Assembly: GCF_038397775.1 (NCBI RefSeq)
Contig: NZ_CP151650.1
Coordinates: 248,001-312,000 of the forward strand
DNA: 64,000 nt
Direction: 5' to 3'
DNA from: Pseudomonas sp. RC10
GTDB lineage: Bacteria; Pseudomonadota; Gammaproteobacteria; Pseudomonadales; Pseudomonadaceae
Shown: piece by piece, positions 1 to 64,000 of the stretch
Layout of the letters: each line of letters begins with the position of its first letter
Numbering within the stretch: position 1 is the stretch's first letter
Translations under genes and position numbers: made by a program
Notes under the pieces: model-generated
The model's database searches: none
Told to the model about the DNA's origin: nothing
The model's input: only the letters and a program-made list of their open reading frames with translations

Positions 1-2155
1 ACCCTTGCTCGATGCGATTCCGACCGCTGTCCTTGGCCCGGTACAGGGCCTCGTCTGCCCGTTTGAGCACCAGATCACTGCGTTCACCCGGTTTGAAGAG
101 GGTGACGCCCATCGAGACCGTGATTGTCACCGGCTCGCCTTTGAAGTGAAACGGGCATTGTTCGACGGCTTCTCGCAGTCGCTCCAGCAGCGCCACGCCA
201 TCGGGCAACTGAGTGTCAGGAAGCAGCACCACGAACTCTTCACCGCCAAAACGGGCGATGAAATCCGAGGACCGCAAACGCTTCTTCAGCTGTGCGGCGA
301 CGATCTTCAACACCTTGTCGCCCGCCAGATGACCGTAGCCGTCGTTGATGCGCTTGAAATGGTCCAGATCGAGAATGCCGAGCAGCAAGTTGGAGCGCCG
401 CTTCTGCAATTGAGCGACTTCGTGCTCCAGGCGCTCATTCCAGGCGGCACGGTTGGGCAACCCTGTCAGCGTATCGATCAGGGCTTTTTGCCGCTGCTCT
501 TCAAGGTGCGCACGGAAGCCAACCGCTTCCTGCTCCATGGTCGCCACGCGGCTGGCGAGGGACTGCAACCGCGATGCGACTTCCTGCTCGCGCTCATCGC
601 GTTGCTGCTGATGCGCGTCCATGGTGCCCAGCAAACCTTCCAGCCGGGTTTCCAGAATCGTTTTCAGGCTGGTGAGATCAGCCGCTTCCTGCACACTGCT
701 CTGCAAATCACCGACATGCTCGCGCAACTGATCACTCATTTCGCGGGAGGCGGTCTGCTGCCCTGCGTGATCGTCGCTGGCCGCTTGCAGATTCGCCTGG
801 AATGACTCCAGACGCTCGTTCAGTTGTTTGAGATAAAGCTCGAATTCGTGCTGGCCGCTGTCGGTGATGGCCAGCATCAGCACGGCAAGGTCATCGAGGA
901 TCGGCAGCAGTTCGTACCAGTTCAGCCCATGCTCAAGCCTGACGCGCATGGCTTCGGCCTGGGGCCGGTGGTGCTCGGGCAGGGTCAGATCGTTGAGAAG
1001 ACCCAGCAATGTCTCTTCAATGTGCGCGGCGACAGAGCTGTAGCTAGGCTCGGGAGAGGACGGCAGCGCATAAGGACCCTCCTCTTCAGTCTCATCGGCC
1101 TCTTCATTGGCACGGTCGTCGATCGCTTCCTGAGCGACCTCGTCTTCCACCCTCTCAGCCTCGGCAGCCTCAATGGCTTGTTCTTCGCTGGACGTCTCTT
1201 CGCCCGTTTTGTTTTCGTCGCTCAGCGGCCCTTCACTGACGACATCCGCAGGCTCGGGCTCGGCGACCGCAGGCGACTCGACCACTGCCACGGGCGATGG
1301 GGCTGCCTCGGCGATAGGAACTTCACTCTCCAGTTGCTCGACCGAACGAGGCTCAGGGGCAGGCTTGACCTCGTGGGACAGGGCCATCGCCACTGTCTCG
1401 GGGGCCTCGAGTGGCGCAGCAGCATCGGCGCGCGCGACAGGACGCTCAACCATGGCTGCCAACTCGGCGGGAGGGGCTTCGTTAGTCCACTGCGCCGTTT
1501 GCGCGACCGGCGCGGCAGGCACCTCGTCATCGTCGTCATCATTGTGAGTCTTGACCGGCGCAATCGGCTTGGGCGCATCGGCAACGGAGTGATCAGGCAG
1601 GTGCGAGACGTCAGTGCCGTCGGCTGCCGAATCACGATTACCGAACAAACGCTGCAAGAAGCCTGGCCGGCTCGCGCCTTCCGGGTGTTCGACCTGCGAC
1701 AATGCCTGGCCTTGCAAACCGCTGAGCTCACTCAGCAGCAACGGCAACTCACGGGCTTGATTGACGCGGTCTTCGAGGTTCTTGGCAAAGCGTTTGAGTG
1801 GTTTGGCGACTTCCCGAGGCAGAGGCAAAGACTGCAATTGAGTGACCAGCGAAGTCAGCGCCGTGCCCATTTGCTCGATACGCTGTTCGCGGCGCTGTTC
1901 GGAATCCAGCACCGCCTTTTCGAGCCGTGGAATCAGTGCCGCCAATCCGGCGTCCATGTCGTCTCTGCGCACGATTTCGCGCATTTCTTTCATGCACTGA
2001 TCGACTGCCTTGTCAGCGCCTTCTGCCGCCAGGCTGCTGCGCACGAGACCGCGCCGCAGCAGGTCGAGACGGGCATTCCAGCGCTTTTCGAGCTTGTCCT
2101 GTTGCTCGATGCTCTTGAGGTATTTTTCTTTCCAGCGTTGGGCTTCGTCGCTCAT
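1..2155 (-). CDS. dgcH: Diguanylate cyclase (GGDEF domain), C-terminus cut by window edge
   Basis: About 718 codons are visible; the gene runs off the left edge. The long N-terminal half is charged and low in complexity, rich in Ala/Pro/Glu, with no obvious membrane segment. A coiled-coil-like stretch follows, and then a GGDEF domain at the C-terminal end. The catalytic motif is GGEEF, encoded near 232-251, and an RxxD inhibitory site (RSSD) lies five residues upstream. The protein is therefore expected to make cyclic di-GMP from two GTP and to be product-inhibited. The ATG at 2153-2155 overlaps the TGA of the preceding gene (ATGA), which suggests translational coupling. Size, architecture and neighbours match P. 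aeruginosa DgcH (PA5487); the symbol rests on that likeness, the cyclase activity on the motif. Confidence 0.85.
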   Translation of the reverse strand, partial: MSDEAQRWKEKYLKSIEQQDKLEKRWNARLDLLRRGLVRSSLAAEGADKAVDQCMKEMREIVRRDDMDAGLAALIPRLEKAVLDSEQRREQRIEQMGTALTSLVTQLQSLPLPREVAKPLKRFAKNLEDRVNQARELPLLLSELSGLQGQALSQVEHPEGASRPGFLQRLFGNRDSAADGTDVSHLPDHSVADAPKPIAPVKTHNDDDDDEVPAAPVAQTAQWTNEAPPAELAAMVERPVARADAAAPLEAPETVAMALSHEVKPAPEPRSVEQLESEVPIAEAAPSPVAVVESPAVAEPEPADVVSEGPLSDENKTGEETSSEEQAIEAAEAERVEDEVAQEAIDDRANEEADETEEEGPYALPSSPEPSYSSVAAHIEETLLGLLNDLTLPEHHRPQAEAMRVRLEHGLNWYELLPILDDLAVLMLAITDSGQHEFELYLKQLNERLESFQANLQAASDDHAGQQTASREMSDQLREHVGDLQSSVQEAADLTSLKTILETRLEGLLGTMDAHQQQRDEREQEVASRLQSLASRVATMEQEAVGFRAHLEEQRQKALIDTLTGLPNRAAWNERLEHEVAQLQKRRSNLLLGILDLDHFKRINDGYGHLAGDKVLKIVAAQLKKRLRSSDFIARFGGEEFVVLLPDTQLPDGVALLERLREAVEQCPFHFKGEPVTITVSMGVTLFKPGERSDLVLKRADEALYRAKDSGRNRIEQG

Positions 2156-3030
2156 TCCGAGGGCTCACGGGGAGATGTGCTTGTTATCGGCAGGGAGTCA
2201 CCGATTAATGAGGCCGGCAAGCGAATCTCCACCGCAACCGGCAGATGATCGGAAATGGGCTGAGCCAGCACCTGCACTTTTTCAAGCGTCAGGGTCGGGC
2301 TGAGAAGAATGTGGTCCAGACAGCGCTGCGGGCGCCAGCTGGGAAATGTGGCTTCGATCTGAGGCGCAAGCAGGCCCAGATCGCGCAGGGGGGAGGTTTC
2401 CAAAAGGTCCGCTGCGTGGGTGTTCATATCACCCATCAGCACCTGATGCTTGTAGCCACCGATCAGCTCGCGGATGTACGCCAGTTGCCGGGTTCGGGTG
2501 CGCGCCCCGAGTGCGAGGTGCATGACGACCACGACCAACGCGTCTTCACCTTCACCGAAGCGGACCAGAATCGCGCCGCGACCCGAGGGGCCGGGCAACG
2601 GATGATCTTCAATGTCCCAAGGGCGCAGACGACTCAGCACGCCATTGCTGTGCTGGGCGAAACGTCCCAGGTTGCGATTGAGCTGCTGATGCCAGTACGG
2701 GAATGATCCGAACTGGGCAAGGTGCTCGACTTGATTGACGTAGCCCGACCTCAGGCTGCCGCCGTCGACTTCCTGCAACGCGACCAGATCATAGTCGTTC
2801 AGCAGGTTGCCGATCTTTTGCAGGTTGCCAGCCCGACCGGTGTGGGGCAGCAAATGCTGCCAGCCACGGGTCAGGTAATGCCGATAGCGCTCGGTACTGA
2901 TGCCCACCTGAATGTTGAAGCTGAGCAACCGGAGCCGGCCATCGGCAGGCAATCCGGTTTCTTGCAGGTGTCGCTCGTTGACCTTGGGGATATGCCGGGC
3001 AACGGTGCGTTCAGTACCCCAGCGCGTCAT
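2152..3030 (-). CDS. Endonuclease/exonuclease/phosphatase (EEP) family hydrolase
   Basis: A 292-residue EEP-fold protein. The expected signature blocks occur in order: SFNIQ near residue 37, ALQEVD near 84, MHLALG near 170, GDMN near 200, LDHILL near 237 and SDHLPV near 259. These carry the Asn, Glu, His and Asp residues that bind metal and catalyse phosphodiester hydrolysis in the DNase I / sphingomyelinase / Ccr4 superfamily. There is no clear signal peptide, so it is probably cytoplasmic. The substrate cannot be told from sequence. It starts 9 bp after the dsbA stop and overlaps dgcH by 4 bp, so dsbA-EEP-dgcH probably form one transcript. Confidence 0.85.
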   Translation of the reverse strand: MTRWGTERTVARHIPKVNERHLQETGLPADGRLRLLSFNIQVGISTERYRHYLTRGWQHLLPHTGRAGNLQKIGNLLNDYDLVALQEVDGGSLRSGYVNQVEHLAQFGSFPYWHQQLNRNLGRFAQHSNGVLSRLRPWDIEDHPLPGPSGRGAILVRFGEGEDALVVVVMHLALGARTRTRQLAYIRELIGGYKHQVLMGDMNTHAADLLETSPLRDLGLLAPQIEATFPSWRPQRCLDHILLSPTLTLEKVQVLAQPISDHLPVAVEIRLPASLIGDSLPITSTSPREPSE

Positions 3031-3039
3031 GATCGGCGC

Positions 3040-3678
3040 TTACTTGGCAAGCGTTGCGCGTTCTTTGGCGATCAACTGATCGGCCACATCCAGCGCTTGC
3101 TCAGCACCACCGGCCGTGCCCAGGTCGAAACGGTATTTGCCGTTGACGATCATGGTAGGGACGCCAGTGATTTCATACTTCTTGGCCAAGTCCTTGTATT
3201 GGGCGATCTTGCCCTTCACCGCGAACGAGTTGTAGGTTTCGAGGAATTTCTGCTTATCGACACCTTGAGTGGCGACGAAGTCAGCCATGTCGTTCGGGTC
3301 GGTCAAACGCTTGCCGCCTTTCTGGATGGCATCGAACACGGCGGTGTGAATCTTGTGCTCTACACCCATGGTGTCCAGGGTGATGAACAGTTGGCCGTGG
3401 GCATCCCATGGGCCGCCGAACATCGCCGGGATGCGGATGAAGTGAACGTCAGCCGGGAGTTTTTCAACCCATGGATTGATGGTCGGCTCGAACGCGTAGC
3501 AGTGTGGGCAGCCATACCAGAACATTTCAACGACTTCGATCTTGCCTGGCTCGGCGACCGGAACGGCGCTGCTCAGCTGGACATATTGTTTGCCAGCTTC
3601 GATCGGCTCTGCCGCTTGAGCGGTCAGACCGAACAGACTGGTGAACACCAGAGCGGCGCTGAGAATCAGATTACGCAT
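3040..3678 (-). CDS. dsbA: Periplasmic thiol:disulfide oxidoreductase DsbA
   Basis: A 212-residue DsbA that introduces disulfide bonds into exported proteins. A signal peptide (about residues 1-22, ending LTAQA) is followed by a thioredoxin fold with the catalytic CPHC at 57-60 and a cis-proline loop, GVPTM, near 170. The ATG at 3676-3678 is preferred over longer openings because it begins the signal peptide and has CAGGAG a few bases upstream. It is the first gene of the dsbA-EEP-dgcH run, about 200 bp downstream of cytochrome c4. In pseudomonads DsbA is reoxidised by membrane DsbB, which is not in this window. Confidence 0.95.
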   Translation of the reverse strand: MRNLILSAALVFTSLFGLTAQAAEPIEAGKQYVQLSSAVPVAEPGKIEVVEMFWYGCPHCYAFEPTINPWVEKLPADVHFIRIPAMFGGPWDAHGQLFITLDTMGVEHKIHTAVFDAIQKGGKRLTDPNDMADFVATQGVDKQKFLETYNSFAVKGKIAQYKDLAKKYEITGVPTMIVNGKYRFDLGTAGGAEQALDVADQLIAKERATLAK

Positions 3679-3770
3679 GCTTAACTCCTGGGCATGAAAA
3701 GTCACCACGATGGCCGCAGTTGGACCGGGCGGGGTGATGTGAGTTCGCAAGTGTAACGCTTGCGCGCACA

Positions 3771-3800
3771 AAAAAGGGCAGCCGTTCGCTACCCTTTTTA
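3771..3800 (-). terminator. Intrinsic terminator after cytochrome c4
   Basis: On the minus strand an AAAAAGGG-type arm pairs with CCCTTTTTT across a short loop and ends in a run of T. It lies about 80 bp past the cc4 stop and before the dsbA start, so it should separate the two transcripts. Confidence 0.75.
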
Positions 3801-3880
3801 GCCCGTCTGCACGATAAACGCGAACGACGTTTTCCGGCCGTCGAATGGCCCTGAATCAAGGCTTTAGCGTTAATCCAGAC

Positions 3881-4498
3881 TTAATGAAGACCCTGTATGT
3901 AGGCCGCCAACGCGTCGATATCCTTGTTGCTCAGTTTGGATGCAATGGTGCGCATGACCATGGTGTCGCCATCGTTCGTGCGGTCACCTTCGCGGAAGGC
4001 CGTCAGCTGCTTTTTCACGTAGTCCGCATGTTGCCCACCCAGATGCGGAAAGCCTGCCGCCGCATTACCAGCGCCGTTGGGTGAATGACAACCGGTACAC
4101 GCGGGCATTCCCTGATCAATCTTGCCGCCGCGAAACAGTGCTTCGCCCCGCGCCACCAGGTTGGCGTCCGCCGCGCCGACGCTGCCTTTCTGGCCGGAGA
4201 AATAAGCGGCGATGTCCGCCAGGTCCTGATCATTGAGGGCGTTCAGCATCCCGGTCATTTCGAGCACGGTGCGCTTGCCGTCTTTTATTTCGTGCAGTTG
4301 TTTAAGCAGATAGCGCTGGCCCTGTCCGGCCAGTTTCGGAAAATTGGGAGCCATGCTGTTACCATCCGGGCCATGACAGGCACCACACACAGCGGTTTTC
4401 GCCTGGCCAGCGGCGGGGTCTCCCACGACCACATCAGCGGCTCGCGCTGCGCCGGTAATGCCCAGCAGCAGGAGCAGACTCACCAATAGCTTGTTCAT
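3881..4498 (-). CDS. cc4: Diheme cytochrome c4
   Basis: A 205-residue periplasmic diheme cytochrome. The signal peptide covers about residues 1-20 (ending AARA). Two class I cytochrome c domains follow, with heme-binding CGACH at 38-42 and CTGCH at 133-137, and later Met residues available as axial ligands. Cytochrome c4 passes electrons from the bc1 complex to terminal oxidases, chiefly cbb3. The ATG at 4496-4498 is chosen because the reading upstream can only start at TTG. In PAO1, as I recall, a second small cytochrome gene lies beside cc4; none is seen here. Confidence 0.93.
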
Positions 4499-4672
4499 CG
4501 GCTGATCCAACTCATTTTTGTTGTTGATGTAAGGTTAGTCCGACTTCTGCGAACTTCACCCTGTGGACGGGACAAGCACACACAAAATCTGCGGCAATAT
4601 ATACTTGCGCCCATCGAACGGAAAATGACACACGTTGCCGCACCCTCGCCGCAACGCCTCACCGGATATCCC

Positions 4673-5308
4673 ATGCAACTCAAGAACCCGATCCTCGGCC
4701 TGTGCCAACAAGCCAAGTTCATGCTCAGCGCCGCCAAAGTCGACCAATGCCCCGATGACGAAGGTTTCGAAGTGGCCTTCGCCGGTCGCTCCAACGCCGG
4801 TAAATCCAGCGCGCTGAACACCCTGACCCACGCCAGCCTGGCCCGCACCTCGAAAACGCCCGGTCGTACGCAACTGCTGAACTTCTTCAGTCTGGACGAC
4901 GATCGCCGCCTGGTCGACTTGCCGGGTTACGGTTACGCGAAAGTGCCGATTCCGCTCAAGCAACACTGGCAACGTCACCTGGAAGCGTATCTGGGCAGTC
5001 GGGAAAGCTTGAAAGGTCTGATCCTGATGATGGACATCCGCCACCCGATGACGGATTTCGACCTGTTGATGCTCGACTGGGCCATCGCCAGCGGCATGCC
5101 GATGCACATTCTGCTGACCAAGGCCGACAAGCTGACTTTCGGCGCGGCGAAGAACACGCTGCTCAAAGTACAGTCGGAAATCCGCAAGGGCTGGGGTGAT
5201 GCCGTGACCATTCAGCTGTTCTCCGCGCCCAAGCGCATGGGACTGGAAGAGGCCTACACCGTCCTGGCCGACTGGATGGAACTGGAAGACAAAGCGCCTG
5301 CGGCCTGA
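4673..5308 (+). CDS. engB: Ribosome biogenesis GTPase EngB (YsxC/YihA)
   Basis: A 211-residue TRAFAC GTPase needed for large ribosomal subunit assembly. From the chosen start, the P-loop GRSNAGKS is at 38-45, the G3 motif DLPGYGYAK at 82-90 and the G4 motif TKAD at 149-152. The protein begins [13 protein letters not shown], as in other pseudomonads. An in-frame ATG at 4625 would add 16 residues but that extension looks unlike the family. Neither start has a strong ribosome binding site. The gene diverges from cc4 and converges on ersA, the arrangement known from E. coli engB/spf/polA. Confidence 0.93.
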
Positions 5309-5317
5309 ATCGCAGGC

Positions 5318-5360
5318 AAAAAAAACCCCGGACTTCATATGGGGAGGGGAAGTTCGGGGT
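5318..5360 (-). terminator. Rho-independent terminator of ersA
   Basis: A twelve-base stem with one mismatch (5325-5336 with 5349-5360) is followed on the minus strand by T8. The same stem has no T-run on the plus strand, so it acts mainly for ersA. It may still slow transcription leaving engB. Confidence 0.88.
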
Positions 5361-5446
5361 CTAAGTCCAGACCTTTAGGGAAAAGTCCGGATATCTGCCA
5401 ACACTTAACACAACATAGGAGCATGAATGGCTACGTCAGCCATTCG
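5318..5446 (-). ncRNA. ersA: Small regulatory RNA ErsA
   Basis: The interval between engB and polA encodes ErsA in Pseudomonas and Spot 42 in enterics. On the minus strand an AlgU-like promoter is followed by about 129 nt. This opens with an 8-bp hairpin (gaatggct / agccattc, 5425-5445) and ends with a strong terminator, ACCCCGAACTTC pairing with GAAGTCCGGGGT around a C-rich loop, then eight T (5318-5325). ErsA is about 130 nt long and acts with Hfq through C-rich UCCCC segments on targets such as algC mRNA; CCCCTCCCC is present in the terminal loop here. Position, length, promoter type and terminator agree. The exact 5' end is inferred. Confidence 0.82.
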
Positions 5447-5451
5447 CAACC

Positions 5452-5479
5452 TCTGACCGGGGTATGGACGAAGAAGTTC
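5452..5479 (-). promoter_or_regulatory. AlgU (sigma-22) type promoter of ersA
   Basis: On the minus strand GAACTT (5474-5479) is separated by 17 bp from TCAGA (5452-5456). This fits the AlgU/RpoE-type pattern GAACTT-N16/17-TCnGA. ErsA is known to depend on AlgU in P. aeruginosa, which makes the call likely. Confidence 0.75.
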
Positions 5480-5526
5480 AAAAACCGGGGAAATTTAATG
5501 TTGGCAGCGCAGGTAGAAGGCAAGAC

Positions 5527-5940
5527 TCAGTGCACCCAGTCCTCGTAGGACAACTGCGCAACCCGGCTGAACTCTCTCACATTGTTGGTAACAAGCACGC
5601 ACCCCTTGGCGATGGCATGCCCGGCGATGGCGGTGTCGTTTCCACCGATGACAAGACCCGCTTCGGTCAATTGGCGCTTGACCTCGATGGTGGCATCAAC
5701 GGCATGCCTGTCCCACGGCAAAACCTCGTCCAGACGCTTCACGAACTCGTCGACCAGCGTTTTATGCCTGGGCGACGCTTTTTTGCCGATCTGCCCGTAG
5801 CGCATCTCGGCGTAGGTGATTGCAGAGATCACGATCCGGTTGCTACGTGAGACTTCCGCAGCCAGGCGTCGCAAGACTGACTCGGGACGCTCGCGCATGA
5901 TGAAGGAACAGATGCAGGTATCGAGCATGTACACCGTCAC
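5527..5940 (-). CDS. vapC: VapC-type PIN-domain toxin
   Basis: A 137-residue PIN-domain ribonuclease, the toxin of a type II toxin-antitoxin pair. The metal-binding acidic set is visible: D7 (in MLDTC), E45 (ITYAEMRYG) and D102 (GGNDTAIAGHA), followed by the usual VTNN..EF block near 117-124. VapC enzymes cut tRNA or rRNA. Translation probably begins at the GTG at 5938-5940, which overlaps the vapB stop as GTGA; an internal ATG at 5926-5928 is possible. The gene ends about 48 bp before the ersA -35 element, so read-through from vapBC would run into the ersA promoter. Confidence 0.9.
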   Translation of the reverse strand: MTVYMLDTCICSFIMRERPESVLRRLAAEVSRSNRIVISAITYAEMRYGQIGKKASPRHKTLVDEFVKRLDEVLPWDRHAVDATIEVKRQLTEAGLVIGGNDTAIAGHAIAKGCVLVTNNVREFSRVAQLSYEDWVH

Positions 5941-6167
5941 AGCTCGAACCTGCCTTCGTCATCGACAACCACCGGGCGTTCTTGCAGGAAATCGTCGTCG
6001 GCAACCGGCAAGTCGGCCAGCGAAAGCCAGCTTGAGCGAACCGGGCGCAGCGTGATGGTATCGCCCTCGCGGGTGATCTCCAGCTCACCGACACCTTCGT
6101 AAGCCATATCGGTGGGAAAGCGGATTGCCTGATTCTTGCCGTTTTTGAAAATTGAAACCGTGCGCAT
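5937..6167 (-). CDS. vapB: VapB-type antitoxin (AbrB/MazE fold)
   Basis: A 76-residue antitoxin. The N-terminal half (MRTVSIFKNGKNQAIRFP) is a swapped-hairpin AbrB DNA-binding domain, and the acidic C-terminal tail (DDDFLQERP...) is the part that normally wraps and inhibits VapC. The ATG at 6165-6167 follows GGGGACAGATC, a usable ribosome site; upstream in-frame codons lack family similarity. The coding end overlaps the vapC start by 4 bp. The pair should repress its own promoter through the repeats at 6189-6236. Confidence 0.9.
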   Translation of the reverse strand: MRTVSIFKNGKNQAIRFPTDMAYEGVGELEITREGDTITLRPVRSSWLSLADLPVADDDFLQERPVVVDDEGRFEL

Positions 6168-6188
6168 GATCTGTCCCCTGCATATGCC

Positions 6189-6236
6189 TGACCTATGCAA
6201 TATAAGCACGCCGTCAGACCTATGCAAGACCTATGT
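6189..6236 (-). promoter_or_regulatory. vapBC operator: three GACCTATG direct repeats
   Basis: GACCTATGCAA occurs at 6190-6200 and again at 6217-6227. A third shorter copy, GACCTATG, follows immediately at 6228-6235. Outer arms CAGAC (6215-6219) and GTCTG form an inverted repeat around the last two. The block ends 22 bp upstream of the vapB ATG and falls between the polA stop and vapB. Tandem sites here are what a cooperative VapBC repressor would need. Confidence 0.6.
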
Positions 6237-6247
6237 CTGGCGTGAGA

Positions 6248-9013
6248 TCAATGCGCCTCATCCCAGTTGTTGCCCACGCCCACTTCTACCAACAACGGCA
6301 CGTCCAGCTTCGCAGCACCGCTCATGTGCACGCGGATGTCCTGGCTGATCTGCTCGACCAGATCCTCGCGCACTTCCAGCACCAATTCGTCGTGAACCTG
6401 CAGGATGACCCGTGCATCCAGCTCTGACGACTCCAGCCAGCCATTCACCGCGACCATGGCGCGTTTGATGATGTCCGCCGCCGTGCCTTGCATCGGTGCG
6501 TTGATCGCCATGCGCTCGGCGCCTTTGCGCAGGGCCTGGTTTTTCGCGTTGATATCCGGCAGGTACAGGCGACGACCGAAGATGGTCTCGACGAAACCCT
6601 GCTCGGCGGCCTGGGTACGAGTGCGCTCCATGTAGTCGAGTACGCCCGGGTAGCGCGCGAAGTAACGGTCGACGTACGCCTGGGATTGCTTACGATCCAC
6701 GCCGATCTGCTTGGCCAGGCCAAATGCACTCATGCCGTAAATCAGGCCGAAGTTGATCGCCTTGGCACTGCGGCGCATGTCGTTGGTGACATCGGCCAGT
6801 TCAACGCCAAACACTTCACCGGCCGTGGCGCGGTGCACGTCCAGATCGTTGCGGAAGGCGTGCAGCAGGCCTTCGTCTTTCGCCAGATGCGCCATGATCC
6901 GCAGCTCGATCTGCGAATAGTCCGCCGCCAGCAGCTTGTAGCCTTTGGGCGCGACGAACGCCTGACGAATCCGGCGGCCTTCGGCAGTGCGGATCGGGAT
7001 GTTTTGCAGGTTCGGATCGCTGGACGACAGACGCCCGGTCACCGCCACTGCCTGATGATAAGAAGTGTGGACCCGGCCGGTGCGCGGGTTGATCTGCTCC
7101 GGCAGCCGGTCTGTGTAGGTGCTTTTCAACTTGCTCATCGAGCGGTACTGCATCAGCACCTTGGGCAGCGGGAATTCCTGCTCGGCCAGTTCTGCCAACA
7201 CCGCTTCTGCTGTTGAGGGCTGGCCGGTGGCGGTCTTGCTGATGATCGGCATGCCGAGTTTTTCGTAAAGAATCACCCCCAGTTGCTTTGGCGAGCCGAG
7301 GTTGAATTCTTCGCCCGCGATGGCAAACGCCTCACGCTCCAGCTCGGTCATCTTGTTGCCGAGCTCGACGCTCTGAATCCCCAGCAGCTTGGCATCGACA
7401 TACGCGCCCTGACGCTCGATACGCGCCAATACCGGCATCAGGGGCATCTCGATGTCGTTCAGTACCGGCGCCAGACTTGGCGTCTTCGCCAGCTTCTCTT
7501 GCAAGACTTCGTGCAGGCGCAGGGTCAGGTCCACTTCTTCAGCGGCGTAGATGCCTGCCTGCTCCAAGGCAATCTGGTCGAAACTCAGCTGCTTGACGCC
7601 TTTGCCCGCGATGTCCTGGAAATTGACCGGCGTGTGGTCCAGGTATTTCGCAACCAGGCTGTCGCGGTCGTGGCGGGTGGCGGTCGAGTCCAGCACGTAG
7701 GATTCGAGCATGGTGTCGAATTTCACGCCCTGCACGTCAATGCCTTGGGCCTGATCACCACCAATGGCGCAGTTTGCCAGCAGGTTGATCGCGAATTTGG
7801 CGTGCTGACCAACTTTGACCTTGCTCGCGTCTTCGAGCATCGGCTTGACGGCGTTGAGCACCGCGTCGCGATCCAGCTGCTGCGGCACGCCCATGTAGGA
7901 GTGGGTCAGCGGGATGTAGCAGGCTTCGTGGGTCTTGATGGCGAACGACAGGCCGACGATCTGTGCGCGCTGGGCGTCGGAGCCGTTGCTCTGCACGACA
8001 AAGGCGAACAGCTTGGCGGCCTTGAGCTTTTTCAGCCAGTCGTCGAACTGGGTCTGCTCCAGAATCAGTTCGTATTGGGCTTCGATGACGGGGGCAGGCT
8101 CTTCAGGCGTGGCGATTTCCGTGCCTTCCTGCTTGGCGTCCCGTTGCAGGTCATTGATCCAGCTCTTGAACTCCAGCTCGGTGTACAGCGCCAGCAGCGC
8201 CTCTCGATCCGGCTCGCCGCAGTGCAGGGCATCCAGTTCGATGTCCAGCGGCACATCGATCTTGATGGTCGCCAGTTGATAGGACAGAAAGGCCATCTCC
8301 TTGTGCTCTTCGAGTTTGGCAGGCAAAGACTTCGCGCCGCGAATCGCCAGCGTCGGCACCTTGTCGAGATTCTCGTAAAGCTCTTTGAGGCCGCCGTTGA
8401 TACCCACCAGCAGGCCAGCGGCGGTCTTTTCGCCTACGCCGGGAACGCCGGGAATATTGTCGACTTTGTCGCCCATCAAGGCTAGATAGTCGATGATGTG
8501 CTCAGGACCGACGCCAAATTTCTCCTTCACGCCAGCCACGTCCAGCACGCTACCGGTCATGGTGTTGACCAGCGTAATGTGCCCGTCCACCAGCTGCGCC
8601 ATGTCCTTGTCGCCGGTTGAAATGATCACAGGTCGGTCAGCCGCCGCACTGCTGCGCGCGAGCGTGCCGATCACGTCGTCAGCTTCGACGCCTTCGACGC
8701 ACAGCAGTGGATAGCCCAAGCCACGCACGCAGTTGTGCAGGAAGTCGATTTGCACGCGCATATCATCAGGCATGCTCGGACGATTCGCCTTGTATTCGGC
8801 AAACATCTCGTCACGGAACGTGCCGCCTTTGGCGTCGAAAACCACGGCAAACGGGCTTTCTGGATACTGTTTGCGCAGGCTCTTGAGCATGTTCAGCACG
8901 CCCTTGACCGCACCGGTGGGCAGGCCTTTGGACGTGGTGAGTGGCGGCAGCGCATGGAAGGCGCGGTACAGGTAAGAAGAACCGTCCACCAGGACGAGAG
9001 GCGCTTGACTCAT
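6248..9013 (-). CDS. polA: DNA polymerase I
   Basis: A 921-residue DNA polymerase I used in Okazaki fragment processing and repair. The N-terminal 5'-3' exonuclease (about 1-290) begins LVLVDGSSYLYRAFHALPP and holds acidic metal-site residues (VEADDVIGTLA, STGDKDMAQLV). A 3'-5' exonuclease-like domain spans roughly 320-510. The polymerase domain carries motif A, DYSQIELRIMAH, the O-helix segment RRSAKAINFGLIYG, and motif C, VHDELVLEV. The ATG at 9011-9013 (MSQAPLVLVDG) is preferred because the longer opening uses TTG. The usual polA-ersA neighbourhood is interrupted by vapBC. Confidence 0.97.
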   Translation of the reverse strand: MSQAPLVLVDGSSYLYRAFHALPPLTTSKGLPTGAVKGVLNMLKSLRKQYPESPFAVVFDAKGGTFRDEMFAEYKANRPSMPDDMRVQIDFLHNCVRGLGYPLLCVEGVEADDVIGTLARSSAAADRPVIISTGDKDMAQLVDGHITLVNTMTGSVLDVAGVKEKFGVGPEHIIDYLALMGDKVDNIPGVPGVGEKTAAGLLVGINGGLKELYENLDKVPTLAIRGAKSLPAKLEEHKEMAFLSYQLATIKIDVPLDIELDALHCGEPDREALLALYTELEFKSWINDLQRDAKQEGTEIATPEEPAPVIEAQYELILEQTQFDDWLKKLKAAKLFAFVVQSNGSDAQRAQIVGLSFAIKTHEACYIPLTHSYMGVPQQLDRDAVLNAVKPMLEDASKVKVGQHAKFAINLLANCAIGGDQAQGIDVQGVKFDTMLESYVLDSTATRHDRDSLVAKYLDHTPVNFQDIAGKGVKQLSFDQIALEQAGIYAAEEVDLTLRLHEVLQEKLAKTPSLAPVLNDIEMPLMPVLARIERQGAYVDAKLLGIQSVELGNKMTELEREAFAIAGEEFNLGSPKQLGVILYEKLGMPIISKTATGQPSTAEAVLAELAEQEFPLPKVLMQYRSMSKLKSTYTDRLPEQINPRTGRVHTSYHQAVAVTGRLSSSDPNLQNIPIRTAEGRRIRQAFVAPKGYKLLAADYSQIELRIMAHLAKDEGLLHAFRNDLDVHRATAGEVFGVELADVTNDMRRSAKAINFGLIYGMSAFGLAKQIGVDRKQSQAYVDRYFARYPGVLDYMERTRTQAAEQGFVETIFGRRLYLPDINAKNQALRKGAERMAINAPMQGTAADIIKRAMVAVNGWLESSELDARVILQVHDELVLEVREDLVEQISQDIRVHMSGAAKLDVPLLVEVGVGNNWDEAH

Positions 9014-9087
9014 GTGAGGGATCAACCTTTTCGGCGGGGTCGGCGCTAGAATGCGAGGACCGTTGACGACAAAGGAGCAAGGTTATC

Positions 9088-9378
9088 ATGCGTACACAAA
9101 TTCGCTTGTTACTGGTCGCTCTCCTGGTTGCCTGTCCGCTGATCGCGGTGGCGGCCGAAGACGAGGCTCCGTCGGCCGAACCTGACGTCACGATCCAGAA
9201 AGATGGCGACAATTTCGTTCAGGAATACAAGGCAAACGGCTTCGTCTACGCGGTGAAAATTACGCCGAAACATGGCAAGCCGTATTATCTGGTGCGCGCC
9301 GACGGTACGAGTGGTCAATTCATTCGTTCGGATCAACCGGACATGCTGATTCCCCAATGGGTATTATTCAGCTGGTAA
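9088..9378 (+). CDS. DUF2782 family periplasmic protein
   Basis: A 96-residue protein with a cleavable signal peptide (about 1-22, ending AVAA). A short beta-rich domain follows (VTIQKDGDNFVQEYKANGF, YAVKITPKHGKPYYLV, and a terminal PQWVLFSW). This matches the DUF2782 family found between polA and thrB in pseudomonads. AAAGGAG lies 10 bp before the ATG. The function is unknown. It is 34 bp upstream of thrB and probably cotranscribed with it. Confidence 0.88.
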   Translation: MRTQIRLLLVALLVACPLIAVAAEDEAPSAEPDVTIQKDGDNFVQEYKANGFVYAVKITPKHGKPYYLVRADGTSGQFIRSDQPDMLIPQWVLFSW

Positions 9379-9412
9379 CGCCCTACATTCACTTTTTGCT
9401 GGCAGTGTTCAT

Positions 9413-10363
9413 ATGTCCGTTTTTACCCCCCTGGCTCGGCCCGAGCTGGAAGCTTTTCTCGCCCCGTACGGGCTCGGCCAACTGCGTGATTTCCAGGGCA
9501 TTGCCGCCGGAAGTGAAAACACCAACTTCTTTATCAGCATGGAACAGGGCGAGTTCGTGCTCACGCTGGTCGAGCGCGGCCCGGTGCAGGAGATGCCGTT
9601 TTTCATCGAACTGCTGGACGTGCTGCATGACGCCGACCTGCCGGTGCCTTACGCCCTGCGCACCACCGACGGTCAGGCACTGCGTGAGCTGAAAGGCAAA
9701 CCGGCCCTGCTGCAACCACGGCTCTCGGGCAAACACCCGACCGATCCGAACACCCAGCATTGCGTGCAGATCGGCGAGCTGTTGGCACACATGCATCTGG
9801 CGACCCGCGAGAAGACCATTGAGCGCCGCACCGATCGCGGCCTGGACTGGATGCTGAAAGAGGGTGGCAACTTCATCTCGCACCTGAATGAAGCCGAAGG
9901 CGCGCTACTGAAAGCGTCAGTGGAAGAAATCGCCCGCGAACAGGCGAAGATCATGGCCCTTCCACGGGCCAATGTGCACGCCGACCTGTTCCGCGACAAC
10001 ACGCTGTTCGAAGGCACACACCTGACCGGCGTGATCGATTTTTACAACGCCTGTTCGGCGCCGATGCTGTACGACGTGGCGATTGCAGTGAATGACTGGT
10101 GTTCGTTCGAGGACGGCAAGATCGATGCGCCACGGGCCCGTGCCTTGCTGGGCGCCTATGCGGCACTGCGCCCGTTTACAGCGGCTGAGGCTGAACTGTG
10201 GTCGACGATGTTGCGCGTGGGTTGCGTGCGGTTCTGGCTGTCCCGTTTGATCGCGGCCGAGAGCTTTGCCGGGCAGGACGTGCTGATCCATGACCCCGGC
10301 GAATTCCGCAAGCGTCTGGAACAGCGTCAGGTAACGCACATTCCGCTGCCGTTTGCGTTGTAA
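9413..10363 (+). CDS. thrB: Homoserine kinase (aminoglycoside phosphotransferase type)
   Basis: A 316-residue kinase converting homoserine to O-phosphohomoserine in threonine synthesis. It belongs to the APH-fold type used by Pseudomonas, not the GHMP type of E. coli. The N-lobe opens SVFTPLARPELEAFLAPYGLG, and GIAAGSENTNFFI resembles the nucleotide loop. The catalytic block HADLFRDN is near residue 184 and the metal-binding GVIDFYNAC follows near 205. The gene is complete. An IS element begins 34 bp past the stop, so thrB itself is not disrupted. Confidence 0.95.
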   Translation: MSVFTPLARPELEAFLAPYGLGQLRDFQGIAAGSENTNFFISMEQGEFVLTLVERGPVQEMPFFIELLDVLHDADLPVPYALRTTDGQALRELKGKPALLQPRLSGKHPTDPNTQHCVQIGELLAHMHLATREKTIERRTDRGLDWMLKEGGNFISHLNEAEGALLKASVEEIAREQAKIMALPRANVHADLFRDNTLFEGTHLTGVIDFYNACSAPMLYDVAIAVNDWCSFEDGKIDAPRARALLGAYAALRPFTAAEAELWSTMLRVGCVRFWLSRLIAAESFAGQDVLIHDPGEFRKRLEQRQVTHIPLPFAL

Positions 10364-10383
10364 AGATTAAATCCGCCAGCACC

Positions 10384-10397
10384 AACCACTGTGGGAG
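10384..10397 (+). repeat. Left fragment of a REP sequence cut by the IS110 element
   Basis: Reads aaccactgtgggag. It is identical to the first bases of the intact REP pair near 15720 and continues at 11570 (ccggcttgctggcga). Joining the two pieces restores an ordinary REP pair, so the sequence between them is the inserted element. Confidence 0.9.
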
Positions 10398-10400
10398 ATT

Positions 10401-11363
10401 CTATGTTTGGGGGGCAACCCCCAAACGTTTCGTAGAGTCGTACTCTTCCCGTTTCTTCATCAGCGAGAAGGCCACCCCTGCGAGCTTCCTGCTCAATATC
10501 GTCAACGCTTCAGTTCTGGCTTTCCCCTCGCCTATTTTCTTCTCGTAATACGGTTTCCATGTCGCCGATCGGCAGGCGGCCATTGAAGCGTTGTAGCCTA
10601 GCCGGCGTACCTCGGGGTCGCCTTTCTTGCTTAGCCGGCGGCGACCGGATTTGTTCCCGGAATCCGACACCCGCAAATCCAGCCCCAGATAGGCGATGTA
10701 CGCATCTACGTTTTTGAATTCGCCTCGAAGGAATGCCGCAAACAGCGCTGTGGCGGTCAGGAACCCGACGCCTTCGATGCCCTGGCAACGTTTGACCTGA
10801 TCCATTTCACCGGACTTGATCAGCACTTGCTTGAGCTGTTTCTCGATATCTTTGATCAGATGGCTGAAGCGACGCATCAACTTCTCGAACCCCTTCCTGA
10901 GGTCTTTTTCATCCTTCCAGCCTTGGCGCAGTGACGTCTGGCTATTGACCAGCGAGGCCCTGCGATGCAGCAGATGCTTGAGCTGGGTGTGCAACTGGGG
11001 TGGCGGGCTCCACTGACGCAGCTCGTCACCTTCCTTTTCCAGATAGCGAGCCAGCAGATGTGCATCGCACGCATCTGTTTTGGCGCGCTTGCCCAGACTT
11101 TCTCGATATTTGCTTACGCGTGCCGCATCGACGACAAACACCAGGTGCCCCATGTCATGGGCCATTTCCACTAGGTCCAGATGGTAGGTATTGGTCGCCT
11201 CGAGGGCGATGGCACTGCCTTGAGGCAATGTCTTGAGCCAGTGGTGAATCGAAGTTCGCTCATTGACCAAACAATGAGTTTTATCCACACCACGCTGAGC
11301 GGTGACAAGTTCCGCCATCGCCACATCGACACCCACAATCGCCGCTGCATCAAGGATTGCCAT
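10401..11363 (-). CDS. IS110-family recombinase (DEDD transposase)
   Basis: A 320-residue recombinase with the two-part IS110 layout. The N-terminal RuvC-like DEDD domain has D13 (VGVDVA), a Glu in IALEATNTYH near 55 and the K-T-D-A-C-D-A block near 96. A central helical region follows, then the Transposase_20 domain (GIEGVGFLTATALFAAF near 195, SDSGNKSGRRRLSKKGDPEVRR near 235, YNASMAA near 255), which should carry the catalytic Ser. GGAGGG lies 8 bp before the ATG. The TAG stop overlaps the right-end donor sequence. The frame is intact, so the element may still be active. Confidence 0.93.
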   Translation of the reverse strand: MAILDAAAIVGVDVAMAELVTAQRGVDKTHCLVNERTSIHHWLKTLPQGSAIALEATNTYHLDLVEMAHDMGHLVFVVDAARVSKYRESLGKRAKTDACDAHLLARYLEKEGDELRQWSPPPQLHTQLKHLLHRRASLVNSQTSLRQGWKDEKDLRKGFEKLMRRFSHLIKDIEKQLKQVLIKSGEMDQVKRCQGIEGVGFLTATALFAAFLRGEFKNVDAYIAYLGLDLRVSDSGNKSGRRRLSKKGDPEVRRLGYNASMAACRSATWKPYYEKKIGEGKARTEALTILSRKLAGVAFSLMKKREEYDSTKRLGVAPQT

Positions 11364-11399
11364 GTCACACCCTCCGAGTTAGGGTTGAAGAGCTTGCTG

Positions 11400-11550
11400 G
11401 GGGTTCACCGTAAGCGCTGGCTTGCTTCTATCGTCGGTCCAGGCCGATGCATTCCATATCGGCGCTTGTAGGTGACAGGGTGGGGCTGGAAGTCTCCCAA
11501 CGGTCTGTACTGGCTAGAGTCAGATTCGGCTTTCCGTCCCTCCCACCCCA
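11400..11550 (-). ncRNA. Candidate bridge RNA of the IS110 element (bounds approximate)
   Basis: In IS110 elements the non-coding end encodes a bridge RNA whose loops pair with target and donor DNA. Read on the minus strand, AAGCCG (11527-11532) equals the left target, TGGGAG (11494-11499) is complementary to the right target with its CT core, TACAAG (11465-11470) is complementary to the left element end with its CT core, and ATAGAA (11426-11431) equals the right element end. The first two flank a hairpin at 11504-11524 and are enclosed by a GGGTGGG/CCCACCC stem (11542-11548 with 11478-11484). The last two flank a hairpin GCCGAT/ATCGGC at 11443-11463. Ends of the transcript are not determined. 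Confidence 0.75.
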
Positions 11551-11569
11551 TCAAGTCTAAACATACAAG

Positions 11570-11652
11570 CCGGCTTGCTGGCGAATGCGGTCTGCCTGTA
11601 CCTCATCAGGCGACTGACACGACGCCTTCGCCAGCAAGCCGGCTCCCACAGG
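11570..11652. repeat. REP pair, right part (interrupted by IS110)
   Basis: Continues the split REP: ccggcttgctggcgaatgcgg, a spacer of about 35 bp, then the inverted copy cgccttcgccagcaagccgg and ctcccacagg. The right arm still contains an intact AAGCCGGCTCCCA site. A further half-REP of another type (tgtaggagcgcttgcccgcgatg) lies at about 11675-11697. Confidence 0.88.
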
Positions 11653-11711
11653 ATTTGCGCTCCCCAGAAGTTTTGTAGGAGCGCTTGCCCGCGATGTCGC
11701 CGCTGCAGACG

Positions 11712-12638
11712 CTACAAACTCTCCAGACACCCCGCCAGATCATCCGCCAGTTTGCTCAACAACTGCTCATATCCTTGCGCCGTCGCAGGTGTGTAGCCGC
11801 CCAAACCGTCCAGCTCCGCCAGTTTCACCGGTAATCCGGCGCTCAGCGTGTCGGCCAATTTCGGGCGCAGAGGCGGTTCGCTGAACACGCAGGTCTTGCC
11901 GTATTCGGCCAGCCGCGCACGCATGGCCGCGACGTGCTGGGCGCCGGGCTGGACTTCGTGGCTGACCGCAAACACACCGGCATGCTTCAAGCCATAAGCC
12001 TCTTCGAAATAATCGAACGCCTCATGAAACACGAAATACTTCTTGTCGGAGATGCCCGCCACGCGCTGTTTGATCTTCGCGTCCAGTGCGTCCATCTGCG
12101 CGTCGAAAGCTTTGACGTTGCTGTCATAGCGAGCGGCATGGGTGGGATCGATCTGACTCAAGTCGGCCGCCATCTTCGCGGCGATCACCCGCGCATTGAC
12201 GGTCGAGAGCCACAGGTGCGCATCGACGCTGCCAGGGCGGTGATCATGATCGTGCTCGTCGTCATCGCCATCATCATCGTGATGCTCGGCATTGGCGGTG
12301 AACGTCCGCAGGTGCATGCCTGGCAACGACTGAACCGGCACAGAGGCTTTGGTGCGGCCCGCCAGGACCCGTGGCAGGAAAGTTTCCATGTCAGGACCGA
12401 TCCAATAGAGCAGATCGACCTCTTGCACGCGCCGTACGTCGGAAGGGCGCAGCGCGTAGTTATGTGGCGAAGCCCCCGGTGGCAGCAACACTTCCGGCAC
12501 GGCGATTCCGTCCTGCACCGCTGCTGCGATCAGCTGTAGCGGCTTGATGCTGGTTAGCACTCGAACGTCGGCCTGGGCGGGGGTAATGGCGGAAAAACCG
12601 GTGATAAAAACGACAAAAAGTAAAAAAAGTCGGGACAC
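11712..12638 (-). CDS. znuA: Zinc ABC transporter, periplasmic binding protein ZnuA
   Basis: A cluster A-I metal-binding protein of about 308 residues. The signal peptide ends near TPAQA. The domain opens VRVLTSIKPLQLIAAAV, and zinc-binding histidines are visible in PHNYALRPSD, VDAHLWLS and FVFHEAFDYF. Between them lies the His/Asp-rich loop (HHDDDGDDDEHDHDHR) typical of ZnuA. The GTG at 12636-12638 (MSRLFLLF) is preferred; another GTG at 12645-12647 is in frame. It is divergent from zur-znuC-znuB across a candidate Zur box and should be induced when zinc is scarce. Confidence 0.93.
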   Translation of the reverse strand: MSRLFLLFVVFITGFSAITPAQADVRVLTSIKPLQLIAAAVQDGIAVPEVLLPPGASPHNYALRPSDVRRVQEVDLLYWIGPDMETFLPRVLAGRTKASVPVQSLPGMHLRTFTANAEHHDDDGDDDEHDHDHRPGSVDAHLWLSTVNARVIAAKMAADLSQIDPTHAARYDSNVKAFDAQMDALDAKIKQRVAGISDKKYFVFHEAFDYFEEAYGLKHAGVFAVSHEVQPGAQHVAAMRARLAEYGKTCVFSEPPLRPKLADTLSAGLPVKLAELDGLGGYTPATAQGYEQLLSKLADDLAGCLESL

Positions 12639-12665
12639 GATGACCACTCATGGGGGCAGGAACGG

Positions 12666-12678
12666 GTAACATAATAAC
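12666..12678. promoter_or_regulatory. Candidate Zur box between znuA and zur
   Basis: Reads GTAACATAATAAC (GTTATTATGTTAC on the other strand). It resembles the Zur operator GTTATAATATAAC with three differences. It lies 27 bp before the zur ATG and 28 bp before the preferred znuA start, a position suited to controlling both. Confidence 0.6.
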
Positions 12679-12704
12679 GTCTCTCACAAAAGCCGTCGCC
12701 GCCC

Positions 12705-13187
12705 ATGTCTAAAACACCGCTGGCCAGTCGCCCCCACGATCACTCTCACTGCGTGCACAGCGCACTCACTGAAGCCGATGCGCTCTGCACTGGCAAAGGC
12801 TTGCGCCTGACCGCTTTGCGTCGTCGCGTGCTGGAACTGGTCTGGCAAAGCCATAAGCCATTGGGCGCGTACGACATCCTGGCCGTCCTGAGCGAAGAAG
12901 ACGGCCGTCGTGCCGCGCCGCCGACGGTTTACCGTGCGCTGGATTTCCTGCTGGAAAACGGCCTGGTGCATCGCATCGCATCGCTCAACGCTTTCGCTGG
13001 CTGCAACCATCCGACGCACGCGCATCAGGGCCAGTTCCTGATCTGTCGCGCCTGCCACGCCGCCATCGAATTGCAGCACGGCGCCATCAGCTCAGCCATC
13101 GTCAGCGCCGCCAACGAAGTCGGCTTCGATGTTGAAACCCAGACCGTCGAAATCGTTGGGGTGTGTGCTGGCTGCAAGGCCGCTTGA
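12705..13187 (+). CDS. zur: Zinc uptake regulator Zur (Fur family)
   Basis: A 160-residue Fur-family repressor. The winged helix occupies about 35-95 ([35 protein letters not shown]) and the dimerisation domain follows. Structural zinc cysteines are present as CRAC near 114 and CAGC near the C-terminus; the histidine-rich HPTHAHQG near 102 contributes to metal sensing. With zinc bound, Zur represses znuA and its own operon. The stop overlaps the znuC ATG (TGATG), as expected for a zur-znuC-znuB operon. Confidence 0.94.
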
Positions 13188-13996
13188 TGAGCGACGTACT
13201 GATCCGTCTGCAAGGCGTCAGCGTCACCCGCTCTGGCCAGAATGTGCTCGACAACATTCAATTGAGCGTCAGCTCCGGCGAGATTGTGACCCTGATCGGC
13301 CCCAACGGGGCGGGCAAAACCACGCTGGTGCGCGCTGTTCTCGGGTTACTCAAGCCGGACGCGGGCGATGTCTGGCGCAAGCCAAAGCTGCGTGTGGGCT
13401 ACATGCCGCAAAAATTGCACGTAGACGCAACGCTGCCGCTCTCGGTTCTGCGTTTTCTGCGTCTGGTGCCGGGGGTTGATCGCAGCACCGCACTCGCCGC
13501 GTTGGTGGAAGTCGGCGCCGAAAAAGTCATCGACAGCCCGTTGCAGGGCATTTCCGGCGGTGAGATGCAGCGGGTCCTGCTGGCCCGTGCGCTGCTGCGT
13601 GAGCCCGAATTACTGGTCCTCGACGAACCCGTGCAGGGCGTGGATGTGGCCGGACAGGCTGAGCTGTATGCGCTGATCACTCAACTGCGTAATCGTCACA
13701 AATGCGGCGTGCTGATGGTCTCCCACGATCTGCACCTGGTGATGAGCACGACCGATCAGGTGGTCTGCCTCAATCGCCATGTCTGCTGCTCCGGCCATCC
13801 CGAGCAAGTCAGCAACGATCCGGCGTTCGTTGAGCTGTTCGGCCAGAACGCCCCGAGCCTGGCGATTTATCACCATCATCACGACCACGCTCACGACCTG
13901 CACGGCGAAGTCTGCCAGCCCGCCGAGCCCGCACACGATCACGCCCAACCACACGCTCACAACCATGACCACGGGGACAGCTGCAAGCATGGCTGA
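13187..13996 (+). CDS. znuC: Zinc ABC transporter ATPase ZnuC
   Basis: A 269-residue ABC ATPase driving zinc import. Walker A is GPNGAGKT near 39-46, the signature ISGGEMQRV near 124, Walker B LLVLDEP near 146, and the H-loop histidine is in MVSHDLH. The last 50 residues form a His/Asp-rich tail ([24 protein letters not shown]) which probably binds zinc. The ATG overlaps the zur stop by one base, and the 3' end overlaps znuB by 8 bp, so the three genes are translationally coupled. Confidence 0.95.
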
Positions 13997-14771
13997 TTTT
14001 CTTCTCTACGCCTTGCTCGCAGGCCTCGCACTGGCCGTGGTTGCAGGTCCCTTGGGTTCGTTCGTGGTCTGGCGGCGCATGGCCTACTTTGGCGATACCC
14101 TGTCCCACGCCGCCCTTCTCGGCGTCGCGCTGGGGTTTCTGCTGGACATCAGCCCGACCATCGCGGTGACCGTGGGCTGCCTGCTGCTCGCGATTCTGCT
14201 GGTCACGCTGCAACAGCGTCAGCCCCTGGCCTCTGACACCCTGCTGGGGATTCTCGCGCCGAGCACATTGTCTCTTGGGCTTGTGGTGCTGAGTTTCATG
14301 CGCGAAGTCCGCATCGACCTGATGGGCTACCTGTTTGGCGATCTGCTGGCGATTACCCCCACCGACCTGGCCTGGATTCTAGGTGGCAGCGCGGCCGTGC
14401 TGGTGTTGATTTGCGCGCTGTGGCGCCCACTACTGGCGATTACTGTGCATGAAGAACTGGCGACCGTCGAAGGCCTGCCTGTCGCCGCGCTGCGCATGAC
14501 GCTGATGTTGTTGATTGCCGTGGTGATCGCTGTGGCCATGAAAATCGTCGGTGTGTTGCTGATCACCTCGCTGTTGATCATCCCCGCCGCTGCGGCACAA
14601 CGTCACGCCCGTTCACCTGAGCAAATGGCCCTCGGTGCCAGCGTGATCGGTGTTCTGGCAGTCTGCGGCGGACTGGCGCTGTCGTGGTTCAAGGATACGC
14701 CCGCAGGCCCCTCGATCGTGGTTTGCGCCGCTGCGCTGTTCCTGCTCAGCTTCCTTTTGCCCAAGCGGTAG
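13989..14771 (+). CDS. znuB: Zinc ABC transporter permease ZnuB
   Basis: A 260-residue inner-membrane permease of the ABC-3 family with about eight hydrophobic segments, for example [36 protein letters not shown] and [14 protein letters not shown]. The start [10 protein letters not shown] at 13989 lies inside the end of znuC; longer in-frame openings merely read znuC in another frame. It completes the zur-znuCB operon, which together with divergent znuA forms the high-affinity zinc importer. Confidence 0.95.
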
Positions 14772-14928
14772 AACCTTGTTCCGAAAGTCGAGTCATACTC
14801 CGCAATCATTGAATGGCGGCAATGTGCAATGATTCGGTTCAGCGCCGCCGATGGTGATCTGTTATTTTCGGTGCAAGTCACTTATGTGTAGACTTGCTCG
14901 TTTTTTGCGCAAATAGAGAATCGCAGGA

Positions 14929-15642
14929 ATGAAGCCGTACGCATCCCGTTATCTGCTGCTTGCTGCATTTTCCATTCTGTTGGCCGCTTGTCAGAGCAAG
15001 CCCGTCGAGCAGCCCGCGCCCGTCGCGGCGCCTGACGCCTATCAACAGTTGGAACAGAACATCGCCAGCAGCGAATTGGCCACCGCTGAAGATCAGCTCG
15101 CCGCTCTGCAAAGCAAGAATGCCGATGATCCGCGTCTTGAGCAGTATCAACGTCAATTGGCCGAGGCTTATCTGAGCCGCAGTCAGATCGTCTTGCAGAA
15201 AGGCGATGTCAACGCTGCCGCCACTGCCCTGAGCCGCGCCCGTGCGCTGATGCCGAAGGCCCCGGCGCTGACCAGCGGCGTCAACGGCGCCATCGCCAAT
15301 GCGCGCAAAGCCGAGCTGGAGAAAGCCGAAGCTGAGCTGCGTGCTGCCGAAGCCAAACGCAGCGCCAAAATCATCGACCCGACCGTTGAAAGCACGACTA
15401 TTGCGCTGAAAATCACCGATTCGAAGCAGCTCCGTCGCCAACTTAACGACATCGCCGCCGATGTGACTGCGTTCAACTGTGACGTGACGGTCCAGGTGCC
15501 ACGCACCGACGATTACCCATGGCTGGCAACGCTGTTGACCAAGCGCGTGGCGAAGATCAACCCGGATTTCGAATTGCAGATTCAGCGCGAGATCGAGAAG
15601 ACCGAGCCTGCGCAGATCATTTTGAAACCTGCGAAGCTCTGA
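14929..15642 (+). CDS. Conserved Pseudomonas lipoprotein (PA5502-like)
   Basis: A 237-residue protein with a lipoprotein signal (LLAAFSILLAAC, lipid Cys near residue 21) followed by Pro-rich linker. An Ala/Glu/Lys-rich helical region (about 40-140), probably TPR-like or coiled, is followed by a C-terminal alpha/beta domain (STTIALKITDSKQLRRQLNDI... QIILKPAKL). The residue after the lipid Cys is Gln, consistent with outer membrane sorting. The function is unknown. The gene follows znuB in the same direction with a 157-bp gap, so it probably has its own promoter, and it ends at a strong terminator. Confidence 0.85.
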   Translation: MKPYASRYLLLAAFSILLAACQSKPVEQPAPVAAPDAYQQLEQNIASSELATAEDQLAALQSKNADDPRLEQYQRQLAEAYLSRSQIVLQKGDVNAAATALSRARALMPKAPALTSGVNGAIANARKAELEKAEAELRAAEAKRSAKIIDPTVESTTIALKITDSKQLRRQLNDIAADVTAFNCDVTVQVPRTDDYPWLATLLTKRVAKINPDFELQIQREIEKTEPAQIILKPAKL

Positions 15643-15673
15643 TCGCTTTTTGACCAAGCGAGAGGATCAAAAG

Positions 15674-15706
15674 AAAGGCGTTGCCCTCGCAGGCAACGCC
15701 TTTTTT
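15674..15706 (+). terminator. Intrinsic terminator
   Basis: AAAGGCGTTGCC and GGCAACGCCTTT pair around a 6-base loop and run into TTTTTT. The A-run on the other side could make it work in both directions, although only the plus-strand lipoprotein gene feeds it directly. Confidence 0.9.
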
Positions 15707-15724
15707 ATTGGATTAACACAACCA

Positions 15725-15816
15725 CTGTGGGAGCCGGCTTGCTGGCGAAGGCGGTGTGTCTGACCCCTATCAGTCGACTGACATTACGCCTTCGCCAGCA
15801 AGCCGGCTCCCACAGG
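15725..15816. repeat. REP pair, GTGGGAGCCGGCTTGCTGGCGA family
   Basis: Two inverted REP units (ctgtgggagccggcttgctg near 15725 and cagcaagccggctcccacag at the end) separated by a short spacer, between convergent genes. This is the intact counterpart of the sequence cut by the IS110 element. It still has two unoccupied AAGCCGGCTCCCA sites. Confidence 0.9.
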
Positions 15817-15849
15817 TTCGGGGTAGATCAGCCCCACTTCACGGCGCGA

Positions 15850-18009
15850 TCACGCTGGAATCGCCTTTGCCTTTGGCTCGCGTGCCCAGACCCGATGCTG
15901 TTTGATCGCATCGAAGAAGGCGTTGAACGACTTGCTGTCCGAAACCGCCAACAGCCCCGCATCCGCTTCAAGACGCAGCAGGTCGATCAGCTCTTTCGCT
16001 TCCCCTGCGTAGGAAATGGCCTTGAGGTGTTTGTACGCCTCCAACACGTAATGCAGCGCCACCCCGCTGCCGCTCAACGCCTTGATCGACGCCGCCCCTC
16101 CCGGAATGAATACAGCATCGAAGGCAATCGAAGGCAGCCCTTCGATCGACGCATCCACCGCCAGGGTTTTGCCGCCCGCCGTTTTGACCGGCGCAGAGGT
16201 TGGGCCAAGGATCTTCGCATGGGCCGCTTCTGCTTCAAGCGCTGCTTTCATCGCTGCGACCGCTTTGTCGTCCACGCCGTCCGCGACGATGATCGCCACT
16301 TTGCGCGAGGCGATGTCGCCCGACAGCAGATTCGTCTGACTCAGCAGCGGAGATTTATCCACTGTCGGTTTGCCCGTTTTCTGAGCTTTGACGGTCGGGC
16401 CTTTCGGCGCGGGCAGACCCAGGTTGGCCGCTACACGGCTCGCCAAGGTCATGTCGATGTTGGCCAGAATCTCGTTCACCTGACGCGCACGAATATGTTC
16501 GCGCTCGACCTTGCCCAGTTCGAAGCTGTACGCCGCGATGATGTGCTCTTTCTCGTGCTCGCTCATGCTGTTGAAAAACAGCGTCGCTTGGGAGAAGTGA
16601 TCGGCAAATGACGGGCTGCGCTCGCGGACCTTGTGCGCTTCGACGCGCTCCTGGTAGGTCTCGAAGCCGCCATCTTCCGGGCCTGCGGGGGTTTCTTTAG
16701 GCCAGCCGCCATCGATGGAATTCGGCTCGTAAGCAGCACGGCCCTTGTCGATGGTCATGCGGTGTTGCGCATCACGCTGACCACTGTGATTCGGCGAGAC
16801 CGGACGGTTGATCGGGATCTCGTGAAAGTTCGGTCCACCGAGTCGGCTGATTTGCGTGTCGGTGTAGGAAAACAGACGACCTTGCAGCAGTGGGTCGTTG
16901 GAGAAGTCGATGCCCGGCACCACATGACCCGGGCAGAACGCGACCTGCTCGGTTTCGGCAAAGTAATTGTCCGGGTTGCGGTTGAGCACCATTTTGCCCA
17001 ACGGCGTTACAGGCACCATCTCTTCAGGGATGATCTTGGTTGGGTCCAGCAGGTCGAAGTCGAACTTGTGTTCATCCTCTTCAGGAACGATCTGCACACC
17101 CAATTCCCACTCGGGATAGTCGCCTGATTCGATGGATTCCCACAGGTCGCGACGGTGGAAATCGGTGTCTTTACCGGCAAGCTTTTGCGCTTCATCCCAC
17201 AACAGCGAGCAGGTGCCGTACTTGGGTTTCCAGTGGAATTTCACGAACGAGGATTTGCCCTCGGTATTGATCATGCGGAAGGTATGAATGCCGAAACCCT
17301 GCATGGTGCGCAGGCTTTTCGGGATCGCACGGTCGGACATGGCCCAGATCACCATGTGCGCCGACTCCGGCACCAGCGAAACGAAGTCCCAGAAGGTGTC
17401 GTGTGCCGAACCGCCTGTAGGAATCTCGTTGTGCGGCTCGGGTTTTACGGCGTGCACGAAGTCAGGAAACTTGATCGCGTCCTGAATGAAAAATACCGGC
17501 ATGTTGTTGCCGACCAGATCGTAGTTACCTTCGGCGGTGTAGAACTTCACGGCGAAACCGCGCACGTCACGCACGGTATCGCCCGAACCGCGTGGTCCTT
17601 GAACGGTGGAAAAGCGCACGAAGACAGGCGTCTTTTTCCCCGGATCACGCAGGAGTTCGGCCTTGCTCAGCTTCGAATGGTTTTCATAGCTCTGGAAATA
17701 GCCATGAGCCGCCGTGCCGCGAGCGTGGACGATGCGCTCCGGAATGCGCTCGTGGTCAAAGTGCGTGATTTTTTCACGCATGATGAAGTCTTCGAGCAGC
17801 GACGGGCCGCGATTGCCGACCTTGAGCGTGTTCTGGTTATCGGAGACCTTCACCCCCTGATTGGTGCGCAGGGCCTGGCCCGTGGCATCGGAGCGAAACT
17901 GTTCGAGGCTGTCGAGCTTTTCGTTGGTGTTGCCCCGATCCAGAGTGTCGGTGCCCGCCATTTCGCTTTTTGGGGTGCTGCTTACAGGTGTCGTTTTTTT
18001 CGTAGCCAT
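15850..18009 (-). CDS. katE: Monofunctional catalase HPII (large subunit, clade 2)
   Basis: A 719-residue large-subunit catalase that breaks down hydrogen peroxide. The catalytic His is in [12 protein letters not shown] near 95, the Asn in [13 protein letters not shown] near 170, and the heme-ligand Tyr in [13 protein letters not shown] near 384. An additional C-terminal flavodoxin/DJ-1-like domain (about 560-700, [21 protein letters not shown]) distinguishes this clade. GAGGAG precedes the ATG. Such catalases are normally stationary-phase, RpoS-dependent enzymes. Confidence 0.96.
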
Positions 18010-18402
18010 CAGTCAAAAACTCCTCGGTTCAGGCAGCTCTTTTCTCGTTCTTCCGTGGGGAAAGGCGGTGTGAGCTTGGTAAGCAGGAAATTTCCTGACA
18101 AAAGACAGGGGGAAATCCCGGCGCTTACTTAGTGACTGATGATAAAAAGGGCCGTTCCGTGTTTTTTCGGACCTTTGGTCTACCGTTGCATCATCTGACC
18201 GATCCGCGCGATATGACCGTTCGGCAGGTGACCCACCAAATAAATGCTAAGAATTCTCGGCCCAACCCCGGCCCGACAGGCTAAAATGCGCGCCCGGTTT
18301 ATCCAGCCGAGGCGATAGACGGCACCATTTCGCGTATCGCCCAGTAGCGTTCGAGACTGTTCTCACGCTGAATTTCCAACGCGCCCCCACAAGGTTCGCT
18401 AC
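18010..18402. other. Intergenic region between katE and metN
   Basis: This 393-bp divergent spacer must hold the promoters of katE (minus) and metNIQ (plus). A TAAAAT hexamer at 18282-18287 could be a -10 element for met. I see no clear S-box, SAM riboswitch or open reading frame in it. Confidence 0.4.
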
Positions 18403-19410
18403 GTGATCGAGTTTCAAAACGTCCATAAAACCTATCGGGTCGCCGACAGGGAAATCCCAGCGCTGCATCCCACCAGCCTGCGAATCGAAAACGGCCAGGT
18501 CTTTGGCCTCATCGGCCATTCCGGCGCGGGCAAAAGTACGATGCTGCGCCTGATCAACCGCCTGGAGGCCCCAAGCGGCGGCACGATCCGCGTCGATGAC
18601 GTCGATGTCACCGCACTGGACGCAGACGGCTTGCGAGGCTTTCGCCGTCAGGTCGGGATGATCTTCCAGCACTTCAACCTGCTGTCGTCCAAGACCGTGG
18701 CCGACAACGTCGCCATGCCGCTGACGCTGGCCGGGGACATGTCCCGGGCGCAGATCGACCAGCGCGTAGCCGAATTGCTGGCGCGAGTTGGCCTGTCCGA
18801 CCACGCGAAAAAGTACCCGGCGCAGCTGTCGGGTGGTCAGAAACAGCGCGTCGGCATTGCCCGTGCGTTGGCGACCAAGCCGAAAATCCTGCTGTGCGAC
18901 GAGGCCACCAGTGCCCTCGACCCGCAAACCACCGCCTCGGTCTTGCAACTGCTGGCTGAGATTAACCGCGAGCTGAAACTGACGATCGTGCTGATCACCC
19001 ATGAGATGGACGTGATTCGTCGCGTCTGTGATCAGGTGGCGGTGATGGACGCGGGCGTGATCGTTGAGCAAGGCGCTGTGGCCGACGTGTTCCTGCACCC
19101 CAAGCACCCGACCACGCGCCGTTTCGTGCAGGAAGACGAACAGGTCGACGAAAACGACCAGAACTCCGACTTCGCCCACGTTCAAGGCCGCATTGTGCGT
19201 CTGACGTTCCAGGGCGACGCGACCTACGCGCCGCTGTTAGGCACTGTCGCCCGGGAGACGGGTGTGGACTACAGCATCCTGGCGGGTCGTATCGACCGCA
19301 TCAAGGACACTCCCTATGGGCAACTGACGCTGGCCATCACTGGCGGCGATATGGACGCCGCGTTCGCCCGCTTCACCGCGGCTGACGTTCACATGGAGGT
19401 CCTGCGCTGA
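18403..19410 (+). CDS. metN: Methionine ABC importer ATPase MetN
   Basis: A 335-residue ATPase of the methionine uptake system. Walker A is GHSGAGKS near 38-45, the signature [15 protein letters not shown] near 140, Walker [14 protein letters not shown] near 163 and the H-loop THEMDVIRR. The C-terminal 90 residues form the NIL/ACT regulatory domain that binds methionine and inhibits transport. Translation starts at GTG (18403-18405) after AAGG; no ATG fits the family N-terminus [11 protein letters not shown]. The stop overlaps the metI ATG (TGATG). Confidence 0.94.
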
Positions 19411-20084
19411 TGGAAACTCTGGCTGCTCTGTTTTCCAACGTCGACTGGTACGAAATCTGGGTCGCGACCGGCGACACGCTGATCATGCTCGGCATTTCCC
19501 TGGCTTTCACCGTGCTGCTGGGCCTGCCCCTCGGCGTGCTGATGTTCCTCACTTCCCCGCGCCAACTGCTCGAAAACAAGCCGGTCTACGCCACCATTGG
19601 GCTGATCGTGAACATGTTGCGGGCGCTGCCTTTCATCATTCTGTTGATCGTGATGATGCCGTTGACCGAAATCATCACTGGCACTTCGCTGGGGATTCTC
19701 GGGACGCTGCCACCACTGATCGCAGGTGCGACGCCGTTCTTCGCCCGTCTGGTAGAAACTGCGCTGCGCGAGGTGGATCGCGGGATCATCGAAGCGACGC
19801 AAGCGATGGGTGCCACGACGCGGCAGATCATCGTCAAGGCGCTGCTCCCGGAAGCACGTCCGGGCATTCTGGCGGCCATCACGGTCACCGCCATTGCGCT
19901 GGTCTCGTTCACTGCCATGGCGGGTGCAGTGGGTGCGGGCGGCTTGGGCGACCTGGCGATTCGCTACGGTTACCAGCGCTTCCAGAACGATGTGATGTTC
20001 GTGACGGTCGTATTGCTGCTGGTGCTGGTGCAGATCCTGCAAACCGTGGGCGACCGTCTGGTTGCGCACTTTTCACACCGTTAA
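19410..20084 (+). CDS. metI: Methionine ABC importer permease MetI
   Basis: A 224-residue inner membrane permease with about five transmembrane helices. The MetI coupling motif EAxxAMGAttrqii...LPEARPG occurs near 130-155. The segment VTAIALVSFTAMAGAVGAGGLGDLAIRYGYQRF is highly typical of the family. It is translationally coupled to metN and separated from metQ by 71 bp. Confidence 0.95.
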   Translation: METLAALFSNVDWYEIWVATGDTLIMLGISLAFTVLLGLPLGVLMFLTSPRQLLENKPVYATIGLIVNMLRALPFIILLIVMMPLTEIITGTSLGILGTLPPLIAGATPFFARLVETALREVDRGIIEATQAMGATTRQIIVKALLPEARPGILAAITVTAIALVSFTAMAGAVGAGGLGDLAIRYGYQRFQNDVMFVTVVLLLVLVQILQTVGDRLVAHFSHR

Positions 20085-20155
20085 CCGTATTCGCCGGTCC
20101 TGCACGGACCGGCACATGCGCGCCGCCCGGCGTGCATTTCAAGGAGTCGATACAC

Positions 20156-20929
20156 ATGAAGAAGCTGTTGGCCGTATTCGCTGCTGTGGCTGCACTGTCC
20201 GCCCACGCCGATGAAACCCTGACCGTCGCGGCCACCGCCGTGCCTCACGCCGAGATTCTGGAGTTCGTGAAACCGGCGCTGGCCAAAGAAGGCGTGACGT
20301 TGAATGTGAAGGTCTTCAACGACTACATCCAGCCAAACGTGCAGGTCGATCAGAAGCGCATGGACGCCAACTTCTTCCAGCACCAGCCGTATCTGGATGA
20401 GTTCAACAAGGGCAAGGGCACGCACCTGGTAAGCGTGGCCAAGGTCCACGTCGAGCCGTTTGGCGCGTACTCGGACAAGATCAAGAACCTGGCCGACCTG
20501 CCAGATGGCGCGACCGTGGCACTGCCGAACGATGCCACCAATGAAGGCCGTGCGTTCCTGCTGCTCGTGAAAGCCGGTCTGATCACCCTGAAAGACCCGA
20601 CCAGCATCACCGCCAAGCCGAGCGATGTGCTGCAGAACCCGAAAGCCCTGAAGTTCCGCGAGCTGGAAGCGGCGACCCTGCCGCGTGTGCTGACTCAGGT
20701 TGACCTGGCGCTGATCAACACCAACTACGCACTGACCGCCAAGCTAGATCCGACCAAGGACGCGCTGATCATCGAAGGTCAGGAATCGCCGTACGCCAAC
20801 ATTCTGGTGACCCGCGAAGATAACAAGGACGCGCCAGCGATCCAGAAACTGGTCGCCGCGCTGCACAGCCCCGAGACCAAAGCGTTCATTCTTGAGAAGT
20901 ACAAAGGCGCTGTGGTTCCGGCGTTCTGA
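20156..20929 (+). CDS. metQ: Methionine-binding protein MetQ (NlpA family)
   Basis: A 257-residue substrate-binding protein of the MetNIQ importer. The N-terminal signal MKKLLAVFAAVAALSAHA ends in an AxA site and contains no cysteine, so the mature protein should be soluble in the periplasm and not lipid-anchored as in E. coli. The NlpA domain shows HAEILEFVKPALAKEGV, QPNVQVDQKRMDANFFQHQPYLDEFN and VDLALINTNYA. AAGGAG precedes the ATG at 20156. The specificity is inferred from metNI and could extend to D-methionine. Confidence 0.93.
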   Translation: MKKLLAVFAAVAALSAHADETLTVAATAVPHAEILEFVKPALAKEGVTLNVKVFNDYIQPNVQVDQKRMDANFFQHQPYLDEFNKGKGTHLVSVAKVHVEPFGAYSDKIKNLADLPDGATVALPNDATNEGRAFLLLVKAGLITLKDPTSITAKPSDVLQNPKALKFRELEAATLPRVLTQVDLALINTNYALTAKLDPTKDALIIEGQESPYANILVTREDNKDAPAIQKLVAALHSPETKAFILEKYKGAVVPAF

Positions 20930-20962
20930 TCAAACCCGCGTTAGATAATGAAACACAAATCC

Positions 20963-21055
20963 ACTGTGGGAGTCGGCTTGCTGGCGAATGCGGCGTGTCA
21001 ATCGCAATCAATGTGCCTGACCTGAAGCTTTCGCCAGCAAGCCGGCTCCCACAGG
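20963..21055. repeat. REP pair, GTGGGAGCCGGCTTGCTGGCGA family
   Basis: Inverted REP units (actgtgggagtcggcttgct... and ...cgccagcaagccggctccca) between convergent metQ and the SCO gene. The left arm has a T (gagtcgg) where the IS110 target has C; the right arm retains an exact AAGCCGGCTCCCA. A lone degenerate unit (tgtaggagccgccttggtgg) follows at 21097-21124. Confidence 0.88.
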
Positions 21056-21190
21056 TATGACGCCGGTCGCAGATTTTATGACCTATGCATGACCTTGTAG
21101 GAGCCGCCTTGGTGGCGAATGCGGTTTGCCAGTCAACATAGAATCTCCCACAGTCAGTGGGCGCCGCATCATTTGCGCCGAAACTTCTTG

Positions 21191-21823
21191 TTATTTCCTT
21201 TCAACCAACCTCGGCAACTGCGCCGTCAGTTTCTGGTTGTTGATCGGCGCGCGGATGAAGCCGCGCTGGGTGCCGTCCGGGCCAAGGATGGCCAGATTGC
21301 CGCTGTGATCGACTGTGTAATTCGGCTTGCTGGTATCGGCCGGAATGAACGGAATGCTCATGGCATTGGCGAGTTTCTGAATGGTATCCACCGGCGCGGT
21401 CAGGCCGAGGAACTGCTTGTCGAAATACCCCAGATACGTCTTCAACTGCTGCGGCGTGTCCCGATTGGGGTCAACGCTGACAAACACCACGCGTAATTTA
21501 TCCACCGCTTCTTTTGGCAGATCACTCTTGATCTGGCGCAGTTGGGCGAGTGTGGTGGGGCAAATGTCCGGGCAGAAGGTGTAACCGAAAAACAGCAGTG
21601 TCCACTTGTCCTTCAATGAATCCAGCGACACCGGCTGGCCGTCCTGATCGGTCAGTTTCAGGTCCGGTACGTTACGGCTTTGCGGCAACAGGATCACCCC
21701 GGCGTCGATCAGCGCGGTCTGGTCGCCCTGGCCGCTGCCGGACAATACGCGGTTGACGGTCAGGCCCAGTACCAACGCGACGATGGCCACAAGGATGAAG
21801 ACGGTTTTTTGGGTTCGGGTCAT
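21191..21823 (-). CDS. SCO1/SenC copper chaperone for cytochrome oxidase
   Basis: A 210-residue membrane-anchored thioredoxin-fold protein that delivers copper to the CuA site of CoxB. One N-terminal helix (about 8-27) is followed by the SCO domain, with the copper-binding CPDIC at 84-88 and the ligand His in YTVDHSGNL near 173. The ATG overlaps the stop of the degenerate ctaB reading frame (ATGA). This is the last gene of the cox operon. Confidence 0.94.
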   Translation of the reverse strand: MTRTQKTVFILVAIVALVLGLTVNRVLSGSGQGDQTALIDAGVILLPQSRNVPDLKLTDQDGQPVSLDSLKDKWTLLFFGYTFCPDICPTTLAQLRQIKSDLPKEAVDKLRVVFVSVDPNRDTPQQLKTYLGYFDKQFLGLTAPVDTIQKLANAMSIPFIPADTSKPNYTVDHSGNLAILGPDGTQRGFIRAPINNQKLTAQLPRLVERK

Positions 21824-21969
21824 GAGTTCAACATCGAAAAGTGATCGTCAAGCAGCGCGACCCACCACGGGAAAAGCTCCAACGTGTCGATCACGGCATG
21901 CGGCCGGGCTGCCACGGTACAACACCCTTGGCCTGGGCAGAAAGTGAATCGCGCCCTGGGATTCACATC
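21820..21969 (-). pseudogene. ctaB: Remnant of ctaB (heme O synthase), 3' end only
   Basis: Between ctaA and the SCO gene, where pseudomonads normally carry protoheme IX farnesyltransferase of about 295 residues, only 150 bp remain. On the minus strand one frame reads HFLPRPRVLYRGS and the adjacent frame continues RPHAVIDTLELFPWWVALLD and DHFSMLNS. Together these resemble the usual CtaB C-terminus (a W-x-LYRG...RPHA...ALLxDHYLLLN pattern, from memory). An extra C in the GGCAGCCCGGCC run would explain the frameshift. A 48-codon GTG reading frame (21820-21966) survives, three bases after the ctaA stop and overlapping the SCO start, but it lacks the catalytic region. Confidence 0.72.
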
Positions 21970-23025
21970 TCAGCGATGCGGCCCGAGGTGAAGGCGCACA
22001 TGGGCGTGCTGCCAGAAGCTCGACACCCGCCTGGAAGCCACGACGAACGGGAGCCGGATGCGGTAATTGATCAGGCACAGCGTCAGCACCAACCCCGCCG
22101 CTCCAGCGTTGTGCGCCACAGCCAATTCAAGCGGCAGATGAAAGATCACATTGCCCAACCCCAGCGTAATCTGCGTACCCAGCGCGATCACCAACAGCTT
22201 CGCCATCCCACCGAGCCCTGCGCGATTCAGTCGCCACGCCAACGACAGCAACGAAAGGCTCACCAGCACCGCGCCGACACGGTGGGTCAGGTGAATCGCC
22301 GTGCGCGCTTCACTGTCGAGTTTTCCCCCCAGGTAATTAGGGCCGATGTGTTGGGTCAGATGAAAGCCATTGGCGAAGTCCGCGTCGGGCCACCACTGGC
22401 CCTGACAGGTCGGCAGATCTGTACACGCCATGGCGGCGTAGTTGGCGCTGACCCAACCGCCCAGCGCGACTTGTATCACCACCAATGCCAAACCGACGGC
22501 CGCCAGATGCCGCACGCGTGGGTGCAACTGTGGCATCGGTTTGAATCGCCCGCTCAAACGCAAGGTCAGCAGAAACAGCAGGCTCAGGGTCGTCAGCCCG
22601 CCCAGCAAATGCGCCGTGACCACCTGCGGCCAGAGCTTGAGCGTGACGGTCCACATCCCGAAGGCCGCTTGGGCGAACACCACGCCCACCAGCAGCAACG
22701 GCAAGGCAACCGGCTGATCGGCCATGTGGCGCCGATGCCAGGCCTGTACGCCGAGAATCATGATCAGCAGCCCCAACCCACCGGCGAAATAACGATGCAC
22801 CATCTCGTTTCGGCCCTTGTGTTCGATCACGGGCGAATCCGGGTAGTGCAACTCGGCATGGGCCAATTGCGCTTCGGTCTTGGGCACGCTGATGAAGCCG
22901 TAACAGCCGGGCCAATCCGGACAGCCCAACCCGGCATGGGTCAGACGGGTGTAGGCGCCGAGCAGCACGACCATGAGCGCCAAAAGCGTTGCGCAGAGGG
23001 CGAGACGAAATCCGGGCTTGGTCAT
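21970..23025 (-). CDS. ctaA: Heme A synthase (COX15/CtaA)
   Basis: A membrane protein of about 351 residues with eight helices that oxidises heme O to heme A for the aa3 oxidase. The conserved parts are visible: LLGAYTRLTHAGLGCPDWPGCYG near 23-45, EMVHRYFAGGLG near 73, VVTAHLLGGL, IHLTHRVGAVLVSL and AVAHNAGAAGLV with the heme-ligand histidines. Two ATG codons are adjacent; the second (23023-23025) gives better spacing from GGGGAGG. The last 25 residues are basic and unlike the rest, perhaps altered by the neighbouring ctaB deletion. Confidence 0.93.
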   Translation of the reverse strand: MTKPGFRLALCATLLALMVVLLGAYTRLTHAGLGCPDWPGCYGFISVPKTEAQLAHAELHYPDSPVIEHKGRNEMVHRYFAGGLGLLIMILGVQAWHRRHMADQPVALPLLLVGVVFAQAAFGMWTVTLKLWPQVVTAHLLGGLTTLSLLFLLTLRLSGRFKPMPQLHPRVRHLAAVGLALVVIQVALGGWVSANYAAMACTDLPTCQGQWWPDADFANGFHLTQHIGPNYLGGKLDSEARTAIHLTHRVGAVLVSLSLLSLAWRLNRAGLGGMAKLLVIALGTQITLGLGNVIFHLPLELAVAHNAGAAGLVLTLCLINYRIRLPFVVASRRVSSFWQHAHVRLHLGPHR

Positions 23026-23038
23026 CATGGCCTCCCCT

Positions 23039-23632
23039 TTATCCGATGTTCGACAGTTTCAGCAGTTGGCGCAGGTCGTTGAGCAGGTCCTTGCCGTTGA
23101 CCTCCGCCCCATATCGCAGCACTAGATTGCCGTGGGGATCGACGATCCACAGCTGCGGCAGTTCGATGCCCGGGGCCATCCGTTGGTAGCGCTTGAGGTC
23201 GAGGGGGTAGCGCTGCAATTGAGGGTATTCGTGAGTGAGTTTGGCGTCGTATTCGCTGGTGATCGGTTGTGCCGTGGTGAGCGCGTGGCTGGCGCGAGAC
23301 GCATCGCGCCCCAAGCCGATCTGCACCTGCCGCGCCAGATACACCAATTGCTGGCAATCGGCGTCGCATTCCCGAGGCGCTGTCACCAGGAGCTGCCAGC
23401 GCTTTTCGTCCGTCTGCACGCCCAGCTCGGTGCGGCTTTCGCCATTGCCGATCAGCTCGCCATGGTAGCTGCGACTCTCGGGCACCCAGAACTTGAGCTT
23501 GTACATGGCTGTTGCGAGCACCATCGGACCAATCGCCACGAGAAACACCAGGATCAACTGCACGCGCCCGCGCCGCCGACTTTTCCGAGGACGAGCTTCA
23601 GACGTGCTGGCTGGATTCATCGCCGTTCCCAT
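23039..23632 (-). CDS. Cytochrome oxidase cluster membrane protein (PA0111-like)
   Basis: A 197-residue protein with a basic N-terminus, one transmembrane helix (VQLILVFLVAIGPMVLATAMY, about 24-44) and a periplasmic domain. CDADCQQLVYLARQVQIGLG and LPQLWIVDPHGNLVLRYG resemble the thioredoxin-like fold of SCO-type proteins, with a CxxxC at about 89-93. A role in copper handling or oxidase assembly is an inference from this and from the operon. GAAGGAGG is well placed for the ATG at 23630-23632, which lies within the end of SURF1 (35-bp overlap). Confidence 0.85.
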   Translation of the reverse strand: MGTAMNPASTSEARPRKSRRRGRVQLILVFLVAIGPMVLATAMYKLKFWVPESRSYHGELIGNGESRTELGVQTDEKRWQLLVTAPRECDADCQQLVYLARQVQIGLGRDASRASHALTTAQPITSEYDAKLTHEYPQLQRYPLDLKRYQRMAPGIELPQLWIVDPHGNLVLRYGAEVNGKDLLNDLRQLLKLSNIG

Positions 23633-24362
23633 GAGCGGCCTCCTTCTTTTTATTGTGTTTTGTCGGGCTGGGCGGCCTGAAACTCAGGTACAGGTAGAGC
23701 CCGGTCAGCGCCGTGGCCATGGCGAACCACTGCACCGCGTAGCCCATGTGTTTCTCCGGCCCCATGGCGACAACGGGCCAGTCGGTGCGATACGCGGCAG
23801 GACCGGCCTCAAGTCGCAGCTCATGGGCGAACCCCTCACGGTTCAGCTCGGGCCAGACCTTCGCTGGATCGATGGCCGTCACCAGCTTCGGCCACACATC
23901 GCTCTGCGCATCCGGGTGCAGCTGAAACGTTGCGCCGGGGGCAACGTAGACCCAGGCGTCGAGGTTCAACGGCTGAGTGGGTGTGTCGAATGTCGGAGGA
24001 GTGCGCCGATCCGGCCACGGCAGCCAGCCCCGATTGACCATCAGCCACAGCCCGCCCCCTTGATCATGGAAAGGCTGGATCAGCTCGACCCCGACCTTTC
24101 CCTCTCGGGTGCTGTTGTCGAGGATCAGGCTGTGTTCGGCATCAAAGCTGCCGCGCAACTGGACCCGGCGATAGGCTGGGTCAGGCGTGTTCGGCAGCAA
24201 CTCCGCCGACATGGGCGGGGCCGCACGACGTTCGGCGTAGTGGGCGAGCATGACGCGCTTCTCTTCCCCACGCCCCAGTTGCCAGCCGCCCAGCGAAATC
24301 AGGACCGGCAGCAGCACAAGGATCACCAGCGTGGGGGCGATACCGGGCCGAAAGCGTCTCAT
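23598..24362 (-). CDS. SURF1 family cytochrome oxidase assembly protein
   Basis: A 254-residue inner-membrane protein with one helix at each end (PTLVILVLLPVLISLGGWQLGR near 10-31; HMGYAVQWFAMATALTGLYLYLSF near 208-231) around a periplasmic loop. SURF1 hallmarks are LGGWQLGRGEEK, the RRVQLRGSFD block and VNRGWLPWPDRR. SURF1 binds heme A and aids its insertion into CoxA. The ATG at 24360-24362 has AGGAGG upstream; the longer reading frame has no family similarity. Confidence 0.93.
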   Translation of the reverse strand: MRRFRPGIAPTLVILVLLPVLISLGGWQLGRGEEKRVMLAHYAERRAAPPMSAELLPNTPDPAYRRVQLRGSFDAEHSLILDNSTREGKVGVELIQPFHDQGGGLWLMVNRGWLPWPDRRTPPTFDTPTQPLNLDAWVYVAPGATFQLHPDAQSDVWPKLVTAIDPAKVWPELNREGFAHELRLEAGPAAYRTDWPVVAMGPEKHMGYAVQWFAMATALTGLYLYLSFRPPSPTKHNKKKEAAHGNGDESSQHV

Positions 24363-24434
24363 CACGCCTCCTGCGTCAGCTGTTGCGCGACACCTATACT
24401 CCTTTGCATAGCGTTCGCTCCCCGGAGTCACCCG

Positions 24435-24638
24435 ATGCTCAAAGCCGCGATTGTCTTCATGCTTCTGGCCACTGTGGTGAGTCTGTTCAGCGGCCTGTTT
24501 TTTCTGGTCAAGGACGACGCGTCATCCACTCGCCTGCTCAAAGCCCTGACCGTCCGCGTGGGCTGCGCCGCGATTACCCTGGCGTTGATTGCCTATGGGT
24601 ATTTCAGCGGGCAGTTGGTGTGGCATCCGCCTTGGTAG
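24435..24638 (+). CDS. Twin-transmembrane small protein (DUF2909, PA0109-like)
   Basis: A 67-residue protein made of two hydrophobic helices (AAIVFMLLATVVSLFSGLFFLV and VRVGCAAITLALIAYGYFSG) joined by a short charged loop (KDDASSTRLLKAL), ending HPPW. It is transcribed against the rest of the cox cluster from the gap beside SURF1. The family occurs in this position in other pseudomonads; its role in oxidase assembly is unproven. Confidence 0.88.
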   Translation: MLKAAIVFMLLATVVSLFSGLFFLVKDDASSTRLLKALTVRVGCAAITLALIAYGYFSGQLVWHPPW

Positions 24639-24650
24639 CCCGCACGGCCC

Positions 24651-24741
24651 CTGTAGGAGTGAGCTTGCTCGCGATTGCGGTAGATCAGATACATAGATGT
24701 CAGCTGACACACTGCAATCGCGAGCAAGCTCACTCCTACAG
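24651..24741. repeat. REP pair, TGTAGGAGTGAGCTTGCTCGCGA family
   Basis: Near-perfect inverted units (ctgtaggagtgagcttgctc and gagcaagctcactcctacag) between convergent DUF2909 and coxC. The family differs from those near thrB and metQ and recurs at 30181. Confidence 0.9.
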
Positions 24742-24770
24742 AGGGGGCCTCGCAGCCGGCAATTCGATGT

Positions 24771-25655
24771 TCACAACACATACACAAAAACAAACAACCC
24801 TACCCACACCACATCCACAAAGTGCCAATACCAACTCGCCGCCTCGAAACCGAATTGATGCTCGGCATCGAAATGCCCGCGCATGACCCGCATCAGCATC
24901 ACAAACAGAATGATCGTGCCGATGGTGACGTGGGCGCCGTGGAATCCGGTGAGCATGAAGAACGTCGCGCCGTAGATGCCTGAACCCAGGGTCAGCCCAA
25001 GCTCGGTGTAGGCCTCGTGATACTCAATGGCCTGTAGCGCAAGAAAAGACAGACCCAGAAGAATCGTCAGCCCCAACCACAGTTTCAACGCAGCGCGATG
25101 GCCGCTCTTCAGCGCATGGTGGGCAATGGTCACGGTGACGCTCGAACTGACGAGCAATACAGTGTTGATCAAGGGCAGGTGCCAAGGGTCGATGACCTCT
25201 TTGGGCGGCGGAAACAGCTTCGGATCGGGCGTATGCAGCAACGGCCAAGTGTTCTGAAATTCCGGCCAGAGCATGTGGGCGATGGCCTTTGTGCCCTCGC
25301 CACCCAAGGCAGGCAAGCTGACGTGGCGCACGTAAAATAGCGCGCCGAAGAACGCCACAAAGAACATGACTTCCGAAAAGATGAACCAGCTCATGCCCCA
25401 GCGGAACGAGCGGTCCATCTGACTGCTGTACAGCCCGGCCCGACCTTCGCGCACGACAGTGCCGAACCAGCCGAACATCATGTAGGCCACCATCAGCGCG
25501 CCCATACAGAATATCCACGCACCGTGTGTTTCGCGGCCCGCTTTCAGGTCCACCAGCCAAGTGCCCAATCCGTACATCGTGACGAACATGCCGACGGTGG
25601 CGATGATTGGCCACTTGCTCTGCGCCGGGACGTAGTAATGCTCATGGGTTGCCAT
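24771..25655 (-). CDS. coxC: Cytochrome c oxidase subunit III
   Basis: A 294-residue, seven-helix core subunit of the aa3 oxidase. Typical parts are HYYVPAQSKWPIIATVGMF at the N-terminus, FIFSEVMFFVAFFGALFY near 92, the PW/LPLINT block near 158, LQAIEYHEAY near 213, GFHGAHVTIGT near 239 and the terminal HFVDVVWVGLFVFVYVL. Subunit III stabilises the oxidase and its proton uptake. It follows ctaG by 27 bp in the operon. Confidence 0.96.
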   Translation of the reverse strand: MATHEHYYVPAQSKWPIIATVGMFVTMYGLGTWLVDLKAGRETHGAWIFCMGALMVAYMMFGWFGTVVREGRAGLYSSQMDRSFRWGMSWFIFSEVMFFVAFFGALFYVRHVSLPALGGEGTKAIAHMLWPEFQNTWPLLHTPDPKLFPPPKEVIDPWHLPLINTVLLVSSSVTVTIAHHALKSGHRAALKLWLGLTILLGLSFLALQAIEYHEAYTELGLTLGSGIYGATFFMLTGFHGAHVTIGTIILFVMLMRVMRGHFDAEHQFGFEAASWYWHFVDVVWVGLFVFVYVL

Positions 25656-25682
25656 CTTCCAGATCTCCTCAGGCCGTGGGGC

Positions 25683-26246
25683 CTAACCGCCATTGGCCGC
25701 GACAGGGCGGACGATGGGCGGCATGCGCGCGGTGATGTCGAACAGCGTGTAAGCGAGCGTCAGGTGTTTCACGTCTTTGGGCAGGTCGCGGTCGATGATG
25801 AAACGCACGGGCATCTCGATGCGCTCGCCCGGTTGCAGCATTTGCTGGGTGAAACAGAAGCATTCGGTCTTGTGGAAATACACGGCGGCGGTGCTGGGGG
25901 CGATGCTTGGGATCGCCTGGGCAGTCATCGCCTTGCTGGTCGGGTTCTGCGCGACGAACAGCATCTCGTTGACCGCGCCGGGATGAACGTTCAGCTCCTC
26001 GCCTTTGGGATAGAAGCCCCAGACCATTTCTGCCGAGTTGGTGGCCAGAAACTGCACGCGCACCTCACGACTGGCATCGACCTGCTGACTTTGGGTGTAC
26101 TGATCGCCGGTCTTGCCGTTGATGCCCAGCGCTTTGCACATCACGTCGTACAGCGGCACCAAGGCGAAGCCGAATGCGAACATTGCCGCCACCAGCACCA
26201 GCAGGCGAATGACGAGTCGCGTGTTCGGACGCTCTGCGGAAGTCAT
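25683..26246 (-). CDS. ctaG: Cytochrome c oxidase assembly protein CtaG (Cox11)
   Basis: A 187-residue copper chaperone for the CuB site of CoxA. One N-terminal helix (LVIRLLVLVAAMFAFGFALVPLYDVMCKALG) is followed by a periplasmic Ig-like domain. The copper-binding motif ECFCFTQQML is at about 118-127 and MPVRFIID follows. The ATG at 26244-26246 lies one base after the coxA stop; a longer reading frame overlaps coxA and is not supported. Confidence 0.94.
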   Translation of the reverse strand: MTSAERPNTRLVIRLLVLVAAMFAFGFALVPLYDVMCKALGINGKTGDQYTQSQQVDASREVRVQFLATNSAEMVWGFYPKGEELNVHPGAVNEMLFVAQNPTSKAMTAQAIPSIAPSTAAVYFHKTECFCFTQQMLQPGERIEMPVRFIIDRDLPKDVKHLTLAYTLFDITARMPPIVRPVAANGG

Positions 26247-26247
26247 G

Positions 26248-27843
26248 TCATTCGACGTCCGGCGGCGTGACGAAGGTGTGATACGGCGCCGGTGAGGGCA
26301 CGGTCCACTCAAGGCCATCGGCGCCATCCCAAGGCTTGGCCGGCGCAGGCGGGCCGCCGCGAATGGTCTTGATCACGATGAAGAGGAAGAAAATCTGCGT
26401 CGCGCCAAACGTGAATGCGCCAATCGACGAGACCATGTTGAAGTTGGCGAATTGCAGGTTGTAGTCCGGCACACGGCGAGGCATTCCGGCCAGCCCCACG
26501 AAGTGCATCGGAAAGAACGCCATGTTCATGCCGACGAAGGACAACCAGAAATGCAACTTGCCCAGGGTTTCGTCGTACATGTGGCCGGTCCATTTCGGCA
26601 GCCAATAGTAGGCCGACGCGAAAATACCGAAGATCGCCCCCGGCACCAATACGTAGTGAAAATGCGCGACGACGAAGTAGGTGTCCTGGTACTGGAAGTC
26701 GGCCGGCGCAATCGCCAGCATCAGCCCGGAAAAGCCGCCGATGGTGAACAGGATCACGAAGGCCACGGCGAACAGCATGGGCGTCTCGAAGGTCAGCTCG
26801 CCTTGCCACATGGTGCTGATCCAGTTGAACACCTTCACGCCCGTGGGGACTGCAATCAGCATGGTCGCGTACATGAAGAACAGCTCGCCCACCAACGGGA
26901 TGCCGACCACGAACATGTGGTGCGCCCAGACGATGAACGACAGGAACGCAATGCTCGCTGTGGCGTAAACCATCGAGGTGTAGCCGAACAGCGGCTTGCG
27001 CGAGAACGCCGGAATGATCGAACTGACCGCGCCGAACGCGGGCAGAATCATGATGTACACCTCGGGGTGGCCGAAGAACCAGAACACGTGCTGGAACAGT
27101 ACCGGATCGCCGCCGCCCGCCGCGCTGAAAAAGCTGGTGTGAAAATGGATGTCCATCAGCATCATCGTCACGCACCCGGCCAGCACCGGCATCACGGCGA
27201 TGAGCAGGAACGCGGTGATCAGCCACGTCCATACGAACAGCGGCATTTTCATTAGGGTCATGCCGGGGGCGCGCAGGTTGAGGATGGTGGCGATGACGTT
27301 GATCGCGCCCATGATCGAGCTGATGCCCATCAAGTGAATGGCGAAGATGAAATAGGTGACGCTTTCGGGGGCGTACGTGGTGGAGAGCGGGGCATAGAAG
27401 GTCCAGCCAAAATTTGGCCCTCCGCCGGGGGTGAACAGGGTCGAGACCAACAGCAGGAACGCAGCAGGCAGGAGCCAGAAGCTGAAGTTGTTCATACGCG
27501 GCAGGGCCATGTCCGGCGCGCCGATCATCAGCGGGATCATCCAGTTTGCCAGCCCGACGAACGCGGGCATCACGGCGCCGAATACCATCACCAGGCCGTG
27601 CATCGTGGTCATCTGGTTGAAGAAGGCGGGTTCGACGATCTGCAGGCCGGGCTGAAATAGCTCGGCGCGAATCACCATCGCAAACGACCCACCGAGCAGA
27701 AACATGCAGAAGCTGAACCACAGGTACAGCGTGCCGATGTCCTTGTGGTTGGTGGTAAGCACCCAGCGCATCAGGCCCTTGGCGGGACCGTGGGTGTGGC
27801 CGGCGTGGTCTTCGTGACGGGGATCGTCAATCACTGCGCTCAT
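26248..27843 (-). CDS. coxA: Cytochrome c oxidase subunit I
   Basis: A 531-residue catalytic subunit of the aa3-type oxidase that reduces oxygen and pumps protons. Twelve helices are expected. Heme a ligand His is in MTTMHGLVMVFG, the CuB His and crosslinked Tyr in WFFGHPEVYIMIL, the CuB His pair in WAHHMFVVG, and the heme a3/a ligands in FVVAHFHYVL. AGGAGA precedes the ATG at 27841-27843. It is separated from coxB by a 178-bp gap filled by a REP pair. Confidence 0.97.
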   Translation of the reverse strand: MSAVIDDPRHEDHAGHTHGPAKGLMRWVLTTNHKDIGTLYLWFSFCMFLLGGSFAMVIRAELFQPGLQIVEPAFFNQMTTMHGLVMVFGAVMPAFVGLANWMIPLMIGAPDMALPRMNNFSFWLLPAAFLLLVSTLFTPGGGPNFGWTFYAPLSTTYAPESVTYFIFAIHLMGISSIMGAINVIATILNLRAPGMTLMKMPLFVWTWLITAFLLIAVMPVLAGCVTMMLMDIHFHTSFFSAAGGGDPVLFQHVFWFFGHPEVYIMILPAFGAVSSIIPAFSRKPLFGYTSMVYATASIAFLSFIVWAHHMFVVGIPLVGELFFMYATMLIAVPTGVKVFNWISTMWQGELTFETPMLFAVAFVILFTIGGFSGLMLAIAPADFQYQDTYFVVAHFHYVLVPGAIFGIFASAYYWLPKWTGHMYDETLGKLHFWLSFVGMNMAFFPMHFVGLAGMPRRVPDYNLQFANFNMVSSIGAFTFGATQIFFLFIVIKTIRGGPPAPAKPWDGADGLEWTVPSPAPYHTFVTPPDVE

Positions 27844-27900
27844 GTTCTGTCTCCTGCGTAAATCCCGCGCCAAGCCTGAAGCTGTCTAACGCCACTGAAA

Positions 27901-27994
27901 CCTGTGGGAGCGAATTCATTCGCGATGCGGTCGTTTGGCTGATAGAGATGTGTCGGATGCACGGTCCTTTCGCGAATGAATTCGCTCCCACAGG
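27901..27994. repeat. REP pair, TGTGGGAGCGAATTCATTCGCGA family, inside the cox operon
   Basis: Inverted units (cctgtgggagcgaattcatt and aatgaattcgctcccacagg) separated by about 45 bp, lying between coxB and coxA, which are read in the same direction. In the mRNA this would fold into a long hairpin between the two cistrons and could protect or attenuate part of the transcript. Confidence 0.9.
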
Positions 27995-28021
27995 TCAAAA
28001 CGCGTACATCTGGCAAACGGT

Positions 28022-29149
28022 TCATTTCGCACCCGCCTGTTTCAGCGCCAGCACGTCTTTTGGCGTGACCATGTCGCCTTTGTTGTTGCCCCACGCGTTG
28101 CGTTCGTAGGTGACGACGGCGGCGATATCGACCTCCGACAGCTGCTTGCCAAACGCCGCCATGGCAGTGCCCGGCCGACCGTTGAAAACGGTGGCCAGGT
28201 GTTCTTCTTTAGGTCCGGTGACCGTCTTAGAGCCCTTGAGCGCCGGAAACATCGGCGGCAGGCCCTGACCTTCGGCCTGATGACAGGCCACGCAGGTGGT
28301 GTGATAAACCTTGTCGCCCTGGGCCACGAGTTCTTCCAGCGTCCAGTCCTTGCTGGTCAGCTCTTTGAGCTTGGCGGCTTCAGCTTTACGATCGGCAAGC
28401 CAGGTGTCGTAATCGGCCTGGGTCTTGGCCTCGACCACAATGGGCATGAAGCCGTGATCCTTGCCGCACAATTCCGAACATTGGCCGCGATAGATGCCGG
28501 GCTTTTCGATCCGGGTCCAGGCCTCGTTAACAAAACCGGGGATGGCATCGCGCTTGACGGCAAACGCGGGGACCCACCAGGAATGGATGACGTCAGCCGC
28601 CGTCACCAAGAAGCGGATTTTCACCCCGACCGGCACCACCAGCGGCTGATCCACTTCCAGCAGGTAGTGTTCGCCCTTGGCTTCCTTGTTGTGAATCTGA
28701 TCCTGAGGTGTCGCGAGGTTGCTAAAAAACTCGACGTCCTGACCCAGATATTTGTAATGCCACTTCCACTGGTAGCCGGTGATCTGGATGTCCAGCCCCG
28801 ACTCCGTGCTGTCGTACATCTGGATCAGGGTTTTGGTCGCGGGGATCGCCATGACGACGAGGATCAGCAGCGGCACGATGGTCCAGAGGATTTCCACCGT
28901 GGTGCTTTCATGGAATTTGGCGGCCACCTGCCCGGTCGAGCGGCGATGCAAAATCATCGACCAGAACATCGCGCCAAACACAATGATTCCGATCACCACA
29001 CATATCCAAAAAATGGTCATGTGCAGGCCGAAGACTTCGTGACTGACCTCGGTCGCTCCCGGCGCCATATTCGTGGTCCAGGCGCCGTGCGCCGGACTGA
29101 ATACCGACCACAACAGGAGCGCCATCCAAACGTGTGGATGTCGCTTCAT
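28022..29149 (-). CDS. coxB: Cytochrome c oxidase subunit II with fused cytochrome c (caa3 type)
   Basis: A 375-residue subunit with signal peptide, two helices (about 41-66 and 88-105) and a periplasmic cupredoxin domain. The CuA ligands are visible: H189, C224, C228, H232 and M235 (CSELCGKDHGFM). A C-terminal cytochrome c domain contains CVACH at 286-290 and a later Met, so the subunit should take electrons directly. It is the first gene of the operon coxB-coxA-ctaG-coxC. GAGGGAAA precedes the ATG. Confidence 0.96.
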   Translation of the reverse strand: MKRHPHVWMALLLWSVFSPAHGAWTTNMAPGATEVSHEVFGLHMTIFWICVVIGIIVFGAMFWSMILHRRSTGQVAAKFHESTTVEILWTIVPLLILVVMAIPATKTLIQMYDSTESGLDIQITGYQWKWHYKYLGQDVEFFSNLATPQDQIHNKEAKGEHYLLEVDQPLVVPVGVKIRFLVTAADVIHSWWVPAFAVKRDAIPGFVNEAWTRIEKPGIYRGQCSELCGKDHGFMPIVVEAKTQADYDTWLADRKAEAAKLKELTSKDWTLEELVAQGDKVYHTTCVACHQAEGQGLPPMFPALKGSKTVTGPKEEHLATVFNGRPGTAMAAFGKQLSEVDIAAVVTYERNAWGNNKGDMVTPKDVLALKQAGAK

Positions 29150-29502
29150 TGCGGGTTTCCCTCATTGTTCTTCTTATTTTCTGCCACAGCGGGCGAGGGA
29201 GCGGTCATCAAAGTGCGGTGGACCGGGGCCAGGCCAGCAAATCCGGTGGAGCTACTGCATCACAGACCGAGTATAGACACGCTGTCGCGCTCAGCACGCG
29301 GTGGCGTTTTCGCAAAACCGGGCTATACAAGCACGCGTGTAACAAGTTTTTGGCCGGAAAAGCCGAGAAAGTGGCGTTTTAATAGCCAATGCACATAACC
29401 GTGAAGTTGTTATGACAATTACGTCTTAGCGCCTTTCATAAGCCAGCTAACGTATGACTTCCCTATAATGACAGCCTGGTTTTATTTCCCTATGGAGCAT
29501 TC
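29150..29502. other. Intergenic region upstream of the cox operon
   Basis: A 353-bp divergent spacer between coxB (minus) and the PA0104-like gene (plus). A TATAAT at 29464-29469 is a plausible -10 for the plus-strand gene but I see no good -35. The section near 29350-29460 is comparatively AT-rich. No reading frame or RNA was recognised. Confidence 0.4.
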
Positions 29503-30153
29503 ATGAACACCGCCGCGTTGCGCGAGCAGATCACACGAGCACAGGAACACGAGACCCAAACCGGTCAGCTATTGCGCCAACTCGAAGTGCAACTCCCCCA
29601 TCTGCACCCTGCCATTCACCTTCCTGACGTTGATGCGCGGGGTGTTTTGGCACGTTTTGTCGTGGCCTACATCGATCAAGTTCCGGACTTGCTGGACGCC
29701 GCAAACGACGTCGCCGTGCAGGCCGGTATCGAAAGCCAGATCAAACCCGTGCTGAAAATCGCCGAACAATTCTTCAGCGCACCGCCCGCCATCATGGACG
29801 GGCACGAAGGGCTCGACAGTCTGTTGGACGAGGCCTACTTGGCTCATCGTCTCGTGGAGGAAGTAAACGACCTCTACATCGTGCACTTCGCTCAACCGCT
29901 GATCCCGGTGAACACCACCGTGGCCAGCGTCATCGCTCATCAGTTGATCGGTGAAACGTTTGCGAACCAGCTCGATGAAGTGGTCCACCACGCCATCGAC
30001 CAATTGCTGGACGAAGACAGCTTTTCGCTTGAGTCAGTGGAAGCCTATCGCGACAAACTCGCCAGCCCCGACACCGATGCGGCGTGGAAACGCTGGCCAA
30101 GCCTGTCCCGGCAACTGGGCGTGGGGCTTGAGATGGAATGCGCGAAGGTTTGA
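29503..30153 (+). CDS. Conserved hypothetical protein (PA0104-like)
   Basis: A 216-residue, mostly helical, acidic protein without signal peptide or membrane helix. Recognisable stretches are HLHPAIHLPDVDARGVLARFVVAYIDQVPDLLDAANDVA and LIPVNTTVASVIAHQLIGE. GGAG lies shortly before the ATG. It stands in the same place as PA0104 in P. aeruginosa, between SulP and coxB. I know of no assigned function. Confidence 0.85.
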   Translation: MNTAALREQITRAQEHETQTGQLLRQLEVQLPHLHPAIHLPDVDARGVLARFVVAYIDQVPDLLDAANDVAVQAGIESQIKPVLKIAEQFFSAPPAIMDGHEGLDSLLDEAYLAHRLVEEVNDLYIVHFAQPLIPVNTTVASVIAHQLIGETFANQLDEVVHHAIDQLLDEDSFSLESVEAYRDKLASPDTDAAWKRWPSLSRQLGVGLEMECAKV

Positions 30154-30180
30154 TTCGCCGGCAGACTCTCACATAACACC

Positions 30181-30269
30181 TGTAGGAGTGAGCTTGCTCG
30201 CGATAGCGTCCGGCCTGACAGCCCAGATGCGTCAGACATGCCTGATCGCGAGCAAGCTCACTCCTGCAG
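30181..30269. repeat. REP pair, TGTAGGAGTGAGCTTGCTCGCGA family
   Basis: Inverted units between the convergent PA0104-like gene and the SulP gene, matching the pair at 24651-24741 with minor differences. Confidence 0.9.
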
Positions 30270-30289
30270 AGGGGACGCCGACCTACACA

Positions 30290-31819
30290 TCAATGCAACG
30301 CCGCGCCTCCAATTGACGTGCGTATGCGCCCTTCAACCCTCCGTTTCAACAGGCGCTGCTCCAGCAACAGGCGCGAACCCTGTGCTGCATTGGCACGACC
30401 CCATTCCTCCAGCAGCTCCAGGCAGGAATGGTCGATGTAGCTGAGATTGCTCAGCGGCACATGTAACGTCGTGCCGGGCGGAACGTTGCCCAGTGCCTGA
30501 GTCAGCGCTGGGACCTTCAGGAACGTCGCGGCGCCGTTCAAACGCAGTTCCATCTCCCCCTCCGCTTCCAGATCCACCAGATTGATCTTCAACCGCGATG
30601 CGTTCAGCGCCAGTTTCACCAGCGTCAGACTAAAGCCGATGAGCACGCCCGTCAGCAAGTCGGTCAGGATGATTGCACTCGCCGTCGCGCCATAAATGAA
30701 CATCGGCATACGCCCATAACGCCCCAGCCCGCGTAGCGCCTTGAGGTCCACCAATTTCACGCCGGTGTAAACCAGCACACCCGCCAGGCTCGCCACCGGA
30801 ATGCTTTGCAGCACGCTGGACAGCAGCAACACGAACGCCAGCAACCAAAGCCCGTGAAACATCGCCGACATCCGCGTCTTCGCCCCGGCCTGAACATTGG
30901 CCGAGCTGCGCACGATCACACCGGTCATCGGCAATGCACCGACCAGAGCGCACAGCATGTTGCCGACGCCTTGGGCGCTGAGCTCCTTGTCGAAGTCCGA
31001 GCGCGGACCGTCATGCATGCGATCCACCGCAGCGGCCGAGAGCAGGGTCTCGGCGCTGGCAATGAAAGCGACGGCAATGGCGGCGATGAGAATCGCCGGA
31101 TCGGTGAGATTCAGCAGGTCAGCCGGACGCAGCCAGTCGATGGCCTCTGCGAGGTTGGCCGGGACTTCGACCCGTTTCACGTCGAGGGCCATCGCCAGGC
31201 TCACGGCCGTGGCAATCCCCACACCGAGCAAGGCGCCCGGCACGAACCGCAGTGCGTGAGGCCGCCGTTTTTCCCACAACCACATCACGGCGATGGTGCC
31301 CAACCCCAACAGACCCGCTTGCATACCGCTGCCGGGGCCGATGGCGCCGAAGAGGGTTTGCGGAAAGGCGATCAGGTTGTCCAGACCGGACGGCTTAGGG
31401 CCGCTGTCGAACATCACATGGGCCTGGGAGAGCACGATCAGCACGCCAATCCCCGCCAGCATGCCGTACACCACGGCTGGAGCGGTCACGCGAAACCAGC
31501 AGCCCAGTTTGAGGCGACCGGCCAGTAATTGCAGCAGACCCGCTAACAGCAGAATCGGCCCCAGCATCGCCATCCCATGTTCACGCACCAACTCGAAGAC
31601 CAACACTGCCAGCCCCGCTGCAGGACCGCTGACCTGCAATGGCGAACCCGCCAACCAACCCACGACGATGCCGCCGATGATGCCCGTGATCAGTCCTTTT
31701 GCCGGAGGCATGCCAGACGCGATAGCGATCCCCATGCACAACGGCAGGGCCACCAGAAACACCACCACGGAAGCCAGCAGCTCCCGTGGTAACAAGGATT
31801 TCAGATCTGTATTAGCCAT
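30290..31819 (-). CDS. SulP family anion transporter with STAS domain
   Basis: A 509-residue transporter with about 10-14 helices and a C-terminal STAS domain (about 420-500, ending LSNLSYIDHSCLELLEEWGRA). The substrate-site region LPLCMGIAIASGMPPAKGLITGIIGG is typical of SulP. The gene lies directly downstream of a beta-carbonic anhydrase, which favours bicarbonate as a substrate over sulfate; this is an inference. The ATG at 31817-31819 has GGAGAG upstream; a further 15 upstream codons are not conserved. Confidence 0.9.
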   Translation of the reverse strand: MANTDLKSLLPRELLASVVVFLVALPLCMGIAIASGMPPAKGLITGIIGGIVVGWLAGSPLQVSGPAAGLAVLVFELVREHGMAMLGPILLLAGLLQLLAGRLKLGCWFRVTAPAVVYGMLAGIGVLIVLSQAHVMFDSGPKPSGLDNLIAFPQTLFGAIGPGSGMQAGLLGLGTIAVMWLWEKRRPHALRFVPGALLGVGIATAVSLAMALDVKRVEVPANLAEAIDWLRPADLLNLTDPAILIAAIAVAFIASAETLLSAAAVDRMHDGPRSDFDKELSAQGVGNMLCALVGALPMTGVIVRSSANVQAGAKTRMSAMFHGLWLLAFVLLLSSVLQSIPVASLAGVLVYTGVKLVDLKALRGLGRYGRMPMFIYGATASAIILTDLLTGVLIGFSLTLVKLALNASRLKINLVDLEAEGEMELRLNGAATFLKVPALTQALGNVPPGTTLHVPLSNLSYIDHSCLELLEEWGRANAAQGSRLLLEQRLLKRRVEGRIRTSIGGAALH

Positions 31820-31916
31820 GACGACTCTCCGCAAAAACTTCAGACGTGACAAAGCCGACAGCACGCGCAGTGCGCGGCCGTAAAGGGCTTGATAGAGGGT
31901 TGAACCGTCAGGGATG

Positions 31917-31944
31917 GCGCAGCGTCACGGGTGTGGCGCTGCGC
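31917..31944. other. Perfect 8-bp hairpin between can and the SulP gene
   Basis: GCGCAGCG (31917-31924) and CGCTGCGC (31937-31944) pair around a 12-base loop, between two genes read in the same direction. There is no T-run, so it is more likely an mRNA processing or attenuation element than a terminator. Confidence 0.5.
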
Positions 31945-31966
31945 TCATCCAGTGATCAATCAATGA

Positions 31967-32701
31967 TCAGTAACGTCCGCGAGGCAGCGTGGCCATCGGG
32001 ATTTTCTGGTCGCCGTCCAGCGGCAGAAAGCCGTCCTGTTCAGCGTCGTAAGCGCGGATTTCGCTGGTCTCGATGTCGTAGACCCAACCGTGGATGAACA
32101 GTTGGCCGCTCGCCAGTTTCGACGCCACCGACGGGTGAGTGCGCAAATGTTGCAACTGGGCGATGACGTTCTCTTCGGTGAGGACGTGCATGGTTTCGTG
32201 TTCGCCGGTGCAGTTGCAGTTGTCCTGAACGACCGTCTTGGCAACTTCGGCATGGCGCAGCCAGGCTTTGACCGTGGGCATCTTTTCCAGCGTGTCCGGG
32301 TTCAGCACCGCACGCATCGCGCCGCAATCGGAGTGGCCACAAACGATGATGTGTTGCACACCCAACGCCAGTACTGCGTATTCGATGGCCGTGGAAACGC
32401 CGCCGTTCATCGGGCCATAAGGCGGCACGACGTTACCGACGTTACGGGTCACGAACAGGTCGCCTGGGGAGCTTTGTGTAATGAGTTCGGGAACGATGCG
32501 CGAATCCGCACAGGTGATGAACATGGCTCGCGGATGCTGGGCGGTCGCCAGCTTCTTGAACAGCTCTTCCTGCTGAGGGAAGACGTCATGACGAAAATGT
32601 TTGAAGCCGTCGACGATATGCTGAAGCGCCTCGTCAGCGGATTCAGCCTTGGCCGAGGCTGGGGCCGTGGAAGCTTGAGGTTGTTTATCCCTGTTGCTCA
32701 T
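31967..32701 (-). CDS. can: Beta-carbonic anhydrase
   Basis: A 244-residue beta-class enzyme interconverting CO2 and bicarbonate. The zinc ligands are C64 (FITCADSR), H123 and C126 (CGHSDCGAMRA), with D66 and R68 as the Asp-Arg dyad. A low-complexity N-terminal extension of about 25 residues (QPQASTAPASAKAESAD) precedes the domain. GAGGATGAGAC precedes the ATG. It probably supplies or consumes bicarbonate for the adjoining SulP transporter. Confidence 0.95.
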   Translation of the reverse strand: MSNRDKQPQASTAPASAKAESADEALQHIVDGFKHFRHDVFPQQEELFKKLATAQHPRAMFITCADSRIVPELITQSSPGDLFVTRNVGNVVPPYGPMNGGVSTAIEYAVLALGVQHIIVCGHSDCGAMRAVLNPDTLEKMPTVKAWLRHAEVAKTVVQDNCNCTGEHETMHVLTEENVIAQLQHLRTHPSVASKLASGQLFIHGWVYDIETSEIRAYDAEQDGFLPLDGDQKIPMATLPRGRY

Positions 32702-32941
32702 GTCTCATCCTCTCTGTCGGATTGAAGTGGAGTTTCCAGTGATTCCCGTGGATGTCCCACTTTTTTCTGGCATGACGGACAATTCCATCTGTGCGCGACC
32801 AGCTGGTCACTTGCGAAACACCTTAGCGATAAAAACTTAATTGAAACTGAATGCATCGCTCTAGATCGCGGGTCTGGCTTTAGAAAATCTAAAGCGATAG
32901 CGATACACGCTCCTGTATCAGCTAATGAGACGCCACCCGAG

Positions 32942-34000
32942 TCACAACAGCGACATCTGACCACCGGGCGGGCAGAACGCTTCACAATCGAGCTTGAAGC
33001 TCTCGCGCTGATTCAGCCCCAGTTTCTTCACCGCCATACTGTAGCGTTGCGCCAGCAGTTCAGCGAATACCCCTTCTCCGCGCATTCGAGAACCGAAACG
33101 GCTGTCATACACCTGGCCTCCACGGCTCTGCCGAACCAGACTCATCACATGTTCGGCCCGTTGCGGGTAATGCGCCTGCAACCACTCCTCAAACAGCGGC
33201 GCGACCTCCAGCGGCAGCCGCAGCATGACGTAGCTCGCGCTCAATGCGCCGGCAGCCTTGGCTTCGGCCATGAGTTTCTCCAACTCCATGTCGTTGATCA
33301 TCGGAATCATCGGCGCCAGCAGCACCCCGACCGGCACCCCGGCATCGCGCAACACTCGAATCGCCCGCAGCCTGGCCCTGGGAGCGGCGGCCCGGGGCTC
33401 AAGGATGCGTTTGAGCTCATCGTCCAGCGACGTAAGGCTGATGAACACCGACACGAGGTTCTGTTTGGCGAGTTCTGACAGCAGGTCCAGATCCCGCAGG
33501 ATCAGCGAGCCTTTGGTGATGATCGTTACGGGATGGCGATAACGCAGCAGCACTTCCAGCGTGGCGCGGGTGATTTTGTATTCGCGCTCGATGGGCTGAT
33601 ACGGATCGGTGTTGGCGCCCAGAGTGATGGGGGCCACGCTGTAGCCGGGCTTCGACAGCTGCTGTTCGAGCAGCGCAGCGGCGTTGGTCTTGGCGATCAG
33701 CTTCGTCTCGAAATCCAGCCCCGGCGACATGTCCCAGTACGCGTGGCTGGGGCGTGCGTAGCAATAAATGCAGCCGTGCTCGCAACCGCGATACGGATTG
33801 ATCGACCGGTCGAAGGGAATGTCAGGAGACGAATTGCGCGCGATGATGCTTTTGGCGGTTTCCAGCGTGACAGTCGTGCCTTGTGTCACGGGCACTTCCT
33901 GATACCAGCCGTCGTCTTCGGCCACCGAACGATTGGGGGCAAACCGATTGTGGGGATTGGTGGCGGTGCCGCGACCGCGGGGTGGCAATGGCGTGGACAT
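32942..34000 (-). CDS. PA0069-family radical SAM protein (SplB-like)
   Basis: A 352-residue radical SAM protein. The [4Fe-4S] ligands are C73, C77 and C80 in CEHGCIYCYARPSH, and GANTDPYQPIERE and ITKGSLILRDLDLL match the spore photoproduct lyase-like Rv2578c/PA0069 group. A perfect-armed LexA box lies 16-35 bp upstream of the ATG, so the gene should be induced by DNA damage. A role in nucleic acid repair is an inference; the substrate is unknown. Confidence 0.9.
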   Translation of the reverse strand: MSTPLPPRGRGTATNPHNRFAPNRSVAEDDGWYQEVPVTQGTTVTLETAKSIIARNSSPDIPFDRSINPYRGCEHGCIYCYARPSHAYWDMSPGLDFETKLIAKTNAAALLEQQLSKPGYSVAPITLGANTDPYQPIEREYKITRATLEVLLRYRHPVTIITKGSLILRDLDLLSELAKQNLVSVFISLTSLDDELKRILEPRAAAPRARLRAIRVLRDAGVPVGVLLAPMIPMINDMELEKLMAEAKAAGALSASYVMLRLPLEVAPLFEEWLQAHYPQRAEHVMSLVRQSRGGQVYDSRFGSRMRGEGVFAELLAQRYSMAVKKLGLNQRESFKLDCEAFCPPGGQMSLL

Positions 34001-34015
34001 GCGAGCATTCCCGAT

Positions 34016-34035
34016 TACTGTTTATGCATACAGTA
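34016..34035. promoter_or_regulatory. LexA (SOS) box
   Basis: TACTGTTTATGCATACAGTA fits the gammaproteobacterial SOS box: CTGT-N8-ACAG with extended TA/TA arms. It sits just before the radical SAM gene and 160 bp upstream of the divergent phosphatase gene. Confidence 0.88.
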
Positions 34036-34195
34036 TCGCGAAATGCATGGCGTCTCTACGCTGCGGCCGGAAAAACCACGCGCCGCCGATCAATGGCGCT
34101 CAACGAAGTTTTGACATTTGCCTCACATTGCCTTGACCCCGTAGCGCAGACACTCGCCGCACTCCCTTTCCTGCACGCTTGAACGGTACTGCTCA

Positions 34196-34870
34196 ATGCG
34201 CCTTCAATTGATCGCTCCGCTGCTTGCCACGCTGTTGGCGACTTCTTTTTGCGCGCTCGCTCAGGCTGACGACGCGCCCTCACCCACGCCGCGCCCCAGC
34301 GAGTGGGCCCAGCCGGTCGACACGCATTACAACCTCTATCAAATGACTCCAACGCTGTATCGGAGCCGTCAGCCCGACGCTGCTGCTCAGCCGCTTTTGA
34401 AACAACTGGGCGTGGCGACGGTGGTGGATTTCATCAAGGAAAGTGACAGCAAGTGGCTGTCCGACCCGTCAGTGGCGCAGGTGCAGATTCCGCTGCAGAC
34501 CGTTCATGTCGACGACGCGGACATTATCCAGAGCCTGCGCGCCATTCAAACGGCGCAAGAAAAAGGGCCAGTGCTGATGCACTGCAAACACGGGCTTGAC
34601 CGGACGGGCCTGGTGGCCGCGATGTACCGCATTGTCGTGCAGGGTTGGACCAAGCAAGCCGCGCTGGACGAGATGGAACATGGGGGATTTGAGGATGAAG
34701 ACAGCCTCAAGCATGGCATCGATTACATCAACAAGGTCGATGTGGATGCTTTGAAAACTGCGCTCAACAGCGGCGCATGCAGCACCAGCGCGTTTGCAAG
34801 CTGTGCGATCAAAGGCTGGTTTCAGAAGACAGATGTGGTGGGCGTTCAGACGATTCTCTGGCGATTGTAG
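34196..34870 (+). CDS. Periplasmic tyrosine / dual-specificity phosphatase
   Basis: A 224-residue protein with a signal peptide (cleavage near ALAQA, residue 24). The phosphatase P-loop HCKHGLDRTG has nucleophile C130 and R136. D106 or D107, in VHVDDADI, may be the general acid. The layout resembles exported phosphatases such as TpbA, but the sequence is distinct and the tail has extra cysteines (CSTSAFASC). The ATG lacks a strong ribosome site. It faces away from the radical SAM gene across the LexA box. Confidence 0.85.
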   Translation: MRLQLIAPLLATLLATSFCALAQADDAPSPTPRPSEWAQPVDTHYNLYQMTPTLYRSRQPDAAAQPLLKQLGVATVVDFIKESDSKWLSDPSVAQVQIPLQTVHVDDADIIQSLRAIQTAQEKGPVLMHCKHGLDRTGLVAAMYRIVVQGWTKQAALDEMEHGGFEDEDSLKHGIDYINKVDVDALKTALNSGACSTSAFASCAIKGWFQKTDVVGVQTILWRL

Positions 34871-34955
34871 CCCGCCTATCAGCACGGCTTGCCGACGGCG
34901 GATTTGAAATCGCCACCGCCCGCAAGCCGGACTGCTTCGGCTTCAGAGAAGAAGA

Positions 34956-35243
34956 CTACTGAGGATCTACCGGCTTCTTGAGCTTCGGATTCGGGAAGAA
35001 CTGCACCCCTTGCACCTTCGGGTCCGCCGGTTTCACCGCAGGTTTGTTGACCCGCGTGCCCAACTCTTTTGGAATTGACTGCCCTTGTGCGTTCAGCGTG
35101 TCGGAGTACCCGCAATTCACGCATTCGCGGTGCGGGACGTCGTCTTCGCTCCACATCATCAACTTGTCAGGCTCGCTGCACGCCGGGCACACAGCCCCGG
35201 CGATGAAGCGCTTTTTAGTAACCACGTGCGGTGTATCGGTCAT
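34956..35243 (-). CDS. Zinc-ribbon protein, YheV/DUF2387 family
   Basis: A 95-residue protein with CPAC (C19, C22) and CVNC (C41, C44) forming a probable zinc ribbon, followed by a Lys/Pro-rich tail. YheV is paired with prlC in many gammaproteobacteria. Here its ATG overlaps the prlC TGA (ATGA). The function is unknown. Confidence 0.9.
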   Translation of the reverse strand: MTDTPHVVTKKRFIAGAVCPACSEPDKLMMWSEDDVPHRECVNCGYSDTLNAQGQSIPKELGTRVNKPAVKPADPKVQGVQFFPNPKLKKPVDPQ

Positions 35244-37291
35244 GCTGCCGCGTCCTCGCTCAAGCCGGAATGGCGCAAGAGTGCGTCAATCGAAGGCTCG
35301 CGTCCGCGGAAGTCGACGAACAGCACCATCGGCGCTTGCGATCCGCCACGGGCCAGAATCGCCTCGCGGAAGGCACGGCCAGTTTCGGCATTGAGCACGC
35401 CGTCTTCTTCGAACTTCGAGAAGGCGTCCGCCGACAGCACTTCAGCCCACTTGTAGCTGTAGTAACCCGCTGCGTAACCGCCTGCGAAAATGTGCGCGAA
35501 GCTGTTCGGGAAGCGGTTGTACGCCGGTGGACGCATCACCGAGACCTCGTCGCGCACGCCTTCGAGCACTTGAAGGGTGGTGCGACCATCACCGTGGGTG
35601 GCGTGCAGTTCGAAGTCGAACAGCGAGAATTCCAGCTGGCGGACCATCATCAGGCCGGACTGGAAGTTCTTCGCGGCGAGCATTTTCTCCAGCAAATCTT
35701 GAGGCAGCGGCTCGCCGGTTTCGTAATGACCGGAGATCAGCGCCAGGCCTTCCGGCTCCCAGCACCAGTTTTCCATGAACTGACTTGGCAGCTCGACCGC
35801 ATCCCACGCCACGCCGTTGATGCCCGAGGCGCCTGCGTGTTCAACGCGGGTCAGCAGGTGGTGCAGACCGTGGCCAAATTCATGGAACAGGGTCGTCACT
35901 TCATCGTGGGTCAACAGGGCGGGTTTGCCCGAATCGGCCGGAGTGAAGTTGCAGACCAGATTGGCGACCGGGCTTTGCAGCGAGCCGGCCGAGGTGCGGC
36001 GACGGTCGCGGGCGCCGTCCATCCACGCGCCGCCGCGCTTGTTGGCGCGGGCGTAGAGGTCGAAGAAGAAGCGACCGACATGCTGACCGTTTTCCTTGAT
36101 TTCGAAGAGGCGAACGTCCGGGTGCCAAGTGTCGAAACCTTTCTGCTCGGCGATTTCAATGCCGTACAGTTTTTGTACGATGGCGAACAGGCCGCTCAGC
36201 ACTTTGTCGATCGGGAAGTAAGCGCGCAGGGTTTCCTGGGAAACGCTGTAACGCTGCTCGCGTAGCTTCTCGCCGTAGAAACCGCTGTCCCAGCTTTGCA
36301 GGTCCGGGCAGCCTTGCTCGGCGGCATAGGCGTTCAGCTGTTGCAGGTCCTGCGCGGCGAACGGCTTGCTGCGCTTGGCCAGATCACGCAGGAAGCTCAG
36401 CACCTGATCGCTGGACTCGGCCATCTTGGTGGCCAGGCTCAATTCGGAGAAACTGGCGAAGCCCAACAGTTTGGCCAGTTCCTGACGCAGGTCGAGGATC
36501 TGTTCCATCACCGGACCGTTATCATTCTTACCGGCGTTCGGCCCTTGGTCCGACGCACGGGTGCAGTACGCGGCGTAGACTTCTTCACGCAGCGCGCGGT
36601 CCTGGGCGTAGGTCATCACCGCGTAGTAGCTCGGGAACTCCAGAGTGATCAGATAACCGTCGAGCTCTTTGGCTTGGGCGGCTGCGGCCATTTGCGCCTT
36701 GGCTGAATCGGTCAGCCCGGCGAGAGCGGCTTCATCGGTGATGTGCTTGGTCCAGGCCTGAGTCGCGTCGAGCAGTTGGTTGGAGAACTGGCTGCCCAGC
36801 TCCGACAGCTTGCTCTGCACTTCGGCATAGCGCTTCTGCTGCTCGGGTGGCAGGTCGATGCCCGACAGGCGGAAATCACGCAGCGAGTGTTCCAGAATGG
36901 TTTTTTGCGCAACGTCGAAACCGGCAGCTTCCGGGCTGTTCGCCAAGGCTTCGAAGGCCTGGAACAGCTCACGGTTCTGGCCCATTTCGGTCGAATACGC
37001 GCTCAACGCAGGCAGGCACGACTCGTAGGCTTCGCGCAGTTCGGCGCTGTTGCGCACGGCGTTGAGGTGGCTGACCGGGCTCCAGGCGGCGCCCAGACGA
37101 TCATTCAGCTCGTCCATCGCCAGCACTAGGCCAGCCCATGTAGGCTGCGCACCTTGCTTGGCGAGGATGTCGGCAATCGCGGCGCGGTTGTCGGCGAGAA
37201 TCTGGTCGATGGCAGGTTTTACGTGCTCGGCGCGAATCGCCGAGAAAGGTGGCAGGTCGTAGGGTTGCAAAAGAGGGTTGTTCGCGCTCAC
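35240..37291 (-). CDS. prlC: Oligopeptidase A (M3 metallopeptidase)
   Basis: A 683-residue cytosolic zinc peptidase that degrades oligopeptides, including cleaved signal peptides. The zinc motif HEFGHGLHHLL is near residue 460 and the third ligand lies in the downstream ELPSQFMENW segment. The start is GTG at 37289-37291 (VSANNPLLQPYDLPPFSAI) with AAGGTG upstream; the 12 preceding codons are not conserved. It is translationally coupled to the yheV-like gene. Confidence 0.95.
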   Translation of the reverse strand: MSANNPLLQPYDLPPFSAIRAEHVKPAIDQILADNRAAIADILAKQGAQPTWAGLVLAMDELNDRLGAAWSPVSHLNAVRNSAELREAYESCLPALSAYSTEMGQNRELFQAFEALANSPEAAGFDVAQKTILEHSLRDFRLSGIDLPPEQQKRYAEVQSKLSELGSQFSNQLLDATQAWTKHITDEAALAGLTDSAKAQMAAAAQAKELDGYLITLEFPSYYAVMTYAQDRALREEVYAAYCTRASDQGPNAGKNDNGPVMEQILDLRQELAKLLGFASFSELSLATKMAESSDQVLSFLRDLAKRSKPFAAQDLQQLNAYAAEQGCPDLQSWDSGFYGEKLREQRYSVSQETLRAYFPIDKVLSGLFAIVQKLYGIEIAEQKGFDTWHPDVRLFEIKENGQHVGRFFFDLYARANKRGGAWMDGARDRRRTSAGSLQSPVANLVCNFTPADSGKPALLTHDEVTTLFHEFGHGLHHLLTRVEHAGASGINGVAWDAVELPSQFMENWCWEPEGLALISGHYETGEPLPQDLLEKMLAAKNFQSGLMMVRQLEFSLFDFELHATHGDGRTTLQVLEGVRDEVSVMRPPAYNRFPNSFAHIFAGGYAAGYYSYKWAEVLSADAFSKFEEDGVLNAETGRAFREAILARGGSQAPMVLFVDFRGREPSIDALLRHSGLSEDAAA

Positions 37292-37403
37292 GGTTTGGCA
37301 CCTTGGCTGGAAGAAACACCCGAGCATCTTAATTACAATCGGCGCTGACCGCAGCTACCTAACAGGGATAGTCCAGCTATCAATGCCAGAGAAGGAGCCT
37401 ATC

Positions 37404-37949
37404 GTGGCCATTCGCACGTTCCAGAATCACACGCCAGCCCTTGGCGAACGGGCCTTTGTCGATTATTCGGCGGTTGTCATCGGCGATGTCGAAATCGGCG
37501 CCGACAGTTCGGTCTGGCCGCTGACGGTGGTTCGAGGCGACATGCACCGCATCCGCATCGGCGCACGTACCAGTGTTCAGGACGGCAGCGTGCTGCACAT
37601 CACCCACGCCGGGCCGTTCAACCCGGACGGTTTTCCGCTGCTGATCGGCGATGAAGTGACCATTGGCCACAAGGCGATGTTGCATGGCTGCACGGTGGGT
37701 AACCGCATTCTGATCGGCATGGGCACGACCATCATGGACGGTGCTGTCGTGGAAGATGAGGTGATCATCGGTGCGGGCAGTCTGGTGCCGCCAGGCAAAC
37801 GTCTGGACAGCGGCTTTCTGTACGTGGGCCGTCCGGTGAAACAGGTTCGCCCGCTGACGGAAAAGGAAATCGCCTTCTTCCCTTACAGCGCGACCAATTA
37901 CGTGAAGCTCAAGGATCAGCATTTGGCTGAGGGTTTCGACAAGCCTTGA
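37404..37949 (+). CDS. Gamma-carbonic anhydrase-like hexapeptide-repeat protein (YrdA family)
   Basis: A 181-residue left-handed beta-helix protein with repeated hexapeptides (SAVVIGDVEIGADSSVWP, TIGHKAMLHGCTVGNRILIGMG). The zinc-ligand pattern of gamma carbonic anhydrases appears as SVLHITHAG and TIGHKAMLHGC. GAAGGAG is correctly spaced from the GTG at 37404-37406 (VAIRTFQNHTPALGERAFVD), which is preferred over the ATG at 37383. Carbonic anhydrase activity is often weak or absent in the YrdA group. Confidence 0.9.
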   Translation: MAIRTFQNHTPALGERAFVDYSAVVIGDVEIGADSSVWPLTVVRGDMHRIRIGARTSVQDGSVLHITHAGPFNPDGFPLLIGDEVTIGHKAMLHGCTVGNRILIGMGTTIMDGAVVEDEVIIGAGSLVPPGKRLDSGFLYVGRPVKQVRPLTEKEIAFFPYSATNYVKLKDQHLAEGFDKP

Positions 37950-37982
37950 TTGACAACGTCAATGTCCCTGAACACTGATTAA

Positions 37983-38076
37983 CCTGTGGGAGCGAATTCA
38001 TTCTCGATACGTCGGTACAGCCAAAAAATATCTATCGGATGTAACGGCCTCTCGCGAATAACTTCGCGCCCACAGG
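37983..38076. repeat. Degenerate REP pair, GTGGGAGCGAATTCATTCGCGA family
   Basis: Left unit cctgtgggagcgaattcatt, right unit cgcgaataacttcgcgccca with several mismatches, between two genes read in the same direction. It appears to be an ageing copy of the type at 27901 and 48451. Confidence 0.8.
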
Positions 38077-38140
38077 GTTGTGTGGTCCCACAGGGTTCGT
38101 GCGCCACCAAGCGATTCACCTCACGCTTTTGAGAGACGAC

Positions 38141-38794
38141 ATGCATTACCAGAATATTCTGTTCGACCTGGACGGCACTCTGACCGATCCGCGCGAAGGC
38201 ATTACCCGCTCGATTCAGTTCGCCTTGAGCAAACTGGGCATCGACGAACCCGACATCACACAGCTTGAACACTTCATCGGCCCGCCGCTGTTGCAGCAAT
38301 TCATGCGCGCCTATGACTTTGACGAGGCGAAGGCCTGGGAGGCGGTGGGGTTCTACCGCGAGCGCTTCAAGGTCACCGGGCTGTACGAAAACCTCGTGTT
38401 CGATGGCGTGTTCGAACTGCTCGACCTGCTGTCGGATCAAGGCCGCACGCTGTTCATCGCGACGTCCAAGCCGTGGGTGTTCGCCCATGAGATCGCTCGC
38501 CATTTTGACTTCGCCCGGCACTTCAAGCTGATCTACGGCAGTGAGCTGGACGGCACCCGGACTGACAAGGTCGAGTTGATCCGGCATGTGCTGGACGAGG
38601 AAAAGCTCGATCCCAAGCAGACCTTGATGATCGGCGACCGCAAACATGACCTGATCGGCGGCAAGCGTAACGGGCTGGATGTGGCGGCGGTGGGGTATGG
38701 GTTTGGCAGTCGGGAAGAACTGGCGGCCGAAGCGCCGACGTTTCATTTCGAATCGTTGAAAGCGCTGCACGAAGCGTTTCTCAATTCCCGGTAA
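38141..38794 (+). CDS. HAD-family hydrolase (Gph-like phosphatase)
   Basis: A 217-residue HAD phosphatase. Motif I DLDGTLTDP is near residue 9, motif II ATSKPWVF near 106 and motifs III/IV MIGDRKHDLIGG near 163. The helical cap between 15 and 80 matches phosphoglycolate phosphatase-like enzymes (PA0065 group). The substrate is not determined; 5'-nucleotides are common for this group. The ATG at 38141 begins the conserved MHYQNILFDLDG. Confidence 0.9.
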   Translation: MHYQNILFDLDGTLTDPREGITRSIQFALSKLGIDEPDITQLEHFIGPPLLQQFMRAYDFDEAKAWEAVGFYRERFKVTGLYENLVFDGVFELLDLLSDQGRTLFIATSKPWVFAHEIARHFDFARHFKLIYGSELDGTRTDKVELIRHVLDEEKLDPKQTLMIGDRKHDLIGGKRNGLDVAAVGYGFGSREELAAEAPTFHFESLKALHEAFLNSR

Positions 38795-38848
38795 GGCTGC
38801 GTAACTGATAACACCGCAGAAGCGCAATCTCGGCAGCCAGAGGAATCG

Positions 38849-38875
38849 GCAAACAACCAGAGGTTTGTTGTTTGC
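38849..38875. other. Hairpin GCAAACAAC/GTTGTTTGC
   Basis: A 9-bp inverted repeat with a 9-base loop, between the HAD gene and the nucleoside-recognition gene. It has no T-run. It could be a weak terminator or a site upstream of the next gene. Confidence 0.45.
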
Positions 38876-38920
38876 GCCCCCGCCGCTATCATCCCTCGCA
38901 TCTTGCGAGGGGATTGACTG

Positions 38921-40159
38921 ATGCTTAACGGCCTATGGCTTGGTTTTTTTGTGGTCGCGGCCATTTCCGCGCTGGCGCAATGGCTGGTGGGGGGGAACGC
39001 CGGGATCTTCGCCGCGATGGTCGAAAGCATCTTCGCGATGGCCAAGCTCTCGGTCGAGGTCATGGTTCTGCTGTTCGGCACCCTCACCCTCTGGCTCGGC
39101 TTTCTCAACATCGCTGAAAAAGCGGGAATCGTCGATTGGCTCGGTAAAGTTCTCGCGCCGCTGTTTCATCGTCTGATGCCCGAAGTCCCTCGCGGCCACC
39201 CGGCCTTGGGCCTGATCACCCTCAACTTTGCGGCCAATGCGCTCGGTCTGGACAACGCGGCAACGCCCATCGGGCTAAAGGCCATGCGCTCGTTGCAGGA
39301 ACTGAACCCCAGCCAGACCGTCGCCAGCAATGCGCAGATCCTCTTTCTGGTGCTCAACGCCTCTTCCCTGACTCTGCTCCCCGTTACCATCTTCATGTAC
39401 CGCGCCCAACAAGGCGCGCTCGATCCGACCATGGTTTTCCTGCCGATCCTGCTGGCCACCAGCGCTTCGACCCTCGTCGGCCTGCTCTCGGTGGCGTTCA
39501 TGCAGCGACTGCGTCTGTGGGACCCGGTGGTGCTGGCTTATCTGATTCCCGGCGCGCTGCTGTTGGGCGGTTTCATGGCGATCCTCGCCGGTTTGTCGGC
39601 CACGGCGCTGTCGAGCCTGTCGTCGATCCTGGGCAACGTCACGCTGTTCGGCATCATCATGCTGTTTCTGGTGGTCGGCGCGCTGCGCAAGGTCAAGGTG
39701 TACGAAACCTTCGTCGAGGGCGCAAAAGAAGGCTTCGACGTGGCGAAAAACCTGCTGCCGTATCTGGTGGCGATGCTCTGTGCAGTAGGCGTGTTGCGTG
39801 CATCCGGAGCGTTGGACTTGATTCTGGAAGGCATCCGCCATGGCATTCAGTGGATGGGCCTGGACACCCGTTTTGTCGATGCCCTGCCCACCGCGCTGGT
39901 CAAGCCGTTCTCAGGCAGCGCGGCGCGGGCGATGCTCATCGAGACCATGAAAACCCAAGGCGTGGACAGCTTCCCGGCGCTGGTGGCCGCAACCATTCAG
40001 GGCAGCACGGAAACCACCTTCTACGTGCTGGCCGTGTACTTCGGCGCGGTCGGTATCCAGCGCGCCCGTCATGCCGTGGGTTGCGCCTTGCTGGCGGAGC
40101 TGTCCGGTGTGATCGCGGCCATCGCGGTCTGCTACTGGTTCTTCGGCTCGGCAGCGTAA
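38921..40159 (+). CDS. Nucleoside-recognition (Gate) membrane protein, SpmA-SpmB fusion type
   Basis: A 412-residue membrane protein with about ten helices and two Gate domains. The first half resembles SpmA (MLNGLWLGFFVVAAISALAQWL, LNFAANALGLDNAATPIGLKAM) and the second SpmB (LLPYLVAMLCAVGVLRASGALD, GSTETTFYVLAVYFGAVG). In spore formers these are two proteins; here they are one chain. The function in Pseudomonas is unknown. GAGGGG precedes the ATG. The 3' end overlaps the convergent lipoprotein gene by 28 bp. Confidence 0.88.
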   Translation: MLNGLWLGFFVVAAISALAQWLVGGNAGIFAAMVESIFAMAKLSVEVMVLLFGTLTLWLGFLNIAEKAGIVDWLGKVLAPLFHRLMPEVPRGHPALGLITLNFAANALGLDNAATPIGLKAMRSLQELNPSQTVASNAQILFLVLNASSLTLLPVTIFMYRAQQGALDPTMVFLPILLATSASTLVGLLSVAFMQRLRLWDPVVLAYLIPGALLLGGFMAILAGLSATALSSLSSILGNVTLFGIIMLFLVVGALRKVKVYETFVEGAKEGFDVAKNLLPYLVAMLCAVGVLRASGALDLILEGIRHGIQWMGLDTRFVDALPTALVKPFSGSAARAMLIETMKTQGVDSFPALVAATIQGSTETTFYVLAVYFGAVGIQRARHAVGCALLAELSGVIAAIAVCYWFFGSAA

Positions 40160-40782
40160 CGCCGCTGGCCCTGCTCCACGGTCCATTGCAGCACTTGGGC
40201 GGTCAGCGTATCGCTGGCCTGCCCGAAGCCTGCCACCACCGCTGAGACGGGCTTGTCGGCCACTGGCTGATGCGCCTCGAAGCGGCGACTGGCGATGATG
40301 CGCTGATGATCATCGACAAGCCGCGCGTCCAGACGAATCACCACGTCGACGGCGGTGCCCCGGTATTCGCTCTGAAACGCCTGCAACTCTCCGCCCAGCT
40401 CGAAATCTGCCTGCAAGTTGCTTTCGTCAGTGCTGATCGATTGCACGCGACCATCGCGGTAGAACGCATCGGTCAGCCGGTTGCGCAGCAGCACAGGGGC
40501 CGGATCGCTCCAGCGCGCGCCTTTATAGCTGCTGATCACGTCGCCTTGGGGGATAACCGCGATGCGCGGGCTGTCCAGCGTCTCGCTGGCTTTGGGTCTC
40601 GCCACGCGCAATGACCAATCGACAGGGGCCGTAACCTTGCTGGCGGTCGAGGCCGTGGGCAAGCGATAGACGTCCGAAGGCTCCTGTTTGGGCAGGATCG
40701 AACAGGCCGTCATCGACAAGGCCGAGGACAGCAGCGCACTTGCGAGCAACAGCCGGGTAAAGGAATGACGGGCAAGCCTCAT
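40132..40782 (-). CDS. ABC-type transport auxiliary lipoprotein (PqiC/DUF330 family)
   Basis: A 216-residue lipoprotein with lipobox SMTAC (lipid Cys near 27) and the DUF330 domain (VYRLPTAS, LRVARPKASETLDSPRIAVI, LLRNRLTDAFYRDGRV). PqiC-like proteins serve MCE transport systems at the outer membrane. Its ATG overlaps the stop of the MCE gene (ATGA), the usual arrangement. It is the last gene of the four-gene lipid-transport operon. Confidence 0.9.
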   Translation of the reverse strand: MRLARHSFTRLLLASALLSSALSMTACSILPKQEPSDVYRLPTASTASKVTAPVDWSLRVARPKASETLDSPRIAVIPQGDVISSYKGARWSDPAPVLLRNRLTDAFYRDGRVQSISTDESNLQADFELGGELQAFQSEYRGTAVDVVIRLDARLVDDHQRIIASRRFEAHQPVADKPVSAVVAGFGQASDTLTAQVLQWTVEQGQRRYAAEPKNQ

Positions 40783-41720
40783 GGCTCGAACTCCTTGTTC
40801 TTGTCGCTACCAAGCAGGTAGCCGCTGGGGTTGGCGTTCAGGCTGCGGGAAATGGTCTTGAGCGAGGCCAGCGTTTCACGCAACTCGCGAATCGCCGGAC
40901 CCAGTTCGCCCAGCCCCTGAAGCCCGCCATCCACTGACCCTTTATTCGCCTTGATCAACTGGTTGATGGTATCGGTGCTCTGCTGCAACGACACCATCGC
41001 CGCCTGCCCGGTGGCGATGGCTTGCTTGCCATCGACCGTGAACAGAATGTTGGCGTTGCGCATGGCGGTGGAGGTTTGATCCAGCGTCGTGCTGGCCTGC
41101 TTGCTCAGCGCCAGCAATTGCTTGAGCGTCTGACGAATGTCGTCGCGCTGGTCAGCAATCACCGCCGTGGTCTGCTCCAGATGATCCATGGTCTTGGTCA
41201 GCGCCTGAACGTTCTTGGACGACAAGAGCTCGTTGGCGTTGTGCAGCAGCGTGTTGATTCCGGTGAGCAGGTCGTTGCTGTCATTTAGCAGACGCGAGAT
41301 GGGCGACGGCGAGGCAATGATTTCCGGCAAATGGCCGTCTTCGCCCTTGAGCGGTTCGCTCTGGGGCGTGCCGCCGCTGAGCTGAATGATCGACGTGCCG
41401 GTGATCCCGGCGAGGGCCAGTTTGGCGAAGGTGTCGCGCTTGATCGGGGTTTCTCCGGCGACGCGAATCTGCGCCAGCACGCGGCGTGGGTCTTGCGGGT
41501 CCAGCCGCAGATTGACCACGTCACCCACTTTGATCCCGCTGTACTGCACGGGGCTGCCCCGAGACAGGCCGGTGACGGCCTCGTTAAACACCACCTGATA
41601 ATCCTTGAACGCCGTGTCCACGCTGGACTTGGCCAGCCACAGGCCGAACAGCAAGGCAGCGGCGACCACGATCACCGTGAACAGGCCGATCAAAACGTGA
41701 TGGGCGCGGGTTTCCATCAT
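40779..41720 (-). CDS. MCE/MlaD domain membrane protein
   Basis: A 313-residue protein with one N-terminal helix (VLIGLFTVIVVAAALLFGLWLA) and a single MCE domain (about 40-120; FNEAVTGLSRGSPVQYSGIKVGDVV, GITGTSIIQLSGG). A long helical region follows (about 150-295), probably forming a coiled needle. It should bind lipid between inner-membrane permease and outer-membrane partners. The ATG at 41718-41720 overlaps the ATPase stop. Confidence 0.9.
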   Translation of the reverse strand: MMETRAHHVLIGLFTVIVVAAALLFGLWLAKSSVDTAFKDYQVVFNEAVTGLSRGSPVQYSGIKVGDVVNLRLDPQDPRRVLAQIRVAGETPIKRDTFAKLALAGITGTSIIQLSGGTPQSEPLKGEDGHLPEIIASPSPISRLLNDSNDLLTGINTLLHNANELLSSKNVQALTKTMDHLEQTTAVIADQRDDIRQTLKQLLALSKQASTTLDQTSTAMRNANILFTVDGKQAIATGQAAMVSLQQSTDTINQLIKANKGSVDGGLQGLGELGPAIRELRETLASLKTISRSLNANPSGYLLGSDKNKEFEP

Positions 41721-42523
41721 GAGACCTCGTGTGGGTGGGTGGCCGCTGCATAGGCCGAGCGGCCGCGCGGGCCGTGGAAGTATTCGTGAATCCAATCGTC
41801 TTTGTAGGCCGACACCTTGTCGATGTTGTCGGCCACCAGCACCCGTTTCTGGGCTAGCACGGCGACCCGGTCGGTGATGGTGTAGAGGGTGTCCAGGTCG
41901 TGCGTGACCATGAACACGCTCAAGCCCAGCGCATCACGCAGGGTCAGGATCAGTTGATCGAAGGCGCCTGCGCCAATCGGGTCGAGCCCGGCGGTAGGTT
42001 CATCGAGAAACAGAATGTCCGGGTCCAGCGCCAACGCCCGGGCCAACGCGGCACGCTTGATCATCCCGCCGGACAGCGACGCCGGGTACTTATGCGCCGC
42101 CGACAAAGGCAAGCCGGACAGGGCCATTTTGATTCCGGCGAGATGTTCGGCTTCTTCACGACTCAACCCCGCATGCTCGATCAGCGGCAGAGCAACGTTC
42201 TCAGTGATGGTCAACGAAGAAAACAACGCGCCTTTTTGAAACAGCACGCCGAAACGTCGTTCAACCTGCGAGCGCGCCTTATCCGGGAGATTCAGCAAGT
42301 CCTGACCCAATACTCGGACATTTCCCTCAGCCGGTCGCTGCAAGCCGACGATGCTGCGCAGCAATACCGATTTGCCACTGCCGGAGCCGCCCACCACGGC
42401 GAGGATTTCACCGCGATACAGGTCCAGATCGAGGTTTTCGTGCACCACCTGCGGGCCGAAGCGGTTGCACAGGCCGCGCACCTGAATCACGGCTTCGGTG
42501 GGTTGAACGCAACGTCGGGTCAC
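41717..42523 (-). CDS. MlaF-like ABC transporter ATPase
   Basis: A 268-residue ATPase of the MCE/Mla type. Walker A GGSGSGKS is near 49-56, the signature LSGGMIKRAALARALALDPD near 150 and Walker B ILFLDEPTAGLDPIGAG near 172. Translation probably starts at GTG (42521-42523), which overlaps the permease TGA (GTGA). The product should power lipid movement with the STAS-MlaE permease upstream. Confidence 0.9.
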   Translation of the reverse strand: MTRRCVQPTEAVIQVRGLCNRFGPQVVHENLDLDLYRGEILAVVGGSGSGKSVLLRSIVGLQRPAEGNVRVLGQDLLNLPDKARSQVERRFGVLFQKGALFSSLTITENVALPLIEHAGLSREEAEHLAGIKMALSGLPLSAAHKYPASLSGGMIKRAALARALALDPDILFLDEPTAGLDPIGAGAFDQLILTLRDALGLSVFMVTHDLDTLYTITDRVAVLAQKRVLVADNIDKVSAYKDDWIHEYFHGPRGRSAYAAATHPHEVS

Positions 42524-43689
42524 CAGCCAATCTCCATGAAGAACATCGCCGCCAATGCGTCCAGCACGATGACGACGAAAATCGACTGCACCACGCTTGA
42601 AGTCGTGTGAGCGCCCACCGACTCCGCGCTGCCCTCGACCTTGAAGCCTTCCAGGCATCCAATCGCGGCAATGAAGAACGCGAAGATCGGCGCTTTGACG
42701 ATCCCCACCAGAAAATGCTGCACGCCGATGTCCGCCTGCATCAGCGACAGAAACATCGCGGGCGAAATCCCCAGCGAGAGCGCGCACACCACACCACCGC
42801 CGACGATGCCGCAGATCATCGCCAGAAAGGTCAGTATTGGCAGCGAGATGAGCAAGGCAAGCACGCGGGGCAAGACCAGCATTTCTGTAGGACTCAACCC
42901 CAGTGTCTGTAGAGCATCCAGTTCTTCGTTGGCCTTCATTGAGCCGATCTGCGCCGTGAAGGCGCTGGCGGTGCGCCCTGCCAACAGAATCGCCGTCAGC
43001 AGTACTGCGAACTCCCGCAGGAACGAGAAGCCGATGAGATCGACGGTGAAGATCGTCGCGCCGAAGGCCTTGAGAACGGTAGCACCGAGGAACGCCACCA
43101 CTGCGCCAACCATGAACGTCAGCAGCGCGACAATGGGCGCCGCGTCCAGGCCGATTTGTTCGATGTGGGCGATCACCGAGGTGGTGCGCCAGCGTCGAGG
43201 GCGGAACATCGTCGCGACGAAGGTTTGCAGGATCAGCCCAATGAAGCCGAGCAGTTGCAACGTGTCGCGCCACAGCACCTCCACCGCCGAACCGACTCGC
43301 GCCAGCAGTTGAGTGCCGACGGCGACTTCCGGGTCTTTCAGTGGCTGGCAATAATCGTGAAGGGCGCTCTGGATCGTCTGCATCAGGGCGCGGCTGGACT
43401 CTGGAAGATTGGGAGCCTGAACCGCCAGAAGCCGCAAGCGTTGCGCGCCCAGCAACTCGACCAGCAGCGACGCCCCGGCTGTGTCAAGAGCGCCCAACCG
43501 GCTCATGTCCACGTGCGTTGCGGGGCTGAAACCGTCGCTCAAGGCATCGGTCTGCCGCTTGAGATCGTGGTAGTGGGCAAGCGTCCAGTCTCCGACAATC
43601 CACAGCTGCGTGGGTTGAGTCGAAGTATCCAGTACGGCGCTGCCCGGTGCCTTGGGCGTGTGGGTAACCAGGTCGGTCGTTGGGGTCAT
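42520..43689 (-). CDS. STAS-MlaE fusion permease
   Basis: A 389-residue protein. The first about 120 residues form a STAS-like domain (WIVGDWTLAHYHDLKRQTDAL, HVDMSRLGALDTAGASLLVELLG). The rest is a MlaE permease (GLDAAPIVALLTFMVGAVVAFLGA, LAGRTASAFTAQIGSMKANEELDALQTLGLSPTEMLVLPR). In the classical Mla system the STAS protein MlaB is separate; here it is joined to the permease. The start at 43687-43689 is the ATG nearest the STAS domain. Confidence 0.9.
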   Translation of the reverse strand: MTPTTDLVTHTPKAPGSAVLDTSTQPTQLWIVGDWTLAHYHDLKRQTDALSDGFSPATHVDMSRLGALDTAGASLLVELLGAQRLRLLAVQAPNLPESSRALMQTIQSALHDYCQPLKDPEVAVGTQLLARVGSAVEVLWRDTLQLLGFIGLILQTFVATMFRPRRWRTTSVIAHIEQIGLDAAPIVALLTFMVGAVVAFLGATVLKAFGATIFTVDLIGFSFLREFAVLLTAILLAGRTASAFTAQIGSMKANEELDALQTLGLSPTEMLVLPRVLALLISLPILTFLAMICGIVGGGVVCALSLGISPAMFLSLMQADIGVQHFLVGIVKAPIFAFFIAAIGCLEGFKVEGSAESVGAHTTSSVVQSIFVVIVLDALAAMFFMEIGW

Positions 43690-43699
43690 GGGCACGAGC

Positions 43700-44875
43700 T
43701 TAGTTGGTTTTGGCCGGTGCGGGCGAGCTCGATGATGGCTTATCGTCATCGGCCTTGTCGTCATCCGAATCAGACGACCCCAACGTATCTGCATTGGGCT
43801 TCAAACCTGCTGGTTTGATCTTTTTTCGAGTCACCGCAGGCTGATCGGTGTCGGTCACCTGGAAGCGTAATACGCCGATCATCTGGCCATCCTCTGTCAG
43901 CACCCTCACCTGCCATTTGCCGAGCACGTCCGGCGGGAAATTCTGTTTATGTGTCCACGCCCGATAGCCTTCCTTACGTCCGCCGTGAATGTCTAGAGCG
44001 ATTCGGTCCACTTCTTCGCCGTTGTGGCGCCAAACGTGATAAATCCGCTCGTCCAGACCGCGAGGCGCGTTGATCGAGGTGTAAGCGTAAAGGCCGCTGC
44101 TGCGCAGTTGGTTGACGCCGATCTCCTGAATGCTTTCGCCGGGGGTGCGGTTCTGGTTGTCGAACTGAGTGCTCACGGCCACTTCGGTCATCCACAGCGT
44201 CGCCGGTGGCACCCACGATCGCAGCAACCAGCCCGCGCCGCCGATGGCCAGCGTCAGGATCACCAGGCCGACGCCGCGCTTCCAGTTGGTGACAGGGAAG
44301 CTCGACGCGAGACTCGGAATGGACAGCAGCATGGCGGTCGCCAACGCTAATTTGTAACTCTCGGCGGTGGTCAGGTGCAGGATGATCGGCAGCGCGGTGA
44401 GCATCGCCGCGAACAGCGTCAGGGTGTGCAGCGCCAGAAACAGCCAGCGCCGGGGCGCCAGCCATTTGTAATACAGCGGATCGATGATCGAAATCAGCCC
44501 TGCCACCGCTAGCAACCCAGTGAACGCGAGCTGGCCGCTGTTCCAGGTCGTGGTGATGGAAAAGAACGGCAGGACAAAAAACAGACTTTCCTGATGGATC
44601 ATCTGCGTGGCGTAGCGCAACAGCGGCTGAGGGATTTCGCGTTTGAGGAGTTTGGCGATGAGCCTGACAGCGCTGTTTTCCACCATCAACCAAAGCCAAC
44701 TGATCAGCAGGATGATCGCGATCCAGCTAGCGGGCCGTGCCTGGCGATCAACGAGGATAAAGCTGCCAACACCAGAGCAGAACCCGAACAGCGCGATCAG
44801 GCCCGGATAGCGTTTGATGAACTCCAGCACACGCTGTACGAGGGAGTTCTGCATCAGAGCGTTGAGGTCCGGCAT
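43700..44875 (-). CDS. DUF5924/DUF2914 family membrane protein
   Basis: A 391-residue protein with about seven to eight helices in the first 220 residues (for example LIALFGFCSGVGSFILVD, WIAIILLISWLWLMVEN). A soluble C-terminal domain resembles DUF2914 (YAYTSINAPRGLDERIYHVWRHNGEEVDRIALDIHGGRKEGYRAW) and a low-complexity Asp/Ser/Pro tail follows. It lies 10 bp upstream of the STAS-MlaE gene. The function is unknown; a role with the lipid transporter is only suggested by position. The start at 44873-44875 is uncertain. Confidence 0.8.
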   Translation of the reverse strand: MPDLNALMQNSLVQRVLEFIKRYPGLIALFGFCSGVGSFILVDRQARPASWIAIILLISWLWLMVENSAVRLIAKLLKREIPQPLLRYATQMIHQESLFFVLPFFSITTTWNSGQLAFTGLLAVAGLISIIDPLYYKWLAPRRWLFLALHTLTLFAAMLTALPIILHLTTAESYKLALATAMLLSIPSLASSFPVTNWKRGVGLVILTLAIGGAGWLLRSWVPPATLWMTEVAVSTQFDNQNRTPGESIQEIGVNQLRSSGLYAYTSINAPRGLDERIYHVWRHNGEEVDRIALDIHGGRKEGYRAWTHKQNFPPDVLGKWQVRVLTEDGQMIGVLRFQVTDTDQPAVTRKKIKPAGLKPNADTLGSSDSDDDKADDDKPSSSSPAPAKTN

Positions 44876-44964
44876 CTCGGTGATCACTTTGGCTGTAGGA
44901 AAAAAATCCTTGGCAGGATACCAATGCTGCAAGGCTGAAGCTTGCTCTTGGTTCTGCCGAAGGC

Positions 44965-45098
44965 GTAGGAGCGTGGCTTGTCCCGCGATCTGCCGGGAAC
45001 CGGCAGCAAAACCGGCAAGCGCGGGATGTTTGAAACAACCGAGGTGCCTGATTTACTGACGCTTCGCGCCAGATCGCGGGGCAAGCCACGCTCCTACG
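44965..45098. repeat. REP pair, GTAGGAGCGTGGCTTGTCCCGCGA family
   Basis: A fourth REP type: gtaggagcgtggcttgtccc at the left and ggggcaagccacgctcctac at the right, with a degenerate internal unit near 45000-45025 (ccggcaagcgcggga). Confidence 0.85.
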
Positions 45099-45122
45099 GC
45101 CTCCGGCCAGAAGCGGCCTGCA

Positions 45123-46505
45123 TCAAAGCGGTCGTTTTCTGTACACCCGCCAGCGCCACGCGATCAGCAGCGCGGCCAATACCGCTAATGCGACGCCGAT
45201 CTCGTACAACTCGTCATAACTGACCAGCGGTTCCTCGATGCGCAGATACCCTGGCTGTGCCAACAGCTGGCGCATGGCCCTGTTCGCCAAATCCAGGCTC
45301 ACGCCGCGCAGGCGTTTGGTCGGGTCGTCGAAGCGGCCGTCGTCGTAATCGTTGATCGCGCCCCAGTAATAATCCGCTAACGCGCTGTTGCCTTGAGCGG
45401 CCCACGCCTCCTTGGCGATAGCCGCCTGCTGCAACCGGGCAAACGTCGCCGGGTCCATGCCTTCCTTGCGCAGCCGCTCCAGCATCCCGCGCACAGCACT
45501 GACGGCCGCGTCGACATCATCCCGATCCAGATCGGCGTTCAGGCTGAGAAACCCCGTGTCGCCAAACGCTTCGCGATCCGCCCACGGCCCATACGAATAC
45601 CCCTGCTTCAGACGCAGTTCGCTGTAGAGCGCCCAGTCCAGGTAGGCCTTCACCAAGTCCAGGGTCTCATCATGCTGGTCGCCCAGGTCCGGCTCAGTAA
45701 ACAGCAAGTGGAGCTTCGCGCCGTCGCCCAATGCCCCGCGAATCAATGTGCGCTCCGCGTCGGCTTTTTCGGTAATGGTTGCCAGCGGCGGATGCTCGGT
45801 CGGGTCCACGGCATTCAGCTGGCCGAAGGTGCGTTCCAGATAGGCGGGTAGCAGCTTGTCGAGGTCACCGACGATGATCAGCGTCATGTTGTTGGCCGCG
45901 TACCAGTTGTCGTGGATGGACTCGATCTGGTCCAGCGTGATGTGATCGACTTCCGGACGCTCAGCGCATTTGAGGCCCAGCTCCACCGCCAATTGACTGC
46001 TGGCGCTGTGGCCGAGGTCGCGCTTATCCAGCCAGCGCTGCAAATGCGAGTAATGCCCGCCGTCTTCGCGCTCGACGATGCGTTTGACAGTGTCCAGATT
46101 GGCTTGGGTAATCTGCGTGTGCGTCAGCACACTGATCAGCAGGTCCAGCACCTTACGCTGATTTTGCGCGGGCGCCTCGATCACGAACGTGGTGTCGGTG
46201 TTGCTGGTGAACGCGTTCCACTCGCCACCCAGCGCCTGCATCTGCTGTTCAAGCCCGCCTTCGCCGGAATCGTCGACGCCGCTAAACAGCAAGTGCTCCA
46301 GCAAGTGCGGCAATTCTTTGTCGGCGCAGGGGAAATCATCGAAGCCAATGCCCACGACCAGGCGAATCGACACATGACCCTTTTCGGCAGGCTTGAGCAC
46401 CAGTTGCAAACCGTTCGGCAACACATAGCCTTCCACTTGAAAGCGGTCTATCGCCATGGACGGGAGGGATATCAGAAACAGGACAGCGAACAGCAGGCAA
46501 CGCAT
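45123..46505 (-). CDS. M16 family zinc peptidase (single-domain, membrane-anchored)
   Basis: A 460-residue M16 peptidase. The signal peptide MRCLLFAVLFLISLPSMA is followed by the inverted zinc motif H67-L-L-E70-H71 and a further conserved Glu in IVEREDGGH. A second, non-catalytic M16 half follows, with the R/Y-type substrate signature in LRLKQGYSYGPWADREA near 345. A C-terminal helix (VALAVLAALLIAWRWRVY) may anchor it in the membrane. The start at 46503-46505 gives the signal peptide; 42 preceding in-frame codons overlap the next gene and are not conserved. Confidence 0.88.
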   Translation of the reverse strand: MRCLLFAVLFLISLPSMAIDRFQVEGYVLPNGLQLVLKPAEKGHVSIRLVVGIGFDDFPCADKELPHLLEHLLFSGVDDSGEGGLEQQMQALGGEWNAFTSNTDTTFVIEAPAQNQRKVLDLLISVLTHTQITQANLDTVKRIVEREDGGHYSHLQRWLDKRDLGHSASSQLAVELGLKCAERPEVDHITLDQIESIHDNWYAANNMTLIIVGDLDKLLPAYLERTFGQLNAVDPTEHPPLATITEKADAERTLIRGALGDGAKLHLLFTEPDLGDQHDETLDLVKAYLDWALYSELRLKQGYSYGPWADREAFGDTGFLSLNADLDRDDVDAAVSAVRGMLERLRKEGMDPATFARLQQAAIAKEAWAAQGNSALADYYWGAINDYDDGRFDDPTKRLRGVSLDLANRAMRQLLAQPGYLRIEEPLVSYDELYEIGVALAVLAALLIAWRWRVYRKRPL

Positions 46506-46572
46506 AAAAACGGGCTTCCTTGCGGGCCGGTATGTGTAACAGACTGCTGACCGGCCCCGGCGTTCACCGCGA

Positions 46573-48216
46573 TTACTCTGGCTGGCTTTCGCTGGACAAG
46601 GCGCCAGTGTCTGAGGTTTCGAGGACGACATAGGCGCTGCTGCAGAACAGTGAGTTGAGTCGTTTCATGTCAGCGATCAGCTCAAGGTGTAACGAACTGG
46701 TCTCGATACTCTGCACGATTTTACGTTGCAGTCTGCTGACATGGGCATGGGCCAGGCGTCGCTCCTGTGCCCGGAAACGACGTTTCTCGCGCAGCAACTG
46801 ACGAGCACTTTCCGGGTCGCCGCTGAGGAACACCGACAGGCCCAGACGCAGGTTTGCCATCAATTGCTCGTGCAGCCCGGAGAGTTCTTCCAGTCCCACG
46901 TCGGAAAACGACCGGCGTTGTGACGTCTTCTGCTGCTGCACCTTACGCAGCATACGCTCGATCAGGCCGCTGGCCAGTTCGAGGTTGATCGCCAGCTCGA
47001 TGATTTCGGCCCAACGGCGGTTGTCCTGATCACTCAAATCTTCGCGCGGCATTTGCGCCAGGTAAAGTTTGATGGCGTTGTACAGCACCTCGACTTCGTC
47101 GTTGAGGCGGCGGACTTCTTGGGTGACCGCTGTCTGGTTACCGCGCAGCACCTCTTGCATCGCATTGAGCATGCTGTCGATCAGGTCGCCCATGCGCAGG
47201 GTTTCTCGCACGGCGTTGGCCAGCGCCAGGCTCGGCGTTGCCAGCGCGGTCAGGTCCAGATGACGAGGCTTGTTTTGACCGTTGACCTCGGCCGCTTGAG
47301 GGAGGAGCGACGCGCACAGTCGCCCCATCGGGCCAACCGTGGGCAGCATGATCAGGCAGCGCAGCGAGTTGTAGATCACGTGAAAACTGATGACCAGGCT
47401 CGACGGGCTGGCGTCCAGCGTTTCCATCCAGTGCACCAGTGGTGTCAGCACGGGGAAGATCAGCAGCAGGCCGATCAGCTTGTACAGCAGGCTGCCCAGC
47501 GCGACCTGACGCCCGGCGACGTTCTGCATGCTGGTGCTAAGGAAGGCCAGCAAACCGCTGCCGATGTTGGCGCCGATCACCAGACCAATCGCCACCGGCA
47601 AGCCGATGATTTCAGCGCCTGCGAGCGTGGCGGTCAGCAGGACAGCGGCGAGGCTGGAGTAGGAAATCAGCGCGAACATCGCGCCAACCAAGGCGTCGAG
47701 CAGCAAGTCGCCGGTCAGCGAGGCGAACAGCACTTTCACACCAGCCGCTTGGGTGATCGGCGCGGCGGCAGTGACGATCAGCTGCAATGCCAGAATGATC
47801 AGCCCCAGGCCGATTCCGACGCGGCCGAGCTGACCGACGCGGGTCTGTTTGCGCGACAGGAAGAGGATAACGCCGAGAAAGATCAGCAGCGGCGAGAGCC
47901 ACGACAGGTCGAACGTCAGGATTCGCGACATCACCGCCGTGCCGACGTCGGCGCCGAGCATGATCGCCAAGGCAGGCGTCAGCCCCATCAGGCTTTGGCC
48001 GACGAAGGACGTCACCAGCATGGCGGTGGCGTTACTGCTTTGCACTAGGGCGGTGACGAGAATCCCGGCGACGAAGGCCAGCGGGCGTTTGGACATGTTC
48101 TGGCTCAGCACGCGGCGCAACTGCGTGCCATAGACGCGCAGAATGCCGGTCCGAACGATGTGCGTGCCCCAGATCAACAGCGCGACGGCGGAAAGCAAAT
48201 CGAGCAGGGTCAGCAT
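46573..48216 (-). CDS. Na/Pi-cotransporter family protein with PhoU-like domain
   Basis: A 547-residue NptA-type protein. The N-terminal half has paired Na/Pi repeats (GILVTALVQSSNATAMLVTSFVGQ; SYSSLAAVLLTATLAGAEIIGLPVAIGLVIGANIGSG), where the QSS and SYSS segments form the ion site. The second half, from about 340, is a helical PhoU-like domain. The product probably exports or balances phosphate. The ATG at 48214-48216 begins MLTLLDLLSAVALLIWG. It is 67 bp upstream of the M16 peptidase gene. Confidence 0.9.
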   Translation of the reverse strand: MLTLLDLLSAVALLIWGTHIVRTGILRVYGTQLRRVLSQNMSKRPLAFVAGILVTALVQSSNATAMLVTSFVGQSLMGLTPALAIMLGADVGTAVMSRILTFDLSWLSPLLIFLGVILFLSRKQTRVGQLGRVGIGLGLIILALQLIVTAAAPITQAAGVKVLFASLTGDLLLDALVGAMFALISYSSLAAVLLTATLAGAEIIGLPVAIGLVIGANIGSGLLAFLSTSMQNVAGRQVALGSLLYKLIGLLLIFPVLTPLVHWMETLDASPSSLVISFHVIYNSLRCLIMLPTVGPMGRLCASLLPQAAEVNGQNKPRHLDLTALATPSLALANAVRETLRMGDLIDSMLNAMQEVLRGNQTAVTQEVRRLNDEVEVLYNAIKLYLAQMPREDLSDQDNRRWAEIIELAINLELASGLIERMLRKVQQQKTSQRRSFSDVGLEELSGLHEQLMANLRLGLSVFLSGDPESARQLLREKRRFRAQERRLAHAHVSRLQRKIVQSIETSSLHLELIADMKRLNSLFCSSAYVVLETSDTGALSSESQPE

Positions 48217-48450
48217 ACGGAAAGCCCCCTGTTGGTAGCCCGGCGGGCCAGCCTGGCCGGCACTCATGGGCAAAGGATTGAAAGTGCAGCGTGTAGCGAG
48301 CGAAAGCGCGTGCCCATCTGACGTGGTCAGCACACTCAACTAAAGCTTTTAGTCGGCTTGGAGCCTTAATGCCAGCATGGCACAGACGATTATTTCTTGA
48401 AACAAATCTGTCACAAATCAGCCATTTGGCAAGTCGTCGCCGAAACAAAC

Positions 48451-48542
48451 TGTAGGAGCGAATTCATTCGCGATGGGTTATGACATCCAACACATTTGTA
48501 TCGGCTGTACGTCCGCATCGCGAATGAGTTCGCTCCCACGGG
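48451..48542. repeat. REP pair, GTAGGAGCGAATTCATTCGCGA family
   Basis: Inverted units (tgtaggagcgaattcattcg and cgcgaatgagttcgctccca) beside the terC-like stop codon, in the same family as 27901 and 37983. Confidence 0.88.
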
Positions 48543-48545
48543 ATG

Positions 48546-49313
48546 TTATTGACCCGGAACGTCCTTGCGAAGTTTCACCGGCTCTTTCATCGCCTTCTTC
48601 TTGGCCATCGAGGTGCGCATCTTGATGTTGATCGCTTCCACCGCCAGCGAGAACGCCATGGCGAAGTACACATAGCCTTTAGGCACGTGCACGTCGAACG
48701 ACTCGGCGATCAGCACCGTACCCACCACGATCAAGAACGACAGCGCCAGCATCTTCAGCGAAGGGTGCTTCTCGATGAAGTCGCTGATGACCCCTGCGCA
48801 CAGCATCATGATCAGCACGGCGACGATGATCGCAGCGACCATGACCGGCACATGAGACACCATGCCGACCGCCGTGATCACCGAGTCCAGCGAGAACACG
48901 ATGTCGATGATGGCGATCTGGATGATGGTGTACAGGAACATGCCGCCCTTGCCTTTCGGCTCGTCGATCTCCTCCTCTTCGCCTTCCATGCCGTGGTAGA
49001 TCTCTTGCGAGCTTTTCCACAGCAGGAACAGGCCACCGAAGAACAGGATCAGATCGCGGCCCGAGATGCCTTGGCCGAGCACCACGAACAGGTCGTCCGT
49101 CAGGCGCATGACCCAGGTGATCGACAACAACAGCAGGATGCGCGTGACCATCGCCAGCGCGAGGCCGAAAATCCGGGTGCGCGGTTGCATCGCCTTGGGC
49201 ATGCGGCTGACCAGAATCGAGATCATGATGATGTTGTCGATCCCCAGAACGATCTCCAGGGCAGTCAGGGTGAAGAAAGCAACCCAGATCTCAGGGTTGG
49301 TCAGCCATTCCAT
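48546..49313 (-). CDS. TerC family integral membrane protein
   Basis: A 255-residue protein with about seven helices. The TerC signature acidic pair is seen in ALEIVLGIDNIIMISILVSRMP near 20-41 and IIDIVFSLDSVITAVGM near 134-150. A charged cytoplasmic loop (GMEGEEEEIDEPKGKGG) separates the halves. TerC proteins are linked to manganese export and metalation of secreted proteins; tellurite resistance is not implied. AAGGAAAA precedes the ATG. I looked for a yybP-ykoY manganese riboswitch upstream and the 65-bp gap is too short to hold one. Confidence 0.9.
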   Translation of the reverse strand: MEWLTNPEIWVAFFTLTALEIVLGIDNIIMISILVSRMPKAMQPRTRIFGLALAMVTRILLLLSITWVMRLTDDLFVVLGQGISGRDLILFFGGLFLLWKSSQEIYHGMEGEEEEIDEPKGKGGMFLYTIIQIAIIDIVFSLDSVITAVGMVSHVPVMVAAIIVAVLIMMLCAGVISDFIEKHPSLKMLALSFLIVVGTVLIAESFDVHVPKGYVYFAMAFSLAVEAINIKMRTSMAKKKAMKEPVKLRKDVPGQ

Positions 49314-49339
49314 TAGGTTTTCCTTTGAGCTTGTCAGAT

Positions 49340-49365
49340 CCCGCTGTCACTCGCGCGCCAGCGGG
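49340..49365. other. Hairpin CCCGCTG/CAGCGGG between CitMHS and TerC genes
   Basis: A perfect 7-bp stem with a 12-base GC-rich loop in the 65-bp gap. There is no T-run in either direction. It probably serves as a weak terminator or mRNA element between two genes read in the same direction. Confidence 0.45.
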
Positions 49366-49378
49366 GGAGTAATGAGCC

Positions 49379-50686
49379 TTATAGACTGCTGAAGACCGGG
49401 AATATCCCCATCAGCAGCGCTGCGACCATTATGCATACGCACACCAGCACGGCCCACTTGAGGGTAAAGCGCTGGTGATCGCCAAATTCGATACCCGCCA
49501 GGGCCACCAAGAGATAAGTCGATGGCACCAGTGGGCTCAACAGGTGGACGGGCTGGCCGACGATCGAGGCACGTGCCATTTCCACCGGGGTGATGCCGTA
49601 ATGCGACGCGGCCTCGGACAGTACCGGCAAGACACCATAGTAAAACGCATCGTTGGACATGAAGAAGGTGAACGGCATGCTGACGATCGCGGTAATGACG
49701 GCGAGATACGGCCCCATCGCGTCCGGAATCACCGCCAGCAGACTTTTGGACATCGCATCGACCATACCGGTGCCGGTCAGGATACCGGTGAAAATCCCCG
49801 CCGCGAAAATCAATCCGACCACTGCCAGCACGCTACCGGCATGGGCGGCGACACGATCCTTCTGCGCTTGCAGGCAGGGATAGTTGACGATCATCGCAAT
49901 ACTGAACGCGATCATGAACAGCACCGGCAGTGGCAACAGGCCCATGATCAGCGCGACCATCAGCGCCAGGGTCAAGGCACCGTTGAACCAGATGAGTTTG
50001 GGACGGCGAGCGTCGGGGAATTGCGAGACACTGATTTCACTGTGATCGACCTCATCGCCTGGGAGATGCAATTCGCCCAGACGTGCGCGCTCGCGTTTGC
50101 CGTAGAAATAGGCGATCACCAGAATCGCGATCACACCGGCAAGCATGGCCGGAATCATCGGCACGAAAATATCGGAGGGGTCGACATGCAGAGCGCTGGC
50201 GGCGCGAGCGGTCGGACCACCCCACGGCGTCATGTTCATCACGCCACCCGCCAGGATGATCAGGCCCGCCATGATGCGCGGGCTCATGCCCAGGCGGCTG
50301 TACAGCGGCAGCATCGCTGCGACACAGATCATGTAGGTGGTTGCACCGTCGCCGTCCAGCGAGACGACCAACGCCAACACGGCGGTGCCGACTGACACTT
50401 TGACCGGGTCACCTTTGACGAGCTTGAGGATCTTGCGCACGGCCGGGTCGAACAGGCCTGAGTCGATCATCAGCGCGAAGTAGAGAATGGCGAACATCAG
50501 CATCACGCCGGTCGGCGCGAGTTTGGTGATGCCGGCGAGCATCATCGGGCCGATACCCGCGGCAAAGCCGCCGAACAGCGCAAATACGATAGGTACGATG
50601 ATCAAGGCAATGAGCGCGGACAGGCGTTTGCTCATGATCAGGTACATGAAGGCAACGACCATGGCGAAGCCGAGGAAGGTCAACAT
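49379..50686 (-). CDS. CitMHS family citrate:metal-ion symporter
   Basis: A 435-residue transporter with about 12 helices. Family landmarks are MLTFLGFAMVVAFMYLIMSKRLSAL, LVVSLDGDGATTYMICVAAMLPLY, GGVMNMTPWGGPTARAASAL, MPFTFFMSNDAFYYGVLPVL and VGQPVHLLSPLVPSTYLLV. Homologues such as CitM and CitH import citrate bound to a divalent metal. CGGAG precedes the ATG. The substrate metal is not evident. Confidence 0.9.
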   Translation of the reverse strand: MLTFLGFAMVVAFMYLIMSKRLSALIALIIVPIVFALFGGFAAGIGPMMLAGITKLAPTGVMLMFAILYFALMIDSGLFDPAVRKILKLVKGDPVKVSVGTAVLALVVSLDGDGATTYMICVAAMLPLYSRLGMSPRIMAGLIILAGGVMNMTPWGGPTARAASALHVDPSDIFVPMIPAMLAGVIAILVIAYFYGKRERARLGELHLPGDEVDHSEISVSQFPDARRPKLIWFNGALTLALMVALIMGLLPLPVLFMIAFSIAMIVNYPCLQAQKDRVAAHAGSVLAVVGLIFAAGIFTGILTGTGMVDAMSKSLLAVIPDAMGPYLAVITAIVSMPFTFFMSNDAFYYGVLPVLSEAASHYGITPVEMARASIVGQPVHLLSPLVPSTYLLVALAGIEFGDHQRFTLKWAVLVCVCIMVAALLMGIFPVFSSL

Positions 50687-51155
50687 AGAAATACTCCGGA
50701 CGTGACGCGACGTGGGAACGGACCAGAGTGTGTAATAACTACTGCGCTCGATGATGCTGCGTTAAAAACAGGCGAAAAATGCTCATTTAGAACACCTAGA
50801 CTCCGCTTTTTCGCCTGTTTTTGCCTTGCCTCATCTTCGCTCGTGACGTTCTTACACCCTCTGGGACGTTATGAGGCGATCAGTTCAAGACGAGCTGCGC
50901 GTGGCGTTGGAGAGCGTGCGAGGGGTACTGCGGAGCGAAAGCGAGCATCAGAATCACCGAATTGTTGTTGTAGATGGGCCGGGCCGCTTTTAAAGGTGCG
51001 GCCCTGGCTTGGCCGGTCTGTCGCCGGCGGTGGGGGGATGCTAAAGGGCTTAGCTTTCAGCCAGCTTTCGACGCCTTTCCGCTGATCGCTGTAGGAAAGA
51101 TGAAGTAAAACGCCCCTGCGAGAGTCAGACGTTAAACACGAACGGGAGATGCGAC
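50687..51155. other. Intergenic region with large inverted repeat; probable multicopy sequence
   Basis: A 469-bp region with no convincing gene. It contains a long inverted repeat (AAAAACAGGCGAAAAA at 50764-50779 and TTTTTCGCCTGTTTTT at 50807-50822). About 250 bp of GC-rich sequence follow, open in several frames. The open frames have odd composition (Arg/Cys/Trp-rich in one, DELRVALESVRGVLRSESEH in another), which is what a conserved non-coding repeat read in all frames gives. I suspect a dispersed Pseudomonas repeat. The GFA gene promoter should lie near 51090-51140. Confidence 0.5.
50764..50822. repeat. 16-bp inverted repeat with A/T tails
   Basis: Perfect 16-bp arms around a 27-base loop. 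The 3' arm ends in TTTTT on the plus strand and the complement ends likewise, so it could terminate transcription in both directions, though neither flanking gene runs into it. Confidence 0.7.
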
Positions 51156-51557
51156 ATGAGTGAAAGGCACACAGGCGGATGCCATTGCGGGAACCTGCGC
51201 TATCAACTCGACGCGCCTTTGCGGGACATCGCTCATTGTCACTGCTCGATCTGTCGGCGGACGTCGGGCGGGATCGTGGTGACCTGGATCACCGTGCCGA
51301 TGGAGGTGTTCACGTGGACGGCAGGCAGTCCGGCGGCGTACGACTCAAGCCCGACGTGCGTGCGTTATTTCTGCAATAACTGTGGGGCCCAGGTCGCGCT
51401 GTTCACCCGAAACAGCCCCGAGACCATGGACGTCACCATCGCCACCCTCGACCAATCCGAACTGGCCGCTGCCGAACGGCATATCTGGACCGACAACCGC
51501 TTGCCTTGGCTGCATCTGGATGAGCATTTGCCGGGGGAACGGGGCGAGTCTGTATAA
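51156..51557 (+). CDS. GFA (glutathione-dependent formaldehyde-activating)-like zinc protein
   Basis: A 133-residue protein of the GFA/CENP-V fold. Cysteines for two zinc sites are present: CHCGNLRY (C9, C11), HCHCSICRR (C28, C30, C33) and FCNNCGAQ near 74-77. Most members are of unknown function and few have shown formaldehyde-related activity. GGGAG precedes the ATG. It stands alone, convergent with the HELTH/Lnb-like gene. Confidence 0.9.
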   Translation: MSERHTGGCHCGNLRYQLDAPLRDIAHCHCSICRRTSGGIVVTWITVPMEVFTWTAGSPAAYDSSPTCVRYFCNNCGAQVALFTRNSPETMDVTIATLDQSELAAAERHIWTDNRLPWLHLDEHLPGERGESV

Positions 51558-51646
51558 GCTCGCCGACCTTTGTGGCGGTCAGGCTCGCCGTCGACAGCGA
51601 TTTTGAGGAACCCGCCGCGGCCAAGCCCGCTGTTACAACGTGACCA

Positions 51647-53608
51647 TCACGGCAATTCCAACCCACCCGCCGCTTTGTGCAGCGCCCGCAGGTGCTCGCC
51701 GACCTGCTTGAGGTTTTCCTCGGTCGCTGCAATCTCGGCCGCGCGGTCTGGCTCCAGCAGCGCCCTCACCTCTTTGTCCAGATCACCCGTCAGCCGTTGC
51801 AACTGCTGCTGACGCTGGGTGCTTTCCGCTTCCAGACGTCCCCACTCGCCTTCTTGCGGCAGGCCATAACCGCCGCTGCCGAGCAATTCAGCCGGGCGAC
51901 TGAGGAAGCCGCTGTTCGCGAGAATGTCCTGCAACGTGCCAGTCGCCTTGGAAACGCCTTTGTCCTTCTGTTCCACCGCGCTGAGGTAACGCTGCTTCAC
52001 CTCGTCCTGTGCGAGCAGCAACTGCCGGCGCATGCTCGCCTGTTCCAGCAGCAACATCGCCGCGCTGGTGCGTAAATCCGCCTTGGCGAAATACGGTTGG
52101 CGTTCTTTCGCGGGCAAGCCCAGCCAGTCTTCCACCGTTGTTTCCTTCACGTCGGTGGTCTTGCGCAGCACGTCGAACATCGCCTGATAACGGTCGCGAT
52201 AGGAGTCGAATCGGTAGCCCATCCGCAAGGCCTTCTTCGGATCGTCCAGCACGCTGGTGTCCGCCAGTCCCCTGCCCTTCAGCACCTCCAGCAAGCCGTT
52301 AGGCAAAATGCTGTCCAACCCGACGAGCCTTGGATCGTCAGTACCGCTGCGCAGCAACTTGAGGTTTTCAACCGCACAGTTGTTGGAGATGAACCAATAG
52401 TTGCCGTCGTAGGCCCAGTGCATCTCGGCAGCGTGCTGCACCAACCCGTTGATTTGCTCACGGGAGAGTTTCAACGGCACCGACGCCAGGCTGCGCAGTT
52501 CGGTCTTGGTGTACTCATCGATGACCTGCCCTAGCGGCAGCACGAACAGACGCGACGGATAGGCCCCGGTCAGGCCGCTCCAACTGGACAGCTGCAGGTC
52601 ATTAACGAACGCGCGGTACGACAGCACCAGATGCTGATCCAGATCCAGTCGGCAATCCGGCCCACGGGGGCGACCCGGTTTGCAGATCACCAGCCGTAAC
52701 ATGCTGTGGCCCCAGCGACTCACCAGATTCTGGTTGGCTTCGGCGAGCAGGTAGTCGACCTCGTACACGCGTTCGGGATCGAGTTTGCCGAGTGGCTCGC
52801 GGGCGAAGTCGTTGCCTGCGTTGAGGTATGGGTAAGACGTCGGGCATTCGTCCTTGGACGCAGGCGCCCAGTTGAACAGCTTCTTGTAGTAGTCATACAG
52901 CGAAGGCCGACGGCAGGCATACGCGGGGTCGAGCAGGAAGTACTCCATGTTCACTGCAACGAATTCAAGCGGGCTGCTGATTTCGTAGATGTCCGGGCTG
53001 CGCGCGACTTGGCCGTTGCGCTCTTCGCGCTCCCCTCGCCGACCCACATATTGCGGCCAGCCTGCGAGGTCCAGCAGACGCGGATCGTCGCTGAAGGTGA
53101 AATGCCGATCCGTCTGGCCGCGACAACTGTCGCGCAGGCCGACTTTGCCCATGCTGTTGGCTTGGCGGGTGCAGGCGATGATCAGCTTGCGCTCTTCCGG
53201 TGACCACAATTGGGCATGGTCATAAATGTGGGTGAGCTCGTGCAGCACAGTCGCCAGCATTTCTTCGCGCACGGTGCCGTGTGGGCGATTGGTCCGGGTG
53301 GTGGCAGCAGTGCCGTCAGTCAGCCCCGCCAGCAGGTGTTGATTCAGATCGAGTCTGTAAGGCCCGTCAGCGCGGCCATAGGCATTGGACGGCATGTCAT
53401 CCGTCCAGTGGACTTCGACCTTGCGGTCCAGCTTGCTGATGAACATTGGCGGCAGGTGCGCCATGGCTTCGTCGAGCAGCGTCTGGCTGGCTTTCTGTTG
53501 CGCGGCATCAAGCCCGTCGGTGTGCAGCGACAGGCTCAGATCGGCGAAGGCGCTTGTGCAGATCAGCGAAAGCGCCGACGCCAGCAGCCAGGCGGCCAGA
53601 CGGCTCAC
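51647..53608 (-). CDS. Secreted HExxH / DUF4105 (Lnb-like) two-domain protein
   Basis: A 653-residue protein with signal peptide (cleavage near TSAFA, residue 22). The first domain (about 25-235) has a zinc-protease-like HELTH at 123-127 and a candidate third ligand in LEFVAVNMEYF near 215-222. The second (about 280-420) matches DUF4105/Lnb: GHS at 300-302 and NNC at 409-411 would form the Cys-His pair. A helical C-terminus (about 500-650) follows. Whether it is a protease, an acyltransferase or neither is not known. The GTG start overlaps the upstream DUF2388 stop (GTGA), so the genes are coupled. Confidence 0.8.
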   Translation of the reverse strand: MSRLAAWLLASALSLICTSAFADLSLSLHTDGLDAAQQKASQTLLDEAMAHLPPMFISKLDRKVEVHWTDDMPSNAYGRADGPYRLDLNQHLLAGLTDGTAATTRTNRPHGTVREEMLATVLHELTHIYDHAQLWSPEERKLIIACTRQANSMGKVGLRDSCRGQTDRHFTFSDDPRLLDLAGWPQYVGRRGEREERNGQVARSPDIYEISSPLEFVAVNMEYFLLDPAYACRRPSLYDYYKKLFNWAPASKDECPTSYPYLNAGNDFAREPLGKLDPERVYEVDYLLAEANQNLVSRWGHSMLRLVICKPGRPRGPDCRLDLDQHLVLSYRAFVNDLQLSSWSGLTGAYPSRLFVLPLGQVIDEYTKTELRSLASVPLKLSREQINGLVQHAAEMHWAYDGNYWFISNNCAVENLKLLRSGTDDPRLVGLDSILPNGLLEVLKGRGLADTSVLDDPKKALRMGYRFDSYRDRYQAMFDVLRKTTDVKETTVEDWLGLPAKERQPYFAKADLRTSAAMLLLEQASMRRQLLLAQDEVKQRYLSAVEQKDKGVSKATGTLQDILANSGFLSRPAELLGSGGYGLPQEGEWGRLEAESTQRQQQLQRLTGDLDKEVRALLEPDRAAEIAATEENLKQVGEHLRALHKAAGGLELP

Positions 53609-53925
53609 AGTGCGAGGATGGCCTCGGCGAGGTCCTGATCGGAGGCATTGCGGGCTTCAGGCAGACGCTCGCGCAACGTAACAAACGCAGCGTCCAGACG
53701 AGCGCCATGGATGTTGCCGTTGCTGGCGACGTAGCTGGCGGCGTCGTCTTGAGCTTCGACGATCAGTTTCCAGTTGCGAACGGAGGATGTGGTATCGGAA
53801 GTGAAATCGACACTGCGGCCCAAGGCGCGGACAACAATGTTACTGGTGGCCTTGAGGGTTTGAGCCTGTGCCATATCGGTCAGCAGCAGCAAACCAAGGG
53901 CAGCGGCGATCAGCGGGGTACGCAT
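53605..53925 (-). CDS. DUF2388 family periplasmic protein (copy 1)
   Basis: A 106-residue exported protein (signal about 1-21, ending MAQA). The DUF2388 core reads KLIVEAQDDAASYVASNGNIHGARLDAAFVTLRE and ends DQDLAEAILAL. It is the middle of a set with two paralogues upstream and is coupled to the HELTH/Lnb-like gene by a 4-bp overlap. GGAGACGTT precedes the ATG. The function is unknown. Confidence 0.88.
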   Translation of the reverse strand: MRTPLIAAALGLLLLTDMAQAQTLKATSNIVVRALGRSVDFTSDTTSSVRNWKLIVEAQDDAASYVASNGNIHGARLDAAFVTLRERLPEARNASDQDLAEAILAL

Positions 53926-53960
53926 GGAACGTCTCCAAAATACGGGGATGCAAAAAGTGA

Positions 53961-54266
53961 CTATTGGACGAGGATTGCTTGCGCCAGTTCAAGGTCGCTT
54001 GCATGAAGTTTTGGAGAGGTTTGACGTAGGTATATCAATGCCGACTCCAGTTGTGCTCCTCGCAGTTGGCCATCAGTGGCAATGAACGCTGCTGCATCAT
54101 CCTGGGCGGCAAGTATCAGTTTGTTCTCGAAAGGCCCGGTCGTCACTTGGCTGGTGGCGTACCCGCTTTTGATCAAGCTTTGAGTGGTTGTGTCGAACGC
54201 ATGAGCCTGGGTGCTACCCATCAGGCTGACAGTCGCTGCAAACAACAGGCGAGACAATGAACGCAT
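53961..54266 (-). CDS. DUF2388 family periplasmic protein (copy 2, most divergent)
   Basis: A 101-residue paralogue with signal peptide (ending AHA near 23) and the core KLILAAQDDAAAFIATDGQLRGAQLESALIYLRQ, ending LELAQAILVQ. It differs most from the other two in its first half. It lies 35 bp upstream of copy 1 and 106 bp downstream of copy 3, all in the same direction. Confidence 0.88.
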   Translation of the reverse strand: MRSLSRLLFAATVSLMGSTQAHAFDTTTQSLIKSGYATSQVTTGPFENKLILAAQDDAAAFIATDGQLRGAQLESALIYLRQTSPKLHASDLELAQAILVQ

Positions 54267-54372
54267 GAGTCTTCGGTATTCGGAAAACGAGTCGCAAGGC
54301 TAGCGCAAATGCCCCGGCCAGAGCCAGTGAAGGTGTCGGGGCAAGCGGTATGAAAGCTGTCGCGGGGCTGAA

Positions 54373-54690
54373 TCAGATCGCCAGAATGGCTTGAGCCAGT
54401 TGTGCGTCAGTGGCGTTCAGGCCGGGGCTGACTTCGCGAATGTGTTGAAACGCGCCTTCCAGATGCACGCCACGAATATCGCCATTGCTTGCCACGAAGC
54501 TGGCGGCATCGTCACGTGCGGCCAAAACGATTTTGTCGTCATGGAAAGACGACGAAATTTTCGACGTGGCGTTGGACGAAGCGTCCAGTGCACGCACGAG
54601 GGTATCGGTAGTGACCACGAAGCTGGACGCCTGAGCGCCAGTGGCCGCAATCAAAAGGGCTGCAGCGCTCAGCAGGCGAAGACGTGACAT
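54373..54690 (-). CDS. DUF2388 family periplasmic protein (copy 3)
   Basis: A 105-residue paralogue with signal peptide (ending GAQA near 21), the core KIVLAARDDAASFVASNGDIRGVHLEGAFQHIRE and the end DAQLAQAILAI. Close likeness to copy 1 suggests tandem duplication. It is the first gene of the run, so the promoter of the whole set probably lies between 54691 and about 54850. Confidence 0.88.
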   Translation of the reverse strand: MSRLRLLSAAALLIAATGAQASSFVVTTDTLVRALDASSNATSKISSSFHDDKIVLAARDDAASFVASNGDIRGVHLEGAFQHIREVSPGLNATDAQLAQAILAI

Positions 54691-54873
54691 ATGTGAACTC
54701 CAAGGAAGGGGAAATCTAAAACCACATCGGCGAATGAGCGGAACGGTCTGACAGCGATGGGTACAGAAAGTGGTGCAAGACTAGCGTATGCGGGACCGGG
54801 AGAACCAGAACGGCTAAATGCCAGCTCGCAAAGAGTGGTCCTCCCGCACCGCTGGAAGCCGCACGGCTACGGC

Positions 54874-54914
54874 ACTGTACCTGTACTCATATGATTTTTA
54901 AAAACTGTACCTGT
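54874..54914. promoter_or_regulatory. Two ACTGTACCTGT operator-like repeats
   Basis: Direct copies 30 bp apart, with an AT-rich stretch (atgatttttaaaa) between. Related copies, ACTGTACCGGT and its inverse, occur at 55496-55590. Spaced CTGTACC-type repeats are seen at binding sites of MocR/GntR-type regulators; the identity of the regulator here is inference. Confidence 0.45.
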
Positions 54915-55032
54915 TGGCAGTTTTTCGTCCTTGGCGCCAAAGCTTCTCTACGGCGGCATCATCCAAAAGACTGTTGCTGGCAGGTCGAATAGCTATGGCG
55001 GCCCTTTCCCGGATATCAAGACCCAGAAACGA

Positions 55033-55070
55033 CGAAACCCGTCAGCAGTCACCTGCGACGGGTTTCGTTT
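55033..55070 (+). terminator. Hairpin, possible terminator downstream of DUF1127 gene
   Basis: An 11-bp perfect stem with a 13-base loop. The flanking T-runs are short (TTT on plus, CGTTT on minus). It lies 56 bp past the DUF1127 stop on the minus strand, which is probably the transcript it ends. Confidence 0.55.
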
Positions 55071-55125
55071 GAACAATTCGGGTTGCTGGTGAGAGGCTCG
55101 TAGCCTGGGACCAGCAGACGCTAAC

Positions 55126-55341
55126 TTAGCGCCAGAACGGCTTGCTCAGCTCTTCGTAACGCTGGGATTCGCTGATACCGGCGTCAGCCAGCAGACGAGC
55201 ATCCAGACGTGCCAGCTGGTGGCGGCTGGACAGACGGCGCTGCCAGAGCATCAGGTTGGCGAACATGCGCAGCGGCAGGGAGCCTTGAGCGGATTTTGCG
55301 GTTTCTTCGTAGAACAGTTCGGAACTTACGGTGCGTTCCAT
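55126..55341 (-). CDS. DUF1127 small arginine-rich protein
   Basis: A 71-residue protein ending with a DUF1127 domain (WQRRLSSRHQLARLDARLLADAGISESQRYEELSKPFWR). DUF1127 proteins in other bacteria bind RNA or respond to phosphate or stress; none is assigned here. GGAAGGAAG precedes the ATG. Upstream lie repeats resembling the operator of a MocR/GntR-type regulator. Confidence 0.88.
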   Translation of the reverse strand: MERTVSSELFYEETAKSAQGSLPLRMFANLMLWQRRLSSRHQLARLDARLLADAGISESQRYEELSKPFWR

Positions 55342-55660
55342 GGTGCTTCTTCCTTCCGCTTGTGGCGGGATTAGATAGTGACTTGATTGGTGCCCATCTT
55401 CCTCTCGTTGCCCTGCTCTCTCCAGACACAGTTCACTTGTATTGTGCTGCTCCAGTTAACTGTGAAGGGGCACTGTTTTGTTCATATATGGGGCAACTGT
55501 ACCGGTAAGCACCGAAATGGGGCATTTTGTGCGTTGAAATGGTGAGATCTGTGTTTTCGACCCTGAAAACAACCGGTACAGCAGTACAGTTTTTGCCAGA
55601 ATGGCGTTCAGCCCGCCAGAAGCGGCGACGAAAGGTCATCGCCAATTCCAAACTGTTTTC
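55342..55660. other. Intergenic region upstream of DUF1127 gene with operator-like repeats
   Basis: This 319-bp region contains ACTGTACCGGT (55496-55506), its inverse ACCGGTACAG (55572-55581) and a further ACTGTAC on the minus strand (55584-55590). Such a paired, widely spaced arrangement normally stands between a DUF1127-like gene and a divergent regulator gene, but no regulator gene follows; the next gene is the convergent CoA transferase. No complete reading frame is supported. Confidence 0.5.
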
Positions 55661-57154
55661 TCAAACCGCCAGCATGCGGCCGGTTTCTTCGAGGTTAAGG
55701 TGCCAACTGAGTGCATCGCGCAGCACGTGAGGGGTGTGGCCACCCATGGCGCAAGCTCGACGGAAATAATCATTCAACGCCTCGCGGTATGCGGGGTGCA
55801 CGCAGTTATCGATGATCACGCGAGCGCGTTCGCGAGGGGCCAGACCGCGCAGGTCGGCGAGTCCATGTTCGGTGACCAGAATGTCAACGTCGTGCTCGGT
55901 GTGATCGACGTGGCTGACCATCGGCACCACGCTGGAAATCGCACCGCCCTTGGCGATCGACTTGGTAACGAAGATCGCCAGATGCGCGTTGCGGGCAAAG
56001 TCGCCGGAGCCACCGATCCCGTTCATCATCCGTGTGCCGCCAACGTGGGTGGAGTTCACGTTGCCGTACAGGTCGAACTCCAGCGCAGTGTTGATGCCGA
56101 TGATCCCGAGGCGTCGAACGACCTCGGGGTGGTTGGAGATTTCCTGCGGGCGCAATAACAGTTTCGGTCTGTACTGCTCAAGGTTGTCGTAGACCGCATT
56201 GTGCTTGCGTTCTGACAGGGTCATTGAGCAACCCGAGGCGAAGTCCAGCTTCCCGGCTTCGAACAGATCGAACGTGGAATCCTGCAATACCTCCGAATAC
56301 ATTGCCATGCCGTGGAACGGCGAGTCGATCAGGCCGGTCATCACCGCGTTGGCGATGGTGCCGACGCCCGCTTGCAGCGGCATCAATTGATTGGTCAGAC
56401 GGTTCTGGCGCACTTCGTTTTTGAAGAATTCCACTAAATGCCCGGCGATGGCCTGAGTTTCCTCGTCAGCAGGCAGTACAGTTGAAGGTGAGTCAGCCTG
56501 ATCACTGAACACGATGCCTACGATCTTAGCCGGGTCGATTTTCACGGCGTGGCTGCCAATTCGGCTGTCAGCCTTGAGCACCGGAATCGGCAGGCGCGTC
56601 GGGCGGTAAGTGGGTATATAGATGTCGTGCAAGCCTTCGAGCGCCAGAGGCTGTGCGATGTTGATCTCAATGATCACTTGCTCGGCGAGGATTGCGAAGC
56701 TGGCCGAGTTGCCCACGGACGAGCTCAGCACCAGATGACCTTCTTCGGTGATCGCCACGCATTCGATGACCGCAATGTCCACCGGCTTGATCTGGCGATT
56801 GCGCAGCTGCTCGACCGTGTCGGAGAGGTGTTGGTCGATGAACATCACCGAGCCATCGTTGATCGCCTTGCGCAAGGTGCTGTCGACTTGAAACGGCATG
56901 CGGCGGGACAGCACGCCCGCTTCGGTCAGCTGCTTGTCGAGATCGTTGCCCAGGCTGGCGCCGGTCATCAGGCTGATCTTCAGTGGCGACACCTTGGCGC
57001 GCTCAGCCAGCGCCTTGGGTACGGCCTTGGCTTCGCCTGCGCGGGTAAAGCCGCTCATGCCGACGGTCATGCCGTCTTTGATCAGGGAAGCGGCGTCGGC
57101 CGCGCTCATTACCTTACTCATCAAAGACGGCAGGCGAATACGTTCACGGTGCAT
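55661..57154 (-). CDS. Acetyl-CoA hydrolase / succinate:acetyl-CoA transferase family
   Basis: A 497-residue class I CoA transferase of the Cat1/ScpC/AarC group. Recognisable parts are VGMSGFTRAGEAKAVPKAL near 31, GHLVLSSSVGNSASFA near 148, PLQAGVGTIANAVMTGL near 257, the probable catalytic Glu in MYSEVLQDS near 286, and GGSGDFARNAHLAIFVTKS near 378. It probably moves CoA between succinyl-CoA and acetate (or propionate) and so links to the TCA cycle. GAGATAAG precedes the ATG. It is monocistronic. Confidence 0.9.
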   Translation of the reverse strand: MHRERIRLPSLMSKVMSAADAASLIKDGMTVGMSGFTRAGEAKAVPKALAERAKVSPLKISLMTGASLGNDLDKQLTEAGVLSRRMPFQVDSTLRKAINDGSVMFIDQHLSDTVEQLRNRQIKPVDIAVIECVAITEEGHLVLSSSVGNSASFAILAEQVIIEINIAQPLALEGLHDIYIPTYRPTRLPIPVLKADSRIGSHAVKIDPAKIVGIVFSDQADSPSTVLPADEETQAIAGHLVEFFKNEVRQNRLTNQLMPLQAGVGTIANAVMTGLIDSPFHGMAMYSEVLQDSTFDLFEAGKLDFASGCSMTLSERKHNAVYDNLEQYRPKLLLRPQEISNHPEVVRRLGIIGINTALEFDLYGNVNSTHVGGTRMMNGIGGSGDFARNAHLAIFVTKSIAKGGAISSVVPMVSHVDHTEHDVDILVTEHGLADLRGLAPRERARVIIDNCVHPAYREALNDYFRRACAMGGHTPHVLRDALSWHLNLEETGRMLAV

Positions 57155-57284
57155 GGTGTTCTTATCTCAAGACAAGGATGCGAGCAGCAAAGTCTAGAGA
57201 GTTGGGTATGACGCGTCCCATGACTTAGGTCGTATTGGAGGCTCTAAACGGCGGCTCCCAGCGTAAAACACTGTTACAGAAGAT

Positions 57285-57322
57285 GTAAAAAACCCTCGAC
57301 CGATACACGCGTCGAGGGTTTG
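57285..57322 (-). terminator. Terminator of the pnt operon
   Basis: AACCCTCGAC (57291-57300) pairs with GTCGAGGGTT (57311-57320). On the minus strand the stem is followed by TTTTTT, 20-50 bp past the pntB stop. Confidence 0.88.
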
Positions 57323-57342
57323 TTTAGCCGCAGGCCAGAGCC

Positions 57343-58787
<1,445 letters not shown>

Positions 58788-58788
<1 letters not shown>

Positions 58789-59111
58789 TACTTGGCATCC
58801 TCAGCTTTGTTCTTCGGAGCCTTCTTCTTGAACATTTCCAGCATGCGGCGGGTGACCAGAAAGCCACCGAACACGTTAACGGCTGCCAGTGCCACCGCCA
58901 AGGTGCCCATTGTCTTCCCCAGCGGAGTGACGGTCAGTGCGGCAGCGAGCATGGCACCGACGATGACGATCGCCGAAATGGCGTTAGTCACGGCCATCAG
59001 CGGGGTGTGCAGCGCAGGGGTGACGTTCCAGACCACGTGGTAGCCGACGTAGATCGCCAGCACGAAGATGATCAGGTTGTAGACGCCGTGAGAGATCAGC
59101 ATGTCTTCCAT
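58788..59111 (-). CDS. pntAB: NAD(P) transhydrogenase subunit alpha, membrane part
   Basis: A 107-residue membrane subunit with three to four helices ([58 protein letters not shown]). In E. coli this is fused to the soluble NAD(H)-binding part; here it is separate. The ATG at 59109-59111 ([19 protein letters not shown]) follows GAGGATAAAAACA; upstream in-frame codons overlap pntAA. Confidence 0.95.
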
Positions 59112-59122
59112 TGTTTTTATCC

Positions 59123-60244
59123 TCAGCCGTTCTTGCGGACAATCTGGCCGTCGCGGCACATCAGGCACGCGGCGACGATGTCGTCTTCGAGGTTGATCTC
59201 GAACTGGCCTTCCTTGGTGAAGACCAGCTTCAGGAAATCCAGCAGGTTGCGTGCATAAAGAGCGGACGCGTCAGCCGCAACCATTGCAGGCAGGTTGGTG
59301 TGGCCGACGATGGTCACGCCGTGCTCGATCACCACCTGGTCCGCGACGGTCAGCGGGCAGTTGCCGCCCTGGGCTGCCGCGAGGTCAATGACCACCGAGC
59401 CTGGCTTCATCTGCGAGACCGTTTCTGCGCTCAACAGCACCGGTGCCTTGCGACCGGGAATCAGTGCGGTGGTGATCACGATGTCCGCCTGCTTGGCACG
59501 CTCGTGAACGGCCACGGCCTGGCGCTGCATCCAACTGGCTGGCATCGGACGCGCATAACCGCCCACACCGACCGCCGCTTCGCGCTCTTCATCAGTCTCA
59601 TAAGGCACGTCGACGAACTTGGCGCCGAGGGACTCGATCTGCTCCTTCACCGCAGGCCGGACGTCAGAGGCCTCGATCACTGCACCCAAGCGTTTGGCGG
59701 TGGCGATGGCCTGCAGACCGGCAACGCCTGCACCGAGGATCAACACGCGGGCAGCCTTCACCGTACCGGCAGCGGTCATCAGCATCGGCATGAAGCGCGG
59801 GTAGTGATGCGCGGCCAGCAGAACCGATTTGTAACCGGCAATGTTGGCTTGCGAGGACAGCACATCGAGGCTTTGCGCGCGCGAGGTGCGCGGCGCTGCT
59901 TCAAGGGCAAAGGCGGTAATCCCGCGCTCGGCCATCTTGGCGATGATCTCGTTGTTGAAGGGGTTGAGCATCCCGATGACAACGGTCCCGCTCTTGATCA
60001 GAGCCAGCTCGCTGTCGCTGGGCGCGACGACCTTGAGGATCAGCTCGGCGCCGAAGGCATCGGCAACGCTGCCAATCGAAGCCCCGGCGGTTTCATAGGC
60101 ACTGTCCGTGACGCTGGCAGTGATGCCGGCGCCTGACTGGACGGTGACCTTATGACCCTGGCCAATGAGCTTCTTGATGGTTTCCGGAGTTGCAGCAACC
60201 CGAGTTTCACCGGACTGGGTTTCTAGAGGGACTCCAATGTGCAC
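59123..60244 (-). CDS. pntAA: NAD(P) transhydrogenase subunit alpha, soluble NAD(H)-binding part
   Basis: A 373-residue domain I protein related to alanine dehydrogenase. Landmarks are [20 protein letters not shown] near 4, [31 protein letters not shown] near 167 (Rossmann GxGxxG) and [16 protein letters not shown] near 290. The start is GTG at 60242-60244, with CAGGAG upstream. It is the first gene of the pntAA-AB-B operon. Confidence 0.96.
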
Positions 60245-60681
60245 GTCAAATCTCCTGCGTGATCTTTTTATCTTTTGAAAATAGGCCAGCGCGCTGCGGA
60301 TGGCGCGTCTGGGGCAGCGATCACCACGTCCCCGCTAGACAAGACGGGGGCGCGGCATTTTGCAGGCGGAATTCGGGGGCTTCAAGGAATTCTGTAACGC
60401 GACGCGTACTTAACTACAAGTCACCCTGTGACCGTTTGACGCAATAAACTGCTACAGGCCACATATTTAAAGGCCTGTAGCGATACAGGAGAATTTTTGA
60501 CTTTTTTTAAAGACCCTCATGAAAGTGAGGGGTAATCAGGCTGAAAGCCACGCACATCAAAGCCTTCAGCGTGTTTTGTATAAAGAACAGAGGTGTTTCT
60601 TAAATGCGACATTCGGAGATATCTGTAGCGCTTTAGATTTGCTAACTACAGAGTCAGCATTTGAGTAGAATCAGGCGCAAA
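60245..60681. other. Intergenic region between gcdR 3' end and pntAA
   Basis: A 437-bp region that must hold the pnt promoter and the end of the gcdR transcript. It includes a perfect 10-bp inverted repeat (GCTACAGGCC 60451-60460 and GGCCTGTAGC 60472-60481). An AT-rich segment at about 60490-60660 contains gatacaggagaa and ttttttaaag. No reading frame or RNA family was recognised. Confidence 0.4.
60451..60481. other. Perfect 10-bp palindrome upstream of pntAA
   Basis: GCTACAGGCC and GGCCTGTAGC around an 11-base AT-rich centre. There is no adjoining T-run on the minus strand, so it is not a clear gcdR terminator and may be a regulator site for pnt. Related bases recur next to it (gatacagg). 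Confidence 0.45.
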
Positions 60682-61578
60682 TCAAGGCAGGGCGTAGGTT
60701 TCAGCCTGTTGCACCAGCCAGTCCCGAAAGGCTTTCAATGATGCGGATTCGACTTTTCTCTCCGGAATCATCAGGTAATAGGCTTTTAAGCTTGAGAGTG
60801 CATGCGGGTTCGCTATCACCAGTCGCTTTTCGGCCAGTTCTCGCTGGATCAGAAAAGGTGGAATCAGCGCGACTCCCATGTCATGCATGGCCGCCTGAGC
60901 GAGCATGGAGAATAGCTCGTATCGCGCGCCTGTCATGTCGCGGGCCACATTCATGTCTGCCGAGCCAAACCACTGTCGCCATGCGTAGGGCCGCGTGGTC
61001 TGTTGCAGCAACGGCATTTCCGATAATTCACGTGCGCTGAGTCGGGATTTGTTGCCCAGCAAAGCAGGACTACAAACCGGCATGGGGTTTTCGCTCATCA
61101 AACGATGAGATTCCGTACCGGACCAGTCGGCATCGCCGAAATAGATGGCGGCGTCAAAGTCGGTGTCCGCGAACAGGAACGGCCGCGTCCGGTTGGTCAG
61201 ATTGATCGTGACGTCGGGGTTCTGTTGCTGAAAGTCCTTGAGGCGAGGCAGCAGCCATTGAGTTCCGAAGGTTGGAACCACGGCGAGTTCAATCACGTTC
61301 GCGCCTTGATGGCCCATGACGGAGAGCGTGTCCCGTTCAACTGCATCGAGTTGGGTCGCGACACGGCGGCTGTAGGAAAGGCCTGCTTCTGTCAGCTTCA
61401 CGCCCCTTCGTGAGCGTCGGAACAGTTCCACATTCAAGAATTCTTCCAGGCCGCCAATCTGTCGGCAAATGGCGCTTTGCGTGAGCGAAAGCTCATCCGC
61501 AGCCTTGGTAAAGCTTTCATGACGCGCTGCAGCCTCGAAGCTAACCAGTGCGGCGGTGCTGGGGATTTTGCGGCGCAT
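60682..61578 (-). CDS. gcdR: LysR-family regulator of glutarate genes (GcdR-like)
   Basis: A 298-residue LysR regulator. The winged helix-turn-helix is near 8-65 (TAALVSFEAAARHESFTKAADELSLTQSAICRQIGGLEEFL) and the effector domain follows from about 90. It is divergent from gcdH, as the regulator GcdR is in P. putida and PA0448 in P. aeruginosa, so it likely activates gcdH-gcdG in response to glutarate. The ATG at 61576-61578 is preferred; a GTG 15 bp upstream is possible. Confidence 0.88.
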   Translation of the reverse strand: MRRKIPSTAALVSFEAAARHESFTKAADELSLTQSAICRQIGGLEEFLNVELFRRSRRGVKLTEAGLSYSRRVATQLDAVERDTLSVMGHQGANVIELAVVPTFGTQWLLPRLKDFQQQNPDVTINLTNRTRPFLFADTDFDAAIYFGDADWSGTESHRLMSENPMPVCSPALLGNKSRLSARELSEMPLLQQTTRPYAWRQWFGSADMNVARDMTGARYELFSMLAQAAMHDMGVALIPPFLIQRELAEKRLVIANPHALSSLKAYYLMIPERKVESASLKAFRDWLVQQAETYALP

Positions 61579-61622
61579 GTACCTGAACCTCACTCATTGG
61601 CTTGAGATATGGCGCTTTGCAC

Positions 61623-61639
61623 ATTCTCGGAGTGAGAAA
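61623..61639. promoter_or_regulatory. Candidate LysR-type site between gcdR and gcdH
   Basis: ATTCTC-N5-GAGAAA is a partial dyad with LysR spacing (T-N11-A type), about 115 bp upstream of the gcdH ATG and 45 bp from gcdR. It is the best symmetrical motif in the divergent gap. Confidence 0.4.
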
Positions 61640-61752
61640 TTAGCACAAGAGTATGCAAAATCGTCGTTTGCCTATGGGCTGATCCGCGCCTAGCATCAAC
61701 CCACGACTTTTCCCGGCAATGTCCGGGAACATCATTTAGCGAGGAGAACGTC

Positions 61753-62934
61753 ATGGGCGGTAAGGCAAGCTTCAACTGGATTGATCCCCTGTTGCTGGAC
61801 CAGCAGCTCACTGAAGAAGAGCGCATGGTTCGCGACAGCGCCGAGCAGTTCGCCCAAGACAAACTCGCCCCCCGCGTCCTTGAAGCGTTTCGTCATGAGC
61901 AAACCGACCCTGCGATCTTTCGCGAAATGGGCGAGGTCGGCCTGTTGGGCGCGACTATTCCTGAGCAATACGGTGGTAGTGGCCTGAACTACGTCTGTTA
62001 CGGCCTGATTGCTCGCGAAGTGGAACGCGTGGATTCTGGCTATCGCTCAATGATGAGTGTGCAGTCATCGCTGGTGATGGTGCCGATCAATGAATTCGGC
62101 ACCGAAGCGCAAAAGCAGAAGTATCTGCCCAAGCTGGCGTCTGGCGAGTGGATTGGGTGCTTCGGCCTGACCGAGCCGAACCATGGTTCCGATCCGGGTG
62201 CGATGATCACCCGTGCCCGCAAGGTCGACGGCGGCTATCGCCTCACTGGCAGCAAGATGTGGATCACCAACAGCCCGATTGCTGACGTGTTCGTGGTTTG
62301 GGGCAAAGACGATGCCGGTGATATCCGTGGCTTCGTGCTCGAAAAAGGCTGGCAAGGCCTGAGCGCTCCGGCTATCCACGGGAAGGTCGGTTTGCGTGCC
62401 TCCATCACGGGTGAAATCGTGATGGATAACGTGTTCGTCCCTGAAGAAAACATTTTCCCGGATGTGCGCGGCTTGAAGGGGCCGTTCACCTGCCTGAACT
62501 CTGCGCGTTATGGCATCTCTTGGGGCGCATTGGGCGCGGCTGAGTTCTGCTGGCACACCGCTCGCCAGTACACGCTGGATCGTCAACAGTTCGGGCGTCC
62601 TCTGGCAGCCAATCAGCTGATCCAGAAAAAACTCGCCGACATGCAGACTGAAATCACGCTCGCCCTGCAAGGCTGCCTGCGTTTGGGACGTATGAAGGAC
62701 GAAGGCACTGCGGCGGTGGAAATCACGTCGATCATGAAGCGCAACTCCTGCGGCAAGTCGCTGGACATCGCACGCATGGCTCGGGACATGCTTGGCGGTA
62801 ATGGTATCTCTGACGAGTTCGGCATTGCCCGTCATCTGGTGAACCTGGAGGTGGTGAACACCTACGAAGGGACGCACGACGTGCATGCGCTGATTCTTGG
62901 GCGTGCGCAGACTGGCATTCAGGCTTTCTATTAA
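61753..62934 (+). CDS. gcdH: Glutaryl-CoA dehydrogenase
   Basis: A 393-residue acyl-CoA dehydrogenase that converts glutaryl-CoA to crotonyl-CoA and CO2 in lysine and glutarate breakdown. FAD and substrate motifs are [16 protein letters not shown] near 136, [16 protein letters not shown] near 174 and the C-terminal [22 protein letters not shown]. The catalytic Glu is E372 in [18 protein letters not shown] precedes the ATG, and gcdG follows after 10 bp. Confidence 0.95.
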
Positions 62935-62944
62935 GGAGCCAGTC

Positions 62945-64000
62945 ATGGGCGCGCTATCGCATTTGCGGGTGCTGGACCTATCTCGCGTTTTAGCTGGTCC
63001 GTGGGCGGGCCAGATACTCGCAGATCTGGGTGCCGACGTGATTAAGATCGAGCGCCCTGGCAATGGGGACGATACGCGGGCCTGGGGGCCTCCTTTTTTG
63101 AAGGACCCAAGGGGCGAGAACACGTCCGAGGCTGCCTATTACCTGTCGGCCAATCGGAACAAGCAGTCCGTCACGATCGACTTCACACGGCCGGAAGGTC
63201 AGAAGCTGGTGCGTGAGCTGGCGGCAAAGTCAGACATCCTCATTGAGAATTTCAAGGTCGGTGGGCTCAAGGCGTATGGCTTGGACTACGCGTCGCTGCA
63301 AGTCGAGAACCCGCGGCTGATCTATTGCTCGATCACAGGGTTCGGGCAGACCGGCCCTTACGCAAAGCGCGCGGGCTATGACTTTATGATCCAGGGGCTC
63401 GGTGGATTGATGAGCCTGACCGGTCGACCTGAGGGCGAAGACGGTGCCGGGCCCGTGAAGGTCGGGGTCGCTCTGACCGACATTTTGACTGGGCTGTATT
63501 CGACGTCAGCCATTCTGGCCGCCCTCGCCCATCGGGATCAGGGTGGCGTTGGCCAACATATCGACATGGCTCTGCTGGATGTTCAAGTCGCGTGCCTGGC
63601 GAATCAGGCCATGAATTACCTGACAACGGGCACACCACCTCGCCGTCTGGGAAATGCGCATCCGAACATCGTGCCGTACCAGGATTTTCCCACTGCCGAT
63701 GGCGACTTCATTCTTACCGTAGGAAACGACAGTCAGTTCCGTAAGTTCGCGGAAGTTGCTGGTCAGGCGCAATGGGCTGACGATCCGCGCTTCGCCACCA
63801 ACAAGCAGCGTGTGGCGCATCGGGCTGAGCTGATTCCCCTGATCCGCCAGGCGACAGTCTTCAAGACAACGGCTGAGTGGGTGACTGCGCTTGAAAGGGC
63901 GGGTGTTCCGTGTGGCCCCATCAATGGTGTGGCTCAGGTGTTTGCCGACCCGCAGGTTCAGGCGCGAGGTTTGAGGATTGAGCTGCCTCACGCCTTAGGT
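62945..64000 (+). CDS. gcdG: Glutarate CoA-transferase (class III CaiB/BaiF), cut by window end
   Basis: The first 352 codons of a class III CoA transferase. The N-terminus (MGALSHLRVLDLSRVLAGPWAGQ) and the segment CSITGFGQTGPYAKRAGYDFM are typical; D146 is the expected catalytic Asp. It probably transfers CoA from succinyl-CoA to glutarate, supplying glutaryl-CoA to GcdH, by analogy with PA0446 and P. putida GcdG. AAGGAG lies before the ATG, which is 10 bp after the gcdH stop. Confidence 0.92.
   Translation, partial: MGALSHLRVLDLSRVLAGPWAGQILADLGADVIKIERPGNGDDTRAWGPPFLKDPRGENTSEAAYYLSANRNKQSVTIDFTRPEGQKLVRELAAKSDILIENFKVGGLKAYGLDYASLQVENPRLIYCSITGFGQTGPYAKRAGYDFMIQGLGGLMSLTGRPEGEDGAGPVKVGVALTDILTGLYSTSAILAALAHRDQGGVGQHIDMALLDVQVACLANQAMNYLTTGTPPRRLGNAHPNIVPYQDFPTADGDFILTVGNDSQFRKFAEVAGQAQWADDPRFATNKQRVAHRAELIPLIRQATVFKTTAEWVTALERAGVPCGPINGVAQVFADPQVQARGLRIELPHALG

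Follow-up and report, generated by a model that had tools for sequence, protein, structure and literature searches.

What does the non-coding left end of an insertion sequence contribute to the choice of the sites at which that element is found? The question arises in a 64,000-nucleotide stretch of the Pseudomonas sp. RC10 genome (hereafter the window), which holds an IS110-group element on its minus strand. An original prediction, made from the letters alone, read the left end of this element as the template of a bridge RNA, with four guide hexamers matching target and donor on both sides of a CT core. All four hexamers and both of the hairpin stretches that go with them are present on the minus strand where they had been placed, and CT is found at both ends of the element. 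Their joint occurrence is, as claimed, unlikely by chance: with two to four alternative hexamers allowed per guide, all four appeared in 0.02% of 5,000 dinucleotide shuffles of the left end, while single guides matched in 6-18%, the target pair in 3.2% and the donor pair in 0.28%. The set thus exceeds chance, but shuffles cannot say which hexamers act, and homologues were used instead.

The answer that they give can be stated at the outset. The left end very probably encodes a bridge RNA, and it is highly likely that this RNA is of the IS621 design, with donor guides that differ from those first proposed. The evidence is of the sequence kind: the ends of the element, its use of sites, the tracking of targets by guides, the conservation and co-change of the donor guides, the structure and the protein family.

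The Element and Its Recombinase

The element spans 1172 bp, left core CT included. Its parts and immediate surroundings are as follows.

10398..11569, minus strand: IS110-group element, ends taken from six copies with differing flanks
10401..11363, minus strand: tnp, DEDD recombinase of 320 aa, its stop codon within the left donor ATAGAAT
11364..11569, minus strand: left end, putative bridge RNA template, 206 bp up to tnp (alignment, structure, covariance model)
11570..11576, minus strand: left target AAGCCGG (host REP)
11568..11569, minus strand: left core CT
11563..11569, minus strand: core plus right donor, CTTGTAT, the left end of the element
10398..10404, minus strand: left donor ATAGAAT, the right end of the element
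10396..10397, minus strand: right core CT
10389..10395, minus strand: right target CCCACAG (host REP)

A query covering 10390-11575 has six full-length matches in its own genome, all of which round to 100% identity (bit score 2140 for five, 2135 for one). The ends are fixed because the flanks of the six copies differ beyond them, and the common layout, with a slash at each junction, is ...AAGCCGG/CTTGTATG ... ACATAGAAT/CTCC... The core dinucleotide CT stands at either end in all six, as in the IS110 group, and the genome holds many uninterrupted sites of the same sequence, as expected of scarless insertion.

A long non-coding left end (206 bp) and a short right end are also typical of the group. 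On the right, the tnp stop codon falls inside the last 7 bp of the element, i.e., inside the left donor, so that donor and coding end constrain one another. Directly abutting this donor is a hairpin, GTTTGGGGG-TTGC-CCCCCAAAC (10405-10426, minus strand); of 48 distinct right tails, 26 can form at least seven pairs here, and their arms differ in sequence. An alignment of four right ends was too small for use.

The 320-aa protein carries both IS110 domains, PF01548 and PF02371, above their cut-offs, that is, a DEDD RuvC-like domain and a Tnp domain with the catalytic serine. Among solved structures, only ISCro4 and IS621 match it at E <= 0.001. In the alignment with IS621, the EAT, TDxxD and SK motifs of that protein fall on E55, D97, D100 and S245, and the first D (D13) lies outside the aligned part.

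Insertion Sites

All six copies sit at CCAGCAAGCCGG/CTCCYACA, i.e., at REP-like AAGCCGG/CT sites: every left flank ends in CCAGCAAGCCGG, and the right flanks start with CTCCCACAG in five copies and CTCCTACAA in one. The genome contains 117 uninterrupted GCAAGCCGG/CTCCYACA sites (GCAAGCCGGCTCCYACA) and a commoner class of 592 GAATTCG/CTCCYACA sites (GAATTCGCTCCYACA). Among the 109 CTCCYACR sites of a 400-kb sample, AAGCCGG precedes four and GAATTCG 30. If only these two classes are counted and equal access is assumed, the chance that all six insertions lie at AAGCCGG is about 3e-5 (123/715 to the sixth power). The right target hardly varies in the close clade, where 132 of 144 copies have CTCCCA, 11 CTCCTA and one CTCTCA.

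Relatives

Relatives were sought with the protein in a sample of 398 genomes of the genus, at most five candidates being scored in most of them. Matches at E <= 1e-60 occur in at least 50 of these genomes, its own counted, and those outside its own genome are about 45-56% identical. Of 170 loci, 150 received their boundaries from an automatic procedure and the other 20 were left out; because six loci repeat others, the 150 amount to 144 distinct copies. The alignment of left ends has 51 members: 48 of the 49 distinct automatically bounded ones together with L052, L141 and L164. L052 belongs to the closest relative found, and its donor end is the same, as read with right ends from other contigs (L049-L051). 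More distant relatives (32-50% identity) came from searches of class, phylum and order and from two family searches. A plasmid search at E <= 1e-30 returned no match, and a scan of genome contigs gave seven fragments, every one from Pseudomonas sp. NFACC02.

The Target Loop

11542..11548, minus strand: outer stem, 5' arm GGGTGGG (helix also in the alignment)
11527..11532, minus strand: left target guide AAGCCG, as originally placed, one base off the clade register
11504..11524, minus strand: inner hairpin
11494..11499, minus strand: right target guide TGGGAG, as originally placed
11478..11484, minus strand: outer stem, 3' arm CCCACCC (helix also in the alignment)

Do the guides of relatives change with their targets, as in the IS110 group? 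For the left guide, the seven bases that stop two bases short of the target-loop hairpin were compared with the majority left target of the same element. The weighted mean match over the 51 relatives is 5.76 of 7, against 4.40 when targets are permuted (0 of 20,000 permutations as high); with one row per distinct loop (23 rows) the values are 5.70 and 4.26 (again 0 of 20,000), and these permutations ignore kinship. A site-by-site scan points to the same place, in that five of its nine strongest identity signals lie on the diagonal joining target positions -6 to -2 with columns 48-52. Positions -10 and -9 account for the remaining four, and values up to 0.28 turn up in the complement scan; such signals are expected from relatedness and REP symmetry. 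Positions were ranked by gain in concordance because rare variants dominated the site-by-site z-scores, a measure adopted after the z-score results had been seen.

A second comparison used 19 elements picked for variety and scored each by its best match, wherever in the left end this stood. Right guides (18 elements) reach 7.39 of 8 against 6.46 under permutation, and left guides (17 elements) 6.12 of 7 against 5.19, each with 0 of 20,000 permutations as high and kinship ignored; the best match lies outside the guide in L176 and L001 on the right and in L175, L178, L184 and L151 on the left. On the right side, co-changes can be read directly: CGTAGGAG goes with CTCCTACG in L135, TGTAGGAG with CTCCTACA in L151 and GAGCCGAG with CTCGGCTC in L178, while L184, at a CTCCTACA site, still has TGTGGGAG. 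Both target guides first proposed, AAGCCG and TGGGAG, are thereby borne out. Homologues at other targets, which the original prediction had named as a check, do change their guides with those targets, though mismatches occur in several (L022, L025, L026, L030); in L022 the guide reads AAGCCCG and the target AAGCCCC in four of five cases.

The left guide of the window element has a peculiarity of its own. Elements of the L024 and L026 type place seven guide and two core letters before the hairpin (AAGCCCG-AT, AAGCCGG-AA). The window element has AAAGCCG-AA there and one extra T before the right guide, so that it matches AAGCCGG at four of seven positions in the clade register and at six of seven after a shift of one base (AAGCCG plus a mismatch). 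This slip explains why the match first noticed stops one base short of the core. That the left target guide of this very element is off register by one base is among the less expected findings. The shifted form stands in the six near-identical copies here and in the left ends L052-L055 of a relative, and therefore it spread.

The Donor Loop

11462..11465, minus strand: outer stem, 5' arm GCGC
11451..11457, minus strand: corrected left donor guide ATGGAAT, facing left donor ATAGAAT with one G-T wobble
11434..11447, minus strand: inner hairpin TCGG-CCTGGA-CCGA
11421..11431, minus strand: corrected right donor guide, split into AT (11430-11431) and CAAG (11421-11424) (conservation, IS621 geometry)
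11414..11417, minus strand: outer stem, 3' arm GCGC

In IS621, as described, the 5' side of the donor loop carries the left donor guide, and its 3' side carries a right one in two pieces, A157-U158/C162-G165 (PMC11208158, PMC11208160). The same arrangement can be read here as ATGGAAT (11457-11451), hairpin (11447-11434), and ATAGAAGCAAG (11431-11421). RGAAT at 11451-11455 and CAAG at 11421-11424 are each kept in 51 of 51 aligned left ends. Three distant relatives, read by eye, changed left donor and guide together: L178 (donor ATAGGAT, guide AAGGGAT), L180 (ATAGAAC, TAAGAAC) and L192 (ATAGAAC, GAGGAAC), the last two coming from one family, so that a single event may lie behind both. Variation in the right donor is slight, and its guide therefore rests on conservation and on IS621; the constancy of the donor ends is in part a product of the automatic setting of boundaries. 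The inner hairpin at 11434-11447 is paired in 89.2% of alignment cells and has 10 two-sided changes, a number reached in none of 500 shuffles, and one of its four pairs is open in 21 of 51 sequences. As for handshake pairing, the base after CAAG is C and target position 7 is G in 49 of 51 majority targets; the exceptions are few, L141 having G with C, which fits, and L022 T with C, which does not.

Overall Structure and the Closing Helix

11547..11555, minus strand: closing helix, 5' arm CTTG..GGG
11393..11401, minus strand: closing helix, 3' arm CCC..CAAG, just upstream of tnp

Folding, another of the checks first named, did not help: the single sequence folds no better than shuffles of it (z -0.38, 68 of 200). 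The alignment is more informative. A 28-pair structure, i.e., the alignment consensus minus three pairs plus the inner donor hairpin, and so derived from the alignment on which it is scored, is paired in 97.5% of cells and shows two-sided changes in nine of its pairs, where shuffles give 2.7 (none of 500 as high). The covariance model built on it finds the left end in all 15 distant loci given to it (22 had been fetched), with E-values, which are rough, of 2.4e-30 to 2.5e-3; its best match in 400 kb of host DNA has a similarly rough E of 6.3. A conserved two-loop RNA of the IS110-group kind is thus seen by alignment and model alike. The model did not find L013, of another IS110 family, and it did find the left end of L032. 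The latter left end (L032:2437-2563, minus strand) is only 127 bp long, with a target loop and a missing donor loop; the gap lies between an apparent pair of CCCCTTC repeats, and the element is a single match in its genome. In Rfam searches at the gathering cut-off and at E <= 10, no bridge RNA matched in the window; the small RNA ErsA (RF01719, 124.4 bits) lies elsewhere, at 5310-5424 on the minus strand.

The helix that closes the whole RNA is paired in 99.7% of cells, with five of seven pairs invariant. When arms are compared across 21 chosen elements, the two arms of one element score 9.24 and arms mixed between elements 7.16 (0 of 20,000), and changed arms come as pairs, e.g., CCTGTCGGGG:CCCCGACAGG and TGCTGGGGTG:CACCCCAGCA. 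Five of the 21 score below their own mean with the tails of others, among them the window element (5.3 against 6.5), whose score is low because its helix is interrupted. A covarying helix of this kind is another of the less expected findings. A stem-loop before the target loop, as in IS621, has no good counterpart in the seven close relatives examined; it can form in some distant ones, where the same strand pairs so (L171, L173, L182). Could the RNA switch, by way of closing helix and 5' stem-loop, so as to be a free bridge RNA in one state and a tnp leader in the other? The idea is a speculative one and rather unlikely to be right.

Weighing the Alternatives

The original prediction had the donor loop start with the right guide, TACAAG (11465-11470), and end with the left, ATAGAA (11426-11431), around a hairpin at 11443-11463. 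Both hexamers match the donor exactly and, as noted above, the pair is rare in shuffles, and the offsets are indeed equal for target and donor. The order of guides is what does not stand, since it runs opposite to that described for IS621 (PMC11208158). TACAAG occurs in one of 51 aligned left ends, with TATAAG in L052, and ATAGAA in 19 of 51; at least 23 of 51 have CAAG by itself at 11465-11468, where its G is part of the GCGC stem. The proposed hairpin is paired in 79.1% of cells and lacks any two-sided change, so that 11434-11447 is the better choice. ATAGAA overlaps the corrected right donor guide and is not the left one; it matches the left donor because ATA and TAT recur at both donor ends. 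That the loop is built as first drawn is accordingly very improbable.

Might the agreement of guides and targets instead reflect the shared ancestry of elements and host REPs, the left end being just a structured tnp leader or the template of a regulatory RNA such as Asr9? Elements and hosts are related, the signals off the diagonal (-10, -9, and the complement scan) do show background and REP symmetry, and ISPpu9 is described as having a 244-nt tnp 5'-UTR with an antisense RNA there (PMC8450116). Against this, the left-guide comparison gains 1.47 at its best offset and 0.40 at the next, L178 and L180, whose hosts are unrelated, have right guides that changed along with the right targets, and the six insertions avoid the commoner GAATTCG sites; we give this explanation little credence. 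Just as doubtful is the view that the bridge RNA is genuine but has decayed, and that the register shift marks a copy that no longer targets precisely. The four of seven matches in the clade register would fit it, while six near-identical copies at one type of site, and the shifted form in the left ends of L052-L055, speak against it. The reading preferred is therefore that of a bridge RNA built like that of IS621 and directed at a Pseudomonas REP, as first proposed, on the strength of the guide tracking, the covariance model and the single site type of the insertions.

How would such an RNA work? The order of guides along it would be that of IS621: left target, right target, left donor, right donor. 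The first loop would pair with the REP target, its left guide with the bottom strand of AAGCCGG and its right guide with the top strand of CT+CCCA. In the second, which would pair with the joined element ends, ATGGAAT would bind the bottom strand of ATAGAAT, and AT and CAAG, the two pieces of the right guide, would bind the top strand of CT+TGTAT. By analogy with IS621, transcription would start from the junction of an excised circle, the DEDD recombinase would hold the RNA, and strands would be exchanged at the two CT cores, which is why the circle would enter the REP in one orientation. A match to a promoter at the junction is weak (8 of 12, without a control), and none was found in the integrated region.

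Relation to Known Systems

The closest described system is IS621 of E. coli (PMC11208160, PMC11208158). As far as those reports describe it, it shares with the present element the IS110 group, a left-end bridge RNA, the CT core, a REP target, the order of guides, the right donor CTTGTAT and a split right donor guide. The differences from that description are a left donor ATAGAAT, a left target guide shifted by one base and, in this clade, a helix joining start and tail instead of a clear 5' stem-loop; the proteins match at E 5e-25 only. ISPpu10 of P. putida, compared by its description (PMC11208160), is likewise an IS110-group element of Pseudomonas REPs with a predicted bridge RNA, and could be a member of this clade. 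ISEc21 and the related ISMch6 (seekRNA), in the account of PMC11187229, share the IS110 type, an RNA upstream of the gene, a bottom-strand match before the top-strand one and natural redirection between relatives; they differ in element and target and are described for a short RNA with target matches. The IS1111 group, with its RNA downstream of tnp and the top-strand match first, was considered and set aside, since here the RNA is upstream and the bottom-strand match comes first.

ISPpu9 of P. putida, again compared by description (PMC8450116), has an IS110-family transposase, inserts in REPs and has a long tnp leader. It differs in that Asr9, antisense to this leader, and the sense RNA Ssr9, partly complementary to Asr9, are described as regulators of tnp (PMC8450116). 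A bridge RNA would lie in that leader; of these two RNAs, one might be an anti-bridge RNA and the second might resemble a bridge RNA, which is an idea only. Within our sample, a second IS110 family (L013-L019, G000) has seven copies and a protein 28% identical. By eye, its sites read ..AGCTC/CT/AC.. and its donor ACGGTAT/CT/TGTATC, and in its left end AACGGTATCC is followed by ATGTACAAGG, which is how donor guides are ordered in IS621.

A listing of IS110 elements found in Pseudomonas REPs dates from 2006 (PMC1525189), and both bridge RNAs, with predicted guides for ISPpu10 among them (PMC11208160), and redirection between relatives (PMC11187229) were published in 2024. The element is thus of a known kind, that of the IS110/IS621 bridge-RNA elements, and the member itself is new. 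Among the titles returned by literature searches, none concerns this clade or a closing helix.

Significance

Matching of hexamers alone can misplace donor guides, and homologues correct them; the corrected guides are directly testable. If the RNA did switch by way of its closing helix, the supply of guide RNA would be tied to translation of the transposase. The clade as a whole amounts to a natural series: the donor end is nearly fixed, and the left target guide is rewritten to the REPs of each host. Such a series helps to learn how much mismatch, and what shifts of register, bridge RNAs tolerate.
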